DNA of 64,000 nucleotides from Bacteroidia bacterium (lineage in GTDB: Bacteria; Bacteroidota; Bacteroidia; B-17B0; Aurantibacillaceae). The notes beneath the pieces were generated by a model. It searched no databases. It had not been told where the DNA came from and saw nothing but the letters and a program-made list of their open reading frames with translations. The position numbers were made by a program, and so were the translations under genes. Positions 1 to 64,000 of the stretch are shown in pieces. The stretch lies in NCBI GenBank assembly GCA_018000995.1, contig JAGNIU010000016.1, forward strand, positions 1 to 64,000, in the 5' to 3' direction. Position 1 is the stretch's first letter, and every line of letters begins with the position of its first letter.

Positions 1-372
1 GCTCAGGAAATAGAAACGATAAAAATCAAAAAAGAAGATCCATTCTTTAAAGCTGATTTTGACGAAACGGAATACAAAGTTTTTGCGTTAGACAAATACG
101 GCAATCCCTATATGGATGTGGTGAAAAGTTTCAAAATTACTTTTCAGGATAGTAAGGGACATTTTGAGTCGGCAGTTGTTGGAAATACTTTTCCTAAAAA
201 AACTATTAATTATTTAACCAAAGGCAGAACTAAAGCAACCAATGTTTGTTTGAAAGAAATTGTTGCTGAAGATAAAGAAGGCCACGTTCAAAAATTACCT
301 GATAAATGTGGTGTTTTAATTTATCCTGATTGCAAGAATTGTGATCCGAATAAAAAAAAGAAAACTAATTAG
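1..372 (+). CDS. C-terminal part of a secreted protein, possibly GldM-C-like
   Basis: The reading frame is open from the first base of the window, so the gene begins upstream and only 123 residues are visible. The first residues read AQEIETIKIKKEDP. In this phylum an AQ pair followed by an acidic stretch often marks a signal-peptide cleavage site, so the mature protein may begin almost exactly at the window edge. The rest looks like a small beta-rich domain. The segment with GNTFPKK, LKEIVAEDKEG and a KLPDKCG end resembles the closing strands of GldM, the type IX secretion motor protein, but this is a resemblance only. The tail is Lys-rich, with Cys residues near the end (PDCKNCDP). It converges with the next gene, with two bases between stop codons. 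A short secreted protein of unknown function is equally possible. Confidence 0.7.
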   Translation, partial: AQEIETIKIKKEDPFFKADFDETEYKVFALDKYGNPYMDVVKSFKITFQDSKGHFESAVVGNTFPKKTINYLTKGRTKATNVCLKEIVAEDKEGHVQKLPDKCGVLIYPDCKNCDPNKKKKTN

Positions 373-374
373 TT

Positions 375-782
375 TTACAACTGCGTCTTTAACCACTCAG
401 TAGCCTTGCCTAAATCATCGAAAAACTTAGTGTTTACTAAAGGTTTATGGAAATTGATATAAAAATTTGCGAGAATTTTTTGTGCCAAAGAATTAATAAC
501 AAAAGCATCAGCAAGGGTAAACCTTACACCAACCGGTGAAGCTGAATGATTTCTTGCCTCTGAAGTTGCTGAAGTGTTTTTACCCGCAATATTTAATACC
601 AAGACTTTCTTTCCTTGGGTTAATTCGCCGATTGAATTTTGTATTTCTTCCGCTTCTTTAACATCAATCTCCAAATCATCACCATAATTAATTTGAACAA
701 TTCCATCGCTCCTTAAGTTCACGGTTGAATAACCAAGGTCGATTGACTTAACAAATATTTTACTCTCAGCTATGATTTCCAA
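375..782 (-). CDS. SpoIIAA/STAS-like protein, second of a tandem pair
   Basis: A 135-residue cytoplasmic protein with no signal peptide. It has the layout of the small STAS/SEC14-like family: an N-terminal beta sheet, a strand VLVLNIAG in the middle, a long helix, and the closing pattern NFYINFHKPLVNTKFF then KATEWLK. The same ending appears in the upstream neighbour and in the gene at 30657. The usual SpoIIAA phosphorylation serines are not recognisable (GKNTSATSEA lies in that region), so classic anti-sigma partner switching cannot be assumed. The start is TTG at 782, three bases after the neighbour's stop, with no in-frame ATG nearby, which suggests translational coupling. The function is unknown; a regulatory or scaffold role is inferred only from the fold. 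Confidence 0.8.
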   Translation of the reverse strand: MEIIAESKIFVKSIDLGYSTVNLRSDGIVQINYGDDLEIDVKEAEEIQNSIGELTQGKKVLVLNIAGKNTSATSEARNHSASPVGVRFTLADAFVINSLAQKILANFYINFHKPLVNTKFFDDLGKATEWLKTQL

Positions 783-785
783 TTT

Positions 786-1166
786 TTACTTAATAAATGT
801 TTTAACCCACTCTTTTGCTTTTTCACGGTCGTCGAAAAATTTTGTAGGAATTGGCGGTCGGTTTATTTTGATATAAAGACTTCCCAAAATTTTCAACGAT
901 AAATTATCACTACATAAAGCAACAGCTACCATTCCTTCAGAGAACTCTTTCGAAGCCGCTACTCTTCTTGTTTCATGTCCAATCTGAAAAAAATCCTGAG
1001 CCTCCATCAGGACTGCAAATTTTTTACCGGGTGCATATTCTAAAGATTGTTTACGCGATAACCAGAGATCATCCGGCTCAAACAAAGAATCTTTCTTTAC
1101 TTTAAATTCCAGATAACCATCCTCAAAAACATTCATTACATATACTTCTGTTTCAAAGGTCTTCAT
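786..1166 (-). CDS. SpoIIAA/STAS-like protein, first of a tandem pair
   Basis: A 126-residue soluble protein, paralogous to the next gene downstream. The shared features are a core strand (FAVLMEAQDF), a following helix containing ETRRVAASKEF, a hydrophobic helix (VAVALCSDNLSLKILGSLYI) and the family ending PPIPTKFFDDREKAKEWVK. The start is ATG at 1166. The pair is separated by three bases and is almost certainly one transcript. No transmembrane segment, metal motif or catalytic motif is visible. Two diverged copies side by side suggest they either form a heterodimer or have divided a role, but neither is shown by the sequence. Confidence 0.8.
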   Translation of the reverse strand: MKTFETEVYVMNVFEDGYLEFKVKKDSLFEPDDLWLSRKQSLEYAPGKKFAVLMEAQDFFQIGHETRRVAASKEFSEGMVAVALCSDNLSLKILGSLYIKINRPPIPTKFFDDREKAKEWVKTFIK

Positions 1167-1326
1167 TTCGATAAGTAGCTAATTTTAAATGATGAACAGT
1201 TATTTCTGAATGATAAATATAATAACTAAATCATATTAGACAAACTAAAATAGCAAGAAATAAGAATGAAAAGGAAAGGCTGTAAATAGTTAAATAACTG
1301 ATTTACATGTATTTATATAAATTTTC

Positions 1327-3972
1327 TTATTGAATGATAAATTTCTTAACTCCAACTTTATCGCCACTGACAATTTTGGCATAATAAGCGCCTGAATTAA
1401 GCTTTAAACTAAGTTCAATTTTTTCGGTGTTTGATTTTTGCGAGTAAACAATTCGCCCCATTACATCAATTACTTCTACTAATTTTTCGTTAACGCCATC
1501 TATAGTTATTGTAAAGTCGCCTGTATTTACAGATGGGTAAAGATTAAACGATAAAGTATTATCCAACACTGCACCCGATAAACCGGTTAATACATTTAAT
1601 GGTGTTTCCCAAATTCCTCTTCCAAAAGTTGAGACGTAAGCTTTGTTTAAAGCCGGATTAAATTCTATATCACTCACAATTACGTTCGGTAAACCAAAAC
1701 TATTATTTACCCAAGTAGTTGCGCTTCCTGATAAAGTATAAACTCCTAAATCTGTTGCCACCATAATATTACTGGTGCCCGGAATTTGCTTTATACAATT
1801 CACCGGAATATTTGGAAGGTTGTAAGAAATGTTTGTCCAATTTACACCTGCGTTCGTTGTACGATAAACTTTATTTCCATTGCTAAATCCGGCCATACAA
1901 ACATAAACTGTATTGGCATTTGTTTCATTTATTTCAATACCTGTATAATATAAACTATCAGGTAAACCTGCAGTGACGTTTGTCCAACTTGTTCCACCAT
2001 TTATTGTTTTAAACATGGCACCCGGTACACCAAATTCATAACGTACTCTTCTTCCTGCATACAATACTAAACTATTTGTATTTGAAACTGCTAATGCAAC
2101 AATCTCACTAGATGTTGAACCCGGCATACTCGCTAAAGTTGTCCATGTACTGCCACCGTTAGTTGAACGCACTACATTTTCATTTCCAATAAATAATCTT
2201 CCGGGATTATTGTAATCAGCTACAACAGGTGTAACCCATTCACAAGCTTCGCCTAAAGGATTTGTATTGGGAGATGTACCACTTACACCATCATTTGTAC
2301 TTCTATCAAAATAACCATACTGACTAGACCCAAAAACATTTGTGTTGGTTACAGGGTCTAACCAATTATCCATTCCATCTCCTCCAAAAATTGTAGTCCA
2401 TGCTCCACTCTTAAAATAAAATGTTGCGTTATCTTGTGCACCTGCAACTAATCTTCCCGCTGCATTTTTTGAACTTGACAATCTATAGAAAGATGTGACC
2501 TGCATTCCGCTATTTAATTTTGTCCAAACCGTTGGCCAGTTACTTGTACTCCATGTACTAATAACCATATTAGATGTTTTATACAAACCGCCATCATTAC
2601 TGCAAAAAAATTGATTACCTGCTGTTTGATAATCTAATGCATGAATATCGCCATGCGTTGTTGCGCCGTATCCTGTCGTCCAATGCGAAATAGGATCAAA
2701 TGTTGCAGCACCATCTGTTGATCCCCAAATATTTATTCCTCCAATGTAAACTGTATTTCTATTGGTAGGATGTACTAATAATCCCATATCGTAATTTCCT
2801 TGTCCACCCGAATTACCGCCTTGTCCCCCTTCTAAAACATTATCTACCGGCGCAATGAAAGTCCAGTTTAAGCCAGCATTTGTACTTTTATAAAAGCCGT
2901 GTAAACCTCCTTGCAAATCAACGCAAGCTGCATAAATATAATTATTGTCGGAAGGTGCTATTGCTAATTTCACACGTTGAATAGTTCCTGTTAAAGGCAT
3001 TCCTGTATTTAACATAGTCCACGTATTTCCAAAGTTGGTTGATTTATAAACGCCTGCATTTCCCTGATTAGAATTCATGACCCAACCTGTTGATGCGTAA
3101 AGTGTATTGGGATTTACAGGATCTCTGTGCAAATCCCAAAACAAAGAATCCATAACCTTATTCCAAGTTGTTCCTGCGTTTGTTGATTTATACATTCCGC
3201 TTGCTCCGGCTGCACATAACTCATTACTATTTGCAGGATTCACTAAAACTTTTCTGATTAATGAAGCATCGCCATTAGTTAACTGAAAAGTTAAACCTGT
3301 TGCTGCCCAAGTTGTACCGCCATCAGTTGATTTATAAACTCCCAAACCATAATGTGTATGACGTTTACGTCCGTTTAAAAATAAACTCACGCCAAGATAT
3401 TCAAAATCACAAACTGAGATATAAATGGTATTTGGATTAGAAGGATCAATTGATATATCGCTTACTCTTGTTATTGGTAAATTATCTGTAAGAGGTGTCC
3501 AGCTTGCGCCGTTATTAATAGTTTTCCAAACACCACCTTGCGCAACACCTGCATAATAAATACTGGCATTAGTTGGATGAAACGCCACACAGTTGATTCT
3601 ACCAATACCGTTTTCCATATAACCGGTTAAATTAGTTGGCAAAACATTAGGACCGGTTGGCGCCCAGGTAGAAGCTAAACTTTGATTTTGTTGTTCTTGT
3701 TTAAAATTCGACATCTCAATAGCCGCATCAACATACTCCTGAAAACCCGCCGGCTCTCCTTGTGTATTGGTATGCATTTGCATATCGTGTTCCCAATGCT
3801 TAAAGCTTTTCCAGCCGGATACTTTTCTCAAATCATTTTGTTTCTGATAGGTATCAAACTGTAATTGAATTTCTTTAAACGTTAAAGCACGGCCTGTTGT
3901 GTTCTTAATAAATTTTTGTGCACTTAGTGACGCAGAAACTAATAACAATACTATTACAAATTTTGATTTCAT
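1327..3972 (-). CDS. T9SS-exported BNR/sortilin-like repeat protein
   Basis: An 881-residue exported protein. I place the start at 3972, because MKSKFVIVLLLVSASLSAQ is a textbook signal peptide; an in-frame ATG 16 codons earlier would put a charged stretch in front of it. The body is built of repeated motifs of the form V-Y-K-S-T-(D/N)-x-G-x-T-W (for example YKSTDGGTTW, FKTINGGTSW), which are Asp-box/BNR blades of sortilin- and sialidase-type propellers. At least ten such motifs are scattered from about residue 150 to 780. The last 80 residues form a type A type IX secretion sorting domain (FNLYPSVNTGDFTITI, VMGRIVYSQ, GAYYAKIVSG). The product is therefore expected on the cell surface or in the medium. 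No glycosidase or peptidase active site is visible, so binding or adhesion is as likely as hydrolysis. It lies 65 bases downstream of the TPR gene on the same strand. Confidence 0.88.
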   Translation of the reverse strand: MKSKFVIVLLLVSASLSAQKFIKNTTGRALTFKEIQLQFDTYQKQNDLRKVSGWKSFKHWEHDMQMHTNTQGEPAGFQEYVDAAIEMSNFKQEQQNQSLASTWAPTGPNVLPTNLTGYMENGIGRINCVAFHPTNASIYYAGVAQGGVWKTINNGASWTPLTDNLPITRVSDISIDPSNPNTIYISVCDFEYLGVSLFLNGRKRHTHYGLGVYKSTDGGTTWAATGLTFQLTNGDASLIRKVLVNPANSNELCAAGASGMYKSTNAGTTWNKVMDSLFWDLHRDPVNPNTLYASTGWVMNSNQGNAGVYKSTNFGNTWTMLNTGMPLTGTIQRVKLAIAPSDNNYIYAACVDLQGGLHGFYKSTNAGLNWTFIAPVDNVLEGGQGGNSGGQGNYDMGLLVHPTNRNTVYIGGINIWGSTDGAATFDPISHWTTGYGATTHGDIHALDYQTAGNQFFCSNDGGLYKTSNMVISTWSTSNWPTVWTKLNSGMQVTSFYRLSSSKNAAGRLVAGAQDNATFYFKSGAWTTIFGGDGMDNWLDPVTNTNVFGSSQYGYFDRSTNDGVSGTSPNTNPLGEACEWVTPVVADYNNPGRLFIGNENVVRSTNGGSTWTTLASMPGSTSSEIVALAVSNTNSLVLYAGRRVRYEFGVPGAMFKTINGGTSWTNVTAGLPDSLYYTGIEINETNANTVYVCMAGFSNGNKVYRTTNAGVNWTNISYNLPNIPVNCIKQIPGTSNIMVATDLGVYTLSGSATTWVNNSFGLPNVIVSDIEFNPALNKAYVSTFGRGIWETPLNVLTGLSGAVLDNTLSFNLYPSVNTGDFTITIDGVNEKLVEVIDVMGRIVYSQKSNTEKIELSLKLNSGAYYAKIVSGDKVGVKKFIIQ

Positions 3973-4037
3973 GAATTTGAATTTATACTCTAAACTAGTA
4001 ATTTTTATTGGGAAAAGCAAAGAGAGCCTCGGAGGGG

Positions 4038-5615
4038 TTATTTTCTTAAATCGTCCAGTTTTTTGGCAATGTATTTAGTTGTAGGCATTAAACTTTGTTG
4101 GATTCTCTTGGCATAACGTATGCTGTCAATTATTTCCTTTTGTTTATTTTCCACTAATGCCTTTTGTTCGGTAATGATTCTATTTTTCTTTTGATTAATT
4201 CGGAGACTTCTGAAAACAAAAAGCACCAAAACCAAAACAAGAAACAAAACAACGCTTACTGAAGTGGTTATTATTTTTTGTTTTCTTTTTTCATCCTCTG
4301 CTATCAAATCCTTTTTATCTTGCTCGACCTTCAGTTCCGCTTCGCGTTTTTCAAATTCCATCCTTGCTAATTGCCGCGCGGCAAGACTTTTTGAATCACT
4401 GCTAAGAATGCTATCATTAAACATTTTAAATTCGATATGATATGTATAAGCCTTTTCGAAATCTTTTAACTTAGCATAAATTTTCGCTAATGTGCCTGCT
4501 GTAGATCGGATATGTTTTATATTTCCCAATTGCTGTGCTATAGCATAACCCCGCTCAGCCCACTTTAATGCTTCCTTAAATTTATGCATGTAGAGATACA
4601 ACTCAGCTATATTCCTTGAAGAATAACACATACCTTCAATTTCATTGACCTTTTCACGAATAATATATGCCTTAGTTAATAATTCCAATCCAAGTTCGAT
4701 TTGGCCCATTTCAGAAAATGTACTACCTAAATTATTATAGCCTTTCGATATTCCCTCTTCGTAATCCAATTCAGTATATAATTTCAGTGAGAGGCTATCA
4801 TAATGTAAACTTTTAGCGCGGTCGAGTGGTTTTACTGCAACCGCCATGTCGGAAAGGCTTTTCGCCATCATGAATTTGTTATTTTGCTTCTCATAAATTT
4901 TATAAATCCTCATATAAAAATCCATAGCCGTTTCGAAATCATTTTGTCCGAAATACAATGATCCAAGATTATTGTAAACAACAATTTCGCCTGAAACATT
5001 CTTTGTTGCAATGTGCATTTTTAAGGCTTCATTAAAATGGTCGAGCGCTAATTTTAAATTTCCCTGATTCAGGTATATATTACCAATATTATTAAGCACT
5101 ACAGCTGCATTGCTCTTATCGCCCACTTCTTTGAATAAATTAAATGCACGTTCATATTTAATAACAGCATCAGCAACATGACCGATAATCACTTCCGCTG
5201 CACCAATATTTGTAATGCATGTTGCTTCTCCTGACTTATCGTTTAATTCGATGAAAATCTCTTTGCTCTTTTCATAATTGAGTATTGCATTCTTAAAATC
5301 ATTACTTTCTTTTAGATAATAGCCAACGTTATTAAGCGCCTTTGCTTTGTACATTAACAAAATTTCTTTCTCAGCTTTAACTGAAGTCAATCCAAGATTT
5401 TTTTCTGTAAGATCCAGGCCTTTCTGATTATAAACAGGCCATTCTCTGATATCCTGAATCCATTCTCCCAATAATAAATAATTTCGAATCCTGGCGGTAT
5501 CGGAGGTCAATTTTGGAATTAAATTTTTAACTGAATCGATTTGACGCTGCTCTTGCGAAAAAAGAGAACCGCTGCATACACAAAAACTAAATATGACAAT
5601 AAACAGATATTTCAT
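4038..5615 (-). CDS. Periplasmic TPR protein with membrane span and orphan SpoIIE-type linker helix
   Basis: A 525-residue protein. The start at 5615 gives the signal peptide MKYLFIVIFSFCVCSGSLFSQ. An earlier in-frame ATG lies inside the aconitase terminator hairpin and is rejected. About eight tetratricopeptide repeats follow (residues 60-400, for example NNIGNIYLNQGNLKLALDHF), then a Lys/Glu-rich coiled coil, one membrane span near residues 448-468 and a cytoplasmic helix ending KQKEIIDSIRYAKRIQQSL. That helix matches the linker in front of the SpoIIE phosphatase domain in the protein at 32363-35953 (KQKEIVDSINYAKRIQGAM), yet here the protein stops about 15 residues later. The downstream bases hold no remnant of a phosphatase. 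It is probably a sensor or scaffold that docks on such phosphatases; the partner is not known. Confidence 0.85.
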   Translation of the reverse strand: MKYLFIVIFSFCVCSGSLFSQEQRQIDSVKNLIPKLTSDTARIRNYLLLGEWIQDIREWPVYNQKGLDLTEKNLGLTSVKAEKEILLMYKAKALNNVGYYLKESNDFKNAILNYEKSKEIFIELNDKSGEATCITNIGAAEVIIGHVADAVIKYERAFNLFKEVGDKSNAAVVLNNIGNIYLNQGNLKLALDHFNEALKMHIATKNVSGEIVVYNNLGSLYFGQNDFETAMDFYMRIYKIYEKQNNKFMMAKSLSDMAVAVKPLDRAKSLHYDSLSLKLYTELDYEEGISKGYNNLGSTFSEMGQIELGLELLTKAYIIREKVNEIEGMCYSSRNIAELYLYMHKFKEALKWAERGYAIAQQLGNIKHIRSTAGTLAKIYAKLKDFEKAYTYHIEFKMFNDSILSSDSKSLAARQLARMEFEKREAELKVEQDKKDLIAEDEKRKQKIITTSVSVVLFLVLVLVLFVFRSLRINQKKNRIITEQKALVENKQKEIIDSIRYAKRIQQSLMPTTKYIAKKLDDLRK

Positions 5616-5618
5616 TTC

Positions 5619-5660
5619 AAAAAAAATCCCGCCAATCATTTTTAGTTTGAGAGGCGGGAT
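5619..5660 (-). terminator. Intrinsic terminator of the aconitase gene
   Basis: On the minus strand, 16 bases after the aconitase stop, ATCCCGCC (5660-5653) pairs perfectly with GGCGGGAT (5633-5626) across a 19-base loop, followed by a run of eight or more T. It ends just before the start codon of the TPR gene, so that gene is probably expressed separately. Confidence 0.85.
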
Positions 5661-5676
5661 AAGAATTTAAATTTAA

Positions 5677-7944
5677 TTACGCTTTTACACTTGCTCTGAT
5701 AATATTTAAAGCACCACCTGCTTTAAACCACTCAATTTGCTGAGCGTTGTAGCTGTGATTTACTTTAATTTCATCTTTACTTCCGTTATCATGATTTAAT
5801 ACAATCGTTAATTGTTTACCGGGAGCAAATGAAGTTAAACCAATAATATCAATTACATCGTTCTCCTGAATTTTATCGTAGTCTGCTTTATTTGCAAAGG
5901 TTAAACCTAACATACCTTGTTTCTTCAAGTTGGTTTCGTGAATACGCGCAAATGATTTCACTAATACTGCACGAACTCCTAAATGACGAGGTTCCATAGC
6001 TGCGTGTTCACGTGATGAACCTTCACCGTAATTCTCATCACCTACAACAATACTTCCAATACCTTGTGCTTTGTATGCACGTTGTACAACAGGAACACCT
6101 TCGTAAGCACCGGTTAATTGGTTTTTTACTGAATCGGTTTTTTCGTTGTATGCATTTACTGCACCAATCAACATGTTGTTTGAAATATTATCTAAATGTC
6201 CACGGAATTTTAACCATGGACCTGCCATAGAGATATGATCCGTTGTACATTTTCCTTTTGCTTTGATTAATAATTTCAATCCTTTTAAATCAACACCTTC
6301 CCATGCTGTAAATGGATCTAATAATTGTAAACGCTTAGATGCTTTATCCACTAACACCTGAACTTTACTTCCATCAGCAGCCGGTGCTTGGTAACCCGCA
6401 TCTTCAACAGCAAAACCTTTTTTAGGTAATTCGTCGCCGAAAGGAGGATCTAATTTTACTTTCTCACCTTTTTCGTTGGTTAAGAAATCTGTTAACGGAT
6501 TAAAACTTAAATCACCTGCAATTGCTAAAGCAGCCACCATTTCAGGTGATGCAACGAATGCATAAGTATTTGGATTTCCATCCGCACGCTTCGCGAAGTT
6601 ACGATTGAAAGAGTGAACGATTGTGTTCTTTTCTTTTTTCTCTGCACCAACGCGGTCCCACATTCCAATACAAGGACCACAAGCATTAGTAAATACAACA
6701 GCACCTACTTCATCAAATATTTTTAAGAAACCATCGCGCTCGATGGTGTAACGGATTTGCTCTGAACCCGGATTAATCATGAATCCTGCTTTTGCTTTTA
6801 ATCCTTTTGCAGAAACTTGTTTTGCTAAAGATACTGCACGTGAAATATCTTCGTAAGAAGAGTTAGTACAAGAACCAATTAAACCTGCTTCGATTTTTAA
6901 AGGCCAGCCATTTTTCACAGCTTCTTCTTTTAATTTTGAAATAGGTGTTGCTAAATCCGGAGTGAATGGTCCGTTAACATGTGGCTCTAAAGTAGAAAGA
7001 TCAATTTCAATTACTTCATCAAAATATTTTGAAGGATCAGCGTAAACTTCTTTATCACCTGTTAAATGTTCTCTGATTTTGTTAGCAGCATCTGCAATAT
7101 CAGCGCGGTTAGTTGCGCGTAAGTAACGCTCCATACTATCATCATAACCAAATGTTGAAGTAGTTGCACCAACTTCAGCACCCATGTTACAAATTGTTCC
7201 TTTTCCTGTACAGCTTAGGTTAATTGCACCTTCACCAAAATATTCAATAATTTTATCGGTACCACCTTTTACAGTTAAAATACCTGCTACTTTTAAAATA
7301 ACATCTTTTGCACTTGCCCAACCATTTAATTTACCGGTTAATTTAACACCAATTAATTTTGGCCATTTTAATTCCCAAGGTAAACCTGCCATTACATCAC
7401 AAGCATCAGCTCCACCAACACCAATTGCAATCATACCTAAACCACCTGCATTTACAGTGTGAGAATCAGTACCAATCATCATTCCACCCGGGAAAGCATA
7501 ATTTTCTAAAACTACCTGGTGAATAATACCTGCACCCGGTTTCCAAAATCCAATTCCGTATTTATTCGATACTGAACCTAAAAAATCAAATACTTCTTTA
7601 CTTTCAGTTGTCGCAACTTGTAAATCGTTTTTTGCACCAACTTTAGCAGTAATTAAGTGATCGCAATGTACAGTTGAAGGCACAGCCACTTTAGGGCGAC
7701 CAGCTTGCATAAACTGTAATAATGCCATTTGAGCAGTTGCGTCTTGCATCGCTACTCTATCCGGACCGAAATCAACGTATGAGTTACCGCGTTCAAAATT
7801 TTCTGATTTTTGATCAGCATGTAAATGCGAATACAAAATTTTCTCAGCTAAAGTTAAAGGGCGGCCTAATTGTTTACGGGCTGCTTCAATACGTGAAGGC
7901 ATGTTTTCGTAAACCTTCTTAATCATGTCAATGTCGAATGCCAT
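5677..7944 (-). CDS. acn: Aconitate hydratase (aconitase), mitochondrial type
   Basis: A 755-residue cytosolic enzyme that interconverts citrate and isocitrate through cis-aconitate in the TCA cycle. The length and N-terminus ([14 protein letters not shown]) match the mitochondrial-type aconitase found in Bacteroidota, not AcnA or AcnB of Escherichia coli. The cluster ligands are the Cys in [14 protein letters not shown] and the two Cys in [11 protein letters not shown]. Substrate motifs include [20 protein letters not shown] near residue 160 and the C-terminal swivel-domain loop [12 protein letters not shown] with its catalytic Ser. The gene stands alone and ends at a strong intrinsic terminator. 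No truncation or missing residue was seen. Confidence 0.97.
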
Positions 7945-8081
7945 AGGGATATAGTTTTAGTTTGTAATGATTTTTGGAGGTACGAATTTATGGAAAATGA
8001 GGGAAAAATCCCATAAATAAGCTATAAATTTTGATAAGCGGTTAATAAATATGGCGGGCTAAACCTACCTTTACACCCATA

Positions 8082-9323
8082 ATGGCCCTTCTGCTTAAGG
8101 AAAATACCAGAATTGCGGTTGATGCAATAAAATCGAATAAACTTCGGGCTATCATCACCATGCTTATTATTGCCATTGGTATTATGGCTTTGGTTGGAAT
8201 TCTATCGGCTATCGATGCTATTAAATCCAGTATCAATAGCAACTTCACCGAAATGGGTGCTAATACCTTTACCATCCGCAACAAAGAAATGAACATGAGG
8301 GTTGGACGGCACGGTAAAAAACCTAAAGCTTATCGTCCAATTAACTTCAAAGAGGCCATGCGCTTTAAAGAAGAATTTGATTTCCCTTGTGTAGCTTCTA
8401 TCTCTACCATGGCTTCTTTTAATGCGAGGTTGAAATACTTATCCAAAAAAACCAATCCCAACATTCAGGTGTTTGGTGCTGATGAAAATTATTTAGAGAC
8501 TTCAGGTTACGAATTATTGGAGGGAAGAAACTTTACGCCACCCGAAATTTTAAGTGGCAATAACTTAGTTATTTTAGGAAGTGAGATTGCTTTTTCTTTA
8601 TTTCCAAAAAACGCGAAACCGATAGATAAAATTATTTCTATTGGAGGTGCGAAGTATAAAGTAATTGGCGTTTTAAAAAGTAAAGGCAGTAGTATGGGAT
8701 TTGGTGGCGATAAAATTTGCATCATTCCAATTCTTAACGCGCGACAATATTTCGGTCGGCCTGATATGAGTTTTACGATTAATGTTATTTCAAAATATCC
8801 TTGGCTAATGGATATTGCGGTTGGTGAAGCCACAGGTTTATTCAGAAAAATAAGAAGAGTAAATGCAAAAGAAGTTGAAGATTTTGATGTAGTAAAATCT
8901 GATAGTTTAGCGACCATGCTAATTGATAATTTACAAAACGTAACACTCGGGGCCACTATCATTGGTATCATTACTTTATTAGGTGCTGCTATTGGCTTAA
9001 TGAATATTATGCTCGTTTCAGTTACAGAGCGCACCCGCGAAATAGGAATACGTAAAGCTTTAGGCGCAACGCAAGAAGCCATTAAATATCAGTTCTTAAT
9101 TGAGTCCGTCGTTATTTGTGTCCTCGGTGGATTAATTGGAATTGTTTTAGGAATTATTATCGGCAATTTAATTGGGATGGGACTCGACACAGGATTTTTT
9201 GTTCCATGGTTTTGGATTATTACGGGTGTAATAATTTGTATTGTTGTAGGATTGCTTAGCGGATTTCTTCCGGCTAAACGGGCTTCTAAACTCGATCCTA
9301 TCGAGAGTTTACGCTTCGAATAA
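8082..9323 (+). CDS. MacB/FtsX-type ABC transporter permease
   Basis: A 413-residue inner-membrane protein. One N-terminal span (about residues 22-44, AIITMLIIAIGIMALVGI) is followed by a periplasmic MacB-core domain of about 230 residues. Three C-terminal spans form the FtsX domain, including the conserved loop ERTREIGIRKALGAT and the closing PAKRASKLDPIESLR. This is the layout of MacB/LolC-type permeases that move lipoproteins, peptides or drugs by a mechanical mechanism and need a separate ATPase. No ATPase or periplasmic adaptor gene is next to it; an adaptor is encoded 30 kb away at 38604-39962, but a link is only a guess. A TACCTTTA element about 15 bases upstream may be the promoter. 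Confidence 0.92.
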   Translation: MALLLKENTRIAVDAIKSNKLRAIITMLIIAIGIMALVGILSAIDAIKSSINSNFTEMGANTFTIRNKEMNMRVGRHGKKPKAYRPINFKEAMRFKEEFDFPCVASISTMASFNARLKYLSKKTNPNIQVFGADENYLETSGYELLEGRNFTPPEILSGNNLVILGSEIAFSLFPKNAKPIDKIISIGGAKYKVIGVLKSKGSSMGFGGDKICIIPILNARQYFGRPDMSFTINVISKYPWLMDIAVGEATGLFRKIRRVNAKEVEDFDVVKSDSLATMLIDNLQNVTLGATIIGIITLLGAAIGLMNIMLVSVTERTREIGIRKALGATQEAIKYQFLIESVVICVLGGLIGIVLGIIIGNLIGMGLDTGFFVPWFWIITGVIICIVVGLLSGFLPAKRASKLDPIESLRFE

Positions 9324-9333
9324 AATAGAATTT

Positions 9334-9978
9334 TTATTCGCCACCAAAAGTAATTTGAAAGCCTAGCGCATAATTAACACCACTTCCTTTTAGACTAACG
9401 GTCTCAGTGTATTTACGGACATTATCGCTGAATTTTAATTTTTTATAGCTAACACCTGCGTATGATAAACTAAAAAACATGCCAAAATTTTTAGAAAAAT
9501 ATAAACGTGGTGTTAAGTGTAAATCGTAAGCTATACCTCCACCTTTAGCCATGCTGGCCTTGTTGTCGTTTGATTTAAATTTAATATTTGAATAACCAAC
9601 ATTACCTCCAAAAACCAAATCAAATCTTTTTGTTCTTACTAAATGTCCATTAACAACTAATACAATATCATTTCCTTTAACTGTAGCAACGGGACCACCG
9701 GTAGTATCAGTTCCTTGTAGATAAGTAGCGGTTTGTCCTTTTATCCCAACGCTCAAAAAATCTAAAACACCATATTCAACACCTAAAGCAAAAGCATAAG
9801 GCACTGCTTTGTCTGTTTGCTTTATACCTTCTGCTCTATCACTTGAATCCTGCGCAACAGTATTATAAATGCCGAGGTTCGCGTTTAAATCTATAACTAT
9901 CGATCCTTTTGAGAAACTCTTTTGAGAAAAACTTGTTAAAGTTAAACTTGCAAATAAAACACTTAGTAATTTTTTCAT
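9334..9978 (-). CDS. Outer-membrane beta-barrel protein
   Basis: A 214-residue protein with a signal peptide (MKKLLSVLFASLTLTSFSQ) and alternating hydrophobic/polar strands throughout, with Gly-rich turns (FALGVEYGVLDFLSVGIKG, YALGFQITFGG at the C-terminus). This is the pattern of small eight- to ten-stranded outer-membrane barrels (OmpW/OMP_b-brl-like). The last residues lie in a strand, as barrel-assembly substrates require. No ligand or enzymatic motif is visible. It converges with the permease gene with ten bases between stops, so it is a separate transcription unit. Whether it is a porin or a structural barrel cannot be told from the sequence. Confidence 0.8.
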   Translation of the reverse strand: MKKLLSVLFASLTLTSFSQKSFSKGSIVIDLNANLGIYNTVAQDSSDRAEGIKQTDKAVPYAFALGVEYGVLDFLSVGIKGQTATYLQGTDTTGGPVATVKGNDIVLVVNGHLVRTKRFDLVFGGNVGYSNIKFKSNDNKASMAKGGGIAYDLHLTPRLYFSKNFGMFFSLSYAGVSYKKLKFSDNVRKYTETVSLKGSGVNYALGFQITFGGE

Positions 9979-10057
9979 CTGGTTAAATTTTAAAGATTAA
10001 TATTATATAAAATAATCGGCTAATCAAATCGCTATCTTATTTACTTTTGCTTAAGTA

Positions 10058-10864
10058 TTAAACGTTGTGAATAATACGCATTTGCACCGCCTGCTTAATT
10101 TTATTTTTTTCGAAAGCTAATTTTAAATTTTCATTTAGTTCCGAAATTACTAATGGGGCATTATCAGGATGACAATACGGCCTCACATTTATATTAGCCG
10201 CTCCTTCCAGAATTTTACCAATTACAATTAAGGGTTCTGGTGTTTTAAGAATGTGAACGTTATTATTTAATACCTCCGCAATAATTGCTTTTACTTTTGG
10301 CAAATCATTCTCAATAGAAACACTCACAGGAATATCTACACGCACATTACCGTGACGGGAATTATTGACAATAGTTCCATTAGATAAAGCTCCGTTTGGA
10401 AGAATTACTGTTTTATGTTCAACCGTTAACATTATGGTATTAAAAATCTGAATTTCCTGCACTTCTCCTGTTTGTCCTTGCGCCTCTATCGTATCTCCAA
10501 CCTTGTAAGGTTTGAAAATCAAAATCAAAACTCCACCTGCAAAATTAGAAAGCGAGCCCTGCAATGCTAAACCTACTGCTAAACCAGCGGCTCCTAAAAT
10601 GGTGACGAAAGAAGCTGTGCCTATTCCAAGCATTCCGGCTACAGTTACAATCAAAATTATTTTTAGTCCAATTGAGATTAAACTTTTTAAGAAAGTCCGT
10701 AACGAAATATCCAGATCTCTCTTCTCAAATCCTTTGTTTGCCAAATACGCAACGCGTTTAATAACCCATAAACCAATTACGAGTACTAGGAGTGCCGAAA
10801 CAACTTGTGGCGCGAACTGAATAATGGTATCTTTAATTTTATCTATATGATCTTGTAGCTGCAC
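10058..10864 (-). CDS. Small-conductance mechanosensitive channel, MscS family
   Basis: A 268-residue inner-membrane channel that opens under membrane tension to release solutes during osmotic downshock. It has three N-terminal spans (about residues 18-38, 58-80, 85-110). The third is the Gly/Ala-rich pore helix (GLALQGSLSNFAGGVLIL), followed by the MscS beta domain (FKPYKVGDTIEAQGQTGEVQ, ILPNGALSNGTIVNNS) and a C-terminal alpha/beta domain. The length and order match E. coli MscS (286 residues). The start is GTG at 10864, with an in-frame stop 15 bases upstream, so no earlier start is possible. It is transcribed away from the DUF4421 gene; the two promoters must overlap. Confidence 0.95.
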   Translation of the reverse strand: MQLQDHIDKIKDTIIQFAPQVVSALLVLVIGLWVIKRVAYLANKGFEKRDLDISLRTFLKSLISIGLKIILIVTVAGMLGIGTASFVTILGAAGLAVGLALQGSLSNFAGGVLILIFKPYKVGDTIEAQGQTGEVQEIQIFNTIMLTVEHKTVILPNGALSNGTIVNNSRHGNVRVDIPVSVSIENDLPKVKAIIAEVLNNNVHILKTPEPLIVIGKILEGAANINVRPYCHPDNAPLVISELNENLKLAFEKNKIKQAVQMRIIHNV

Positions 10865-10877
10865 TTGAAATTTTTTT

Positions 10878-10885
10878 TATATTTG
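10878..10885 (+). promoter_or_regulatory. TAnnTTTG (-7) promoter element for the DUF4421 gene
   Basis: TATATTTG matches the Bacteroidota -7 consensus TAnnTTTG. It lies about 18 bases upstream of the TTG codon at 10904, which supports that start over the TTG at 10865, because the latter would sit upstream of the promoter element. Confidence 0.5.
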
Positions 10886-10903
10886 AGTGTAAAATTAAGT
10901 CAT

Positions 10904-11983
10904 TTGCTCAAAAAACTCATACTATTCGCCCTACTTTCTGTTAACATTCTTTCGGCACAAAAGATTTGGGATAGTACTTATTACGTAAAATATAAATCAC
11001 GCCTCATTGTTTCTTTGTTTCAATCCTACAGAAATTATAACATCGAGCTACAACAATATTTAAAAAAGGATACATTCGGTTTATCTAAACTAAATTACAT
11101 TGCCCAGGCTAATAATATTTCGGGTATCGAATTCAATTACGATAAAATAAATTTTTCCTTTGGTTACGCCTCTATTCCTGCGACTAATGTAAAACAAACA
11201 GGTAAAACTGATCACTTTAATATTGGCATGAACGTTGGTGGTAATAAATGGATTTTAGAAACAGGGTATCGGCGTTATCAAGGTTTTTACGATAAGAATA
11301 CAGCAAGATATGATAGCGCTTATTCTAAATGGGACACAACAACAACCGACAGAAGAGGAATTTACACCCAATTTCCTAAAATGGTGAGCACTTCGTATAA
11401 AATGAAATTCTTATACTTCACCAATAACAAACGCTTCTCCTTTAAATCCGGTTACTCCTGTTCTTACCGACAATTAAAATCAAGTTTCACCTGGGTGATT
11501 ACCGCTAATGGTTATTACAATACGCTGAGCACTACCGATACTTCCTTCTTCCCTAGACAAGTTCGACCGTATTATGATACGCATGGTAATCTCAACACTT
11601 TAAATGTCGCCGCGTTTTCAGTTTATGGTGGTGCTTCTTTTAATTTAGTACTATGGCGTGCGCTTTTCTTTAATGTTACTTTTTTAGTTGGACCGGAAGA
11701 ACAATGGCGTACTTATAAATACTACAACGATACTTTAAATTATAACCGTACCATTTTTTACAATGCGATTTCGGGCGATTTAAGAGGTTCTATGGGTTTA
11801 AACTTTAAACGTTGGTATGTTTCCCTTACAGGTGTTACTGATTTCAGTTATTACAAAAGCGGTGAGATGATGTTCGTATCAAAATATTTTAGCGGCGCAT
11901 TTTCTATTGGCTATCGGTTCAGGGTAAAAGCGCCTAAAATTTATCAGCGTTTTCAGCAGACGAAGTTGTATCAGTTAATGTAA
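10904..11983 (+). CDS. DUF4421-family secreted protein
   Basis: A 359-residue exported protein from a TTG start at 10904. The first residues LLKKLILFALLSVNILSAQ (Met at initiation) form an ideal signal peptide; the frame is open further upstream, but only into the promoter. The mature part resembles the DUF4421 family of Bacteroidota: a short N-terminal region with KIWDSTYYVKYKSRLIV, then many amphipathic beta strands with aromatic-rich turns (FSFGYASIP, GYRRYQGFYD, FSIGYRFRVKAP), as in outer-membrane barrels. The family has no known function. An outer-membrane location is inferred from the strand pattern and signal peptide. It is divergent from the MscS gene. Confidence 0.8.
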   Translation: MLKKLILFALLSVNILSAQKIWDSTYYVKYKSRLIVSLFQSYRNYNIELQQYLKKDTFGLSKLNYIAQANNISGIEFNYDKINFSFGYASIPATNVKQTGKTDHFNIGMNVGGNKWILETGYRRYQGFYDKNTARYDSAYSKWDTTTTDRRGIYTQFPKMVSTSYKMKFLYFTNNKRFSFKSGYSCSYRQLKSSFTWVITANGYYNTLSTTDTSFFPRQVRPYYDTHGNLNTLNVAAFSVYGGASFNLVLWRALFFNVTFLVGPEEQWRTYKYYNDTLNYNRTIFYNAISGDLRGSMGLNFKRWYVSLTGVTDFSYYKSGEMMFVSKYFSGAFSIGYRFRVKAPKIYQRFQQTKLYQLM

Positions 11984-12025
11984 TTTGACGATTAGTCAAT
12001 TTGGCAATGAGACAATGTGGTTGAG

Positions 12026-12388
12026 TTAACCATGATAAACCCTCGAAGCAACAATCATTCCATTTCTTATTTCCAACACTTCACCAACATTTAAATCTTC
12101 TTCTCCCTTCACATGACGAATGTATTCCATGAATACTTGTTCTTCATCGGCGGTTAGCCCTTTTACTTCGTAATTTAAAGTTGGGAGGCGGTCAAATGCA
12201 TCTTTCCACCAAGCGCGTAAAGCTGGCTTTCCTTTTATTAAACCGTTAGTTTCGGGCTGACGAATTTTTAATTTAGGAGAAAAATGTTCCGCAGTTTCAG
12301 AATATAAACTTAAAAGGTTTTCTAAATTATGTTCGTTAAAAGCGGCGAACCATTTTGTGGCAATATTTTTATTTTGTTGAGCACTCAT
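12026..12388 (-). CDS. SnoaL/NTF2-like fold protein
   Basis: A 120-residue soluble protein with the start of a SnoaL-like NTF2 domain: a helix NIATKWFAAFNEHNLENLLSL, then SETAEHFSPK, a helix with KGKPALRAWWKDAF, and four beta strands ending EVLEIRNGMIVASRVYHG. Such single-domain proteins are small cone-shaped barrels that serve as ketosteroid-isomerase-type enzymes, hydrolases or ligand carriers. The substrate cannot be predicted from the visible residues. It is divergent from the amidohydrolase gene, with 19 bases between start codons, so the two probably share an overlapping promoter region. Confidence 0.8.
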   Translation of the reverse strand: MSAQQNKNIATKWFAAFNEHNLENLLSLYSETAEHFSPKLKIRQPETNGLIKGKPALRAWWKDAFDRLPTLNYEVKGLTADEEQVFMEYIRHVKGEEDLNVGEVLEIRNGMIVASRVYHG

Positions 12389-12407
12389 TTAATTTTATAT
12401 TTATCCT

Positions 12408-14069
12408 ATGATTAAAAAACTTTTCATTCTTATACTGACTTCTTACTTCTTATACTCCTGTACAACTCCAAAAAAAGAAGCAGACCTAATAATTCATAAC
12501 GCTGTTATCTATACAGTTGATTCTGCTTTCTCTATTCAACAGGCTATGGCTATCAAAGATGGTAAAATTATTGAAACAGGCAGCAACGAACAAATTTTAA
12601 ATTCATATTCAGCTAAAGAAACAAAAGATATTGAAGGCAAAACTATTTTCCCCGGCTTTATTGATGCGCATTGTCATTTTTTAAATTACGGTTTAGGTTT
12701 ACAAAAAGTTGATTTAGTAGGGACCACTTCTTTCGAAAATGTAGTTCAAGTTGTAAAAGATTTTGCAGTGAAAACCGACCAAACTCCAAATCCTTCCACT
12801 ACCGGAGAAGTGCAATGGATTGAAGGTCGCGGTTGGGATCAGAATGATTGGGCGGTAAAAGAATATCCTACAAAAGAAAAATTTGATTCTCTCTTCCCAA
12901 ACACACCTTTAATTTTACAACGGATTGATGGTCACGCTGTCTTAGCAAACTCTGCTGCCTTAAAATTGGCTGGGATTGATTCTAAAACAAAAATCGACGG
13001 CGGTGATTTAATTAAAGATGCTAAAGGAAATTTAACGGGAATATTAATTGACAACGCCGTTGATTTAGTCACTAGTAAAATTTCTGCTCCTTCAAAAGAA
13101 AAATTATTCAATGCGCTTTTAGTTGCACAGGAAAATTGCTTTGCGGTTGGACTAACTACTATCGACGATGCCGGTTTAATGAAATACGAAATTGATGCTA
13201 TTGACGAATTACAAAAAAGCGGTAAATTAAAAATGCGTATTTACGCTATGTTAAGTGATAACGCTCCGAATTATAAATACTATTTAGAAAATGGTCCATA
13301 TAAAACGGAAAGATTGAACGTCCGCTCTTTTAAATTTTATGCGGATGGCGCTTTGGGCTCACGAGGTGCTTGTTTGTTGGAACATTATTCCGACAAAAAA
13401 GAATGGAAAGGATTTTTACTGAATACAAAGGAACATTTTGAAAAGTATGCCGCTATTATGGCAGAAAAAGGATTTCAAATGAATACGCATTGTATTGGGG
13501 ATTCGAGCGACCGTTTAATTTTAGATATCTATAAAAAGAATATAAAATCAGATTCCCGTTGGAGAGTTGAACATGCACAAGTAGTCAACAAAAATGATTT
13601 TGAAAAATTTAAAGACATAATTCCATCAGTACAACCAACACATGCTACTAGCGATATGTATTGGGCAGGCGAACGTTTAGGAAAAGAACGTGAAAAAGGC
13701 GCTTATGCTTATAAAGATTTATTAAAAGCATCCGGATTAGTTGCCTTAGGAACAGATTTTCCAGTGGAAGATATTTCTCCGTTCAAAACTTTTTATGCTG
13801 CGGTTATACGAAAAGATGCGAAAGGTTACCCCGAAAATGGTTATCAAATTGAGAATGCTTTATCAAAAGAAGAAACTATCCGCGGTATGACTATTTGGGC
13901 AGCTTATTCAAACTTCGAAGAAAAAGAAAAAGGAAGTTTAGAGAAAAATAAGTTCGCTGATTTCATTATTTTGGATACGGATTTGATGAAATGTCCAGAA
14001 AATTCCATCTTGTCAACAAAGGTTTTAGCGACTTACCTTAATGGAGAATTAGTTTTCAGAAATAAGTAA
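12408..14069 (+). CDS. Amidohydrolase lipoprotein, YtcJ-like (amidohydrolase family 3)
   Basis: A 553-residue exported metal-dependent hydrolase. The N-terminus has a lipoprotein signal peptide with lipobox-like LYSC (Cys18), so it is probably membrane-anchored. The amidohydrolase barrel begins with the strand ADLIIHNAVIYTVD. The metal site is GFIDAHCHFLNYG (His-x-His), with further ligands in HCIGD and VEHAQVV and the late Asp in LGTDFPVED. The closing beta-sandwich strand reads NKFADFIILDTDL. Members of this group hydrolyse formamide-type or other amide bonds, but the substrate here is unknown. The 3' end is followed by a palindromic repeat. Confidence 0.92.
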   Translation: MIKKLFILILTSYFLYSCTTPKKEADLIIHNAVIYTVDSAFSIQQAMAIKDGKIIETGSNEQILNSYSAKETKDIEGKTIFPGFIDAHCHFLNYGLGLQKVDLVGTTSFENVVQVVKDFAVKTDQTPNPSTTGEVQWIEGRGWDQNDWAVKEYPTKEKFDSLFPNTPLILQRIDGHAVLANSAALKLAGIDSKTKIDGGDLIKDAKGNLTGILIDNAVDLVTSKISAPSKEKLFNALLVAQENCFAVGLTTIDDAGLMKYEIDAIDELQKSGKLKMRIYAMLSDNAPNYKYYLENGPYKTERLNVRSFKFYADGALGSRGACLLEHYSDKKEWKGFLLNTKEHFEKYAAIMAEKGFQMNTHCIGDSSDRLILDIYKKNIKSDSRWRVEHAQVVNKNDFEKFKDIIPSVQPTHATSDMYWAGERLGKEREKGAYAYKDLLKASGLVALGTDFPVEDISPFKTFYAAVIRKDAKGYPENGYQIENALSKEETIRGMTIWAAYSNFEEKEKGSLEKNKFADFIILDTDLMKCPENSILSTKVLATYLNGELVFRNK

Positions 14070-14081
14070 TTCAATATTTAT

Positions 14082-14153
14082 GCCACTAAAACACTAAGAC
14101 ACTAAAGCCCACAAAACTTTAGTGCAAATTTTGTGATTTTGAGTTTTAGTGGC
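14082..14153. repeat. Inverted repeat with nested hairpin after the amidohydrolase gene
   Basis: Perfect 11-bp arms GCCACTAAAAC (14082-14092) and GTTTTAGTGGC (14143-14153) enclose a second pair, ACTAAAG (14101-14107) and CTTTAGT (14117-14123). The left part also holds three near-copies of CACTAA in tandem. No T-run follows on either strand, so it is not a normal intrinsic terminator. I have seen the same kind of GCCACTAA text in intergenic regions of related genomes. Confidence 0.8.
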
Positions 14154-14352
14154 TAAAAAAAACGGATGATTTAAAGAAAGAAACAGCTTATCAACAAAAG
14201 TTCCCGAAACTTATCTTAATGTAGAGCGCGTTCACTAAGTTTAAATTGGTTTAGGTCTGCCAAACCCAGCGTTTATTAACAAATAAGGCGCTTTCGTTAA
14301 ATTAACAAATCCCGATTTGTTTATGTTGTATTTTAGCTAAAACAAAAGAACT

Positions 14353-14757
14353 ATGAAAAAACTTTTTCTCGCTACAGTACTTAGTCTATTTTCTTTAGGA
14401 ATCATGAGTTTTGATTTAAGTTCAAATACAATTGCCGCTCAAACTTCTAATAAGGCAGGATTTAAAGTTGAGATAAAGAAAAGCACAACGTACTCGGGAA
14501 AAGAATTAGAAGCAGTTTATGTAATTAAATGTACAAGCCTATCTAACGCAAAATTAGTTCGTGAATTTCAACTTATAAAATCGGATTCGCGCTTAAAGAA
14601 TTTTTTCTTAGCAGATTATGTATTAATAGAAAAATCTAATCCCACAAAATATTATCCTTTAGGTTGGGAAAGCACTAAAATTAAAGAAACCGACTTAAAA
14701 TCAGATTGCTTAAGCATTCTTGCTAACGATGTTGGTCCGGTTGATATAAACAACTAG
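14353..14757 (+). CDS. Small secreted protein, unknown function
   Basis: A 134-residue protein that I do not recognise. It begins with a signal peptide (MKKLFLATVLSLFSLGIMSF, cleavage probably near NTIAAQT). The mature part is about 105 residues, mixed alpha/beta, Lys-rich, with two Cys (KCTSL and SDCLS) that could form a disulfide in the periplasm. No repeat, lipobox or sorting domain is present. The gene sits between two palindromic repeat elements, with a 283-base spacer upstream (14070-14352) in which I see only the inverted repeat listed above and a weak TATTTTAG promoter-like element. It appears monocistronic. Confidence 0.65.
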   Translation: MKKLFLATVLSLFSLGIMSFDLSSNTIAAQTSNKAGFKVEIKKSTTYSGKELEAVYVIKCTSLSNAKLVREFQLIKSDSRLKNFFLADYVLIEKSNPTKYYPLGWESTKIKETDLKSDCLSILANDVGPVDINN

Positions 14758-14773
14758 ATTTCCTTCCAAACCG

Positions 14774-14936
14774 TTCGACCCCTTCAGGGTCGGAAAGATT
14801 TCTCTTCAATTTTTTTATTCACATTGGATACCTTCGGCATCCAAAACACATCGTGCAAATCCTATGGAGTCTGAAGGACTCCAATACGAATAAAAAAACA
14901 ACTGACGGTCCTAACACCGACCCTGAAGGGGTCGAA
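14774..14936. repeat. Compound palindromic (REP/BIME-like) element
   Basis: Four short hairpins in 163 bases. The outer two are exact inverted copies: TTCGACCCCTTCAGGGTCGG (14774-14793) and its reverse complement (14917-14936). Each is itself a hairpin with a 6-bp stem and a five-base loop, CTTCA or TGAAG. The inner two, at 14826-14842 and 14866-14882, have different stem bases (GGAT..ATCC and GGAGTC..GACTCC) around the same TTC/GAA-containing loop. The whole element is thus roughly symmetric. It ends 36 bases before the ubiD-type start codon. Confidence 0.85.
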
Positions 14937-14972
14937 TATTATCAGCGAAATTATGTTTATTTTTACCGTTCT

Positions 14973-16811
14973 ATGGGTTACCGCAGTTTACAGGCTTGCA
15001 TTGAAGATTTGGAGAAAAACGGCCACCTAATCCGTATTACCGAAGAAGTTGATCCGAATTTAGAAATGGCTGCCATTCATTTACGTGTTTACGAAATGGG
15101 CGGTCCTGCTTTATTGTTTGAAAATGTAAAAGGTTGTGAATTCAAATGCGCTTCCAATATTTTCGGAACCATTGAAAGAAGTAAGTTTATTTTCAGAGAT
15201 ACATTCGAAAAAGTTCAAACGCTTATTGATTTAAAAAATCATCCTGTTAAAGCTTTAAAGCGACCGTTCAGTTATTTAAATGTTACAGCAACAGCTTTTG
15301 CTTCGCTTCCAAAAAAAAATCCTTTTTCGAAACCAGTTCTCTTTAAAGAAACTACAATCGATAAACTCCCACAAATAAAACATTGGAGCATGGATGGCGG
15401 TGCGTTTATTACGTTGCCACAAGTGTATAGCGAGGACATCGATAATCCCGGTATCATGAACGCGAATCTGGGAATGTACCGCGTACAATTAAGCGGCAAC
15501 GATTATATTCAGAATAAAGAAATTGGTTTGCATTATCAATTACATCGCGGCATCGGTGTACATCAAACAAAAGCGAATGCAAAAGGACAACCTCTTAAAG
15601 TTTCTATTTTTATTGGTGGTCCGCCTTCACATACTTTAGCGGCAGTTATGCCTTTGCCTGAAGGATTAAGTGAAGCCACTTTTGCAGGTGCACTTGGTAA
15701 AAAACGTTTTGGTTATTCTTATGAAGATGGTTTTTGCATTAGTACAGATGCGGATTTTGTAATTACAGGAGAAATTTATCCTAACGAAACAAAACCGGAA
15801 GGTCCGTTCGGAGATCATTTAGGGTATTATAGTTTGGCTCATGATTTTCCTGTGATGAAAGTTCATAAAGTGTATCACCGCGAAAATGCTATTTGGCCTT
15901 TTACTGTTGTTGGTCGACCACCACAAGAAGATACAAGTTTCGGTGCTTTAATTCATGAAATATCAGGCGCTGCCATTCCAATAGAAATTCCGGGATTAAA
16001 AGAAGTGAACGCAGTTGATGCGGCGGGAGTTCATCCGTTATTATTAGCAATAGGAAGCGAACGCTACACACCTTATCAAAATGTAAAACATCCTCAGGAA
16101 TTATTAACGATTGCGAATCATGTTTTAGGCAGCGGACAATTAAGCTTAGCGAAGTTTTTATTTATTACAGCTGATGACAGCAAAAAACTAAGCACTCACA
16201 ATATTGAGGACTACTTTAAATTTGTTTTAGAACGCATCGACTTAAAACGCGATATGCATTTCTATACCAATACAACCATTGATACTTTAGATTACAGCGG
16301 TACAGGATTAAATGCAGGAAGTAAAGTAGTATTTGCTGCTTACGGCGATAAGAAAAGAGAATTAGCAACAACCATCAGTAAGGAAATTTTAGAATTGAAA
16401 TCATTCACGCATGCGTTTTTAGCAATGCCCGGTGTTTTAGTTTTAGAAGGAAAGAAATTTAAAAGTCATGATGCGACTGAAGAAGAAGTTGCTGAATTTA
16501 ATATTGAGATTATCCGCAACCGCATTGATACAAACCCTTATCCTGTAATAATAATTTGCGACGACAGCGATTTTACTTCCGCGAAATTAAATAATTGGTT
16601 GTGGGTTACATTTACAAGAAGTAATCCTAGTCATGATATTTACGGTGTAAATCCTCTCACTAAATTTAAACACTTTGGTTGCGACAGTGTAATAATTGAC
16701 GCCCGCATAAAACCAAACCACGCCCCTGCTCTAGTAAAAGATCCTGCAATCGAAAAAAGAGTTGATAGATTGTTTGAGAAAGGTGGGAGTCTCGAAAGAT
16801 TCAAGATTTAA
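14973..16811 (+). CDS. UbiD-family decarboxylase
   Basis: A 612-residue cytosolic protein of the UbiD family, which decarboxylates aromatic or alpha,beta-unsaturated acids with prenylated FMN. I start it at 14973 (MGYRSLQACIEDLEKNGHLI), the usual UbiD N-terminus; the frame is open back to 14853, but that part is translated palindromic repeat. Family landmarks are an N-terminal domain with RITEEVDPNLEMAAI, the cofactor region with LHYQLHRGIGVH and FIGGPPSHTLAA, and the E-x-P-(F/Y)-G-(D/E)-type motif EGPFGDHLGYY. UbiD proteins from ubiquinone makers are about 490 residues, so this is a longer form. Menaquinone-type organisms such as Bacteroidota carry long UbiD homologues. No UbiX flavin prenyltransferase gene lies in the window. 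Confidence 0.9.
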   Translation: MGYRSLQACIEDLEKNGHLIRITEEVDPNLEMAAIHLRVYEMGGPALLFENVKGCEFKCASNIFGTIERSKFIFRDTFEKVQTLIDLKNHPVKALKRPFSYLNVTATAFASLPKKNPFSKPVLFKETTIDKLPQIKHWSMDGGAFITLPQVYSEDIDNPGIMNANLGMYRVQLSGNDYIQNKEIGLHYQLHRGIGVHQTKANAKGQPLKVSIFIGGPPSHTLAAVMPLPEGLSEATFAGALGKKRFGYSYEDGFCISTDADFVITGEIYPNETKPEGPFGDHLGYYSLAHDFPVMKVHKVYHRENAIWPFTVVGRPPQEDTSFGALIHEISGAAIPIEIPGLKEVNAVDAAGVHPLLLAIGSERYTPYQNVKHPQELLTIANHVLGSGQLSLAKFLFITADDSKKLSTHNIEDYFKFVLERIDLKRDMHFYTNTTIDTLDYSGTGLNAGSKVVFAAYGDKKRELATTISKEILELKSFTHAFLAMPGVLVLEGKKFKSHDATEEEVAEFNIEIIRNRIDTNPYPVIIICDDSDFTSAKLNNWLWVTFTRSNPSHDIYGVNPLTKFKHFGCDSVIIDARIKPNHAPALVKDPAIEKRVDRLFEKGGSLERFKI

Positions 16812-16830
16812 AATTCAAGATTCAAAGATT
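16798..16830. repeat. Degenerate direct repeat over a gene end
   Basis: Imperfect copies of ATTCAAG overlap the stop codon of the UbiD-type gene and reach into the 3' end of the convergent gene. The unit resembles the short spacer repeats at 44686, 62370 and 63421. Confidence 0.5.
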
Positions 16831-17557
16831 ACCAATCACTCTTTATTGGTTTATTAATGAATGCTTTCAAATCATTAACAGTGTTATCCAATTGCATCCA
16901 GATATCTTCCCAAACTTTATCTCCACGATATGCCTTCAAATAAAATCTTTCCAGAGGATTATCATGTACATGAGTAGCGTCCATTGTGTAATTTCTACCA
17001 CCCTTTATACTATTTCCCTTTTGTTCCGCAAAGTACATTCTAAAGTTTGTAAATTCATACTTAACCTTTCCCTCCTTAAGTTTAATTGTCAAAGTGAATT
17101 GAATGGTATTTAAATCTCCCGCAAATTTCACATAAAAGAAACCTGCGTAATTAATCACACTTTTGTCAGCGTCGTTAGCTGAAATAAACTCATATTTAGT
17201 CTTACTACTAGGGATAGCCTTTAAGGAATTATACAAATCAGCTTGCTTGCTTTTTGTTTCCAAAACCTCAGTTATCAATATTTTTCCTGTTGTCAGTTCA
17301 ATTGGAACTACGATTTTATCAGATTGTTTAAAGTCTTTGTTCTTATAGATTGTATCGGTTCCTTTAATTACATGCGAAACTTCATTTTTATGGATAACAA
17401 GTTTTAAACTTGGATTATCTATAGGATAGAAAACCTTCTCATCTTGAGAGAAATCTTGACACACAACGCCTTTTGGATAAGCATCTGCATAAATTGTAAC
17501 TTGTCCGACGGCCGAAACAGAAAAAAAAGTAACTACTAATGAAAATATAATCCTCAT
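16829..17557 (-). CDS. Secreted protein with DUF4468-like domain
   Basis: A 242-residue exported protein with signal peptide MRIIFSLVVTFFSVSAVGQ. The middle region (residues about 120-180) has the pattern of DUF4468, a TBP-like domain common in Bacteroidota secreted proteins: a strand with AGFFYVKFAGDLNTIQFTLT followed by KLKEGKVKYEFTNFRMYF. The first 100 residues are not recognised. It lies 14 bases downstream of the secreted caspase gene on the same strand and is very likely cotranscribed with it, so the two may work together in the envelope. No enzymatic motif is visible. Confidence 0.75.
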   Translation of the reverse strand: MRIIFSLVVTFFSVSAVGQVTIYADAYPKGVVCQDFSQDEKVFYPIDNPSLKLVIHKNEVSHVIKGTDTIYKNKDFKQSDKIVVPIELTTGKILITEVLETKSKQADLYNSLKAIPSSKTKYEFISANDADKSVINYAGFFYVKFAGDLNTIQFTLTIKLKEGKVKYEFTNFRMYFAEQKGNSIKGGRNYTMDATHVHDNPLERFYLKAYRGDKVWEDIWMQLDNTVNDLKAFINKPIKSDW

Positions 17558-17571
17558 GTAAAGTCCGCTAT

Positions 17572-19329
17572 TTACTTCCTAATAAAAATAAAATCTCCGC
17601 CCTCATCACCTACATTTGCGATTACGCCAAATTGTGGTAAGCTGCTGCTGTTATTTCCTACAGGTGTTTCAATGGCTTGAAACAAGGTGGCTGAAGAATA
17701 ATATTTGTCTTTGTTTTTTTCTAAACGGTCTAACAAATATTTAATGAATACACTTTTATTCGGAACAGTTTTTAAAGTTCCTGAAGTGATGGCTTTACGG
17801 CTTGGTAATTGATATTTCTTTTTAATTACATCAGTCGCCCCTACTAAACTAATAGAGCGGTTTTTAAAAATACTTCCGCTGAAGCAAGCATCAGAAATTA
17901 ATAACGTGTGTAATGATTTTATTTTACGCATCGCTGCTACTAATTGGTCGTTATATAACCAGTTCGCCGAGTTACTTACTTCTGCATCTTTTGGTAACCA
18001 ATATCCGATATCGTTATCATCTTCGTAATGTCCGTGTCCCGCATAAAAAATCAACACGTTATCGTCTTGTGTTACTTTTTTCGACATTTCATCTAATGCA
18101 ATAACTAATTCACGGCGTGTTGGACTTTTTAAAACTTGTACGTTTGATTCTTCGAATGTATAATTCTTTTTCAAACAGGCTGCTAAAGCTTCAGCATCTG
18201 TTACAGGCAAACCGCCTAAATCAGAAATAGAAGGGTCAGTATAATCACTACAACCAATTAATAAAGCGTAAAACTTTCCACCCTTACTAAAATCAACATC
18301 GGCAGCGTGCAATTCTACCATATCACCTTCTGATGCAATTTCTGCACGTTTGTCTTTATTGTTTTTCTCTTCTTTTGCTAAAACAACTTCTTCTTCTTTA
18401 GGTTCTTCCTTTTTAACTTCAGCTTTCTTAGTTTCTTTTACAGGTTTTGTTTCTTTCTTCTTTGCGGTCTTATCCTTTGCTCTTGATTTATCATTCACCG
18501 CAACATCCATATCAAGCGCTTCAACCTTTTTAGGCGTTGGCACTAAATACGGACGGTAATCTTTAATCACTTGTTCGTTGGTTCCTAAAACAATTTCAAC
18601 AGGTTCCATTGGTAATAAAGAAGCTTTTACTAAAGCATCATTCCAAATAATCTTTTTCTCACTGCCTTCACTTGATGTTTGAAATAAAAGAGTAACCGTT
18701 TCCGATTCGCCCTTTTTTATCATCCAGCTACTGGTACGTTTACGGATGTTATTTAAGGTATTGTCGCCTTCCTTTAATTCAATAACACCGGGATTTAAAA
18801 TAACAATATCGTTGCCAACGTTTGTTACTTTAATTTTCATTCCTAATTTGAATTCCTTATTGTAGTTTACATCTAAAATTGTGACATCACAACCGTTAAA
18901 CGATTCCTTCAGTTTAGCAGAAGCCGCAATTTCAGGAAATGCTACTATTTTTTCGTTTCCGGTCTTTTTTAAGCCATCAATGATTAACGACATTGCTTGT
19001 CCGTTCAGATTTTTACCCTTCACATCAAATGTATTTCCCTTTTTACCGTTTGGGGAAATAATCAATTCCTTTTCTTTTGCATAAATTTTAGCGCCACCGG
19101 CATAGAAATAGGCTTTACTGGGATCTACTACCACAAAAAAATCGTTTTTGTTTTCGAAACGTACTTTAGTTTTTACAAACGCATCGTTCGCATACGCACC
19201 TTCACTAAAAATGGTTAACTCACCAACAGTAACTTTAGCATCGAGGTATTTTACTTTTTCATCATTCGGATTTCCGGCTAAACAAATAGCGGTAACTAAA
19301 GTAAAAATGGGAAACAATAATTTTTTCAT
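17572..19329 (-). CDS. Secreted caspase-family (C14) peptidase
   Basis: A 585-residue exported protein. It has a signal peptide (MKKLLFPIFTLVTAICLAG), then about 230 residues of beta-rich domain, a highly charged Lys/Glu/Ala linker near residues 285-335, and a C-terminal caspase domain. The caspase domain starts at KFYALLIGCSDYTD and carries the catalytic dyad: His in VLIFYAGHGHYED and Cys in LLISDACFSGSIF. Metacaspase-like enzymes of this clan cut after basic residues in many cases, but specificity cannot be read here. The active site is intact. A TATTTTTG element lies 20-27 bases upstream of the start. The DUF4468-like gene follows in the same transcript. Confidence 0.92.
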   Translation of the reverse strand: MKKLLFPIFTLVTAICLAGNPNDEKVKYLDAKVTVGELTIFSEGAYANDAFVKTKVRFENKNDFFVVVDPSKAYFYAGGAKIYAKEKELIISPNGKKGNTFDVKGKNLNGQAMSLIIDGLKKTGNEKIVAFPEIAASAKLKESFNGCDVTILDVNYNKEFKLGMKIKVTNVGNDIVILNPGVIELKEGDNTLNNIRKRTSSWMIKKGESETVTLLFQTSSEGSEKKIIWNDALVKASLLPMEPVEIVLGTNEQVIKDYRPYLVPTPKKVEALDMDVAVNDKSRAKDKTAKKKETKPVKETKKAEVKKEEPKEEEVVLAKEEKNNKDKRAEIASEGDMVELHAADVDFSKGGKFYALLIGCSDYTDPSISDLGGLPVTDAEALAACLKKNYTFEESNVQVLKSPTRRELVIALDEMSKKVTQDDNVLIFYAGHGHYEDDNDIGYWLPKDAEVSNSANWLYNDQLVAAMRKIKSLHTLLISDACFSGSIFKNRSISLVGATDVIKKKYQLPSRKAITSGTLKTVPNKSVFIKYLLDRLEKNKDKYYSSATLFQAIETPVGNNSSSLPQFGVIANVGDEGGDFIFIRK

Positions 19330-19348
19330 AATCTTGAAATTTCTCTAT

Positions 19349-19356
19349 CAAAAATA
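19349..19356 (-). promoter_or_regulatory. TAnnTTTG (-7) promoter element for the caspase gene
   Basis: TATTTTTG on the minus strand matches TAnnTTTG and lies 20 bases upstream of the ATG at 19329. No clear -33 TTG was found at the usual distance. Confidence 0.45.
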
Positions 19357-19463
19357 CAAAAAAATCAATAGCTTATTGAATGAATTTTTAATGATTTTCG
19401 TGTTAAACCTTTACTGATTTTGGTAGTCCAATTGGGTTGTTTCTCGCAAAGACGCAAGGATTT

Positions 19464-20159
19464 CTATCTGCCTTCGTCTTTCCAGCGGTAGTAGCATTCC
19501 ATAACCTTATAATAAAGGTCATAGCCGTCGTGCGAGAGGATATAGTAATCTGTTAATGAAAAACAGTATCTGCGGAATTGTTCAAAATTTATATAATCAT
19601 CTCCGGTTAATTGACGTAAAATTTCAGGATTCAATTTTTGTGCTACTTGTTCATCAATCAAAACCTGTTCGAAAATGGCTGCCAGTTTACGTTGCTCTTT
19701 CCCACGCTTACTAAATTGCATATACAAAGCAGTAATCGGACTTTCCATAGCATTTACCACTTTTATTTTAGAGTCGTCGATAACCTTTTGCATTTTTTCG
19801 CGCTCGTAAGGTTTAATTTTAAAAGCGGTTACAGTAACGGCATTCAAATTGTACGTAATTTTACGCATTACAATTTTTACTTCTCCGTTTTCGTTAGTTT
19901 TTAATTTAGATACAGGAACTTTAAGTTTTACATAGCCAACAAAAGAAACAATTAAAGTATCACTGGGATTTGTTTTTAAATAAAATGAGCCGGAGTTATC
20001 ACTCATAGTACCATTTCCAGTACTTTTATTAATCACGTAAACAAAAGGCATTGCACTTACGCTATCCCCTTCAACAATTACACCTTTTATCAGTTGTTGA
20101 CTCCATACCTTGCTAAAACCCAAGGCTAATAAAACTATTATGAAATAAAGGCGCTTCAA
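19464..20159 (-). CDS. Carboxypeptidase-regulatory-like domain protein, exported
   Basis: A 231-residue exported protein with signal peptide MKRLYFIIVLLALGFSKVWSQ. Residues 22-105 form a CarboxypepD_reg-like beta sandwich: QLIKGVIVEGDS, MPFVYVINKSTGNGTMSDNSG and SDTLIVSFVGYVKLKVPV, the same module that opens TonB-dependent receptors of the SusC type. Here no barrel follows. Instead there is a helical region of about 110 residues (KMQKVIDDSKIKVVNAM, then KEQRKLAAIFEQ) ending with aromatic residues (CYYRWKDEG). This short architecture is widespread in Bacteroidota and uncharacterised. The 134-base spacer downstream (19330-19463) contains only the caspase promoter region and a short CGCAAAGACGCAAGG spacer motif. 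Confidence 0.85.
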   Translation of the reverse strand: MKRLYFIIVLLALGFSKVWSQQLIKGVIVEGDSVSAMPFVYVINKSTGNGTMSDNSGSFYLKTNPSDTLIVSFVGYVKLKVPVSKLKTNENGEVKIVMRKITYNLNAVTVTAFKIKPYEREKMQKVIDDSKIKVVNAMESPITALYMQFSKRGKEQRKLAAIFEQVLIDEQVAQKLNPEILRQLTGDDYINFEQFRRYCFSLTDYYILSHDGYDLYYKVMECYYRWKDEGR

Positions 20160-20284
20160 TTGTTTGCTAATTTAACGTTTAAGCGCATTATTTATTAACC
20201 ATTTGTGAATAATTTAACCTTTTTTAGAGGGTTTTAAGTCCCTGTTAATTGCCTTAATTAGCGTAAATTTATCCTTCGCACTAC

Positions 20285-22039
20285 ATGGAACAAGCATTTA
20301 TAGTATCGGCTCGTAAGTATCGTCCACAACATTTTAATACTGTTGTTGGGCAAACGCATATAACCAATACTCTAAAAAACGCCATTGCTCACAAACAATT
20401 AGCTCAGGCTTATTTGTTTTGTGGTCCGCGTGGTATTGGTAAAACAACTTGTGCGCGTATTTTCGCAAAAACCATTAACTGTTTTAATATTACGCCGGAA
20501 GGAGAAGCTTGCGATAAGTGTGAATCGTGTTTATCTTTTAATTCAGGTTCATCTTTAAACGTTTATGAATTAGATGCGGCGAGTAACAACTCCGTTGAAG
20601 ACATTCGTAATTTAGTTGACCAGGTAAGATTTGCTCCTCAATTAGGTGAATACAAAGTGTATATCATTGATGAGGTTCACATGTTATCTACTGCGGCTTT
20701 TAATGCATTTTTAAAAACATTAGAAGAACCACCTAAGCATGCTAAGTTTATTTTAGCAACAACAGAAAAGCATAAAATTATTCCTACCATATTATCGCGT
20801 TGTCAGGTTTTTAATTTTAATAGGATTAAGAATGAAGACATCTCGAATCACTTAGCTTACATCGCTAAAACAGAAAACGTAACTTTTGAACCGGAAGCTT
20901 TACATGTAATTGCACAAAAAGCGGATGGTGGTTTACGTGACGCTTGTTCTATTTTCGATCAGATGGTTGCCTTTACAGGAAATCATTTGAGCTATAAAGC
21001 CATTGTTGAGAATTTACATGTATTAGATTTTGATTACTATTTTAAGATTACTGATTTTTTAATGAACCAAAAGTTGCCTGACATTATGGTAACCTTTGAT
21101 GATATTTTGAAAAAAGGTTTTGATGCACACAATTTCATTAACGGGTTAGGCGAGCATTTACGTAATGTAATGGTGAGTCGCGATGCACAAACTGTTCAGC
21201 TTTTAGAAATAAGCGATAATTTAAAACCGAAATACGCCGAGCAAGCACAAAAAGCTCCCTTACCATTTTTATTAAAATGTTTAGCGTTGATTAGTAAAAC
21301 GGATGTCAATTATAAAGCCGCAAAAAATCCGCGTCTCTTAGTGGAGATGTGCTTAATGCAAATGGCTTATATAAACACCGCACCGACTAACGATGCGGAA
21401 AAAAAAAATGAGTTAACGGAAAGTCCTTTTCAAACTAATACTGCTACCATGGCAGTAAACACAACAAGCACCACTGCAACAGTTACACAACAACCAAGAA
21501 CAGCAAAGCTTGATGAGAAAATTGTAAAGACAGCAGAGAAACCTATTGTTCCATTTTCCGAATTAAAAATAAAAGCGCAGTTTAGTTTAAAAGATGTTGT
21601 GAAGGCTAACATGCCATCGGTAAACCAAACTATTGCTACCGAGAACATAGAAGTTGTTTTTGAAAATAAACCTTTTGATGGTGAAACGCTGATGAAAACT
21701 ATTCATGCGTTTGCATTACAAAAAAACGAAGCCGGTAACCGACAATTATTTACTACCATTACTACTGCAAAAATTGAAGTGAGTGATACGAATATTGTTA
21801 CATTAAATATCCATAACGAAGCGCAAAAAGAAATTCTGACAACTGTAAAACAGGATTTTTTAAATTTCGTCCGGAAAGAATTATCAAACAATACTATTGG
21901 TTTAGATATAAAAATTGAAATGGAAGTGACTGGAGCTGCAAAAGCGTATAAACCTTCCGATAAATTTAAATTAATGGCGGAGAAAAATCCTACTCTGTTA
22001 GAGCTGAAAAAACGCTTAGATCTTGAATTAGATTATTAA
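20285..22039 (+). CDS. dnaX: DNA polymerase III subunits gamma/tau
   Basis: A 584-residue clamp-loader ATPase that opens the sliding clamp and loads it at primed sites. The N-terminus has the conserved opening SARKYRPQHFNTVVGQTHI, Walker A GPRGIGKTT near residue 46, a four-Cys zinc module (NCFNI then CDKCESC), Walker B with IIDEVHMLS and the sensor region TTEKHKIIPTILSRCQ. Residues 370-450 are Thr/Lys-rich linker, followed by a small C-terminal domain with the tau-like end. I see no obvious slippery heptamer with a strong programmed-frameshift signal. The M16 peptidase gene follows after ten bases and is probably in the same transcript. Confidence 0.97.
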   Translation: MEQAFIVSARKYRPQHFNTVVGQTHITNTLKNAIAHKQLAQAYLFCGPRGIGKTTCARIFAKTINCFNITPEGEACDKCESCLSFNSGSSLNVYELDAASNNSVEDIRNLVDQVRFAPQLGEYKVYIIDEVHMLSTAAFNAFLKTLEEPPKHAKFILATTEKHKIIPTILSRCQVFNFNRIKNEDISNHLAYIAKTENVTFEPEALHVIAQKADGGLRDACSIFDQMVAFTGNHLSYKAIVENLHVLDFDYYFKITDFLMNQKLPDIMVTFDDILKKGFDAHNFINGLGEHLRNVMVSRDAQTVQLLEISDNLKPKYAEQAQKAPLPFLLKCLALISKTDVNYKAAKNPRLLVEMCLMQMAYINTAPTNDAEKKNELTESPFQTNTATMAVNTTSTTATVTQQPRTAKLDEKIVKTAEKPIVPFSELKIKAQFSLKDVVKANMPSVNQTIATENIEVVFENKPFDGETLMKTIHAFALQKNEAGNRQLFTTITTAKIEVSDTNIVTLNIHNEAQKEILTTVKQDFLNFVRKELSNNTIGLDIKIEMEVTGAAKAYKPSDKFKLMAEKNPTLLELKKRLDLELDY

Positions 22040-22049
22040 ATTCTATTCT

Positions 22050-24983
22050 ATGAGATTATTTAAAATTTCATTTCTTGCCTTACTCTGTCTAACAATTTGT
22101 GTTTCTGCGCAAAAACCAAAATCAGTTGATGCTTCGGTAAGCCCGAAACTAAATTACGAAACTGCACAAAACGATCCTTACAAAGCGCGTATATATACTT
22201 TAAGTAACGGCATGAAAGTGTATATGTCGGTTTACAAAGATGCGCCGCGTATTCAAACTTTAATTGCAGTGAAAGCAGGAAGTAAAAATGATCCGGCCAA
22301 TGCAACTGGTTTAGCGCACTATTTAGAGCACATGGTGTTTAAAGGGAGTGATAAATTTGGTAGTAAAGATTTCGTTAAAGAAAACGAACAGATAAAAAAA
22401 ATAGAAAATCTATATGAAATTTATCGTGTTACAAAAGACGAAAGTAAACGCAAAGTAATTTATCATCAAATCGATAGTATTTCAGGAATAGCAGCTAAAT
22501 ATGCCATCGCCAACGAATACGATAAAATGTTAGCAGCGATTGGAGCTGAAGGCACTAATGCTTTTACCTCGCACGATGAAACAGTTTATGTGAATGATAT
22601 TCCCAATAATCAAATTGAAAATTGGTTAAAAATTGAATCGGAGCGTTTCCGCAAACCGGTTTTGCGTTTATTTCATACCGAATTAGAAGCAGTGTATGAA
22701 GAAAAAAACCGTGGTTTAGATGATGATAATAACAAAGGTTGGGAAGCGATGATGGAAGGAACATTTAAAAAACACAGTTATGGAACCCAAACAACTATTG
22801 GAACCATTGAGCATTTAAAAAATCCTTCGATGAAGGAAATTATGAAGTACTACGAAAAAAATTATATACCGAATAATATGGCTATTATTATGAGTGGCGA
22901 TTTTGATCCTGATAAAACTATTGTAGAAATAGAAAAACATTTTGGAAAACTAAAATCCAAACCTATTGAACCCTACAAATTTGAAAAAGAAGCGCCCATC
23001 ACTTCTAAAGTTGTAAAAGAGGTTGTGGGTCCGGAAGCAGAGAATGTAGCTATGTCGTGGCGCTTTGAAGGTGCAGGTAGCAAAGATGCAGATATGATTA
23101 CACTCGTAAACGCTTTATTATGGAATAATACGGCCGGGTTAATGGATATTAACTTAAATCAAGCGCAAAAAGTGATTAGTAGCATGGCCTTTGCCTATAT
23201 TTTAAAAGATTACTCGATGCACAGTTTTGTAGTCACACCAAAAGAAGGACAAACTTTAGAAGAAGCCGAGAAATTAATTTTAGAACAAATAGAATTATTA
23301 AAGAAAGGTGAATTTCCGGATTGGTTACCTGAAGCTGTGATAACTGATTTTAAATTTTCTAAAACTAAAGAATTAGAAAATAATGGTGCGCGTGCTATGG
23401 CCATGTTGAATGCTTTTAAAAATGAGATTAAATGGCAACAGGCAATAAGCACCACTGAGCGTCTCTCAAAAATTACAAAACAAGAAATTATTGATTTCGT
23501 GAAAGCAAATTATCACGATAATAATTACGTTGTAGTTTACAAACGCATGGGAGAAGATAAGTCCGTACAAAAAGTCGAGAAACCCCAAATTACTCCCGTT
23601 GATGTTGACAGAGAAAATACTTCCGGGTTTGCAAAAGCTATTCTTCACGGAAAAACAGAAGCTATTCAACCAAAATATATAGATTACGAAAAGGATATTA
23701 TTAAAGCGGAACTAAAAGCCGGACTGCCGTTCTATTATACTCAAAACAATGAAAACTCAACTTTCGATTTGATATTTGTTTTTGAAATGGGAACAAATCA
23801 TGATAAAGTTCTAAGAACAGTAGCTGATTGCTTTCCATTTATCGGAACATCCAAAATGAGTTCGACACAAATACAAGAAGAACATTTTAAGTTAGGAAGT
23901 GCGATAGATTTTATTGTTGAAGAAGACCGAACAACAATTCATTTAGACGGGCTAAGCGACAATTTTGAAAAAACCTTAAAATTATTTGAATCCATTATTA
24001 ATGATCCACAACTAAATGAAACTGCCTTAAAAAATTGCGTAAGTGATGTGCTAAAAAAACGCAGCGACAATAAATTGGATAAAGAATTAATATTGAATAT
24101 GGCAATGATTAAGTACGCTAAATTCGGAGCATTTAATCCTTTTACCAATATTTTATCGGAGACTGAACTAAAAGCATTAACGGTTAATGATGTGACTCAG
24201 AAAATAAAAAACTTGAGCCAATACAAACACACTATACTTTATTATGGTCAGCATACATCTGAATCTGTAAAAACTATTTTGCAGACTAGTCATTTAACCG
24301 CACAGGTTTTAAAAGACGTGCCTACCGAATATGATTTTAAAGAGACAGGGTTTAGCAGAAACGTTTATGTTGTAGATTACCCAATGAAACAAGCTGAAAT
24401 AGTTATGCTAAGCGAAGGAGCATCTTATAACGAAAATTTATTGCCGGTGATAAAATTATATAACGGTTATTTTGGTGGGAATATGAGCGGTGTTGTGTTT
24501 CAGGATTTAAGAGAATCGAAAGCCTTAGCTTATTCTGCATCCTCAGAATATTTACCACCACGCAAACCCGGAAAAAAATACGTGAACTTTTCGTATATCG
24601 GTTCGCAAGCTGACAAACTACCGGAGGCTTTAAAAGGCATGAGTGATCTGCTAAATGAATTACCGAAAGCTGCAGCTTCATTTGAATCCGCTAAAGAATC
24701 TGTACTACAAGAAATACAATCGCAACGCATTACTAAAACCAATATTTTGTTTGATTATGTACAAGCTTTAAAGTTTGGACATAAAACAGATGTTAGAAAA
24801 AATATTTTCGAAAAAGTTTCTCTATTGACGTTTGACGACGTTAAAAAGTTTCAAGAAGAAAATATAAAAGGAAAACCGTACACTACTCTTGTTTTAGGTG
24901 ATAAAAATAGTATAGACTTAAAAGTGTTGGCAAAATACGGAACAGTCAAGGTGCTTTCTTTACAGGAAATTTTCGGATATTAA
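22050..24983 (+). CDS. Exported M16 (insulinase/pitrilysin) zinc peptidase
   Basis: A 977-residue exported metallopeptidase with signal peptide MRLFKISFLALLCLTICVSAQ. The inverted zinc motif HYLEHMVFKG (His-x-x-Glu-His) lies near residue 89, with the third ligand in TELEAVYEEKN about 120 residues later. The four-domain clamshell order of pitrilysins follows; the second half is catalytically inactive but carries the family motif DLRESKALAYS(A/S). The insertion between HxxEH and the third ligand is about 40 residues longer than in short mitochondrial-type enzymes, in keeping with the long periplasmic class. It probably degrades peptides in the periplasm. It is ten bases downstream of dnaX. Confidence 0.94.
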   Translation: MRLFKISFLALLCLTICVSAQKPKSVDASVSPKLNYETAQNDPYKARIYTLSNGMKVYMSVYKDAPRIQTLIAVKAGSKNDPANATGLAHYLEHMVFKGSDKFGSKDFVKENEQIKKIENLYEIYRVTKDESKRKVIYHQIDSISGIAAKYAIANEYDKMLAAIGAEGTNAFTSHDETVYVNDIPNNQIENWLKIESERFRKPVLRLFHTELEAVYEEKNRGLDDDNNKGWEAMMEGTFKKHSYGTQTTIGTIEHLKNPSMKEIMKYYEKNYIPNNMAIIMSGDFDPDKTIVEIEKHFGKLKSKPIEPYKFEKEAPITSKVVKEVVGPEAENVAMSWRFEGAGSKDADMITLVNALLWNNTAGLMDINLNQAQKVISSMAFAYILKDYSMHSFVVTPKEGQTLEEAEKLILEQIELLKKGEFPDWLPEAVITDFKFSKTKELENNGARAMAMLNAFKNEIKWQQAISTTERLSKITKQEIIDFVKANYHDNNYVVVYKRMGEDKSVQKVEKPQITPVDVDRENTSGFAKAILHGKTEAIQPKYIDYEKDIIKAELKAGLPFYYTQNNENSTFDLIFVFEMGTNHDKVLRTVADCFPFIGTSKMSSTQIQEEHFKLGSAIDFIVEEDRTTIHLDGLSDNFEKTLKLFESIINDPQLNETALKNCVSDVLKKRSDNKLDKELILNMAMIKYAKFGAFNPFTNILSETELKALTVNDVTQKIKNLSQYKHTILYYGQHTSESVKTILQTSHLTAQVLKDVPTEYDFKETGFSRNVYVVDYPMKQAEIVMLSEGASYNENLLPVIKLYNGYFGGNMSGVVFQDLRESKALAYSASSEYLPPRKPGKKYVNFSYIGSQADKLPEALKGMSDLLNELPKAAASFESAKESVLQEIQSQRITKTNILFDYVQALKFGHKTDVRKNIFEKVSLLTFDDVKKFQEENIKGKPYTTLVLGDKNSIDLKVLAKYGTVKVLSLQEIFGY

Positions 24984-25060
24984 TCTTCATTCGTTAAACT
25001 TGTCATTTTATTCTTCTATTAAAAGGATAATCCCTTTAAAATTATTACTTTTAAAGACTA

Positions 25061-26845
25061 ATGAAATTTCTCTTCAACCTCATATTTAAAGGTAACGGGT
25101 TGATAATTTGGATTCAAAACAAATTAACACCTAAACAGTTCATTATTTTCAGTTCCATTTTAATTGGATTAACTGCGGGCTTAGCTGCCGTGCTCTTAAA
25201 ACTATTTGTACATTGGTTTTTGGTTAAAATTGGAGGCATTGCAAATAACACTCAATGGATTATTGCTGCTTTTCCTATTATTGGAATTAGCCTATGCGTA
25301 ATTTACATTCATTACATTAATGGTAATAAATTAGGAAAGGGCTTGTCTAATATACTCTATTCCATTGCAAAAAAATCCAGCATTCTTCCTAAAGACCAAA
25401 CTTACAGTCATATCATTTCAAGCGCGCTAACCGTTGGTTTTGGTGGTTCGGCCGGATTAGAGTCGCCAATTGTGACAACTGGTTCTGCCATTGGCTCTAA
25501 TTTTGGACTAGCTTATAAACTTGGATACAAAGAGCGTACTCTTCTATTAGCTTGTGGTGCTGCGGCCGGAATTGCCGGAGCATTTAATACTCCTATAGCC
25601 GGTGTACTTTTTGCATTGGAAGTTCTTTTAGTAGAAGCAAACATTTCTGCCTTTATCCCAATTCTTATTGCATCCGCTGCAGGTGGTTTATGTTCTAAAA
25701 TAATTTTACATGAAGATATTTTACTCAATTTTGTTTTGCGTGAACCCTTCAATTACGAAAACATTCCCTTCTACATGTTACTTGGAGTTGTAACCGGGTT
25801 CTTTTCCTACTATTATTCGAAAATGTTTTTGTTAAGCGAAAGTTTCCTCAAAAAATTTGAAAAGAAAAAACTTTTGAGGGTACTATTAGGAGGAAGCGTA
25901 TTGTTTTTGATGATAATGATTTTTCCTCCTTTGTTTGGTGAAGGATACATAAAAATAAAACAACTTTCAGATTCCAATATAACCGATGCTTTTGCAGGTT
26001 CTCTTTTTGACGTTGCCTCCTTTACAAAAATTCAAATTTACCTCATTCTTTTTTTAACCATTTTAGTAAAGCCCTTTGCTACAGGTATAACACTTGGTAG
26101 TGGTGGTAATGGTGGAAATTTTGCGCCTTCCTTATTTGTTGGGGCATTTGTGGGATATTTATTTTCATCACTAATAAACGAGTTAGGTATTGAATTGCCG
26201 GTAAGTAATTTCACTCTTGTAGCCATGGCAGGAATTTTAAGCGGAATTTTTCACGCTCCCTTAACTGGAATATTTTTGATTGCCGAAATTACCGGAGGTT
26301 ATGAACTTATTATTCCTTTAATGGTTGTGGCTGCATTAAGCTATGCGGTTTCTAAATATTTTATGCCGCTAAGTATTGATATGCTAAAATTATCTGAAAA
26401 AGAAAAAATTATTACTACGAGTACCGACGCTTACCTTTTAAGTACAATAAATATTAGTGAGTTTATTGAACGTGATTTTACTGAAGTTCCTAAAGACATT
26501 AAATTAAGAGGCTTTGTTGAATTAATTGCCCATTCTAAAAGAAATATTTTTCCTGTTGTAGATAAGGACGGAAATCTTGTAGGTTTAATCAGTATCGACG
26601 ATATCAGGGAAATAATGTTTAAACAAGAACTGTACGATAAAATTTCAGTGAGTCAACTCATGAGTGCTCCAAAATATTTTATTGATTCGAAAGACGACGT
26701 TAACACTGTTATGAAACTATTTTCGGAATCCAATCTTTGGAACATACCGGTGCTTTCAAACAACAAGTACGTTGGCTTCATTTCTAAATCCACTTTGCTT
26801 GAAAAATACAGAAGTATATTGGTAAGCAATTCGATTGATCTTTAG
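25061..26845 (+). CDS. ClC-family chloride channel/transporter with CBS pair
   Basis: A 594-residue membrane protein. Residues 20-440 form the ClC fold, with the selectivity motifs GFGGSAGLESPIV (the gating Glu is kept in a G-x-E-x-P context) and GSGGNGGNFAPSLFVGA (GxFxP-type). Two C-terminal CBS domains (about residues 460-590, VPKDIKLRGFVELI and VSQLMSAPKYFI) usually bind adenine nucleotides and tune gating. The retained Glu fits either a proton-coupled antiporter or a gated channel. Nine bases separate it from the cation/proton antiporter gene, so anion and cation exchange are probably coordinated for pH or osmotic control. A TACTTTTA element precedes the start. Confidence 0.95.
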   Translation: MKFLFNLIFKGNGLIIWIQNKLTPKQFIIFSSILIGLTAGLAAVLLKLFVHWFLVKIGGIANNTQWIIAAFPIIGISLCVIYIHYINGNKLGKGLSNILYSIAKKSSILPKDQTYSHIISSALTVGFGGSAGLESPIVTTGSAIGSNFGLAYKLGYKERTLLLACGAAAGIAGAFNTPIAGVLFALEVLLVEANISAFIPILIASAAGGLCSKIILHEDILLNFVLREPFNYENIPFYMLLGVVTGFFSYYYSKMFLLSESFLKKFEKKKLLRVLLGGSVLFLMIMIFPPLFGEGYIKIKQLSDSNITDAFAGSLFDVASFTKIQIYLILFLTILVKPFATGITLGSGGNGGNFAPSLFVGAFVGYLFSSLINELGIELPVSNFTLVAMAGILSGIFHAPLTGIFLIAEITGGYELIIPLMVVAALSYAVSKYFMPLSIDMLKLSEKEKIITTSTDAYLLSTINISEFIERDFTEVPKDIKLRGFVELIAHSKRNIFPVVDKDGNLVGLISIDDIREIMFKQELYDKISVSQLMSAPKYFIDSKDDVNTVMKLFSESNLWNIPVLSNNKYVGFISKSTLLEKYRSILVSNSIDL

Positions 26846-26854
26846 ATATAATAT

Positions 26855-28027
26855 ATGGTTAACTCAATAATAATTACTCTTTGCTGTCTTCTTCTATTGG
26901 CCTATGTTTTTGATCTTACATCATCGATAACAAGAATTCCTTCTGTAATACTTTTACTAATATTAGGCTTAGCAGCTAAACTGGTCAGCAATTTTTTAGG
27001 TTTAGAAATCCCTGATTTAACATCGCTCTTACCCATATTTGGCACCATAGGACTTATTCTTATTGTATTAGAAGGTTCACTTGAGTTGGAATTAAATAAA
27101 AGTAAAAAAAGTGTAATTAGAAAAACTCTTGCTGCATCCTTTATTCAAATAGCACTTTTAAGCTTTGGGTTCGCTTTTTTGTTTTACTACTTTGGCGATT
27201 ATCCGTTTAGCCTAGCATTAATCAATGCTATTCCTCTTTGTGTTATCAGTAGCGCTATTGCAATTCCGAGTTCTAAAAATCTTAGTCCGGAAAAAAAAGA
27301 ATTTGTTATTTACGAAAGCAGTTTGTCAGATATTATAGGTGTATTGCTTTTCAATTTTGTTTTAACTAACGAAGTTGTCAATTTACATTCGTTTACAACT
27401 TTCGGTGTGCAATTAATAATTCTGGTTATCGTTTCCCTTATAGCCACCATTGGTCTTGCTTACTTATTACATAAAATCGATCATCATGTAAAATTTACGC
27501 CAATACTTATATTAGTTATTTTAATTTACGGGATCTCAAAATATTTTCATCTTCCGGCATTGGCTTTCATTTTAATCTTCGGATTAATTGCAGGCAACTT
27601 AGATGAATTCAAAAAAATTAAATTTATCGATAAAATACACCCTGAAACATTGAATGCAGAAATTCATAAATTTAAAGAGCTTCTTTCAGAAATGGCATTT
27701 CTTACAAGAGCGCTTTTCTTTTTACTATTTGGTTATCTGCTTGATGTGAATGACATTTTGAATGCTAACACAATTTTGTGGTCAGGCACTATTACCGTCT
27801 TAATTTTTGCTGTTAGATTTGCTCAATTACGTTTATTCGGAACGAAGAGCCTGCAACTTATTTTAATGGCCCCAAGAGGACTTATTACGATTTTATTATT
27901 CCTTAGTATTCCTTCTGAGAAAAGCATAGCGTTAGTAAACAAGCCTCTCGTTATTCAAGTCATTATTCTTACATCTTTAGTGATGATGCTTGGTTCTATA
28001 ATCGGCAAAAATAAAACCGCTGAATAA
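26855..28027 (+). CDS. Cation:proton antiporter (NhaP/CPA type)
   Basis: A 390-residue polytopic membrane protein with about 11-12 predicted spans and short loops. The pattern matches the Na+/H+ exchanger domain: IPSVILLLILGLAAKL in span 2, LILIVLEGSLELELN (the broken helix region), AIPLCVISSAIAIPSSKN in the mid-region, and YESSLSDIIGVLLFNFVL, which holds the conserved acidic residue of this superfamily (SDIIG). The protein ends without a TrkA-N or UspA tail, so it is a short, unregulated form. It is cotranscribed with the upstream ClC gene and converges with the radical SAM gene, eight bases apart. Substrate (Na+, K+ or Li+) is not determinable. Confidence 0.9.
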   Translation: MVNSIIITLCCLLLLAYVFDLTSSITRIPSVILLLILGLAAKLVSNFLGLEIPDLTSLLPIFGTIGLILIVLEGSLELELNKSKKSVIRKTLAASFIQIALLSFGFAFLFYYFGDYPFSLALINAIPLCVISSAIAIPSSKNLSPEKKEFVIYESSLSDIIGVLLFNFVLTNEVVNLHSFTTFGVQLIILVIVSLIATIGLAYLLHKIDHHVKFTPILILVILIYGISKYFHLPALAFILIFGLIAGNLDEFKKIKFIDKIHPETLNAEIHKFKELLSEMAFLTRALFFLLFGYLLDVNDILNANTILWSGTITVLIFAVRFAQLRLFGTKSLQLILMAPRGLITILLFLSIPSEKSIALVNKPLVIQVIILTSLVMMLGSIIGKNKTAE

Positions 28028-28035
28028 ATAAAAAT

Positions 28036-29352
28036 TTATATCTCCGCTAAGCCCGAACTCATCATTTGACTTAATTCATCTTCATAAAAAAACTTTTCAT
28101 CAAATGCCGGCTGTAGATCGTCAATCCAAATGGCTTTTGGGTTGTATTTCGCGAAAAAAGGTTGTGCCACCCAATCGGGATTCCTGCCTTGCAACATTCG
28201 CAATACAAATACTTTTTGTTTATTGATTTCTGAAATGCCTAATACCTGAACTTTTCCTGCGAAACACGACATACTTGGTCCGCGGACAGTACGGCATATT
28301 CCACTTACTTTTTGATAAGCCTCTCTAAAAATTTTCCAAGCGTTTTCGAGTGTTACTGCAAAATACTCCTGCGCACCAGTATCACGTGGCATAAACATGT
28401 AATACGGTATACAATTTAAATTAACCTGTTTTCTCCACATCTCCGACCAAATTTCAGGGCTATCATTAATGTTTTTTAGAATTGGTGATTGAGTACGGAT
28501 TTGAACACCAACATTTCTTAATCGGCTAATAGCTAGTTTAACTGCATCGGTTTCCAGTTCCTTTGGGTGACTGAAATGCGCCATGATTGACAAATTAATT
28601 CCCGATTTTACGATTCGCTCAAACAAATTCAAATAATCATCCGCATCATCATCTGAAATAAATTTATATGGCCAATACCCTAAAGCCTTTGTTCCTATTC
28701 GTATAGTTTGAAGGTTTTCGAGACGGTTTTTCAAAAAGGGTTCAATGTACTGAGAAAACATTTTTTCTTTCATTATCATCGGGTCGCCACCCGTAAATAA
28801 TATATCCGTTACTTCTTTATGCTGTTTAACATATTCATATAACACATCTGCTTCTTTTGTCATAAACTTCATTCCATCCATTCCGGTAAATTGCGGCCAC
28901 CTGAAGCAAAAAGCACAATACGCATGACACGTTTGCCCTTGACTTGGAAAAAACAAAAGTGTCTCGCGGTATTTGTGTTGCATTCCATTTACTTTTTCTC
29001 CGTTTAACATTGGAACGTTATAATCCATTTGTCCGGCAGGATGCGGATTTAACTGCATTCTAATTTTATTTGCTGTAGCTTTAATAGTATCCCTATTAGT
29101 AGTACTAATTAAAGTATTCCACATAAGGCTGTAATGATTTTTGCTTAGCATATCCTTTTGAGGAAATGTTAATTTAAAAAACGGATCATCTACAGTGTTA
29201 TCCCAATCTATTAATTCGTTAACAACATAGTTATTTGTTTTGAATGGCAGAACGTTTCCAACAACTTCAATAGCTTCTATTTGTTCAGGTGTTAGTTTTT
29301 TAGTCTGAGGCAGACTTTTAAAGTTACTTATAGTGTAGGTGCTTAGCTTCAT
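28036..29352 (-). CDS. KamA-like (lysine 2,3-aminomutase family) radical SAM protein
   Basis: A 438-residue enzyme. I start it at 29352 (MKLSTYTISNFKSLP); 27 further codons are open upstream, but they run through an operator palindrome. The radical SAM cluster motif C142-x3-C146-x2-C149 (TCHAYCAFCFRW) is intact, as is FTGGDPM. The family match covers the whole barrel. However, the Gly-rich PLP-lysine loop of true lysine 2,3-aminomutases (PGGGGK) is replaced by SCFAGKVQV (Lys367 possible), and of the two Asp that bind substrate lysine only one has a counterpart (Asp324 in PRDTG). The substrate is therefore unlikely to be settled as lysine. A TTGAC-N4-GTCAA box lies 40 bases upstream. Such enzymes are oxygen-sensitive, which fits control by a Crp/Fnr-type regulator. 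Confidence 0.88.
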   Translation of the reverse strand: MKLSTYTISNFKSLPQTKKLTPEQIEAIEVVGNVLPFKTNNYVVNELIDWDNTVDDPFFKLTFPQKDMLSKNHYSLMWNTLISTTNRDTIKATANKIRMQLNPHPAGQMDYNVPMLNGEKVNGMQHKYRETLLFFPSQGQTCHAYCAFCFRWPQFTGMDGMKFMTKEADVLYEYVKQHKEVTDILFTGGDPMIMKEKMFSQYIEPFLKNRLENLQTIRIGTKALGYWPYKFISDDDADDYLNLFERIVKSGINLSIMAHFSHPKELETDAVKLAISRLRNVGVQIRTQSPILKNINDSPEIWSEMWRKQVNLNCIPYYMFMPRDTGAQEYFAVTLENAWKIFREAYQKVSGICRTVRGPSMSCFAGKVQVLGISEINKQKVFVLRMLQGRNPDWVAQPFFAKYNPKAIWIDDLQPAFDEKFFYEDELSQMMSSGLAEI

Positions 29353-29391
29353 TTTTTTTATGCAATTTAGTTTAAGAGTAAACAGTAAACA

Positions 29392-29405
29392 TTGACTGAT
29401 GTCAA
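29392..29405. promoter_or_regulatory. Crp/Fnr-type operator TTGAC-N4-GTCAA upstream of the KamA-like gene
   Basis: TTGACTGATGTCAA has perfect 5-bp arms around four bases, the geometry of FNR/FixK boxes (TTGA-N6-TCAA). Its centre is about 46 bases upstream of the KamA-like ATG at 29352. An identical pair of arms occurs at 29542. Confidence 0.7.
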
Positions 29406-29434
29406 CTACATTTATTTTATCATTAATTAACAAA

Positions 29435-29470
29435 TAAAAAAACCCGCTCCATTACAAGAATGAAGCGGGT
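29435..29470 (-). terminator. Intrinsic terminator of the candidate small RNA
   Basis: ACCCGCTTCATT (29470-29459, minus strand) pairs with AATGGAGCGGGT (29453-29442), a 12-bp stem with one G-U pair and a five-base loop, followed by a run of seven T. No protein gene lies upstream on this strand before the divergent Crp/Fnr gene. Confidence 0.8.
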
Positions 29471-29506
29471 AGTTTTAACCCATCTAATGAAAAAAAAGAT
29501 GTGCTA
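29435..29506 (-). ncRNA. Candidate small RNA divergent from the Crp/Fnr gene
   Basis: A predicted transcript of about 70 nt on the minus strand. It would start some 6 bases after a TACCTTTG -7 element (29519-29512) and end in an intrinsic terminator (29470-29435). There is no sensible reading frame in it. The 5' part can form a weak CATCT/AGATG hairpin. A GGGT upstream of the terminator can pair with the ACCC that opens the terminator stem, so an alternative fold exists. It stops about 80 bases before the KamA-like start and before that gene's own operator, so it looks like an independent unit more than a leader. No family assignment was possible by eye. Confidence 0.5.
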
Positions 29507-29511
29507 TGAAA

Positions 29512-29519
29512 CAAAGGTA
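29512..29519 (-). promoter_or_regulatory. TAnnTTTG (-7) promoter element of the candidate small RNA
   Basis: TACCTTTG on the minus strand is a perfect match to TAnnTTTG. The palindrome at 29542-29555 is centred about 42 bases upstream of the start implied by this element, the position used by class II Crp/Fnr activators. No -33 TTG is at the normal distance, as expected for an activator-dependent promoter. Confidence 0.5.
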
Positions 29520-29541
29520 ACTCTAATTAAATTTTAGTAAA

Positions 29542-29555
29542 TTGACAATTGTCAA
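29542..29555. promoter_or_regulatory. Crp/Fnr-type operator TTGAC-N4-GTCAA in the regulator's own promoter
   Basis: TTGACAATTGTCAA is a perfect 14-bp palindrome with the same arms as the box at 29392. It lies 36 bases upstream of the Crp/Fnr ATG at 29592 and also upstream of the divergent small-RNA promoter, so it may serve both. Confidence 0.7.
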
Positions 29556-29591
29556 CAGTTGCTTTTTTAATATGCACTAATATAGTATCCG

Positions 29592-30293
29592 ATGAGTTTA
29601 GACATAGATAAATATCACTTAAAGTCAAATTCCTTTTTCGAGTTTTTGTCAAATGAAGATATCTCATTTGTAAAAACGAACATGCGCAGACTAGAATTTA
29701 AAAAGAAACAACTTTTGTTTAGAGAAGATTCTTTTTCGAAGGGAGTTTACATTATAAAAAAAGGCAAGGTTAAGATATATAAAACCAATCCGGATGGCAG
29801 AGAAAGCATAGTTTACATTTACAAAAAAGGAGATTACTTTGGATATAGACCTTTATTGGCAAACGACCCGCACCCTGTTTCTGCCGGAGCAATTGACAAT
29901 GTGGTAGTATCCTTCATTCCGATTTGGGTATTTAATGAAGTGCTTGAGAAATCACCTCAGTTAGCACAGAAATTGCTGGTTAATCTTTCAAAAGAATTTT
30001 CTGTTTGGATAAATAAAATTACCGCTTTCGCTCACCATAGTGTGAAAGAAAGAGTTGCTCTTAGTCTGTTAATTTTAGCAAGAGTTTATGAAAGAGAAGA
30101 TTCGACTTCAAAATTAATAATCATTTCGTTAAACAGAAATGACTTTGCTGGATTTGTTGGTACAGCTAAAGAGACTTTGGTAAGAATGTTGCGGGTATTT
30201 AAAGATGCTAAAATAATTTCAGCCAGTGGCACTAAAATTATTATTTTGAAACCTAAAGCACTTGAGAAATTAATTGAAAAGTATGAGCCATGA
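29592..30293 (+). CDS. Crp/Fnr-family transcriptional regulator
   Basis: A 233-residue DNA-binding protein. Residues 15-125 form a cyclic-nucleotide-binding-type beta barrel (FSKGVYIIKKGKVKIY, KKGDYFGYRPLLAN). A long dimer helix follows, then a winged helix-turn-helix at about residues 178-215 (LNRNDFAGFVGTAKETLVRM). The recognition helix carries E194 and R198 in the E-x-x-x-R spacing that contacts the TGA core in FNR and CRP. The cAMP-binding Arg/Ser motif of CRP is not recognisable, and the protein contains no cysteine, so an FNR-type iron-sulfur sensor is excluded. The signal is unknown. A perfect TTGAC-N4-GTCAA box in its promoter suggests autoregulation. The KamA-like gene and the candidate small RNA are likely targets. 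Confidence 0.93.
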   Translation: MSLDIDKYHLKSNSFFEFLSNEDISFVKTNMRRLEFKKKQLLFREDSFSKGVYIIKKGKVKIYKTNPDGRESIVYIYKKGDYFGYRPLLANDPHPVSAGAIDNVVVSFIPIWVFNEVLEKSPQLAQKLLVNLSKEFSVWINKITAFAHHSVKERVALSLLILARVYEREDSTSKLIIISLNRNDFAGFVGTAKETLVRMLRVFKDAKIISASGTKIIILKPKALEKLIEKYEP

Positions 30294-30352
30294 ATGTAAA
30301 TTTTCAAACTCGAAAATTCATTTTCCAAAAAAAATGACAATTCAATTTAACA

Positions 30353-30514
30353 ATGAACAGAGAGGAATTAATTGACTTTATAATTAAACACGACAAATCA
30401 GCGAGCCGAAAAAAACTTGAAAAGATAAGCTTAGAAGCCTTGTTTCTGATTTATATTCAGGTTGAAATTAAAATTGCGAATCGAAAAGAAACAAAAACGA
30501 ATCTTAAATATTAA
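30353..30514 (+). CDS. Possible small helical protein of 53 residues
   Basis: An open frame from ATG at 30353 to TAA at 30514, with two more in-frame stops right after. The predicted peptide is almost entirely helical and charged (MNREELIDFIIKHDKSASRK, then KKLEKISLEALFLIYIQVEI). It has no signal peptide. It begins 59 bases after the Crp/Fnr stop and is followed 20 bases later by a terminator hairpin, so it could be the last gene of that transcript. I do not recognise the family. The amphipathic pattern and the terminator placement are the only support. Confidence 0.45.
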   Translation: MNREELIDFIIKHDKSASRKKLEKISLEALFLIYIQVEIKIANRKETKTNLKY

Positions 30515-30534
30515 TAATAGCACTTTTTAGTAAT

Positions 30535-30572
30535 GAAAAAGCCATGTAGTTAGTTAGAAAAAAGGCTTTTTC
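30535..30572 (+). terminator. Terminator-like hairpin after the Crp/Fnr unit
   Basis: GAAAAAGCC (30535-30543) pairs with GGCTTTTTC (30564-30572), a 9-bp stem with a 20-base loop and the T-run inside the 3' arm. It probably ends the Crp/Fnr transcript. Confidence 0.65.
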
Positions 30573-30575
30573 CAT

Positions 30576-30656
30576 ATCGGGGGACTGGTAATAAATAGTT
30601 TTAAGTTTAATACCTTTTTCATTTGTTGTTTTTTGCCGGTTTCCCGATTTTTTTTT
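30576..30656 (+). promoter_or_regulatory. Terminator-like hairpin directly abutting a start codon (possible attenuator)
   Basis: ATCGGGGGACTGG (30576-30588) pairs with CCGGTTTCCCGAT (30636-30648) over 13 bp with three G-U pairs, followed by nine T (30648-30656) and then immediately by the ATG at 30657. The 47-base loop contains TACCTTTT, close to the -7 consensus. Transcription from upstream would be terminated one base before the gene; transcription from the loop would avoid the left arm. Confidence 0.6.
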
Positions 30657-31031
30657 ATGGATAAATTAACAAAAACATATAGAATCTATTTTGATGCTAA
30701 TGCACTGCACTTGATAGTTTTTAATTCAGCTGTAATTGATTTAGATACGGCTAAAGAAATTGAGTCGATCGTTAAAACTTTCAGCAAAAATTTAAAAAGT
30801 TTGAAATTAATTGATGCGAGAGCGCCGTTTACTATTGAACCGGAAGCACAAAATTACTTTCACAGCCAACGCAATAAAAAAAAGACGCTTGCTCAAGCAA
30901 TTCTTGTTGGAAGTATGACCAAACAGCAAACAATGGATTTCTTCTTAGAAATGAAAAGTAAAAAACTACCAACTAAAGTATTTGTAGACTATGACGCTGC
31001 CATTGACTGGCTAAACGCTTTTTACTATTGA
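30657..31031 (+). CDS. SpoIIAA/STAS-like protein, third paralogue
   Basis: A 124-residue soluble protein. The start is ATG at 30657 (MDKLTKTYRIYFDANALHLI); the eight open codons before it encode the T-run of a hairpin. The layout is typical of the small STAS/SEC14-like family: strand LKSLKLIDARAPFTIEPEA, a helix with NYFHSQRNKKKT, strand AQAILVGSMT, then FFLEMKSKKLPTKVF and AIDWLNAF. The last parts match the tandem pair at 375-1166. The segment after LIDAR has Thr but no Ser pair of the SpoIIAA type. It is the only one of the three with a hairpin directly before its start. It converges with nhaD, with 11 bases between. Confidence 0.85.
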   Translation: MDKLTKTYRIYFDANALHLIVFNSAVIDLDTAKEIESIVKTFSKNLKSLKLIDARAPFTIEPEAQNYFHSQRNKKKTLAQAILVGSMTKQQTMDFFLEMKSKKLPTKVFVDYDAAIDWLNAFYY

Positions 31032-31042
31032 TTTGAACAAGC

Positions 31043-32308
31043 TTAGCTGAAAAAAGCCATGTACACCATAGCACCTGATAAGCAACCAACTAATGCCAAG
31101 AGAGACATTTTTTTCAAGTACCAAAAGAAAGTAATTTTTTCCATGCCCATTACTGCAACACCTGCAGCGGTTCCGATAATTAGTGCGCTTCCACCTGTTC
31201 CTGTCATGTATGCTAAAAACTCCCAAAAGCTATGATCTGTTGGATATTGGTTCAAATCGTACATGCCTATTGAAGCTGCTACTAATGGAACGTTATCTAC
31301 AATAGCGGATAATAAACCGATTATCATTACAATAATATGCTTGTTTGAAAAAGTAGTATCAAGCAACGTTGCAAACTGCGTTAAAATGCCTGAGGCCTGA
31401 AGCGCTGAAATGGCAATTAAAATCCCAAGGAAAAAAAGTATACTTGGCGTATCTACTTTCCGTAAAGCATAAACCACCGAAAGTGCATCTTTATCTTCTG
31501 TATCTTTATTCTTGTGCATAATTTCAGATACAATCCATAACACACCTAAGCCCATAAGCATTCCCATAAACGGCGGCAAGTGGGTTACACTTTTAAAAAC
31601 AGGAATAAATAATAAAGTACCAATACCTGTGAAAAAAATAACATTTCTACTGAATTTATCAGCAGGCGACTCTTTCACCTCGGCCTCAATTTCTCCTGAA
31701 ATATTTCCTTTTATTTTAAACGACATTATAAGAAGCGGAACAACTAAACATGCCAAGCTTGGAATAAACAATTTTAGAATAATATTTGTACTTGTTATTT
31801 GTCCGCCAATCCAAAGCATTGTTGTAGTTACATCACCAATTGGCGACCAAGCACCACCCGCATTAGATGCAATAATTACAATACCAAGAAAAAACCATCT
31901 ATCGTTTTTATCTTTAATAAGTGTTCTTAATAATGACACCATTAATATGGAAGTAGTTAAATTATCGAGTACTGCAGATAAGAAGAAAGTGAGGAGACCA
32001 ATTATCCATAACAATTTACGTTTATTGGTTGTTTTGATAGCGTTGGTGATAATTCTGAAACCATCGTGTGCATCAATTAACTCTACCACAGTCATTGCCC
32101 CTAACAAGAAAAACAAGATTCCGGAAACCTCGCCCAGATGCTCCATTAATTGTTCTGAAACCAAATGTGCGTCATTTCCATTGAATAAATAAGCCACCCA
32201 ACATAATACGCCGGTTAACAAGGCAGTTGCCGCTTTATTTATATCAAAAGCGTGCTCCAGTGTTATTATCACATAACCTAAAACGAATATGAGCGCAATT
32301 ACTAACAT
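31043..32308 (-). CDS. nhaD: Na+/H+ antiporter, NhaD type
   Basis: A 421-residue inner-membrane antiporter that exports Na+ or Li+ in exchange for protons. About 12 spans are visible. NhaD signatures are the N-terminal AFDINKAATALLTGVLCW, the conserved FFLSAVLDNLTTSILMV with its Asp-Asn pair in a membrane helix, NAGGAWSPIGDVTTTMLW, and the late IVDNVPLVAAS, which repeats the Asp-Asn feature. The length fits the family. A TATATTTG element lies only five bases before the ATG, so the mRNA may have little or no leader. It follows the propeller-SpoIIE gene by 54 bases on the same strand. Confidence 0.94.
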   Translation of the reverse strand: MLVIALIFVLGYVIITLEHAFDINKAATALLTGVLCWVAYLFNGNDAHLVSEQLMEHLGEVSGILFFLLGAMTVVELIDAHDGFRIITNAIKTTNKRKLLWIIGLLTFFLSAVLDNLTTSILMVSLLRTLIKDKNDRWFFLGIVIIASNAGGAWSPIGDVTTTMLWIGGQITSTNIILKLFIPSLACLVVPLLIMSFKIKGNISGEIEAEVKESPADKFSRNVIFFTGIGTLLFIPVFKSVTHLPPFMGMLMGLGVLWIVSEIMHKNKDTEDKDALSVVYALRKVDTPSILFFLGILIAISALQASGILTQFATLLDTTFSNKHIIVMIIGLLSAIVDNVPLVAASIGMYDLNQYPTDHSFWEFLAYMTGTGGSALIIGTAAGVAVMGMEKITFFWYLKKMSLLALVGCLSGAMVYMAFFS

Positions 32309-32313
32309 GACTG

Positions 32314-32321
32314 CAAATATA
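32314..32321 (-). promoter_or_regulatory. TAnnTTTG (-7) element abutting the nhaD start codon
   Basis: TATATTTG on the minus strand is separated from the nhaD ATG (32308) by five bases. If the usual spacing to the start of transcription holds, the message begins at or next to the start codon. Confidence 0.5.
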
Positions 32322-32362
32322 CTTAAAAAGAAATGAAGGGCTTAGTGAAATCGTATCGCTTA

Positions 32363-35300
32363 CTATAGACGAATCCCAACCAATAACATGTCATCTACCT
32401 GTTCCAATTCACGCTTCCAAACATCTACTGATTTTTGTAACAGTTGTTTCTGTTCTAACATATCCTTAGTAGAATTATTTAGCAATAATTCCTTTAGTTT
32501 GCGATAGGTAAATTTCTTTCCTTTTGGTCCGCCAAATTGATCAGGTACACCATCGGTGAGAGAGAATATCATATCGTCTTTTTGTAAATCCACAACATGA
32601 GAAGTGAAAGGGACAGAATCTTTATCATGTTTACCAACTGGCATGCGGTCGGCTTTTAATTCTATAAGCTCTCCTGCTCTTGCAATCCAAACAGGATTAT
32701 TTGCTCCGGCATAATGCAATTTATTTTTCTTGAAATCAAATACCAACACACTGCAATCCATCCCGTCTTTACCACCTTCTAAACTTCCGTCTTGCGATAA
32801 AGAAGAAATAATTCTTTGCCGCGCATGATTTAAAATTTCGGCAGGGTCAACTAATTTACGTTCGCTCACCGCTTCATTTAAACACGAGATGTTTAACATA
32901 CTCATCATCGCTCCCGGAACGCCATGCCCGGTACTATCGGCCGTTACTAAAACAAAATTTCCATTTGGCATTGGTGAAGCCCAGTAAAAATCTCCGCTTA
33001 CAATATCTTTAGGTTGGAAGAATAAGAAATAATTTTTTAGATGCGAATCAAACAACTGGTCGCTCGCTAACATAGCACCTTGAATTCGTTTGGCGTAATT
33101 AATGCTATCTACAATCTCTTTTTGCTTTTGCTCTATTAATTCTTTTTGCTGAACAACTTCCGATGTGCGTTCTGCTACAGTTACTTCCAGTTGTTGCTGA
33201 CGAACTTTTAACTGACGGGTACGAACGCTGTTAAATCCAAATACGATACTAATGAAACCAATAAGATATCCTGCGTAAGCACCGGGATGTAAATACCATG
33301 GTGCTCGAATGGATAATTTATATTCGAAAGGCTCGCTCCATTTTTGAGAATTACCCTTTGCTTTCACTTTAAAAGTATAATCACCATGTGATAAGTTGCT
33401 GAACGATGCTTTATTCTCTGAAGTTAAAGGACTCCAATCATTATCATCAGAACCTTCCAACATATATTGATACTGAATTTTATCGGGTGCTGACCATTCG
33501 ATACCACTGAAATGGAATGTTAAGTGATTTATGTAATGAGGTAAAACTAAATCCTTGGGATAATTATAAAAATCAGTTAATCCACTAAAACTTACATTAC
33601 TTAAATTCTTTTTTATCTTATCGCCAACTTGAATTTTGCCGCCTGCTTTTAAAGAATCTGAGAGCGCGTTAAAATCAATAAAGGTTTGTTCTAATTCTAA
33701 ACCGGATAAATGAATGTCGGGCGCCTTATCAGATAATTTATAATCGTTTAAATCGAGTGTAGTTAAAGCTTTACCATTTCCCCACCAAATTTTATTATTT
33801 CCATCTACATAAACACTATTAGGAAAAAAGTTATTTGCTTTTAAACCATTGGCTGTTGTGTAAGCATAATTTGTAAACTTACCCTTTCTGTTTACCATGT
33901 AGTTCAATCCTTTTTCGGTAGCTATCCAAACATTTCCTGTTTTGTCCTGCACCATTGAGCGGATATTTTTACTGCTCATTCCATCATTCTCATCAAAATG
34001 CAAAAACTCGGGGCGACGTGTTTTAATGCTATTCGCTTTTAATACACTCACTCCTCTTCCATCTGTTCCGAACCAAACATTTCCGTCAGTATCAATAACA
34101 ATTGATTTTACGTAATCACTACACAAACCTTCTTTCTCGCTATAGCATCGAAAGAATTCACCATCATAACAAACAGCGCCGTAGCCATCTGTTCCAAACC
34201 ATAAATTTCCTAATTTATCTTGTGTAATAGCAACAACTGAATTTTCAGTTAGTACAGGATCATCCATAAATTTTGTAACAACGGTTCCGTCATAACAACA
34301 CACACCAGCTCCATCTGTTCCAAACCAAATCTTTCCTGAACGATCGGTAAACAAACTTAAAATGTAATTACTGCTTAATCCTTGGTCTTCACCAAAATTT
34401 TCAAATGCTTTACCATTAAATCGCATTGCTCCTCCTCCATCAGTTCCCATCCAAACATTTCCTGATTTATCAAGCGTTAATGCTTTTACATAATTGCTAC
34501 TCAAACCTTCGCTTTCGGTATAATGAGAAAATGTACTACCGTTATACTGAATAACACCATCACCATAAGTACCAAACCAAATATTAGAATCAGCATCTTG
34601 CACAATAGAACGAACCGTGTTGCTTCCTAAACCTTCCCGCTCGGTATAATGCATAAATGAAGAACCATTATACAAACAAACACCACCACCATAAGTTCCC
34701 ATCCAAACATTTCCTGTGGCATCTTCACGAATACATAATACATAATTGTTACTTAAACCTTGACGTGTAGAAAATACTTCTACTTTATTGCCATCATAAA
34801 CACAAAGTCCGCCATCATAAGTGCCCATTAAAATATTTCCTTTTTTATCTTTATGTAAGGAAATAACGCAATCGGAACTTAAGCCATCTTCCTTCATTAA
34901 ATACCGAACCGTTTTTCCGTCGTAAATATTTACACCACCATCATCTGTTGCAAACCAAATTTGTCCTTTATCATCTTCGATTATAGAGTGGATAATTTTG
35001 CTGTTCAAACCTGCGCCGGTTCCAAAATAGGTAAAGACCTTTCCGTTAAACTGACAAGCGCCCCAGCCATTAGTACCAAACCACATAGTGCCTTTTGAAT
35101 CTTGAATAATAGAACGAACTGTATTATTACTTAATCCCATACTTTCGTCGTAAGTAGTAATAGTTTTGCCATCGTAAACACAAACACCGGCGCCGTTAGT
35201 ACCGAACCAAATTTTTCCATCTTTATCTTCGCATATAGAAAGAATTGTGTTATCACTTAAGCCTTCATCCTTTGTGAAACGCCACATTATTTTTCCATCA

Positions 35301-35953
35301 TAACAACAAGCGCCACCGCCTTCAGTACCAAACCAGATTCTTCCTGACTTATCCTGAATCATACACAATACAGTATTGTTACTTAATCCATTTTTTTCAG
35401 AGAAGTTCGTAAATGAAGAACCATCATAACGGCTTGCACCCCCACCAACAGTTCCCATCCATAAATTACCCCATTTATCAAACAATAAACTTCGGATAAA
35501 AGAAGAGCTTAGTCCTTGCTCAACATCTAAGTATTGGATGTTACTAATAGCAGCATCTTTAAAACGCGGAGCGGTTGCCGGCACTGGAATAGATTGCACA
35601 CAGACTACAGAATTTATTTTTGCAGTTACAACAATTGGTAATTGCAATTTATCTTCGCCCGGTGTGTTTGTATATAAATCTTCAGGAACTTCAGTGCTTT
35701 TTAAATTGCTGACTGAATTTATGTTTGTATTAGTTGGATAAACAACAGGAGTTTTAGCATTAGTAACAGAAGGTTTTCCTGCTTCGTTTGTACTATGCTT
35801 AGCGCGGCGAATTGTAATAAGACTTACCGGCTGTTCTTGAGTACTATCCTTTACATTTTCGGAAACAGTTTTATTAGTAATTTGCGTTTTATCATTTTTA
35901 CATGAAACACAAAAAGCGAATACTATAATGATTAGGGATACTATTTTTTTCAT
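32363..35953 (-). CDS. Lipoprotein sensor: propeller repeats, Y_Y_Y domain, SpoIIE phosphatase
   Basis: A 1196-residue transmembrane signalling protein. The N-terminus is a signal peptide with lipobox-like CVSC (Cys18), then a Thr/Pro-rich spacer to about residue 140. About 12 full and two weaker two-component-regulator propeller repeats follow (pattern G-x-(I/L/V)-W-(F/M)-G-T-x-G-x-G), enough for two seven-bladed propellers. A Y_Y_Y beta sandwich comes next (GIEWSAPDKIQYQYMLEG), then one membrane span, a coiled coil (KQKEIVDSINYAKRIQGAM) and a C-terminal SpoIIE-type PP2C phosphatase with PKDIVSGDFYW, VTADSTGHGVPGAMMS, and FSLTDGVPDQFGG. Acidic metal ligands are present. The sensor lies outside the inner membrane and the phosphatase inside. 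The target phosphoprotein is unknown; STAS-like proteins in this window are candidates. Confidence 0.95.
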   Translation of the reverse strand: MKKIVSLIIIVFAFCVSCKNDKTQITNKTVSENVKDSTQEQPVSLITIRRAKHSTNEAGKPSVTNAKTPVVYPTNTNINSVSNLKSTEVPEDLYTNTPGEDKLQLPIVVTAKINSVVCVQSIPVPATAPRFKDAAISNIQYLDVEQGLSSSFIRSLLFDKWGNLWMGTVGGGASRYDGSSFTNFSEKNGLSNNTVLCMIQDKSGRIWFGTEGGGACCYDGKIMWRFTKDEGLSDNTILSICEDKDGKIWFGTNGAGVCVYDGKTITTYDESMGLSNNTVRSIIQDSKGTMWFGTNGWGACQFNGKVFTYFGTGAGLNSKIIHSIIEDDKGQIWFATDDGGVNIYDGKTVRYLMKEDGLSSDCVISLHKDKKGNILMGTYDGGLCVYDGNKVEVFSTRQGLSNNYVLCIREDATGNVWMGTYGGGVCLYNGSSFMHYTEREGLGSNTVRSIVQDADSNIWFGTYGDGVIQYNGSTFSHYTESEGLSSNYVKALTLDKSGNVWMGTDGGGAMRFNGKAFENFGEDQGLSSNYILSLFTDRSGKIWFGTDGAGVCCYDGTVVTKFMDDPVLTENSVVAITQDKLGNLWFGTDGYGAVCYDGEFFRCYSEKEGLCSDYVKSIVIDTDGNVWFGTDGRGVSVLKANSIKTRRPEFLHFDENDGMSSKNIRSMVQDKTGNVWIATEKGLNYMVNRKGKFTNYAYTTANGLKANNFFPNSVYVDGNNKIWWGNGKALTTLDLNDYKLSDKAPDIHLSGLELEQTFIDFNALSDSLKAGGKIQVGDKIKKNLSNVSFSGLTDFYNYPKDLVLPHYINHLTFHFSGIEWSAPDKIQYQYMLEGSDDNDWSPLTSENKASFSNLSHGDYTFKVKAKGNSQKWSEPFEYKLSIRAPWYLHPGAYAGYLIGFISIVFGFNSVRTRQLKVRQQQLEVTVAERTSEVVQQKELIEQKQKEIVDSINYAKRIQGAMLASDQLFDSHLKNYFLFFQPKDIVSGDFYWASPMPNGNFVLVTADSTGHGVPGAMMSMLNISCLNEAVSERKLVDPAEILNHARQRIISSLSQDGSLEGGKDGMDCSVLVFDFKKNKLHYAGANNPVWIARAGELIELKADRMPVGKHDKDSVPFTSHVVDLQKDDMIFSLTDGVPDQFGGPKGKKFTYRKLKELLLNNSTKDMLEQKQLLQKSVDVWKRELEQVDDMLLVGIRL

Positions 35954-36040
35954 AATACCAATTACAATGGCTTTTAAAGATAGAAAGAATTTTTGTTATA
36001 AAGAAAGACGATTCTTTGCTACGGACCTTACATTTCCAAT

Positions 36041-36069
36041 AAAAAAAACCCTCCAAAAAAGAGGGTTTT
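36041..36069 (-). terminator. Intrinsic terminator of tRNA-Arg
   Basis: On the minus strand, AAAACCCTC (36069-36061) pairs with GAGGGTTTT (36053-36045) across a seven-base loop, and the T-run continues to 36041. It starts 12 bases after the tRNA 3' end. Confidence 0.8.
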
Positions 36070-36080
36070 AACTTTTAAAG

Positions 36081-36152
36081 TACCCTCGCCAAGAATCGAA
36101 CTTGGATTTAGCGTTTAGGAAACGCTCGTTCTATCCATTGAACTACGTGGGC
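36081..36152 (-). tRNA. tRNA-Arg (anticodon CCT)
   Basis: A 72-base cloverleaf on the minus strand. The anticodon stem-loop reads AGCGT-TTCCTAA-ACGCT, so the anticodon is CCT, which reads AGG. The T arm is CCAAG-TTCGATT-CTTGG. The acceptor strand GCCCACG pairs with CGAGGGT through one G-U pair at 1:72 and an A-A mismatch at 5:68; the discriminator is A. CCA is not encoded. An intrinsic terminator follows directly. Confidence 0.93.
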
Positions 36153-36181
36153 AAATTTGGAAAGGTAAATTTACGAATTTA

Positions 36182-37228
36182 TTACATCCATTTCTTCCTT
36201 CTGAAGTAAATCAAAAGACCTATCATAATAGTTAGCATTACGCCCCAGGTGGCAATATAACCATAGGGTGATTTTAGTTCGGGCATATAATCGAAATTCA
36301 TGCCGTATACGCCAGCCACAAATGTTACGGGAATAAAAATAGAAGACATGATGGTGAGTACTTTCATCACCTCATTCATTTTATTGGCATTGGTACTTAA
36401 ATAAATATCCATGATGCCCGATAATAAATCACGATAGGTTTCAACTGTATCAATAATTCTGGTGACATGATCCTGTAAATCGCGTAAGTAAATATCGGTG
36501 CTTGGATTTATCAATTTGGTTTCGGAGCGCACCATGTTACTAATCATATCGCGCATCGGCCAAACTTGTTTACGCAAATAAATCATTTCACGTTTTAGCT
36601 CGTACAATTTTAGTAAGGATTCTTTTCCTGCGTTCGCAATAATATCTTCTTCAATATCTTCAACTATGTCGCCAATTTTTTCGATAGCGTGGAAATAACA
36701 ATCAATAACCGCATCCATTAAAGCATAAGCCAAATAATCGGCACCGCACTTTCGTATTCTTCCTTTGGATTGACGTAAACGGGCTCTGATAATATCAAAA
36801 GCATCTCCACCTTCAGGCTCCTGAAAAGAAATAACCATATTTTCAAACAACACAATAGATAATTGTTCTGCAGCTACCTTTCCGTTGAAATTTATCATTT
36901 TCATGATAGCCACTACATAATTATCGTAATCTTCAAACTTCGGTCGCTGATCAACATTTGCAATATCCTCCAATGTCAAAGGATGAATATTATACAGCTT
37001 TCCAATTTTTTCCAACACTTCTGTTTTATGAACTCCCTCCACATTAATCCACTTCACTAACTCAGGTTTTAAATGCGAAATACATTCCGACAAATCATAA
37101 AACTCCTGCTCTACAAAATCAGTTTCGTTATATTCTATTAACGAAATTTTAATCCGTTCGTTTTTACTTTCACCGGTATAAGTGATAGTTCCAGGAGGCG
37201 CTCCTACCTTATGTCTTCTTGAACTCAT
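36182..37228 (-). CDS. corA: CorA-type magnesium/cobalt transporter
   Basis: A 348-residue inner-membrane divalent-cation channel. The large N-terminal cytoplasmic domain (residues 1-270) has the typical HPLTLEDIANVDQRPKFEDY motif. A long stalk helix and two C-terminal spans follow. The signature GMN sits in FVAGVYGMNFDYMPEL, the loop that selects Mg2+; the tail is basic (YFRRKKW). The length matches the family. The start ATG overlaps the rsmI stop by four bases, so the two are translationally coupled. It is the last gene of the adaptor-tsaB-rsmI-corA run. Confidence 0.96.
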   Translation of the reverse strand: MSSRRHKVGAPPGTITYTGESKNERIKISLIEYNETDFVEQEFYDLSECISHLKPELVKWINVEGVHKTEVLEKIGKLYNIHPLTLEDIANVDQRPKFEDYDNYVVAIMKMINFNGKVAAEQLSIVLFENMVISFQEPEGGDAFDIIRARLRQSKGRIRKCGADYLAYALMDAVIDCYFHAIEKIGDIVEDIEEDIIANAGKESLLKLYELKREMIYLRKQVWPMRDMISNMVRSETKLINPSTDIYLRDLQDHVTRIIDTVETYRDLLSGIMDIYLSTNANKMNEVMKVLTIMSSIFIPVTFVAGVYGMNFDYMPELKSPYGYIATWGVMLTIMIGLLIYFRRKKWM

Positions 37229-37902
37229 TCGCTTTTTCCTTGTAAAACAATTACTATTTCACCTTTAACAGGTTTAGAATTAAAGTGCGCTAATACTTCT
37301 GCAACAGTTCCTCTAAAATTTTCTTCATGCAGTTTTGTTAACTCACGGGAAACAGAAACCAAACGATCTTCACCAAAATGTTCTTTAAATTCTTCTAATG
37401 CTTTTATTAAACGAAACGGAGATTCATAAAATACCATTGTGCGTTCTTCGTCATGCAACGAATTTAATTTGGTCATCCGTCCTTTTTTTTGCGGCAGAAA
37501 ACCAATAAACACAAAACTATCGCAAGGTAATCCGCTATTCACTAAAGCGGGAACAAATGCGGTTGCACCCGGCAATGTTTCAACTGGAATATTATTTTTT
37601 AATGCTTCACGAACCAATAAAAAACCGGGATCAGAAATGGCGGGAGTACCTGCATCACTAATTAATGCAATTGTTTTTCCGGCGCTAATAATTTCGATAA
37701 TATCCTGAACAGTTTTATGTTCGTTATGCATGTGATAAGATTTTAAAGGCTTATCAATTTGAAAATGCTTTAATAAAAAAATAGAATTGCGTGTATCTTC
37801 TGCTAAAATTAAATCGGCTTGCTTTAAAACAGTAAGGGCCCGAAGTGTGATATCTTCTAAATTCCCAATGGGAGTTGGTACTATGTATAATTTTCCTTGC
37901 AA
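37225..37902 (-). CDS. rsmI: 16S rRNA (cytidine(1402)-2'-O)-methyltransferase
   Basis: A 225-residue cytosolic SAM-dependent methyltransferase of the tetrapyrrole-methylase fold that methylates C1402 of 16S rRNA on the ribose. Key motifs are the N-terminal KLYIVPTPIGNLEDITLRAL, LILAEDTRNSI, ALISDAGTPAISDPGF and the SAM-loop region ETLPGATAFVPALVNSG. The start is TTG at 37902, which gives the standard N-terminus with only two extra residues; no in-frame ATG is near. The protein is slightly shorter than the E. coli enzyme because it lacks the small C-terminal domain. It is 23 bases downstream of tsaB and overlaps corA by four. Confidence 0.96.
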   Translation of the reverse strand: MQGKLYIVPTPIGNLEDITLRALTVLKQADLILAEDTRNSIFLLKHFQIDKPLKSYHMHNEHKTVQDIIEIISAGKTIALISDAGTPAISDPGFLLVREALKNNIPVETLPGATAFVPALVNSGLPCDSFVFIGFLPQKKGRMTKLNSLHDEERTMVFYESPFRLIKALEEFKEHFGEDRLVSVSRELTKLHEENFRGTVAEVLAHFNSKPVKGEIVIVLQGKSE

Positions 37903-37925
37903 GCGTATGCAAGATAAAAATTAAA

Positions 37926-38603
37926 CTAAGAAGTTTTAGTGTTAATTAAGAAATTTTTCAAATAAAAGGGTTCAAAATAGGCTACGTCTTCAAATTGACC
38001 TTTAGAATGCCTTTCATTGGAGAGCTCGGCTAAGCCGGAAGTTGAAGGAACAATCCCTTCTAAAAAAATGGAGTTGGGAATTTGACTCAGTAATTCTTTA
38101 CACTTTGGCATCCCGTCACCAAAAAAACAAATGGACTTGCCGGTCTCAAAAAAAGATAAAGCCTCAGGTAATATTTGTGCTGATGTTTCTTTAACTGTAT
38201 TCAAATCTTTATCAAAAATAGCAGTGTAAACTTCCATCCGGCGCGCATCTAACATGGGACAAAATAAAATATCAGATTTATTTTTCTGAAGAGCAACAGC
38301 TGCCATCGTTTGCAAAGTATTTACGGCGATAAGCGGAATTTGTAATGCGTAGGCCAAACCTTTTGCAGCTGAAACACCAATACGTAAACCGGTATAAGAA
38401 CCCGGACCACTTCCAACAGCAATCGCATTTAAATCTTTAGTGGATTTTCCTACTTTAGCTAAAACTTCCTCAATAAAAACATGCAAATTTTCGGCGTGAG
38501 TAAATCCTTCGTTAACTTCTTTACTTGCCAGAATAAGTCCTGCTTTAGCTAATGATACAGAGCAAAGTGTTGTTGATGTTTCAATATTTAAAATTAGCGG
38601 CAA
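37926..38603 (-). CDS. tsaB: tRNA threonylcarbamoyladenosine biosynthesis protein TsaB
   Basis: A 225-residue protein of the ASKHA fold that supports TsaD in forming t6A37 on ANN-decoding tRNAs. Visible family features are the opening LILNIETSTTLCSVSLA, HAENLHVFIEEVL and the signature AVGSGPGSYTGLRIGVSAAK, followed by IPLIAVNTLQTMA. The C-terminus is typical. The start is TTG at 38603, directly after the stop codon of the adaptor gene with no spacer, so translation is probably coupled. Confidence 0.95.
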   Translation of the reverse strand: MPLILNIETSTTLCSVSLAKAGLILASKEVNEGFTHAENLHVFIEEVLAKVGKSTKDLNAIAVGSGPGSYTGLRIGVSAAKGLAYALQIPLIAVNTLQTMAAVALQKNKSDILFCPMLDARRMEVYTAIFDKDLNTVKETSAQILPEALSFFETGKSICFFGDGMPKCKELLSQIPNSIFLEGIVPSTSGLAELSNERHSKGQFEDVAYFEPFYLKNFLINTKTS

Positions 38604-39962
38604 TTACTTTTCGGTTGTTGAAAATAATTTATCCTTATCTACTATTTTCACTTTTGTTCCCTTACGTAAAGTTCGGGCAACGGCGCTATAAGGACCAGTA
38701 ATCACTTCCATATCGTTAGTAAAACCACTTACGATTTCAATGTAATCATTATCCTGAATTCCGGTTTTCACTTCTATCATTACGGCTTTACCATCTTTAA
38801 TAGTGAACACATATTCTTTTAATTTTTCTTTGTTACTGTCTTTATTCGCTGCTTTCTCTTCTTCTTCGCTAGTTACTTTAGTTTCCCACTCTTCATCAGG
38901 ATTATCTTTTTTCACTTTCGTTGAATCCATAATACGGGTAGTTACTGCCATAATCGGAACAGATAAAACACCAGAGACACGTTTAGTCTGAATATCAACA
39001 CTCGCACTCATTCCTGGACGGAAAGGTGACATATTTTCGCCAGTCACCAAATTCATATATGATTCTCTTAAAATTCTAACCTTAACAACGAAGTTCGTTA
39101 CCTGGTCGGCACTAATTCCCATTGTATTAGCTGAGTTGGCAATTTCTGTAACGATGCCTTTAAATTTTTTATCGAGATAAGCATCCACCTCAATTAATGC
39201 TGTATCGTTTTTAGAAACGCGGATAATATCATTTTCATTAACCTCAATACTAACTTCCATCTCGTTTAAGTTAGCAAGACGTAAAATTTCCGTTCCTTGT
39301 AAACCCATTACACCAACAACACGTTCACCTTTTTCTACATTTAATTTAGAAACAGTTCCATCAACCGGAGCATAAATAAAAGTTTTGTCTAAGTTGGTAC
39401 TTGCTTCACGTAAAGAAGCTTCAATACTCTTCACATTATATTGAGATGCCTTAATACTTTCAACCATTCCATCCACATTAGCTTTAGCTGATTCGTAAGC
39501 AGCTTTGGAAGCATCAAGTTCTTGTTGGGAGATAACATTCTGGTCGAATAACTTTTTACTACGCGCATAACTGGCATCTGCATTGGCCAGATTAGCCTTT
39601 GCTTGTTCTAATTGCGCCATAGTAGTTTTCAAATTCGCTTTACTACTTTCAACCGTAGCGTCTACACGTTCAATTGCACTTTGATAAATATCTGGCTTGA
39701 TGCGGCACAACAACTGTCCCTTTTTTACGGCATCGCCTTCTTTCACTAACATCTCCACAATTTCCCCACTCACATCGGAAGTAATTTTTAATTCTGTCTC
39801 AGGTTGAACCTTTCCGTTTGCAGAAACTGTCTCCACTATACTGCGCTTCATAGCTTTTTCAACCATAACCTCAGTTGGTTTACTACCTTGCAGGGCTTTT
39901 ACAACTACAACCGCTAAAATAAGCGCTATCCCAATTCCAATTATCCAATATACTTTCTTCAT
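38604..39962 (-). CDS. Periplasmic adaptor subunit of an efflux pump (HlyD/MacA type)
   Basis: A 452-residue inner-membrane-anchored adaptor that links an inner-membrane pump to an outer-membrane channel. One N-terminal span (residues 5-22) is followed by the lipoyl half (VKKGQLLCRIKPDIYQSAI), a long coiled-coil hairpin (residues 80-170), the second lipoyl half with TFIYAPVDGTVSKLNVEKGE, and the beta barrel. An acidic, Lys/Glu-rich insertion of about 30 residues near 355-385 is unusual. The start is set at 39962 because the TAAATTTG promoter element covers the earlier ATG. It is followed by tsaB with no spacer, and no pump or TolC gene is adjacent. The MacB-type permease at 8082 is a possible but distant partner. 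Confidence 0.92.
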   Translation of the reverse strand: MKKVYWIIGIGIALILAVVVVKALQGSKPTEVMVEKAMKRSIVETVSANGKVQPETELKITSDVSGEIVEMLVKEGDAVKKGQLLCRIKPDIYQSAIERVDATVESSKANLKTTMAQLEQAKANLANADASYARSKKLFDQNVISQQELDASKAAYESAKANVDGMVESIKASQYNVKSIEASLREASTNLDKTFIYAPVDGTVSKLNVEKGERVVGVMGLQGTEILRLANLNEMEVSIEVNENDIIRVSKNDTALIEVDAYLDKKFKGIVTEIANSANTMGISADQVTNFVVKVRILRESYMNLVTGENMSPFRPGMSASVDIQTKRVSGVLSVPIMAVTTRIMDSTKVKKDNPDEEWETKVTSEEEEKAANKDSNKEKLKEYVFTIKDGKAVMIEVKTGIQDNDYIEIVSGFTNDMEVITGPYSAVARTLRKGTKVKIVDKDKLFSTTEK

Positions 39963-39980
39963 AATACGACTAAATCTGTA

Positions 39981-39988
39981 CAAATTTA
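39981..39988 (-). promoter_or_regulatory. TAnnTTTG (-7) promoter element for adaptor-tsaB-rsmI-corA
   Basis: TAAATTTG on the minus strand lies 18 bases upstream of the ATG at 39962. It overlaps the alternative upstream ATG codon, which argues against that codon as a start. Confidence 0.5.
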
Positions 39989-40052
39989 GGAACTAATAGT
40001 CAAATGCTACGCCCACTCAGCACTTTTAAAAACCGAATGTCATTAATTTCAA

Positions 40053-41603
40053 TTATTCGTGTATAATTTTAGCCTTGTTAAGGGCTTTTTCGCGCATCAC
40101 ATCTTGTATGCTTCGATTTTCAATTTTACAGGTAAGCCAGGCGATAATATCGAGGTAAAGGAAGGCGCGTTTCTCGTAAGGATCTTGTTGCAGTTTTATT
40201 AAGTTAGTACGAAGTTTAATGAATTCCTTTTTCACACTTACGGCATCCATTAAAGGTACTTTACGCAAGAAATTCAGAATATGCTGCTGCACCTGATTCA
40301 TTTCTTGTAATTTGGATAAGAAACGAAATACGGATTTAATTTGGTACTGCACCATCTCTGTATTTCCTAATTCGTAATGCGAAATCAAATTTAAAATATG
40401 GGAAAACCCGTGAATATCGCTACGAATTTGAGTTGGATGATGAATTACTTTATTTAAATACTCAATGGCTTTATTATTATCACCACTTCCAAAATACAAA
40501 CAACCAATTTTGTAATAGAAATTTAAAATTCGATTATCGTCTATCTTTTTTTCGTAACGCTCTACCCCATCCTCAATTTCTTTTACTAAATACAGTCCCT
40601 CCGAAAAAGTTCCATTCATAAAATGGAAATTAATTTTATTGATGTAACGGTATTGAAATAAAAGAACCGAATTGTTTTCGTTATTTAAAATAAACTCTTC
40701 GTTGCCGAGTTTTTCTAGAGTTTGTAATACTTCTGTGAATTTTTGTCGGTGATTGATGAAGAATAAAGCCGCCATTAAATTATGCAAGCCCTTTAAATAT
40801 AAATCGGCATACACCGGAATTAAGTGTGCGTTTTCCTCGAATAAATCTACCCAACGACTTGCGTACTTATAACAGGTTAAAAAATCCTGAACAATATAAT
40901 TGTACCAAACATAGGATTGATAGAGATACAATTTTTCAAAAAAACTTAGTTCATCAATATTGTAAGCAGGGATATTAGATTTAAAAAACTCCGACACAAA
41001 CATGAAATCCTTTTCGTTACGCACGTGACTCGTACGTAAATACAAACCATACAAACGGATACTTAAATTTGAAAAATTATTAGTGCCACTTATTTTTTTG
41101 CTTAGCAAGGACGCGTTGTTTGTGATTTCTTCGGCAGTGGTATCTATACTTCGGGTGATGTATTGTCCTTCAATATGCTTTTCAAAATCTAAAATCTCTA
41201 ATAAAATCGCATTCTTTTCAAATTCTTTAGCTGAGACTTTAGCCTTATCTAACATTTTCAGGCTTTGGTTGTAAAGTCCTTTGTTGTAAAGGAGTTTAGC
41301 GTAATCAATTTGTTCTCGTAAATAAATATCTAAATCCTGATTGGAGGCATTTAAACGCAAACTCATTAAAATTTGCTTATACAAATGCGCTTTTAAATTG
41401 GATAATTGGGTTTTCGAAATGTCGTTGGCTTTTTGAAGAATTTTATCTTCGTTGTAATCAGTTGTCTTATCAATACTATCAAACAAGGTCATGAACTTAC
41501 TTTCCTCGTTACTTTGAATGCGGTTCACGTAAAGTTTAAAATTACGTTTCTCACTTTTACTTAACGATTTAATAAGCTGATATAAAGGATCGCTGTTTGA
41601 CAC
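40053..41603 (-). CDS. Helical-repeat (TPR-like) protein, unknown function
   Basis: A 516-residue protein without signal peptide or membrane span, almost entirely helical. The N-terminal 90 residues include LYQLIKSLSKSEKRNFKLYV, a segment I have met at the start of a Bacteroidota-specific family of long helical-repeat proteins. From about residue 100 on, pairs of helices follow with TPR-like spacing (for example YKIGCLYFGSGDNNKAIEYL). It probably acts as a protein-binding scaffold in the cytoplasm. The start is GTG at 41603. It is divergent from the YyaL-type gene, with 72 bases between. The function is unknown. Confidence 0.8.
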   Translation of the reverse strand: MSNSDPLYQLIKSLSKSEKRNFKLYVNRIQSNEESKFMTLFDSIDKTTDYNEDKILQKANDISKTQLSNLKAHLYKQILMSLRLNASNQDLDIYLREQIDYAKLLYNKGLYNQSLKMLDKAKVSAKEFEKNAILLEILDFEKHIEGQYITRSIDTTAEEITNNASLLSKKISGTNNFSNLSIRLYGLYLRTSHVRNEKDFMFVSEFFKSNIPAYNIDELSFFEKLYLYQSYVWYNYIVQDFLTCYKYASRWVDLFEENAHLIPVYADLYLKGLHNLMAALFFINHRQKFTEVLQTLEKLGNEEFILNNENNSVLLFQYRYINKINFHFMNGTFSEGLYLVKEIEDGVERYEKKIDDNRILNFYYKIGCLYFGSGDNNKAIEYLNKVIHHPTQIRSDIHGFSHILNLISHYELGNTEMVQYQIKSVFRFLSKLQEMNQVQQHILNFLRKVPLMDAVSVKKEFIKLRTNLIKLQQDPYEKRAFLYLDIIAWLTCKIENRSIQDVMREKALNKAKIIHE

Positions 41604-41675
41604 ACTTAAAATTAAGGAAAATTCTCAATAAAATTTTACCGTAAATTAAAATAATGCTAATACCTTTAGGCTCAA

Positions 41676-43694
41676 ATGCACACTAATTCTCTCATAAACG
41701 AAACCAGTCCGTACTTGTTACAACACGCCCATAACCCTGTTAATTGGGTGGCGTGGAATGAATCTGTTTTAAAACAAGCTAAAGCAGAAAACAAACTAAT
41801 CTTAGTAAGCGTTGGTTATAGCGCTTGTCATTGGTGCCACGTAATGGAACACGAAAGTTTTGAAGATGAGAAAGTGGCTGAAATCATGAACAAACATTTC
41901 ATTTGCATTAAAGTCGACAGAGAAGAACGGCCTGATGTAGATATGTTATATATGACGGCTGTGCAACTAATGAACGGACAAGGTGGTTGGCCTTTGAATT
42001 GTTTTACATTACCGGATGGCAGACCGATTTACGGCGGCACTTATTTCAGAAAAGAACAATGGATAAATATTTTATTGAATTTGTCTGGACTTTACGAAGA
42101 GAATGCTGAAAAGGTAATGCAATATGCTACTGAATTGACGAATGGTTTGCATCAAACAGAATTAATAAATACAAAACAATACGAGGCTCACCCTTTCAAC
42201 AAAGAAATTCTAGAAAAATGTATTTTAAATTGGGAAAAGCGATTTGATAATGATTTAGGCGGACCGAAAAAAGCACCGAAATTCCCTATACCAAATAATT
42301 ACAGTTTTCTGTTAAAGCACGCGCATTTAACTAATGATTCAAAATTATTAAAGCATGTTGAGTTAACGTTAACCAAAATGGCTTGCGGTGGCATTTACGA
42401 TCAGTTAGGAGGGGGTTTTGCAAGATATAGTACAGATATAGAATGGAAAATTCCACACTTTGAAAAAATGCTTTACGATAATGCGCAATTGGTAACGCTG
42501 TATTGTGAAGCGTACCGTTTAAGTAAAAATAATTTATACAAGCAAATAGTTGAAGAGACATTGTCGTTTATAGAAAGAGAATGGTTAAGTAAAGAAAATG
42601 GTTTTTATAGCGCTTTAGATGCCGACAGCGAAGGTGAAGAAGGAAAATATTATGTTTGGCAAAAAGAAGAACTCGAAAATTTATTGGGAAAAGATTTTGA
42701 AGTGTTTGCTGATTATTACGGAATAAATGACATTGGCTATTGGGAACATGATAATTATGTGTTGATGCGGAATGAAAATGTGAATGAGATTTTATTCAAG
42801 CATCAGATAAAAATTAATGAACTTGAATCACTTATAACTAATTCAAAAACTATTTTATTAAAAGAAAGAGATAAACGTGTTAAGCCGGGGCTAGACGACA
42901 AAATCTTAACAGCTTGGAATGCGCTGATGTGTAAAGCTTATGGAGAAGCGTATTTAACTTTTAAAAACATAAATTACAAAACCATAGCTCTTAAGAATGC
43001 AGAATTTCTGAAACAAAGTATGGTGAAGTCGGACTTTTCGATGTACCGTAATTTCAAAAACGGGAAAGCAAACATAAATGGGTTTTTAGATGATTATGCC
43101 TTTTCGATGGATGCTTTTATTCATACTTACATTATTTCACAAGATGAAAGCTGGTTAAACCTCAGCAAAAATTTATGTGATTACGTATTAAAGAATTTTT
43201 ACAATGCCGAAAGCGGTTTATTTTATTATACGGATTTATCGAACCAACTTATTGTACGAAGTACCGAAACCAGTGATAATGTTATCCCCGCCTCTAATTC
43301 TCAAATGGCTCACAATTTGTTTAAGTTGGGGAAATATTTTAACAATAGCGATTACGAGGAAAAATCTGTTAAAATGCTTAATCGTTTTACTGAAGAAATT
43401 GTTGGTTACGGGGCAGGATACAGTAATTGGGCCTCTTTATTCAGTGATTTATTGAACAATTACTATGAAGTTTGCATTGTTGGTAAAGATGTTGATGAAA
43501 AAATCCGAGAGCTCTATAATCACTACGTTCCAAATGCCATTTTTGTAGTAGCCGCTTCAGGCTCTGAACTGGATATTTTGAAGCAACGCTTTGTGGAGGG
43601 CAAAACCCTCATTTACGTTTGTAAAAACAAAGCTTGTTTACTTCCCGTTTCAGAGGTAAAAGAAGCGATGAAGCAACTTGAAGCAACTACTTAG
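41676..43694 (+). CDS. YyaL/SSP411-type thioredoxin-domain protein (DUF255)
   Basis: A 672-residue cytosolic protein. Residues 1-170 form the thioredoxin-like DUF255 domain with the landmark [17 protein letters not shown] and the redox pair C51-x2-C54 ([16 protein letters not shown]). From there to the end is a six-hairpin (alpha/alpha)6 barrel of the N-acylglucosamine-2-epimerase type ([48 protein letters not shown]). Length and order match the full family. The exact reaction is not established for the family; a nucleoside-sugar or redox role has been proposed. Its last 17 bases overlap the start of the next gene. A TACCTTTA element lies just upstream. Confidence 0.94.
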
Positions 43695-44676
43695 TATACT
43701 CTTAATTTACGCCTACTTTGCCTCTCAAGGACAAACCTTAAAGCCAACACCTCAGTCGGCATTTGAGCCTTTGTTGGAGTTTAACACCCCCTTCATTAAG
43801 CAACAAAAAATTAAATCCATCACTTTTGATATCATCGATAAGAAGGATTATGAAGCCCCGGTTGACAGAAACCTTGTTCATTTATACGAATTTGATTCAA
43901 CGGGTTTGTTAAAACGTTTTTACTACACCAACATTGCAAAAACCATAGAAAGAGAACATCATTCGCCACCCGTTTACCGAAAAAAACGGATGATAAGCAG
44001 CGGCTCGGTGTATTATAAAAACGAATATGTGTATGATACTATTTCAACAACTTACCTATACAAAAACAATAACCTTATTTTAAAGCGTTATAATGATGGC
44101 TCTTATTATGAAAGCAGATATTACAGCTATGACGCGAAAAACCGTGTAACAAAAGAAAGAAGGGTAAAAGAAACTAATTTAAGTAGCGATAAAAGTAATT
44201 TTATGTTGGGAAATCAAACTGTAATTAGTGAAGACAGTTTTCAGTATCTTGATATAACGCCACATCAATACAAACAAATTTGTTTAAACAGTGAGAACAG
44301 ACCATACAAAGAAATAATTTTTAATACCGACACGGCAGGAAACACTATTTCTAAAAACGAAAGTTATATTGTTGCCTGGATAATTCAGAACATCACTTAT
44401 ACTTACGAAAAAAATCAATTAACCAGTGTTACTTTTAAAGGTAACGCTAACGGAGATGTAGTTTTAAAAACAACTTACGAAAGAGATAACATGGATTGCA
44501 TTTATACCGAGAAACAATACAAAAACGATGTTGAACTAAAAGAGATAAGTTATATCACCGACAGAGTTAACAAACGATTAAATTCATTTATCGTGCGCGA
44601 CCCAATTAAGAAAAACATGCGCATTGTTAAGTTACTCTATGTAACCGATTCTTTATTGGTACAGGAAAAAAGATAA
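43678..44676 (+). CDS. Secreted protein with YD-like beta repeats
   Basis: A 332-residue exported protein that starts with TTG at 43678, inside the end of the YyaL-type gene. The resulting N-terminus [18 protein letters not shown] is a convincing signal peptide, and there is no in-frame ATG before it. The mature protein is a series of antiparallel beta hairpins rich in Tyr and Asn ([51 protein letters not shown]), like the YD/Rhs-type strand repeats found in many envelope proteins. No sorting domain or lipobox is present. The 17-base overlap implies coupled translation. The function is unknown. Confidence 0.75.
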
Positions 44677-44685
44677 ACCTTCTAC

Positions 44686-44720
44686 CCTTTTAACTTCTAA
44701 CTTTTGACTTTCAACTTCTT
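44686..44720. repeat. Degenerate heptad spacer repeat
   Basis: On the minus strand, imperfect copies of AAAGT(T/C)A/GAAGTTA fill the gap between two convergent genes. The same unit occurs at 62370 and 63421. Confidence 0.6.
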
Positions 44721-44723
44721 GTC

Positions 44724-45881
44724 CTACTCGTCTCTGAAAAACGCTAACTTCCGCATATCGATAATTTGAATGTTGCGGTAATAGAAATTTAAAACATCAG
44801 TATAAGAGTATCCCAATTTTGTCATACGCATAGCACCTTCTTGCGACATACCTAAACTGTGTCCATAACCCTTTCCTTCAAAAATAACTGAATCGCCTTC
44901 TTTAGTAATATTAAAATAGGTTGATTTTAATTGTAAATCCTGACGCACATTTTTAAGTGGTACTTTTACATTGCTTGCTTCTAAATAAATTTTACGGCTG
45001 TCTTGTTTAAAGTTTAAGGCCAGTTCTTTTGCATTTGGTTCATCAATTGGATATTTATGTTTCAATTTTAAATAGCTTAACCAATCTTCCGCTAACATTT
45101 TACGTTCCCATTTATAATTTGGCATCTTAGTGCTAAATGTATCGTTTACGCTGCGTAAATAAGATGTACGTGTGCCCCAAACGTCTTCCGAGTTGGCTGT
45201 TTGTCCACCACTATTACTATGAAACGCTGCAACAATTAAATTTAAATTATCATCTACAACCACTTTTCCTTTTGTATCCAACACCATTTCAGTAATACCT
45301 TCAAAGCGTGGTTTTCCATAGTAGGCTTGACAATGCACTTGATCGCACAAGGAAAAATTTTCTGCTAGATGTTTATTTACATGCGCTAAAGCAAAAGTAC
45401 GTGCTAAAATAGCTTGCACTTTATAAAATTCGGGTGTTGAACGTGTACCTGATTCTGCTTCGACAACACCGGCAATATAATTATCCAGTTTTACTTCGTT
45501 AAGTAGTTTCAAATTTCCAGCTTCATTACTTACAATATAATTATCCGGATAAATACGTTGTTTGCGATCGGGAGTTACTAATTTCAATTTCATTTCTCCT
45601 CCGGTTGCTTCGTCTACCATTCTAACAGTTTTAAAACGACCATAAACAGTTTCGAACGATTTAACCTCAACGCTATCGTTAATAGCAGTAAGTTTTAACA
45701 TCGTAGTAGCGTTACTTTTTAAAATTGGTTTCTCATCGCCAATCACGTTGTAAGTAGATTTCTCTACAGAAAAAGTGGCTGCTTCAATTTTTAAGTGCGC
45801 AAACACTTTTATGTAAACAATATCCTGACTGAATGCAAAAGCATTTATTAAGCAGAATATTAACATAACTAGTTTCTTCAT
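44724..45881 (-). CDS. SpoIID/LytB-domain protein
   Basis: A 385-residue exported protein with signal peptide MKKLVMLIFCLINAFAFSQ. Residues 130-370 hold the SpoIID domain, with its conserved core NYIAGVVEAESGT, ILARTFALAHV, a Cys pair region (SLCDQVHCQAYYG), SNSGGQTANSEDVWG and the closing GHSLGMSQEGAMRM. In Bacillus the family includes the peptidoglycan glycosylase SpoIID and the amidase enhancer LytB. In Bacteroidota it is presumably involved in wall remodelling in the periplasm. It overlaps the lpxB stop by four bases and is the last gene of the surE-lpxB operon, which links it to envelope biogenesis. Confidence 0.93.
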   Translation of the reverse strand: MKKLVMLIFCLINAFAFSQDIVYIKVFAHLKIEAATFSVEKSTYNVIGDEKPILKSNATTMLKLTAINDSVEVKSFETVYGRFKTVRMVDEATGGEMKLKLVTPDRKQRIYPDNYIVSNEAGNLKLLNEVKLDNYIAGVVEAESGTRSTPEFYKVQAILARTFALAHVNKHLAENFSLCDQVHCQAYYGKPRFEGITEMVLDTKGKVVVDDNLNLIVAAFHSNSGGQTANSEDVWGTRTSYLRSVNDTFSTKMPNYKWERKMLAEDWLSYLKLKHKYPIDEPNAKELALNFKQDSRKIYLEASNVKVPLKNVRQDLQLKSTYFNITKEGDSVIFEGKGYGHSLGMSQEGAMRMTKLGYSYTDVLNFYYRNIQIIDMRKLAFFRDE

Positions 45882-47011
45882 GATTTATTTTTTAAATGTT
45901 CGTACATGGAAACAGCGATTCTTTTTGAAGCGCCTACTCCACCTAACTTTGTTTTTAATTCTTTGTAATCTTTAATGATGTTTTCGCGGTGTTGAGTATC
46001 ATTCAATAATTTATTCAACTCGTTAGAAATATTTTCAACTGTCATATCTTGCTGAATTAATTCCTTAACAATTTCTCTGTCCATAATTAAATTCACCAGC
46101 GAAATATATTTTAAGTCTTTATTCACTACTTGTCTTGCAATCCATAACGACAAACCGCCTGCTTTGTAACAAACCACTTCAGGTAATTCAAATAAAGCAG
46201 CTTCTAAGGTTGATGTTCCGGATTTAATAACACCCGCTCTTGAATATTGCATTAACTCATAAGTTTGATCGTAAACCACTTTAAATCCTTTGTCGGTTGC
46301 CTTTTTGTACATCTCTTTCGGAATGTTACTCGTTCCGCCAATCACAAATTCGTAATCTTTAAATCGGTCTTTAAATTGCAGCATAATATCAAACATGCGT
46401 TCCAATTCTTGTTTACGGCTACCGGGTAAAACAGCGATGAGCGGTTTATCAGAAAGATTATTTTGTTTGACGAAATCTTCTTTGCTTAATAATGTTTTTT
46501 TACGCTCTTCAATCGCATCTAATAAAGGGTGGCCAACGAACTCAGCATGCGTATCATATTTTTTATAAAACGGTGGTTCGAAGGGGAGAATAACATACAT
46601 AGCATCTACGTACTCTTTTATAATTTTCACTCTTCCTTCTTTCCAGGCCCATACTGTTGGAGAAATATAATAGAACACTTTAAATCCGTTTTCCTTAGCC
46701 CATTTTGCCATTCGCAAATTGAAGCCGGGATAATCTACCAAAATAACTACATCGGGTTTGTATTCAAGAATATCTGCCTTTACAATTTTGAAATTAGTTT
46801 TAATCTTGCCTAAATTTTTTGCCACATCTACAAATCCCATAAAGGCCATTTTCTCGATATGAATAGTTGGTTTACGATTCGCTACTTTATCCATTAAATC
46901 ACCACCGAGAAATTTATACTCGGCATTTTTATCCAATAGATTTAACTCCTTCATAAAATTGGAGGCATGTAAATCGCCCGAGGGCTCACCGGCTATGATA
47001 TAATATTTCAA
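45878..47011 (-). CDS. lpxB: Lipid-A-disaccharide synthase
   Basis: A 377-residue peripheral membrane glycosyltransferase (GT19) that joins UDP-diacylglucosamine and lipid X to form the lipid A disaccharide. Motifs: the N-terminal YYIIAGEPSGDLHASNF, the donor-side VILVDYPGFNLRMAKW, the middle YYISPTVWAWKEGR, LPFEPPFYKKY, VLPGSRKQEL and the C-terminal IKSGTSTLEAALFELPEVV. The length matches the family. It sits between a small membrane protein (three bases upstream) and the SpoIID-domain gene (four-base overlap). Confidence 0.97.
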   Translation of the reverse strand: MKYYIIAGEPSGDLHASNFMKELNLLDKNAEYKFLGGDLMDKVANRKPTIHIEKMAFMGFVDVAKNLGKIKTNFKIVKADILEYKPDVVILVDYPGFNLRMAKWAKENGFKVFYYISPTVWAWKEGRVKIIKEYVDAMYVILPFEPPFYKKYDTHAEFVGHPLLDAIEERKKTLLSKEDFVKQNNLSDKPLIAVLPGSRKQELERMFDIMLQFKDRFKDYEFVIGGTSNIPKEMYKKATDKGFKVVYDQTYELMQYSRAGVIKSGTSTLEAALFELPEVVCYKAGGLSLWIARQVVNKDLKYISLVNLIMDREIVKELIQQDMTVENISNELNKLLNDTQHRENIIKDYKELKTKLGGVGASKRIAVSMYEHLKNKS

Positions 47012-47014
47012 ATC

Positions 47015-47329
47015 TTAAAGGGAGTGTTCGTGAAAATACATAACGTAAAAAACCAAGGCAACATAAATTAAAACGCTGGCAATAATTCCTTTCGTTGCCT
47101 TATTCATGTGTTTATTTAGCATAAAATAAAAAATAAGCAAATTACCTAAGGCACAAACTTTAATTGTGCTACTTAACATTTGTCCAAACATTAAATATTT
47201 TATAAACCTTACGGGGAAATCCATATAGCTATATCTAAATAACCAGTAACATGAAAAACATAACACAGGAAATAAAATTCCGATGGCAAGTCCTTTCCAA
47301 AAATTATCTAATCTATATATCCAACTCAT
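47015..47329 (-). CDS. Small membrane protein between surE and lpxB
   Basis: A 104-residue protein with three likely membrane spans (about residues 13-33, 55-75 and 82-100) and a short His/Glu tail. It is not recognised by motif. It overlaps the end of surE by four bases and leaves three before lpxB, so it is firmly in the operon. A protein of this size and position suggests a partner for lipid A or wall synthesis at the inner membrane, but that is inference from context. Confidence 0.8.
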   Translation of the reverse strand: MSWIYRLDNFWKGLAIGILFPVLCFSCYWLFRYSYMDFPVRFIKYLMFGQMLSSTIKVCALGNLLIFYFMLNKHMNKATKGIIASVLIYVALVFYVMYFHEHSL

Positions 47330-48093
47330 TGTAATATTTTTTTTAATTGTTCAAGATGTTTGTGAGATGTTAAATCGCATTGCGTTGGTACCACAGAAAT
47401 ATATCCGTTAGTTAAAGCCCATTCATCGGTATCTGTTGATTCAGGTTCAAAATTTACAAACTTACCGGTTAACCAATAATACGCTCTTCCGTAAGGGTCG
47501 TGGCGTTCATCAAATTCTTCAACCCAATTAGCAGTGGCTTGTCGGCAAACCATTATTCCTTTTAGTTCATCTGCTTTTAATTTTGGAATGTTTACGTTTA
47601 AGCAAACACCTTTAGGTAATTTACTCTTTAAAGTTTCAGAAATTATTTTTTCAATTTCTTTTTTAGCTTGCGAGAAATCAGCATCAATACTATAATCACA
47701 TAACGAAAAACCAATAGCCGGGATACTTTCGAGTGCGCCTTCAATAGCAGCCGACATAGTTCCGGAATAAATAACGTTGATAGAACTATTGCTTCCGTGA
47801 TTGATTCCTGATAAAACTAAATCTGCTTTACGTGGTAAAACTTTATTCACTGCCATCTTCACACAATCAACAGGTGTACCACTGCAACTGTACTCAATAG
47901 AAACGTTGTGGTAATTTGTTTTTTGAATTCTTAAAGTTGAATTAATTGTAATGGCATGTCCCATTCCCGACTGAGGTTTATCAGGGGCAATAACTGCTAC
48001 TTCACCAAATTGTTTAGCAATAGAAACTAAAAACAAAATGCCGGGTGCGCTTATGCCATCATCATTAGTAACAAATATTAAAGGTTTTTGCAT
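47326..48093 (-). CDS. surE: 5'/3'-nucleotidase SurE
   Basis: A 255-residue cytosolic phosphatase acting on nucleoside monophosphates. The metal-binding N-terminus FVTNDDGISAPGI, APDKPQSGMGHAIT, CSGTPVDCVKMA and LVLSGINHGSN contain the acidic, Ser and Asn ligands expected. The length is standard. It is the first gene of the surE-membrane protein-lpxB-spoIID operon. Confidence 0.96.
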   Translation of the reverse strand: MQKPLIFVTNDDGISAPGILFLVSIAKQFGEVAVIAPDKPQSGMGHAITINSTLRIQKTNYHNVSIEYSCSGTPVDCVKMAVNKVLPRKADLVLSGINHGSNSSINVIYSGTMSAAIEGALESIPAIGFSLCDYSIDADFSQAKKEIEKIISETLKSKLPKGVCLNVNIPKLKADELKGIMVCRQATANWVEEFDERHDPYGRAYYWLTGKFVNFEPESTDTDEWALTNGYISVVPTQCDLTSHKHLEQLKKILQ

Positions 48094-48247
48094 ATTAAAT
48101 CGCCAAACTATAAAGCTAAGTTGTATAACGCATTAAGTGGAGCAGAACTAATTTAATTACTAATAACGCTTTGTTAATTTATGTTAGTAAAGTCTGGCAA
48201 AAAGACGAGTTTAACCAAGTTTGACAATAGCGTGTTCATTAACGTTG

Positions 48248-48255
48248 TAATTTTG
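48248..48255 (+). promoter_or_regulatory. TAnnTTTG (-7) element upstream of the zinc peptidase
   Basis: TAATTTTG matches TAnnTTTG and lies 55 bases before the ATG at 48311. A TTTG at 48220 is 24 bases upstream. The 217-base spacer (48094-48310) shows no other clear structure. Confidence 0.4.
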
Positions 48256-48310
48256 TCAGGAAATAAGCAATGGAATATCATTTGCTGTACTAAATTAAAA
48301 AAAGAGAAAT

Positions 48311-49012
48311 ATGTTTGATCCAATGTTGTTAGTAATAGGCATAGTGTTTATGCTTATTGGCTTAGTGGTGAGTTCGAGATTAAAATCGAAATTTGCAAAG
48401 TATTCGCAAGAGCGATTATCGAGTGGCTTGAGTGGAAAAGAAATTGCAGAAAAAATGTTGCGAGACTCCGCCATTTATGATGTAAAAGTTGTTTCGGTAG
48501 AGGGGCAATTAACCGACCATTATAATCCCTTGACCAAAACCGTAAACTTGAGTAACGATGTTTATCACGGCCGACATGTAGCTGCTGCTGCGGTTTCTGC
48601 TCACGAATGTGGCCACGCTGTGCAACATGCTACTGCTTATACATGGTTAAGTATGAGAAGTAAATTAGTTCCCGCAGTACAAATTAGTTCTTCGGCCATG
48701 AACTTTTTATCAATAGGAATGTTGTTTTTAGGAGGCATAATGCCAAGCATGGGCAACACATTGTTGTTAATTTTCATTGTACTTCAGAGTATTATTACTT
48801 TGTTTAGCATTATCACATTACCGGTTGAAGTGGATGCCAGTCAGAGAGCTTTAGCTTGGTTAAATAGTGCCGGAATAACTTATAATCAGGAGCATGAAGA
48901 AGCAAAAGATGCTTTAAAATGGGCTGCTTATACTTACTTTGTTGGAGCACTTGCCTCTATTACAACACTCATCTTTTTCATCATGAAATATCTGGGTAAT
49001 AACCGCGATTAA
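48311..49012 (+). CDS. YugP-type membrane zinc metallopeptidase
   Basis: A 233-residue inner-membrane protein of the YugP/neutral zinc metallopeptidase 2 family. One span opens the protein (MLLVIGIVFMLIGLVVSS). The zinc motif HECGH lies in AAVSAHECGHAVQHAT near residue 100, preceded by DHYNPLTKTVNLSNDVYHG, which is highly typical of the family. Two further spans (residues about 130-180) and one at the C-terminus follow, with the conserved EVDASQRALAWL between them. The substrates are unknown for this family. The gene ends at an intrinsic terminator. Confidence 0.94.
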   Translation: MFDPMLLVIGIVFMLIGLVVSSRLKSKFAKYSQERLSSGLSGKEIAEKMLRDSAIYDVKVVSVEGQLTDHYNPLTKTVNLSNDVYHGRHVAAAAVSAHECGHAVQHATAYTWLSMRSKLVPAVQISSSAMNFLSIGMLFLGGIMPSMGNTLLLIFIVLQSIITLFSIITLPVEVDASQRALAWLNSAGITYNQEHEEAKDALKWAAYTYFVGALASITTLIFFIMKYLGNNRD

Positions 49013-49031
49013 GTCCTTTTTCAAAACTTAT

Positions 49032-49060
49032 AAAGCCATCCATTTTTAGGGTGGCTTTTT
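49032..49060 (+). terminator. Intrinsic terminator after the zinc peptidase gene
   Basis: AAAGCCATCC (49032-49041) pairs with GGGTGGCTTT (49049-49058) with one G-U pair and a seven-base loop; the T-run continues past 49060. Confidence 0.85.
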
Positions 49061-49063
49061 TAT

Positions 49064-49071
49064 TATATTTG
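49064..49071 (+). promoter_or_regulatory. TAnnTTTG (-7) promoter element for the RidA gene
   Basis: TATATTTG lies right after the upstream terminator and 22 bases before the ATG at 49094. Confidence 0.5.
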
Positions 49072-49093
49072 TTTCATATTAAACCCCATTTTT

Positions 49094-49477
49094 ATGAAAA
49101 AGATAGTTCAAACTTCAAACGCTCCGGCTCCAATTGGACCTTATAATCAGGCAGTTATAGTTGGAGATTCGGTTTATATTTCTGGTACTATTGCAATGGA
49201 TTTACAATCGAAGCAACTTATAAAAACCACTAATATTAAAGAGGAGACTAAGATTGTGATGGATTATATTGGGGCTATATTGAAGGCTGCTAATATTGAA
49301 TTCGACAATGTTGTAAAAACGACCATTTTCCTTAACGATATGAACAACTTTGTTCATGTTAATGAGGTTTACAGTTCATACTTCAAAAAAGACTTCCCGG
49401 CAAGGGCTACAATTCAAGCTCAAAGACTACCAAAAGACGCTAATGTTGAAATCAGCATGGAGGCTAAAATCTTTTAA
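49094..49477 (+). CDS. RidA-family enamine/imine deaminase
   Basis: A 127-residue soluble protein that forms trimers and hydrolyses reactive enamines and imines, such as 2-aminoacrylate released by PLP enzymes. Landmarks: the N-terminal NAPAPIGPYNQAVIVGDSVY, the middle VVKTTIFLNDMNNFVHVNEVY, and the catalytic Arg in DFPARATIQAQRLP, followed by NVEISMEAKIF. All residues of the active deaminase subgroup that I can place are present. It is monocistronic, with its own promoter element. Confidence 0.95.
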   Translation: MKKIVQTSNAPAPIGPYNQAVIVGDSVYISGTIAMDLQSKQLIKTTNIKEETKIVMDYIGAILKAANIEFDNVVKTTIFLNDMNNFVHVNEVYSSYFKKDFPARATIQAQRLPKDANVEISMEAKIF

Positions 49478-49564
49478 TAGGGTTTTTTAGCCGACCAATC
49501 ACAAAAATTTGCAGATTGAAAAAATTTCTTTATTTTTACTTAAAGATATTAACAATTTCAAGCT

Positions 49565-49849
49565 ATGAATATTTTTGTAAGCAACATTAGTTTTAAGGTG
49601 AGAGAACAATCTTTAAAAGAGTTGTTCCAACAGTACGGAGAAGTTTCTAACGTTCGTATTATTAAGGATAAAGAAACTCGTCGCAGCAAAGGCTATGGTT
49701 TTGTTGAAATGCCTAACGATGCAGAAGGAAACGCCGCAATAAACGGATTAAACGGAAGCGATCATAATGAAAGAACAATTGTTGTAGCTGAAGCAAAAGG
49801 TAAAAGAGAAACTTCTAATACCAGCGAAAATACATCTGAAGAGAATTAA
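49565..49849 (+). CDS. RNA-recognition-motif (RRM) RNA-binding protein
   Basis: A 94-residue protein that is essentially one RRM. RNP2 is NIFVSNIS at the N-terminus and RNP1 is KGYGFVEM near residue 45; the aromatic residues that stack on RNA bases are kept. The C-terminus is short, Ser/Thr/Glu-rich and probably disordered. Such small RRM proteins are common in Bacteroidota, which generally lack Hfq, and have been proposed as general RNA chaperones. A strong terminator follows 24 bases after the stop. Confidence 0.95.
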   Translation: MNIFVSNISFKVREQSLKELFQQYGEVSNVRIIKDKETRRSKGYGFVEMPNDAEGNAAINGLNGSDHNERTIVVAEAKGKRETSNTSENTSEEN

Positions 49850-49872
49850 TCTATAAAATACTTTATTTCATT

Positions 49873-49900
49873 AGCCGAAACCAGTGGTTTCGGCTTTTTT
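49873..49900 (+). terminator. Intrinsic terminator of the RRM gene
   Basis: GCCGAAACC (49874-49882) pairs perfectly with GGTTTCGGC (49886-49894) across a three-base loop, followed by six T. The rest of the spacer up to 50079 is AT-rich and shows no clear promoter. Confidence 0.9.
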
Positions 49901-50079
49901 ATTGCCTAATTCGTTTTTAGATTTTTGTTTAAACCACAATATGCCATAATTTCACTTACAATTGTTGTTTAATAATCAATATAAAACTGATTAAGTGTAC
50001 ATTTTTTAAACTTTTATAATTAATTCTCGTACAAGTAAAAGGCAGATTTACAGCATGAATACCAATATAATAACCTTAA

Positions 50080-53000
50080 ATGAATAAAACATTTACAAAC
50101 TCCATTAACAATTATACAGCCAAATTTTTCCTTTGCATTGTATTAGGATTATTTTTTAATAATAGTTTTAGTCAGGCTCCTACAAAAACCGCAATTGCTA
50201 ATGGCAGATGGGGAACTGCCGGAACATGGAGTCCTAATGGTGTGCCAACAGCTACCGACAATGTTTTAATTCCTAACGGAAGATCTGTGAGAATTCAATC
50301 AAACGCTGCTTGTAATTCATTAACTGTTGGAGCGGGTACAGCAGCGACTCTTCAATTTCGTAGAAACACTGCTCGAACACTCTCGGTAACAAACAATATC
50401 CTCATTAATACCAACGCCGCATTTGATGTAAGAACAAGCTCAAACACTACTCATACTTTAATCGTTAATGGTAATATTGTTAACAATGGAAAGCTTGATC
50501 TTGCATCTGATGGCAATAGTTTTTGCAGAACAGTTTTTTCAAGAAACGGAAATCAAACTGTAAGCGGAACAGGAACTTTGTCCAGATTTTATTTAATGAA
50601 TACAAATTTAGGCACATCGATAACTAATACACTTGAAATTACTGCATCAAATTTTACAGCGATTAACGGTTTCTTAAGTATAACAAATGGAACTTTTAAA
50701 TTATCAAACCCAAATAATTTAACAATCTCTTGTTTTAGCGTAGCCACAACAATACCGGCAACAGGAAGATTATTTCTAAACTCCACAACGAGCGCCCTTA
50801 CTGCATCAGCCACCGTTACAATGAATGGAAATATTACCGTTGCCTCAGGCACTTTAACTATTGGAAATGCGGCGAATGAAGATTTATTATCGAGCGGCGG
50901 AACACTAAATCAAACCGGCGGTGTATTAAATATTGCCGGAAAATATAATACTAGCGGAGCTGCCAGCACATTCAGCATTAGTGGTGGCATTTTAAATGTT
51001 CCTAATATTAGTTCTACAAATACAACTATTGCTCCTTTCCATATCTCTGTTGCAGGTTCTTCATTTAATATGACAGGCGGACAAATAAATATTATTAGAG
51101 AAGGCGGAACGGGTGCTCAAAATCTTGGTTTTATTAATACAGGTGCAACAGCAGGTACGGTAACGGGCGGAACATTGCAAATTGGAAACGCCTTTACTCC
51201 CGGCGCCCAAATTATGAATATTAATAGCGTTTCTGCAATTGGAAATTTAAATATTGGAAGTGCTAATGCAACCGCATCGCTTGTCACAAATCCTTTAACT
51301 GTTTTTCGTAATGTTACGCTTTCGTCAGGTATACTCAATGCAAATAATTTAAATATTACTTTAGGTGGTAACTGGGCTAACAACGGCGGAACTTATACGC
51401 CGGGAACAAACACTACTATTTTCAATTCAACCATTGCACAAAGTATTTTTAAAACAGGCGGTGAAACATTTAACAATATTACATTTAGTGGTGCCGGTGT
51501 AAAAACATTTTCAAGCGCCGTTATTTCTAATTCGAATGTGACTATTAGTTCCGGAGCCATTGTTGATGTTAGCTCTAGCAACCACCAATTAAGTCTTGCC
51601 AAAAATTTTAGCAACAGTGGTTCTATTACTACGCAAAGCGGAACCATATTATTTAATGGAACTTCAGCACAAACTATTGGCGGTTCCAGTATCACTAATT
51701 TTTATGATCTTACCATCAACAATACTTCAGGAGGCGTTTCTTTATTAAATGCTGAAAATTTAATAAACACCTTAACCCTAAGTAATGGTATACTTAGCAC
51801 AAACTCGCAATCGTTTACTATGATTTCTACAGCTTCTAATACGGCTCGTATTGCTCAAATTACCGGAACCGGTGATATTAGCGGTAATGTAATAGTACAA
51901 CGGTTTGCACCAGGAGGCACTACAGGATGGGCTTTATTAGGAACGCCACTATCCAGCGCATTAACACTTAACGATTGGGATGATGATATTTTTATAAGTT
52001 GTAATACTTGTCCGGATGGAAGTGCCAGTGGATTCCTTTCCATTTATTCATACGACGAAACCTTCCCCGGTTTGTACGATGATTTTGCTTCGTATATTCC
52101 TCTTAATACAATTAACGATCCAATCATACCAAACAAAGGCTATTGGGTTTATTTAGGAACGGGTTCATTAACTACAACTAATATTACTTTAGATGTAAGA
52201 GGAAGCGTAAGAAAATTTAATAACACCATACCATTAACACGTACCAGCACAGGCTCGGTGCCCGATGATGGATGGAATTTAATTCACAACCCTTATCCAT
52301 CGCCAATAAGTTGGACAGCATTAAGAGGTGCTACACCAAATATTGATAATGCCATTTATGTTTATAATGCCGATTTAAATGCAGGTGCCGGGGCGTATGC
52401 TACTTTTATTAATAATATAAGTAGTCCAGCAGTTGGCTCAGGTGGTGTTGGTGATAACATTCCAATGTGTCAAGGTTTTTATGTACACTCAACAGGCGCT
52501 ACTGCTTTAAATGCTCAGGAGTCGAATAAAGTAGCCGGCAATCCAACCTTCTTAAAAATCATTCCTAACAATCCGGTAACGACCAGCAGCACTCCCTTAT
52601 TACGTTTAAATTTAAAAAATGCTGCAGGCTATGATGATGAAACTGTTTTATATTATGAAAGCGGTGCAACTGATTTTTTTGATGAAGGATATGATGCTTA
52701 CAAAATGCGCGGACAAGATCCGAATGCCCCAATAATTGCTCTAGAAAAAACTGTGGAGTTTCAGGTGAATGGAATTAATCCTATCAGTGGTAATTTCACA
52801 ATGCCATTAAAAACAACAACAGGTTATCCCGGAACATATACAATCACCGCAAATAACATCAGTTCATTTCCTGCAGGTGCTTGTATTACACTTTACGATA
52901 AACTATTGGGGATAACAACTGATTTAAAAACATCAAACTATGTGTTTAATCTTTCTTCAACAACCACTACAGCGCGTTTCGATTTAAATATTTCAGTTAA

Positions 53001-53784
53001 TCCTTTAAACATTAACAGCACAACGAATCAGCCAGTTTGTACTCAACCTAATTCAGGTGAAATTACAGCTGTTGGCGCTAATGCAGGTCCATGGAATTAC
53101 TATTGGAAAAATTCGGTTGGAACAACCATTAAAACAAGTTTAGCAAAAGCAACAGCAGATACTTTAAATAATTTATCGGGCAGCACTTATACTGTTGAAG
53201 TAAATACTGTAGGCATGTGCGATAATAACACAACAGCTTTTGTTATTAATCCTGTAACTATACCAACATCTGCTTTTACAAGTGAAGACACAACCGACTT
53301 AAGTTTAGGAGCTTTAGTTAACTTTACAAACACTTCTACAAATTCCACTTCAAATTATTGGGATTTTGGTGATGGTGTAGGATTCTCTACTGCTAACTCT
53401 CCAAACTATAATTATACTTCAACAGGTAATTTTGTAGCCACATTAATCAGCACAAGCAGTACCGGATGTAACGATACAACTACTAAAACTATTGTGGTGA
53501 TTAATTCAATATCGACTGGTGTTGAATCTTACGAGAACTCAACAGTTTTATTAGTGCGGACTTTAAACGACAATGATTATTTAATTCAACAGAAATTATC
53601 TGGCATTAGCGATTTAAACTTCAAACTTTATGATGCTACCGGTCGTATGGTGAATGATTATGGTAATAGTAAATCGGATAGAATAAATTTACCTGTGAAT
53701 CTTAAAAATTATAGTCATGGCATTTATTTCCTTACTATAACTACCAATGGGAAGCCAAACACTATTAAGCTCCCTGTGAAATAG
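50080..53784 (+). CDS. Giant T9SS-exported adhesin-like protein with PKD domain
   Basis: A 1234-residue exported protein. The signal peptide covers about residues 1-32 (core FFLCIVLGLFFNNSFSQ). Residues 35-600 are Asn/Thr/Ser-rich short beta strands with G-x-L-N-x-(A/T)-x-x-(L/I)-T-type turns, which suggests a parallel beta helix. A globular region (residues 600-960) includes GYWVYLGTGSL and WNLIHNPYPSPISW. Residues about 1065-1145 form a PKD-like domain (SNYWDFGDGVGFS). The last 80 residues are a type A sorting domain (NFKLYDATGRMVND, YSHGIYFLTITTNG). It is most likely a surface adhesin or matrix protein. It is followed by dnaG after 70 bases without a clear terminator. Confidence 0.9.
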   Translation: MNKTFTNSINNYTAKFFLCIVLGLFFNNSFSQAPTKTAIANGRWGTAGTWSPNGVPTATDNVLIPNGRSVRIQSNAACNSLTVGAGTAATLQFRRNTARTLSVTNNILINTNAAFDVRTSSNTTHTLIVNGNIVNNGKLDLASDGNSFCRTVFSRNGNQTVSGTGTLSRFYLMNTNLGTSITNTLEITASNFTAINGFLSITNGTFKLSNPNNLTISCFSVATTIPATGRLFLNSTTSALTASATVTMNGNITVASGTLTIGNAANEDLLSSGGTLNQTGGVLNIAGKYNTSGAASTFSISGGILNVPNISSTNTTIAPFHISVAGSSFNMTGGQINIIREGGTGAQNLGFINTGATAGTVTGGTLQIGNAFTPGAQIMNINSVSAIGNLNIGSANATASLVTNPLTVFRNVTLSSGILNANNLNITLGGNWANNGGTYTPGTNTTIFNSTIAQSIFKTGGETFNNITFSGAGVKTFSSAVISNSNVTISSGAIVDVSSSNHQLSLAKNFSNSGSITTQSGTILFNGTSAQTIGGSSITNFYDLTINNTSGGVSLLNAENLINTLTLSNGILSTNSQSFTMISTASNTARIAQITGTGDISGNVIVQRFAPGGTTGWALLGTPLSSALTLNDWDDDIFISCNTCPDGSASGFLSIYSYDETFPGLYDDFASYIPLNTINDPIIPNKGYWVYLGTGSLTTTNITLDVRGSVRKFNNTIPLTRTSTGSVPDDGWNLIHNPYPSPISWTALRGATPNIDNAIYVYNADLNAGAGAYATFINNISSPAVGSGGVGDNIPMCQGFYVHSTGATALNAQESNKVAGNPTFLKIIPNNPVTTSSTPLLRLNLKNAAGYDDETVLYYESGATDFFDEGYDAYKMRGQDPNAPIIALEKTVEFQVNGINPISGNFTMPLKTTTGYPGTYTITANNISSFPAGACITLYDKLLGITTDLKTSNYVFNLSSTTTTARFDLNISVNPLNINSTTNQPVCTQPNSGEITAVGANAGPWNYYWKNSVGTTIKTSLAKATADTLNNLSGSTYTVEVNTVGMCDNNTTAFVINPVTIPTSAFTSEDTTDLSLGALVNFTNTSTNSTSNYWDFGDGVGFSTANSPNYNYTSTGNFVATLISTSSTGCNDTTTKTIVVINSISTGVESYENSTVLLVRTLNDNDYLIQQKLSGISDLNFKLYDATGRMVNDYGNSKSDRINLPVNLKNYSHGIYFLTITTNGKPNTIKLPVK

Positions 53785-53854
53785 GCAATTACAATATAAA
53801 CATTCCGAATTTTTAGGGGTTTTATAGCTGATTTTATCCTAAATTAGCTATCCC

Positions 53855-55828
53855 TTGATACCAAAAGATACCATAGATAAAATTATTGACGCCGCCCGAA
53901 TTGAGGATGTGGTGGGTGATTTTATCACGCTTAAAAAACGTGGTGCTAATTTCCTTGGACTTTGTCCTTTTCATGGTGAGAAAACTCCTTCTTTTACTGT
54001 ATCTCCTGCAAAAGGAATTTATAAATGTTTTGGTTGTGGTAAAGCAGGGACTTCTGTAAACTTTATTATGGATAGCCAACAACTCAGTTATCCTGAGGCT
54101 TTACGTTGGTTAGCAAAAAAATACAGCATCGAAATTGTTGAGCGCGAAATAAGTGTTGAAGAACGCGCCGCTCAGACAGAAAAAGAAAGTCTTTATATAG
54201 TAATGCAATACGCACAGCGTTACTTCACCGATAACATGTATAACAACGACATGGGCCGTTCAATTGGTTTAGGTTATTTTGTAGAGCGTGGTTTTAGTCA
54301 GGATATTATTAAGAAATTTCAGTTAGGTTATAGTTCTGAAGATAAATATGCTTTAAGTAGAGAAGCAGTAAAAAATTCTTACAAGCCTGAGTACTTAGTA
54401 AAAACCGGATTAAGTATTTTAAGCAATCAGCATGTTGAAGGAACTCCTATAACAGAAAAAGATATTTTTGATCGTTACCAGAATCGTGTGATGTTTCCTA
54501 TTCATGATGTTGGTGGACGCGTTATTGGTTTTGGCGGAAGGATTTTAGGCAGCGATAAAAAAATGGCGAAGTACATCAACTCGCCACAAACTGATATTTA
54601 CGATAAGAGTAAAGTCTTATACGGATTATGGTTCGCTAAAAAAGCCATTCAGGAAAAAGACAATGTATTTTTAGTGGAAGGTTACACCGATGTTATTTCG
54701 ATGCACCAATCGGGTATTGAAAACGTGGTGGCTTCATCGGGAACTTCTTTGACTGTTGAACAGATAAAAGCCATTCATCGTTTCACTTCTAACATTACTG
54801 TATTATTTGATGGCGACAGTGCCGGAGAAAAAGCCAGTATTCGTGCTATCGATTTATTATTGGAAGAAGGTATGAATGTGAAAGTGCTGATGTTCCCTGA
54901 TAATGATGATCCGGATTCATTCAGCAAAAAAGTAACTGCCGAACAATTCCAGGATTACATTGCGAATAACAGACAGGATTTTTTAGCTTACAAAACGCGT
55001 GCTTTATTTAACGAGACCAAGAACGATCCGATTCGTAAAGCAACAGTAATAAAAGATATTGTACAAAGTATTTCTTTAATTCCTGATGCAATCATTCGTT
55101 CAGTTTATATTAAAGAATGTGCTTCCATTATGGAATTGCAGGAAAATATTCTGCAACAGGAAGTAAATAAATTACGCCGCGCGAAAGGTATTAAAGGCGA
55201 ACAAAAGCAAGAAACAACAAGTGACGTTCCAACTGAAACCTTCATCGAAGAGGAAGAAAAGCAGGAATCGATAATTATTTCTGAAAGTGAAGAGAAAGAA
55301 CTATTACGTTTGATTTTACAATACGGTAATGTAATTATTAGTGTTGATGCAGAAAATGAGGCACAAGAAGCTCACGAATTTGAATTAACTATTTCTGAAT
55401 ACGTTTTATTTGAATTAATGCGTGATGAAATAAATTTCCTGAACCCAATTCATCAAATGATTTTGGATGAATACACCCATCAGTTACAAGAAGGAAGTTT
55501 ACCGGAGTTTAATTATTTCAAAAATCATTTAAACCCTGCTATTTCTACTTTTGCAATTAATATGGCTTCCGCAACTTCTGAATTAAGTGAGAAGTGGGCA
55601 AGCTTTGGCGTACTCGTTGAAAATGAAATTTACACACTTAAGAAATCTGCAACACACACCATTTACAGTTTAAAAGAAAAACGCTTGAGCCAAATGCTCC
55701 AAGAAAAACAAGATCTTCTAAAAACCGCACCTGAAGAAGAACACGAAGATATTTTAAGAGATATTCTCCGTTTAACCAAAGTAAAAACTCATGTGAATAA
55801 ATTACTAGGACGAATTGTTGTCAAATAA
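53855..55828 (+). CDS. dnaG: DNA primase
   Basis: A 657-residue RNA polymerase that makes primers for DNA replication. The CHC2 zinc domain has C37, H40, C58 and C61 (LCPFHGEKTPSF, YKCFGCGKAG). The Toprim domain carries FLVEGYTDVISMHQ and LFDGDSAGEKAS. The C-terminal 200 residues form the helicase-binding region, including an acidic stretch near residue 465 (EEEEKQES). The start is TTG at 53855, which gives the standard opening IPKDTIDKIIDAARIEDVVG; an in-frame stop lies 15 bases upstream and no ATG is available. It converges with parC across a shared terminator. Confidence 0.97.
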   Translation: MIPKDTIDKIIDAARIEDVVGDFITLKKRGANFLGLCPFHGEKTPSFTVSPAKGIYKCFGCGKAGTSVNFIMDSQQLSYPEALRWLAKKYSIEIVEREISVEERAAQTEKESLYIVMQYAQRYFTDNMYNNDMGRSIGLGYFVERGFSQDIIKKFQLGYSSEDKYALSREAVKNSYKPEYLVKTGLSILSNQHVEGTPITEKDIFDRYQNRVMFPIHDVGGRVIGFGGRILGSDKKMAKYINSPQTDIYDKSKVLYGLWFAKKAIQEKDNVFLVEGYTDVISMHQSGIENVVASSGTSLTVEQIKAIHRFTSNITVLFDGDSAGEKASIRAIDLLLEEGMNVKVLMFPDNDDPDSFSKKVTAEQFQDYIANNRQDFLAYKTRALFNETKNDPIRKATVIKDIVQSISLIPDAIIRSVYIKECASIMELQENILQQEVNKLRRAKGIKGEQKQETTSDVPTETFIEEEEKQESIIISESEEKELLRLILQYGNVIISVDAENEAQEAHEFELTISEYVLFELMRDEINFLNPIHQMILDEYTHQLQEGSLPEFNYFKNHLNPAISTFAINMASATSELSEKWASFGVLVENEIYTLKKSATHTIYSLKEKRLSQMLQEKQDLLKTAPEEEHEDILRDILRLTKVKTHVNKLLGRIVVK

Positions 55829-55859
55829 AAAACCCCGATCAAATTGACCGGGGTTTTTT
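55827..55859. terminator. Bidirectional terminator between dnaG and parC
   Basis: A-rich ACCCCG (left arm 55827-55837) pairs with CGGGGT and a T-run (55849-55859) across an 11-base loop. T-runs face both strands, so it can end both converging genes. Confidence 0.85.
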
Positions 55860-55873
55860 CGTTATTAGAATAT

Positions 55874-58549
55874 TTAGAATTCAAAACTAATCTGCCCTTC
55901 TCCATCTAAGTGATCCTTAGATTTCATTTTCTCCATGGCTCTGCGGTGCAATTCCATTGGTGAAAGGCCGGTGTCATCGTCCTTTCCTAAGAACTTTTTT
56001 GCATCCTTGATCTCCTTCGGCTCAAGCAGGGTTATGTCTTTTACTTTATAAGAAGATAATTTTTTGCCCTTCGCTTTCATGTTGGTCGGCGGTGCAAATT
56101 CAACTAGATTCAATTTCTCAGGTTTGATATCCTTCCCTTTCTCCTTGTAGAAAGTAACTTCCACACTCGGATTAATCTGACCTGTAATTAATTCTATGCG
56201 CGATTCAGGATGCTCTGTTACAATTAACGATTTGCTGGAAATATTCTCCGGCAAGAAGCGTTTTGTGAAGTAAGATTTGCTTTCCCCATCGTAATAGATA
56301 CAAGTCAAGGTTTGACTAGGGAAATATTTCTCAATCATGATAACATCTTCATCAAAATGACTTAACACATCATAGTTGTATAGTTTATAGAAGCCTTTAC
56401 TTGTAATAGCAAGAATCTTATCATCACCAATAAACTGACCTAAATAAGTACCACGGCCCTCTTTATTCAAACGGTGAACAGTATCATCGAACCAGAAATC
56501 TTCAGCACCTAAGGTAGTCACACCTTTTTTCAAAAGCTCCACTTTACGTACTGTGTATTTGGTAACGATATTACCTACAGAACCTCTTCCCTTCACTTCT
56601 AATTCCGCAAAGTTTACATCAATCTCTAATTTACGTAAACCTGAAGCCTGACGTAATAATACGCGTACTTTTTCTGCTTCTCCATTTGGATTTACAGTAA
56701 ACCAATACACTTGAGAGTCTTTTGTACCTTTGGTTAAGTCGTATTCCTTATCACGTGTCACACCACCCACATTAAAACGTTTCATGAAAGTAATTCCTTT
56801 CGGACCATCACGATAAATCATATTGTAAGTGGTACGTTCGTCATCACGTTTAAAGATGGCAACGTGTACGATATCTTTTCCTACGAAAACTTTATCTTGT
56901 ACTTTAAATACTTTCATTTTTCCGTCGCCACTGAAAGCAATGATTTCATCGAGAACAGAGCAATCACAAACAAATTCATCCTTACGTAAACTTGTACCCA
57001 CAAATCCTTCTTCACGGTTCACGTAAAGTTTTTCGCTTGCCATAATTACTTGAGTCGCAACAATTGTTTCTAATTGTTTTGATTCAGTTTTGCGTTCTCT
57101 TCCTTCTCCGTATTTTTTCTTTAAGTTCTTGAAGTACTCAATAGCGTATTCAGTTAAGTTAGCTAAATGACCTTTTACAGTTGCGATTTTAGAATCTAAC
57201 TCCTTCATGAAATCCTCAGCCTTGATAGTATCAAAACGGGTGATACGGATCATTGGAATTTGAGTTAATTTCTGTAAATCATCGTCGCTAATATCGCGCA
57301 ATAATTTTTTCTTATGCGGTTTGAATGCATTGTATAAGTATTCGAATAAGGTTTCTTTGTTAGAATACTTTTTGAAGTCGATATACATTTCTTCTTTAAT
57401 GAAGATTTTCTCTAACGAAGCGAAATGCCATTTTTCTTCTAATTCGTGTTTCTCAATTTCCAATTCGCGTTTTAATAATTCTAAAGTTGCGAATGTGCTT
57501 GCTTTTAGAATCTCGCCAACGCCAATGAACTTCGGTGTATTATTTTCAATGATACAAGCATTCGGCGAAATACTCATTTCACAATTTGTGAAAGCGTAAA
57601 GCGCGTCAATAGTTTTATCAGGAGAAATTCCCGGTTGTAAGTGAATTAAGATCTCTACATTCTCTGCAGTATTATCTTCAACTTTTTTAACCTTAATTTT
57701 TCCTTTATCATTTGCTGCTAAAATCGAATCAATTAAAGAACTTGTAGTTGTACCGAAAGGAATTTCAGTAATAACAATAGTTTTTGAATTTAATTCCTTT
57801 ACGCGAGCACGAATTTTAATTTTCCCACCACGTAATCCATCATTATACTCACTAAAATCTGCAATACCACCGGTAATAAAATCAGGATACAAATGCGGCT
57901 TCTTGCCTTTCAACACCATGATAGAGGCATCGATTAACTCATTAAAGTTGTGAGGTAAAATTTTACAAGCTAAACCTACTGCAATACCTTCTACACCATG
58001 CGCTAATAATAATGGGAACTTAACCGGTAAATTAATTGGCTCTTTGTTACGGCCATCATAACTCATTCCCCAATTTGTAGTTTTTGGGTTAAATAAAACC
58101 TCTAATCCAAATTTTGATAAACGCGCCTCAATATAACGTGGTGCAGCTGCATAATCTCCTGTAAGAATGTTACCCCAGTTACCTTGCATGTCGATCAACA
58201 AATCTTTCTGACCAATAGCAACCAATGCATCACCAATACTTGCATCACCGTGTGGGTGATACTTCATGGTATTACCAATTAAGTTAGCCACTTTATTATA
58301 GCGACCATCTTCCAGTTCCCACATGCTGTGTAAAATACGGCGTTGTACAGGTTTTAATCCGTCTTCCAACGCAGGAACAGCACGCTCTAAAATTACATAA
58401 GAAGCGTAATCAATAAACCAGTTCTTGAACATGCCTGATACGTGTCTGATACTGTCCATGTCCTTGTGGTCATTGAACGGCTCAGCACCCGGAATGGGCA
58501 TTAATGGTGATTGTTCTTCATTCTTTTTATTATCTTTTTTCTTTGACAT
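55874..58549 (-). CDS. parC: DNA topoisomerase IV subunit A (type IIA)
   Basis: An 891-residue DNA-breaking subunit of a type IIA topoisomerase. The catalytic Tyr139 lies in AAAPRYIEARLS, and the nearby helix has KYHPHGDASIGDALV. The N-terminal 30 residues are Lys-rich and polar. The breakage-reunion domain runs to about residue 480 and a C-terminal beta-pinwheel follows, ending in a basic tail. The length and the paired small B subunit suit Bacteroidota topoisomerase IV better than gyrase: a GyrA box (QRRGGKG) is not visible. It lies 17 bases after parE and is the last gene of the run. Confidence 0.92.
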   Translation of the reverse strand: MSKKKDNKKNEEQSPLMPIPGAEPFNDHKDMDSIRHVSGMFKNWFIDYASYVILERAVPALEDGLKPVQRRILHSMWELEDGRYNKVANLIGNTMKYHPHGDASIGDALVAIGQKDLLIDMQGNWGNILTGDYAAAPRYIEARLSKFGLEVLFNPKTTNWGMSYDGRNKEPINLPVKFPLLLAHGVEGIAVGLACKILPHNFNELIDASIMVLKGKKPHLYPDFITGGIADFSEYNDGLRGGKIKIRARVKELNSKTIVITEIPFGTTTSSLIDSILAANDKGKIKVKKVEDNTAENVEILIHLQPGISPDKTIDALYAFTNCEMSISPNACIIENNTPKFIGVGEILKASTFATLELLKRELEIEKHELEEKWHFASLEKIFIKEEMYIDFKKYSNKETLFEYLYNAFKPHKKKLLRDISDDDLQKLTQIPMIRITRFDTIKAEDFMKELDSKIATVKGHLANLTEYAIEYFKNLKKKYGEGRERKTESKQLETIVATQVIMASEKLYVNREEGFVGTSLRKDEFVCDCSVLDEIIAFSGDGKMKVFKVQDKVFVGKDIVHVAIFKRDDERTTYNMIYRDGPKGITFMKRFNVGGVTRDKEYDLTKGTKDSQVYWFTVNPNGEAEKVRVLLRQASGLRKLEIDVNFAELEVKGRGSVGNIVTKYTVRKVELLKKGVTTLGAEDFWFDDTVHRLNKEGRGTYLGQFIGDDKILAITSKGFYKLYNYDVLSHFDEDVIMIEKYFPSQTLTCIYYDGESKSYFTKRFLPENISSKSLIVTEHPESRIELITGQINPSVEVTFYKEKGKDIKPEKLNLVEFAPPTNMKAKGKKLSSYKVKDITLLEPKEIKDAKKFLGKDDDTGLSPMELHRRAMEKMKSKDHLDGEGQISFEF

Positions 58550-58566
58550 AAGTTCTCTTCAAAAAA

Positions 58567-60429
58567 TTACTTTACTAATTCGTCTTCTACATCAACTTCA
58601 ACGTGCAGGTTCTCTATAATAAATTCCTGCCGCTCCTGAGTATTTTTACCCATATAATAACTTAACAATTGCTGTATCGACGCTTGCTGATCTAACAACA
58701 CCGGCTCTAAACGAATATCTTTTCCAATGAAATGTTTAAACTCATCCGGAGAAATTTCACCTAAACCTTTAAATCGTGTAATCTCAGGCTTCGGACCTAA
58801 TTTTGCGATTGCAGCTCTGCGTTCTTCATCGCTATAACAATACGCTGTTTCTTTTTTATTACGTACACGGAATAAAGGTGTTTGTAAAATGTAAACATGT
58901 CCGTTCTTTACTAAATCCGGGAAGAATTGCAAGAAGAACGTCAACAACAACAAACGAATGTGCATTCCGTCAACATCGGCATCAGTTGCAATTACAACGT
59001 TGTTATATCTTAAGTCCTCTAAGTTGTCTTCAATATTTAAAGCTGCTTGCAATAAATTGAACTCTTCGTTTTCGTAAACTACTTTTTTACCAAGACCAAA
59101 ACAATTTAAAGGTTTTCCTTTTAAACTGAATACGGCTTGTGTATTTACGTCGCGGGTTTTTGTAATTGATCCGCTTGCAGAATCTCCCTCACAAATGAAT
59201 AAAGTGGTTTCGTGAGCGCGGGGATTTTTTGCGTCATCTAAGTGAACACGGCAATCACGCAATTTTTTATTATGAAGAGAAGATTTTTTAGCACGCTCTC
59301 TTGCTAGTTTTTGAATACCTGATAATTCTTTACGTTCGCGTTCGTTAGCCTGAATTTTTGCCTCGATTGCTTTTGCAACATCAGAATTCTTATGTAAATA
59401 ATTATCTAATTGTCCTTTAATGAAATCACCAACGAATGAACGAATAGATTGTCCGCCCGGTGCGATTTCCTGAGAACCTAATTTAGTTTTTGTTTGTGAT
59501 TCGAAAACCGGTTCTTGTACGCGAACTGAAATAGCAGCAACGATTGATTTACGAACGTCAGTTGGATCAAAATCTTTTTTATAAAACTCACGAATGGTTT
59601 TTACAACCGCTTCACGGAATGCGGCTTGATGTGTTCCGCCTTGGGTAGTATATTGACCATTCACATAAGAATAATATTCTTCTGAGAAATGTTCATCACT
59701 ATGGGTCATAGCTACTTCAATATCATCTCCACGTAAGTGAATAATAGGATAAAGAATTTCGCCTGTAAGATTTTTCTCTAATAAATCTTTTAATCCGTTT
59801 TCGGATTTATATTCTTGTCCGTTTAAAGTAAGAGTTAAACCTGTATTTAAGAACGCATAATTCCAAACCATTTTATCAATGTACTCGTGTACATAATGAT
59901 ATTTTTTGAAAATGGAATCATCCGGTTTAAATTCTACATACGTTCCGTTAGGTTCGTTTGATTTAGTTAGCTTGTGTTCTTTAACTATCTCTCCACGGCA
60001 GAACTCAACTGTTTTACTTTGTCCGTCGCGGAAAGAAGTAACGATAAAACTATTCGATAAAGCATTTACCGCTTTAGTACCTACTCCATTTAATCCAATT
60101 GATTTTTTGAAAGCATCGCTATCGTATTTACCACCGGTGTTGATTTTAGAAACTACATCAACCACTTTTCCTAATGGAATACCACGTCCAAAATCGCGAA
60201 TAGAAACCGCGCCTTCTTTCACTAAAATATCAATACGTTTTCCGGCGCCCATCATGTATTCATCGATGGAGTTATCCATTACCTCTTTAATAAGAACGTA
60301 AATACCATCATCGAACGCTGATCCGTCACCTAATTTCCCGATGTACATACCAGGACGCATACGAATATGCTCTTTCCAGTCTAGGGATTTTATGCTGTCC
60401 TCGTCGTAACTACCTTTTTCTTTTGCCAT
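58567..60429 (-). CDS. parE: DNA topoisomerase IV subunit B
   Basis: A 620-residue ATPase subunit of type IIA topoisomerase. The GHKL ATP site has [44 protein letters not shown] and [14 protein letters not shown]. The Toprim domain has [14 protein letters not shown] and [12 protein letters not shown], with the metal-binding acidic residues present. At 620 residues it lacks the insertion typical of long gyrase B proteins, in line with ParE. It is transcribed with parC. The AIM24-like gene precedes it by 41 bases that hold a degenerate spacer repeat (TTTCTTGTTTCTGTGTTTCT). Confidence 0.95.
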
Positions 60430-60470
60430 GTTTTAATTTCTTGTTTCTGTGTTTCTAGTTCCTTGTTGAT

Positions 60471-61256
60471 TTAAATACCGTCTCCGTCGAGAAGATTTCC
60501 TAAGCCACCTAAAATACTTCCGCCTTCTTTACCTTTGCTTCCACCGTATGATAAGATTCTTCCTGCTAAGCGGCTTATTGGTAATGATTGTAACCAAATT
60601 TTTCCCGGTCCGCGAAGTGTTGCGTAAAACAAACCTTCACCACCGAAAATAACGTTCTTCACACCTTTCACAAATTGTATATCGTAGTTTACTGTTTGTG
60701 TAAATGCCACTAAACAGCCTGTATCTACTTTTAATAATTCTCCGGGCTGCAAATCTTTTTCAACGATGTAACCACCTGAATGAACAAAAGCCATTCCATC
60801 TCCTTCTAATTTTTGCATGATGAAACCTTCACCACCAAATAATCCTGTTCCTAATTTCTTTTGGAATTCAATGCCGATATCAACACCTTTCGCTGCGCAA
60901 AGAAAACTGTCTTTCTGACAAATAATTTTTCCTCCTAGTTTAGAAAGATCCATTGGAATAATTTTTCCTGTGTATGGTCCTGCAAATGTTACTTGTCTTT
61001 TTTGTGCTGATACGTTTGTGTAAACAGTCATGAATAAACTTTCTCCCGTCAACAAACGTTTTCCTGCAGTAAATAATTTACCCATGAATCCACCTTGGTT
61101 ACTGCCATCACCGAACATAGTAGCCATTTCAATACCTTCAGTCATAAACATGAAACTTCCCGGTTCAGCAATAACTGCTTCTTGTGGATCGAGTTCAATC
61201 TCTACGCATTGTAACTCTTCTCCTGAAATTTTATAATCTATCTCGTGATTTTTCAT
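60471..61256 (-). CDS. AIM24-family (TIGR00266) protein
   Basis: A 261-residue soluble beta-rich protein of the AIM24/TIGR00266 family. It begins with YKISGEELQCVEIELDP and contains the Gly-rich turns FMFMTEGIEMATMFGDGS, FAGPYTGKIIPMDLSK and GGEGLFYATLRGPGKIW, typical of the family's trilobed beta sandwich. The C-terminus is Gly-rich (GGLGNLLDGDG). In yeast a homologue maintains mitochondrial inner-membrane structure; bacterial members have no proven function. It is eight bases downstream of ychF and 41 before parE, so it shares a transcript with both. Confidence 0.9.
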   Translation of the reverse strand: MKNHEIDYKISGEELQCVEIELDPQEAVIAEPGSFMFMTEGIEMATMFGDGSNQGGFMGKLFTAGKRLLTGESLFMTVYTNVSAQKRQVTFAGPYTGKIIPMDLSKLGGKIICQKDSFLCAAKGVDIGIEFQKKLGTGLFGGEGFIMQKLEGDGMAFVHSGGYIVEKDLQPGELLKVDTGCLVAFTQTVNYDIQFVKGVKNVIFGGEGLFYATLRGPGKIWLQSLPISRLAGRILSYGGSKGKEGGSILGGLGNLLDGDGI

Positions 61257-61264
61257 AATAAATC

Positions 61265-62365
61265 CTAAACATTAAAACGGAAATGCATTACATCACCATC
61301 ATTAACAACATATTCTTTTCCTTCTATTCTTAATTTACCTACATCGCGACAAGCAGCTTCAGAACCAAGTGTAATGAAATCATCATACCCGATAACTTCT
61401 GCTTTAATAAATCCTTTTGTAAAATCAGTATGAATTACACCGGCCGCTTCAGGAGCTTTCATTCCTTTTGTGATAGTCCACGCACGAACTTCTTTTACAC
61501 CACAAGTGAAATAGGTTTGAAGGTCTAATAATTTGTAAGCTGTTTTAATTAATTTATTTACACCTGGCTCATCTAATCCCATCTCTTGTAAAAACATTTG
61601 TTTTTCTTCGTATGTTTCTAAAGATGCAATTTCACTTTCCATTTGTGCTGTTATAACTAACACTTCAGCGCCTTCATCTTTTATCGCGTTACGAACTGCT
61701 TCTACGTATGCATTTCCTGTTTTTGCAGATGCTTCTTCAACATTACAAACATACATCACCGGTTTAATAGTCAACAAATGTAAGTCTGCTATATACGGTA
61801 ATTCGTTTTCTTCTAAAGCACAAGCACGAGCTGATTTTCCACTCTCTAAAGTTTCCTTCAATTTGGTAAGAGCTGCATAAGTTTTTACAGCTTCTTTATC
61901 AGCGCCACTTTTAGCAAGCTTCTCGTACTTCTTCATTTTGGTTTCAACACTTTCCAAATCTTTCAACTGTAATTCAGTATCAATAATTTCTTTATCGCGA
62001 ACAGGATTTACATTTCCATCAACGTGAATTACATTTGGGTCATCAAAACAACGCAACACATGCAAAAGCGCATTACACTCGCGAATGTTTCCTAAAAATT
62101 TATTTCCTAAACCTTCGCCTTTGCTAGCACCCTTCACTAAACCGGCGATATCCACAATTTCAACCGTAGTTGGAACGATATTTTGGGGTTTTACCAAATC
62201 AGAGAGCTTATTTAGCCTCTCATCCGGTACAGTAATAGTGCCCACATTGGGGTCGATTGTACAAAATGGAAAGTTCGCCGCCTGGGCCTTCGCATTACTC
62301 AAACAATTAAAAAGGGTTGATTTCCCGACATTTGGCAACCCTACAATTCCGCACTTTAAGGCCAT
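61265..62365 (-). CDS. ychF: Redox-regulated ATPase/GTPase YchF (Obg family)
   Basis: A 366-residue P-loop protein of the OLA1/YchF group that binds ribosomes and prefers ATP. G1 is GLPNVGKSTLFN near residue 9, G3 lies in VDIAGLVKGASKGEGLGNKF, and the G4-like motif (NVEE in the place of NKxD) accounts for ATP preference. The coiled-coil domain covers residues 125-200, and a C-terminal TGS domain ends with VNDGDVMHFRFNV. The length is standard. A TTG-N20-TATATTTG promoter lies upstream. It heads the ychF-AIM24-parE-parC run. Confidence 0.97.
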   Translation of the reverse strand: MALKCGIVGLPNVGKSTLFNCLSNAKAQAANFPFCTIDPNVGTITVPDERLNKLSDLVKPQNIVPTTVEIVDIAGLVKGASKGEGLGNKFLGNIRECNALLHVLRCFDDPNVIHVDGNVNPVRDKEIIDTELQLKDLESVETKMKKYEKLAKSGADKEAVKTYAALTKLKETLESGKSARACALEENELPYIADLHLLTIKPVMYVCNVEEASAKTGNAYVEAVRNAIKDEGAEVLVITAQMESEIASLETYEEKQMFLQEMGLDEPGVNKLIKTAYKLLDLQTYFTCGVKEVRAWTITKGMKAPEAAGVIHTDFTKGFIKAEVIGYDDFITLGSEAACRDVGKLRIEGKEYVVNDGDVMHFRFNV

Positions 62366-62369
62366 AAAA

Positions 62370-62400
62370 CAAGTTAAAAGTTAAAAGTCAAAAGTGAAAA
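62370..62400. repeat. Degenerate heptad spacer repeat upstream of ychF
   Basis: About four imperfect copies of AAAAGT(T/C/G) read from 62370 to 62400. It lies in the 5' leader of ychF, about 5 bases from the start codon. Confidence 0.65.
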
Positions 62401-62435
62401 GCAATTTTTTATGCTTTTTCCTCTTGTAAAACCTG

Positions 62436-62466
62436 CAAATATAGCAAACACGAGGGCTTTCGTCAA
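62436..62466 (-). promoter_or_regulatory. Promoter of ychF (TTG-N20-TATATTTG)
   Basis: On the minus strand, TTG (62466-62464) is followed by 20 bases and TATATTTG (62443-62436), matching both the -33 and -7 elements of Bacteroidota promoters. The leader to the ATG at 62365 would be about 65 bases. Confidence 0.65.
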
Positions 62467-62549
62467 TTATGTTAATATCTTGGGCCGACTTAGTTTTTAA
62501 CATAGAGGGTAGATTTTCAACATTAATTTAAAGGGGCGATTGCAAATAG

Positions 62550-62557
62550 TACTTTTG
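62550..62557 (+). promoter_or_regulatory. TAnnTTTG (-7) promoter element for the transketolase gene
   Basis: TACTTTTG lies 16 bases before the ATG at 62574. It sits inside an inverted repeat GGGGC (62533-62537) and GCCCC (62557-62561) that could be a regulator site. The spacer 62366-62573 thus holds two divergent promoters. Confidence 0.5.
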
Positions 62558-62573
62558 CCCCAAATCCCTCACT

Positions 62574-63422
62574 ATGGCTGATGCTACCCAATTAAAAAAT
62601 CTTTGTTCTCAAGTTCGACGCGATATTTTGCGTATGGTTCACGCTGTTAACTCTGGTCACCCAGGTGGTTCACTTGGTTGTGTTGAATATTTTGTTGCAC
62701 TTTACAGTGAAATTATGAATCACAACCCAAAATCATTCTCAATGGATGGAAAAGGTGAAGATTTATTTTTCTTAAGTAACGGACATATTTCTCCTGTATT
62801 TTACAGTGTGTTAGCTCGCAGCGGATATTTCCCAGTTGAAGAATTAAAAACATTTAGAAAATTAAATACCCGTTTGCAAGGACACCCAACTACTCACGAA
62901 CATTTACCTGGTATTCGTATCGCTAGTGGTTCATTAGGACAAGGAATGAGTGTTGCTATTGGTGCAGCCTTAACGAAAAAATTAAACGGCGATAAAAGTA
63001 TTATTTACAGTCTGCACGGTGATGGTGAATTACAAGAAGGACAAATTTGGGAAGCCGCTCTTTATGCAGCAGCTAACAAAGTAGATAATTATATTGCTGC
63101 AGTTGATTATAATGGCCGACAAATTGATGGTGATGTTGAGAATATTTTATCACTCGGAAATTTGAAAGCAAAGTTTGAAGCTTTTGGCTGGCAGACTTTA
63201 GAAATTGCCAAGGGAAATGATATTGAAGCTGTAATTGCAGGCATAAAAAATGCACAAACGTATCTTGGCAAAGGAAAACCCGTTATGATTTTAGTAAGAA
63301 CAGAAATGGGAGCCGGTGTTGATTTTATGATGGGCACACACAAATGGCATGGTAAAGCTCCTAATGATGAGCAATTGAAAACTGCTTTAGCACAATTAGA
63401 AGAAACTGTTGGAGATTATTAA
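62574..63422 (+). CDS. Transketolase, N-terminal (TPP-binding) subunit
   Basis: A 282-residue protein equal to the first half of a classical transketolase, the thiamine-diphosphate enzyme that moves two-carbon ketol units in the pentose phosphate pathway. The expected motifs are HAVNSGHPGGSLGCVEYFVA, SNGHISPVFYSVL, GSLGQGMSVAIGAAL and the TPP motif GDGELQEGQIWEAALYAA (GDG...N). The protein stops cleanly where the pyrimidine-binding half would begin. Split transketolases are normal in Bacteroidota, with the second subunit usually next door, but here the next gene is a VWA protein. The second subunit must lie elsewhere. Confidence 0.94.
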   Translation: MADATQLKNLCSQVRRDILRMVHAVNSGHPGGSLGCVEYFVALYSEIMNHNPKSFSMDGKGEDLFFLSNGHISPVFYSVLARSGYFPVEELKTFRKLNTRLQGHPTTHEHLPGIRIASGSLGQGMSVAIGAALTKKLNGDKSIIYSLHGDGELQEGQIWEAALYAAANKVDNYIAAVDYNGRQIDGDVENILSLGNLKAKFEAFGWQTLEIAKGNDIEAVIAGIKNAQTYLGKGKPVMILVRTEMGAGVDFMMGTHKWHGKAPNDEQLKTALAQLEETVGDY

Positions 63423-63457
63423 AAAGTTAAAAGTGGAAAGTCAAAAGTTAAAAGTCT
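63421..63457. repeat. Degenerate heptad spacer repeat after the transketolase gene
   Basis: Imperfect copies of AAAAGTTA/AAAGTCA directly follow the transketolase stop. The likely GTG start of the VWA gene lies inside it. Confidence 0.65.
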
Positions 63458-64000
63458 TAAGGAAATTAATTCACAGAAAATCTGTTCTCTTCTTTTTGTT
63501 TTTTACTTTTAATTTTTTACTTGCACAACCAACTAATCGCATCCTTTTTATTTTCGATGATTCGTACAGCATGTACGCGCCTTGGAATAGTAACATCAAA
63601 ATTGAAGTGGCGAAAAAAGTGATGGGGAAATTTTTAGACAGTCTGAAAAATATTCCAAACTTAGAATTAGCATTACGTTGTTACGGACATACCACTTTAT
63701 TTAAAGAACGCAATTGTAAGGACACAAAATTGGAAGTTCCATTCGGGAATACAAAAACCAATTCTACACTTATTAAACAACGGATTCAAAAATTAGAACC
63801 GCTTGGCACAACTCCAATTGCTTTTTCATTGGGAGAATGTGCAGCAGATTTTACACCTTGCAGCAATTGCAGAAATATTGTGATTTTAATTACTGATGGT
63901 ATTGAAGAATGTGGTGGTAATCCTTGTGAAGTTTCAATTGCATTACAGAAAAAAGGAATTTTTCTTCGTCCATTTGTTATTGGCGTTGGTTTAGATGTGA
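63433..64000 (+). CDS. Secreted von Willebrand factor A-domain protein (5' part)
   Basis: The frame is open from the left and runs off the window, so only about 189 residues are seen. No ATG precedes the domain. GTG at 63433 gives a good signal peptide (VLRKLIHRKSVLFFLFFTFN then FLLAQ). From about residue 37 a VWA domain starts with RILFIFDDSYSMYAPW: the MIDAS motif is D-x-S-x-S with the first D in DDSYS, and the later Thr/Asp sit in GTTPIAFSL and LITDGIEECGG. Cys-rich short motifs (PCSNC, ECGGNPC) suggest disulfides. The likely role is metal-dependent protein binding in the envelope. The start within a spacer repeat is unusual. Confidence 0.75.
   Translation, partial: MESQKLKVLRKLIHRKSVLFFLFFTFNFLLAQPTNRILFIFDDSYSMYAPWNSNIKIEVAKKVMGKFLDSLKNIPNLELALRCYGHTTLFKERNCKDTKLEVPFGNTKTNSTLIKQRIQKLEPLGTTPIAFSLGECAADFTPCSNCRNIVILITDGIEECGGNPCEVSIALQKKGIFLRPFVIGVGLDV

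Follow-up and report, generated by a model that had tools for sequence, protein, structure and literature searches.

In the OxyR/OxyS, GcvA/GcvB, and SgrR/SgrS pairs of Proteobacteria, a small RNA (sRNA) with an independent terminator is transcribed divergently from the gene of its activator. Few sRNAs have been characterized in Bacteroidota. FnrS of Escherichia coli is an sRNA activated by FNR (PMC8139620). Among Bacteroidota, GibS of Bacteroides thetaiotaomicron (145 nt) pairs around start codons via an unstructured 5′ seed, in a genus with no obvious Hfq or ProQ homolog (PMC7366714), and the main text of a study on Flavobacterium psychrophilum describes Rfp18 and other Rfp RNAs, which were found by RNA-seq and are in some cases conserved in the genus (PMC9723704). 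In the part of the literature that we covered, we found no Bacteroidota sRNA under a Crp/Fnr protein, nor such an arrangement.

Here, we analyzed a window of 64,000 nucleotides from an uncultured Bacteroidia bacterium (contig JAGNIU010000016.1), in which the intergenic region between a Crp/Fnr-family regulator gene and a KamA-like gene (kamA) houses the layout of a minus-strand sRNA gene (Table 1). The palindrome, perfect −7 element, 12-bp terminator, and absence of a reading frame that a first-pass annotation had described were all present on the minus strand. The −7 consensus, TANNTTTG/TAHHTTTG, is that of Bacteroidota, and in F. johnsoniae the element runs from T-12 to G-5, with the start 4 or 5 nt beyond (PMC6847099). 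Applying this numbering (PMC6847099) placed the predicted sRNA +1 at 29507 and the palindrome center at −41.5, compared with the earlier estimate of near −42, and gave a predicted RNA of about 74 nt, compared with the proposed length of about 70 nt. The earlier reading had missed palindrome B, as well as the 22-nt spacing between palindrome A and the −7-like element of the regulator gene. We consider it highly likely that the locus is a stand-alone regulatory sRNA gene under the Crp/Fnr-family activator encoded next door.

Table 1. Features of the sRNA locus and its neighbors, in window coordinates.
Feature	Position	Strand	Sequence	Remarks
KamA-like radical SAM protein	28036..29352	−		Neighbor gene with its own site, outside the sRNA
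Possible weak −7 element of KamA-like gene	29362..29369	−	TAAATTGC	TTACTTGC in several relatives
Palindrome B	29392..29405		TTGACATCAGTCAA on minus strand	Upstream of KamA-like gene; second pre-kamA site kept in relatives
Predicted sRNA	29434..29507	−		About 74 nt; putative start from −7 spacing, putative end from terminator
Intrinsic terminator	29442..29470	−		12-bp stem-loop, then T-run at 29435-29441 (TTTTTTT)
5′ hairpin	29481..29501	−	CATCT...AGATG	Predicted fold; loop bears U8-CAU; not conserved in other copies
Possible seed	29487..29498	−	CTTTTTTTTCAT	Reverse complement of ATGAAAAAAAAG
sRNA −7 element	29519 to 29512	−	TACCTTTG	22-nt spacer from palindrome A
Palindrome A	29542..29555	none	TTGACAATTGTCAA	Perfect; predicted Crp/Fnr-type dimer site; same place in orthologs
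Regulator −7-like element	29578..29585	+	TAATATAG	22 nt from palindrome A, opposite side
Crp/Fnr-family regulator	29592..30293	+		233 aa; cNMP-binding and HTH_Crp_2 domains

In its wiring the sRNA gene works like FnrS or OxyS, but no tested feature places it in the FnrS family. As with FnrS, a small terminated RNA is predicted under a Crp/Fnr-family activator. Unlike FnrS, it matched no Rfam family (nothing reached the gathering level in Rfam 15, and matches at E values up to 10 fell far below the cut-off); Hfq (PF17209) was not found in the genome, which is 98.8% complete and in which control searches were positive; the regulator lacks Fe-S cysteines; and the RNA adjoins its regulator. With the OxyR/OxyS, GcvA/GcvB, and SgrR/SgrS pairs, the locus shares an sRNA divergent from the activator gene with its own terminator, whereas the regulator families and phylum differ, and here one symmetric palindrome stands at a class II position relative to each promoter. 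Like GibS, it is a predicted Bacteroidota sRNA whose 5′ part is mostly single-stranded in predicted folds; by description, GibS is set apart by its 145 nt and is not described beside a Crp/Fnr gene (PMC7366714). The Rfp RNAs are likewise Bacteroidota sRNAs and differ, as far as the main-text description goes, in that the main text names no Crp or Fnr control (PMC9723704); the predicted RNA may nevertheless have a homolog among them.

Within the family, 87 genomes, together with genome contigs, supplied the orthologous regulators (52-67% identical in the aligned set), and an order-level search gave the same 87. The palindrome, −7 element, and terminator occupied the same divergent slot in 14 of 23 distinct regulator loci from two families, with a full −7 match in 12 of these and one mismatch in 2, and the full layout was missing from 9 of the 23. 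Scanning offsets of 10 to 35 nt gave full −7 matches at two distances from the palindrome only, 22 nt (11 loci) and 21 nt (3 loci), in a count that takes in a few loci without the terminator; the palindrome center thus falls at −41.5 or −40.5, a class II position. One locus (L039) carried two tandem sRNA copies. A blind class-wide pattern search of 395 genomes, in which the regulator was ignored, returned 16 genomes. Five matches were sRNA copies already in the regulator-linked set, two of which (L169, the same as L089, and L170, the same as L081) belong to the second family, f21. One new match, L183 in G436, belongs to a third family (f38); there, an sRNA-like gene with two predicted hairpins (1501-1635) is flanked by a 53%-identical Crp/Fnr gene on one side and a Clc-like channel gene on the other. 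No ortholog other than that at L183 turned up when the family around G436 was searched. The proposal of an activator-dependent sRNA divergent from a Crp/Fnr regulator thereby gained support, with the layout kept in 15 genomes of three families, and the locus apparently represents a conserved family of sRNA genes, not described before, that lie divergent from a regulator and depend on an activator.

The layout was also rare by chance. TTGAC-N4-GTCAA occurred at 3 sites in the 3.6-Mb genome, 2 of them inside the sRNA intergenic region, and a palindrome followed after 20-23 nt by TANNTTTG was found twice, versus 0 for a reversed control pattern; the second such site precedes a YiaA/B-like gene, the domain of which was called on its L114 homolog. 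None of 6900 dinucleotide shuffles of upstream regions yielded even the promoter part, and a terminator followed 15 of 16 promoters compared with 39 of 1600 (2.4%) shuffled downstream sequences. Other promoters with the same geometry (about 63 after removal of overlaps) mostly had an ORF within about 15-25 nt, which suggests that the palindrome/−7 geometry is a working promoter type, since most of its other instances drive ORFs. A terminator-like sequence followed about 4 of these 63; two apparently lie inside coding sequence, and the remaining two, L068 (G076) and L119 (G061), are apparently further sRNA copies away from the regulator gene. The predicted promoter and terminator, the lack of an ORF, and the conserved linkage to the regulator are read directly from the DNA. 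Throughout the family, the same class II geometry also precedes genes for YiaA/B-like membrane proteins (L050 at G000:C18:49834, L058, L071, L118, L130, L132, L138, L152, L154, and L157), which are apparently a conserved target of the Crp/Fnr type.

Activation by the regulator, the RNA ends, and action in trans are what we infer for this gene. A regulator dimer would bind palindrome A, and linkage suggests that the dimer would be that of the regulator next door, not of a paralog. The bound dimer would activate a class II promoter, with its site at −41.5 and TACCTTTG as the −7 element, to give an RNA of roughly 74 nt ending at the intrinsic terminator, while in the opposite direction palindrome A would serve the regulator's own nearly leaderless promoter, and two RNA polymerases would compete for one site. 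On the regulator side, TAnnnYT was found 22 nt from the palindrome at 13 of 23 loci. Most loci have the regulator ATG starting 34 nt beyond the palindrome, at +1 by F. johnsoniae numbering, which predicts a leaderless regulator mRNA; the ATG of the window regulator sits at +3. Because the −7 spacing suits both sides, both genes have the one palindrome in class II position.

As a final step, the U-rich, single-stranded 5′ part of the sRNA, which often contains UUUUCAU, may pair in trans around mRNA start codons in the manner of GibS in Bacteroides, a step on which we are finely balanced and lean slightly toward doubt. UUUUCAU was present in 6 of 16 sRNA copies, compared with 0.94 on average among dinucleotide shuffles (0 of 1000 reached 6), an enrichment that overstates independence because the copies are related, and the motif hints at start-codon pairing. 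As a target pattern, AATGAAAAAAAA was found at 11 places in the genome, versus 5 for the reversed pattern, a contrast that tells us little; about three of the 11 lie at plausible gene starts, so that matches of the 12-nt seed to gene starts number only about three. When the 5′ part was paired with the start regions of the regulator or kamA, the result was no better than that of shuffles. The sRNA sequence outside the terminator was poorly kept (mean column identity, 46% overall), with too little conserved structure there for a covariance model, and blastn of the intergenic region against 60 relatives returned only short AT-rich matches and no homolog; an RNA that acts in trans on many targets would not usually diverge beyond blastn reach, which counts against the reading. 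The comparison of orthologous intergenic regions for compensatory changes, proposed as a check in the first-pass annotation, showed that the hairpin is kept: 6 of the 10 consensus pairs of the terminator stem have changed on both sides while preserving pairing. Stem pairing is required of every terminator, so these changes indicate a functional hairpin and not a specific RNA fold.

The strongest surviving rival to the sRNA reading holds that a symmetric palindrome unavoidably fires backward, that the terminator shields the neighboring gene, and that the RNA itself is inert. The rapid sequence change of the RNA body, the position of the terminator as the best-kept transcribed feature, and the lack of target evidence from the pairing tests are all consistent with such an insulator. 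However, most copies match TANNTTTG in full at the backward −7 element, which is better than the regulator's own −7 element, and transcription in the sRNA direction therefore appears to be selected for. The recurrence of UUUUCAU speaks against an inert RNA, tandem copies and copies distant from the regulator would be needless for insulation, and the next gene is convergent in one relative. On this evidence, we regard an insulator as unlikely, though well worth keeping in view.

The attenuation for which the earlier annotation left room is far less probable. Here, the transcript would be the 5′ untranslated region of kamA, and a GGGT/ACCC pairing would set termination versus read-through. The gene does lie downstream on the same strand in the window and in several relatives, and the GGGT/ACCC hairpin exists, as the second, weak one of two terminator-like sites in the locus (0.1 expected). 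As a real competitor to the terminator, however, the pairing did not hold up: at its best, the competing fold reaches −13.6 kcal/mol, 11 kcal/mol short of the −24.7 kcal/mol of the terminator, the partner of the pairing is not conserved in relatives, a separate palindrome precedes kamA beyond the terminator, and the gene downstream of the sRNA varies by genome (kamA, MscS, a GNAT/CN-hydrolase protein, Clc, or convergent panD). We reject attenuation on the grounds of a weak, unconserved competing fold and a changing downstream gene, and the last of these also indicates that the sRNA is not a kamA leader. A TTACTTGC-like element recurs 22 nt downstream of the second palindrome, with equivalents at L008, L009, L010, and L113. 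The sites before kamA suggest that it belongs to the same regulon. Finally, a leader peptide or small protein encoded by the transcript is scarcely credible, as only short chance frames speak for it, the longest ATG frame beginning within 130 nt has 9 codons in the window, and no frame is evident across copies.

For the sRNA gene and its regulator, the suggested analogy with FNR and oxygen found no support. The regulator protein contains no cysteines, and none are conserved among its orthologs; an FNR-type Fe-S oxygen sensor is therefore unlikely, and the gene neighborhood looks osmotic or ionic. Genes bearing similar sites or conserved as neighbors included trehalose synthase/phosphatase, trehalase, KamA-like, and GNAT/CN-hydrolase genes, as well as PanD, Clc, MscS, sulfate permease, and Na+/H+ exchanger genes, and this gene neighborhood suggests that the signal is osmotic or ion stress, not oxygen. 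In L113, L114, L116, and L117, sites cluster at genes for trehalose synthesis, PanD, GNAT/CN-hydrolase, MscS, Clc, and sulfate permease, together with a CHASE3 kinase with a response regulator; this cluster looks like an osmotic/ion-stress island run by the Crp/Fnr regulator. In the window, a 53-aa ORF with no family match lies between the regulator and a DUF7793 gene (30353-30514).

That the promoter and stop signal recur in this position in 15 or more related genomes, while the letters of the RNA between them have drifted, points to a real, undescribed regulatory RNA family. A more complete scenario, which we consider rather improbable as a whole, is that in this family a symmetric Crp/Fnr palindrome feeds two competing class II promoters, one for a leaderless regulator mRNA and one for the sRNA, and that a U-rich CAU tail covers AUG-AAA-rich starts in a phylum that lacks Shine-Dalgarno sequences, and in a genome where no Hfq was found, so that an osmotic/ion-stress regulon would become coupled to translation. 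The promoter-plus-terminator architecture can find sRNA genes that are too diverged for homology searches. If confirmed, the shared symmetric site would constitute a simple circuit, in which synthesis of the regulator and of its sRNA compete for one bound dimer.
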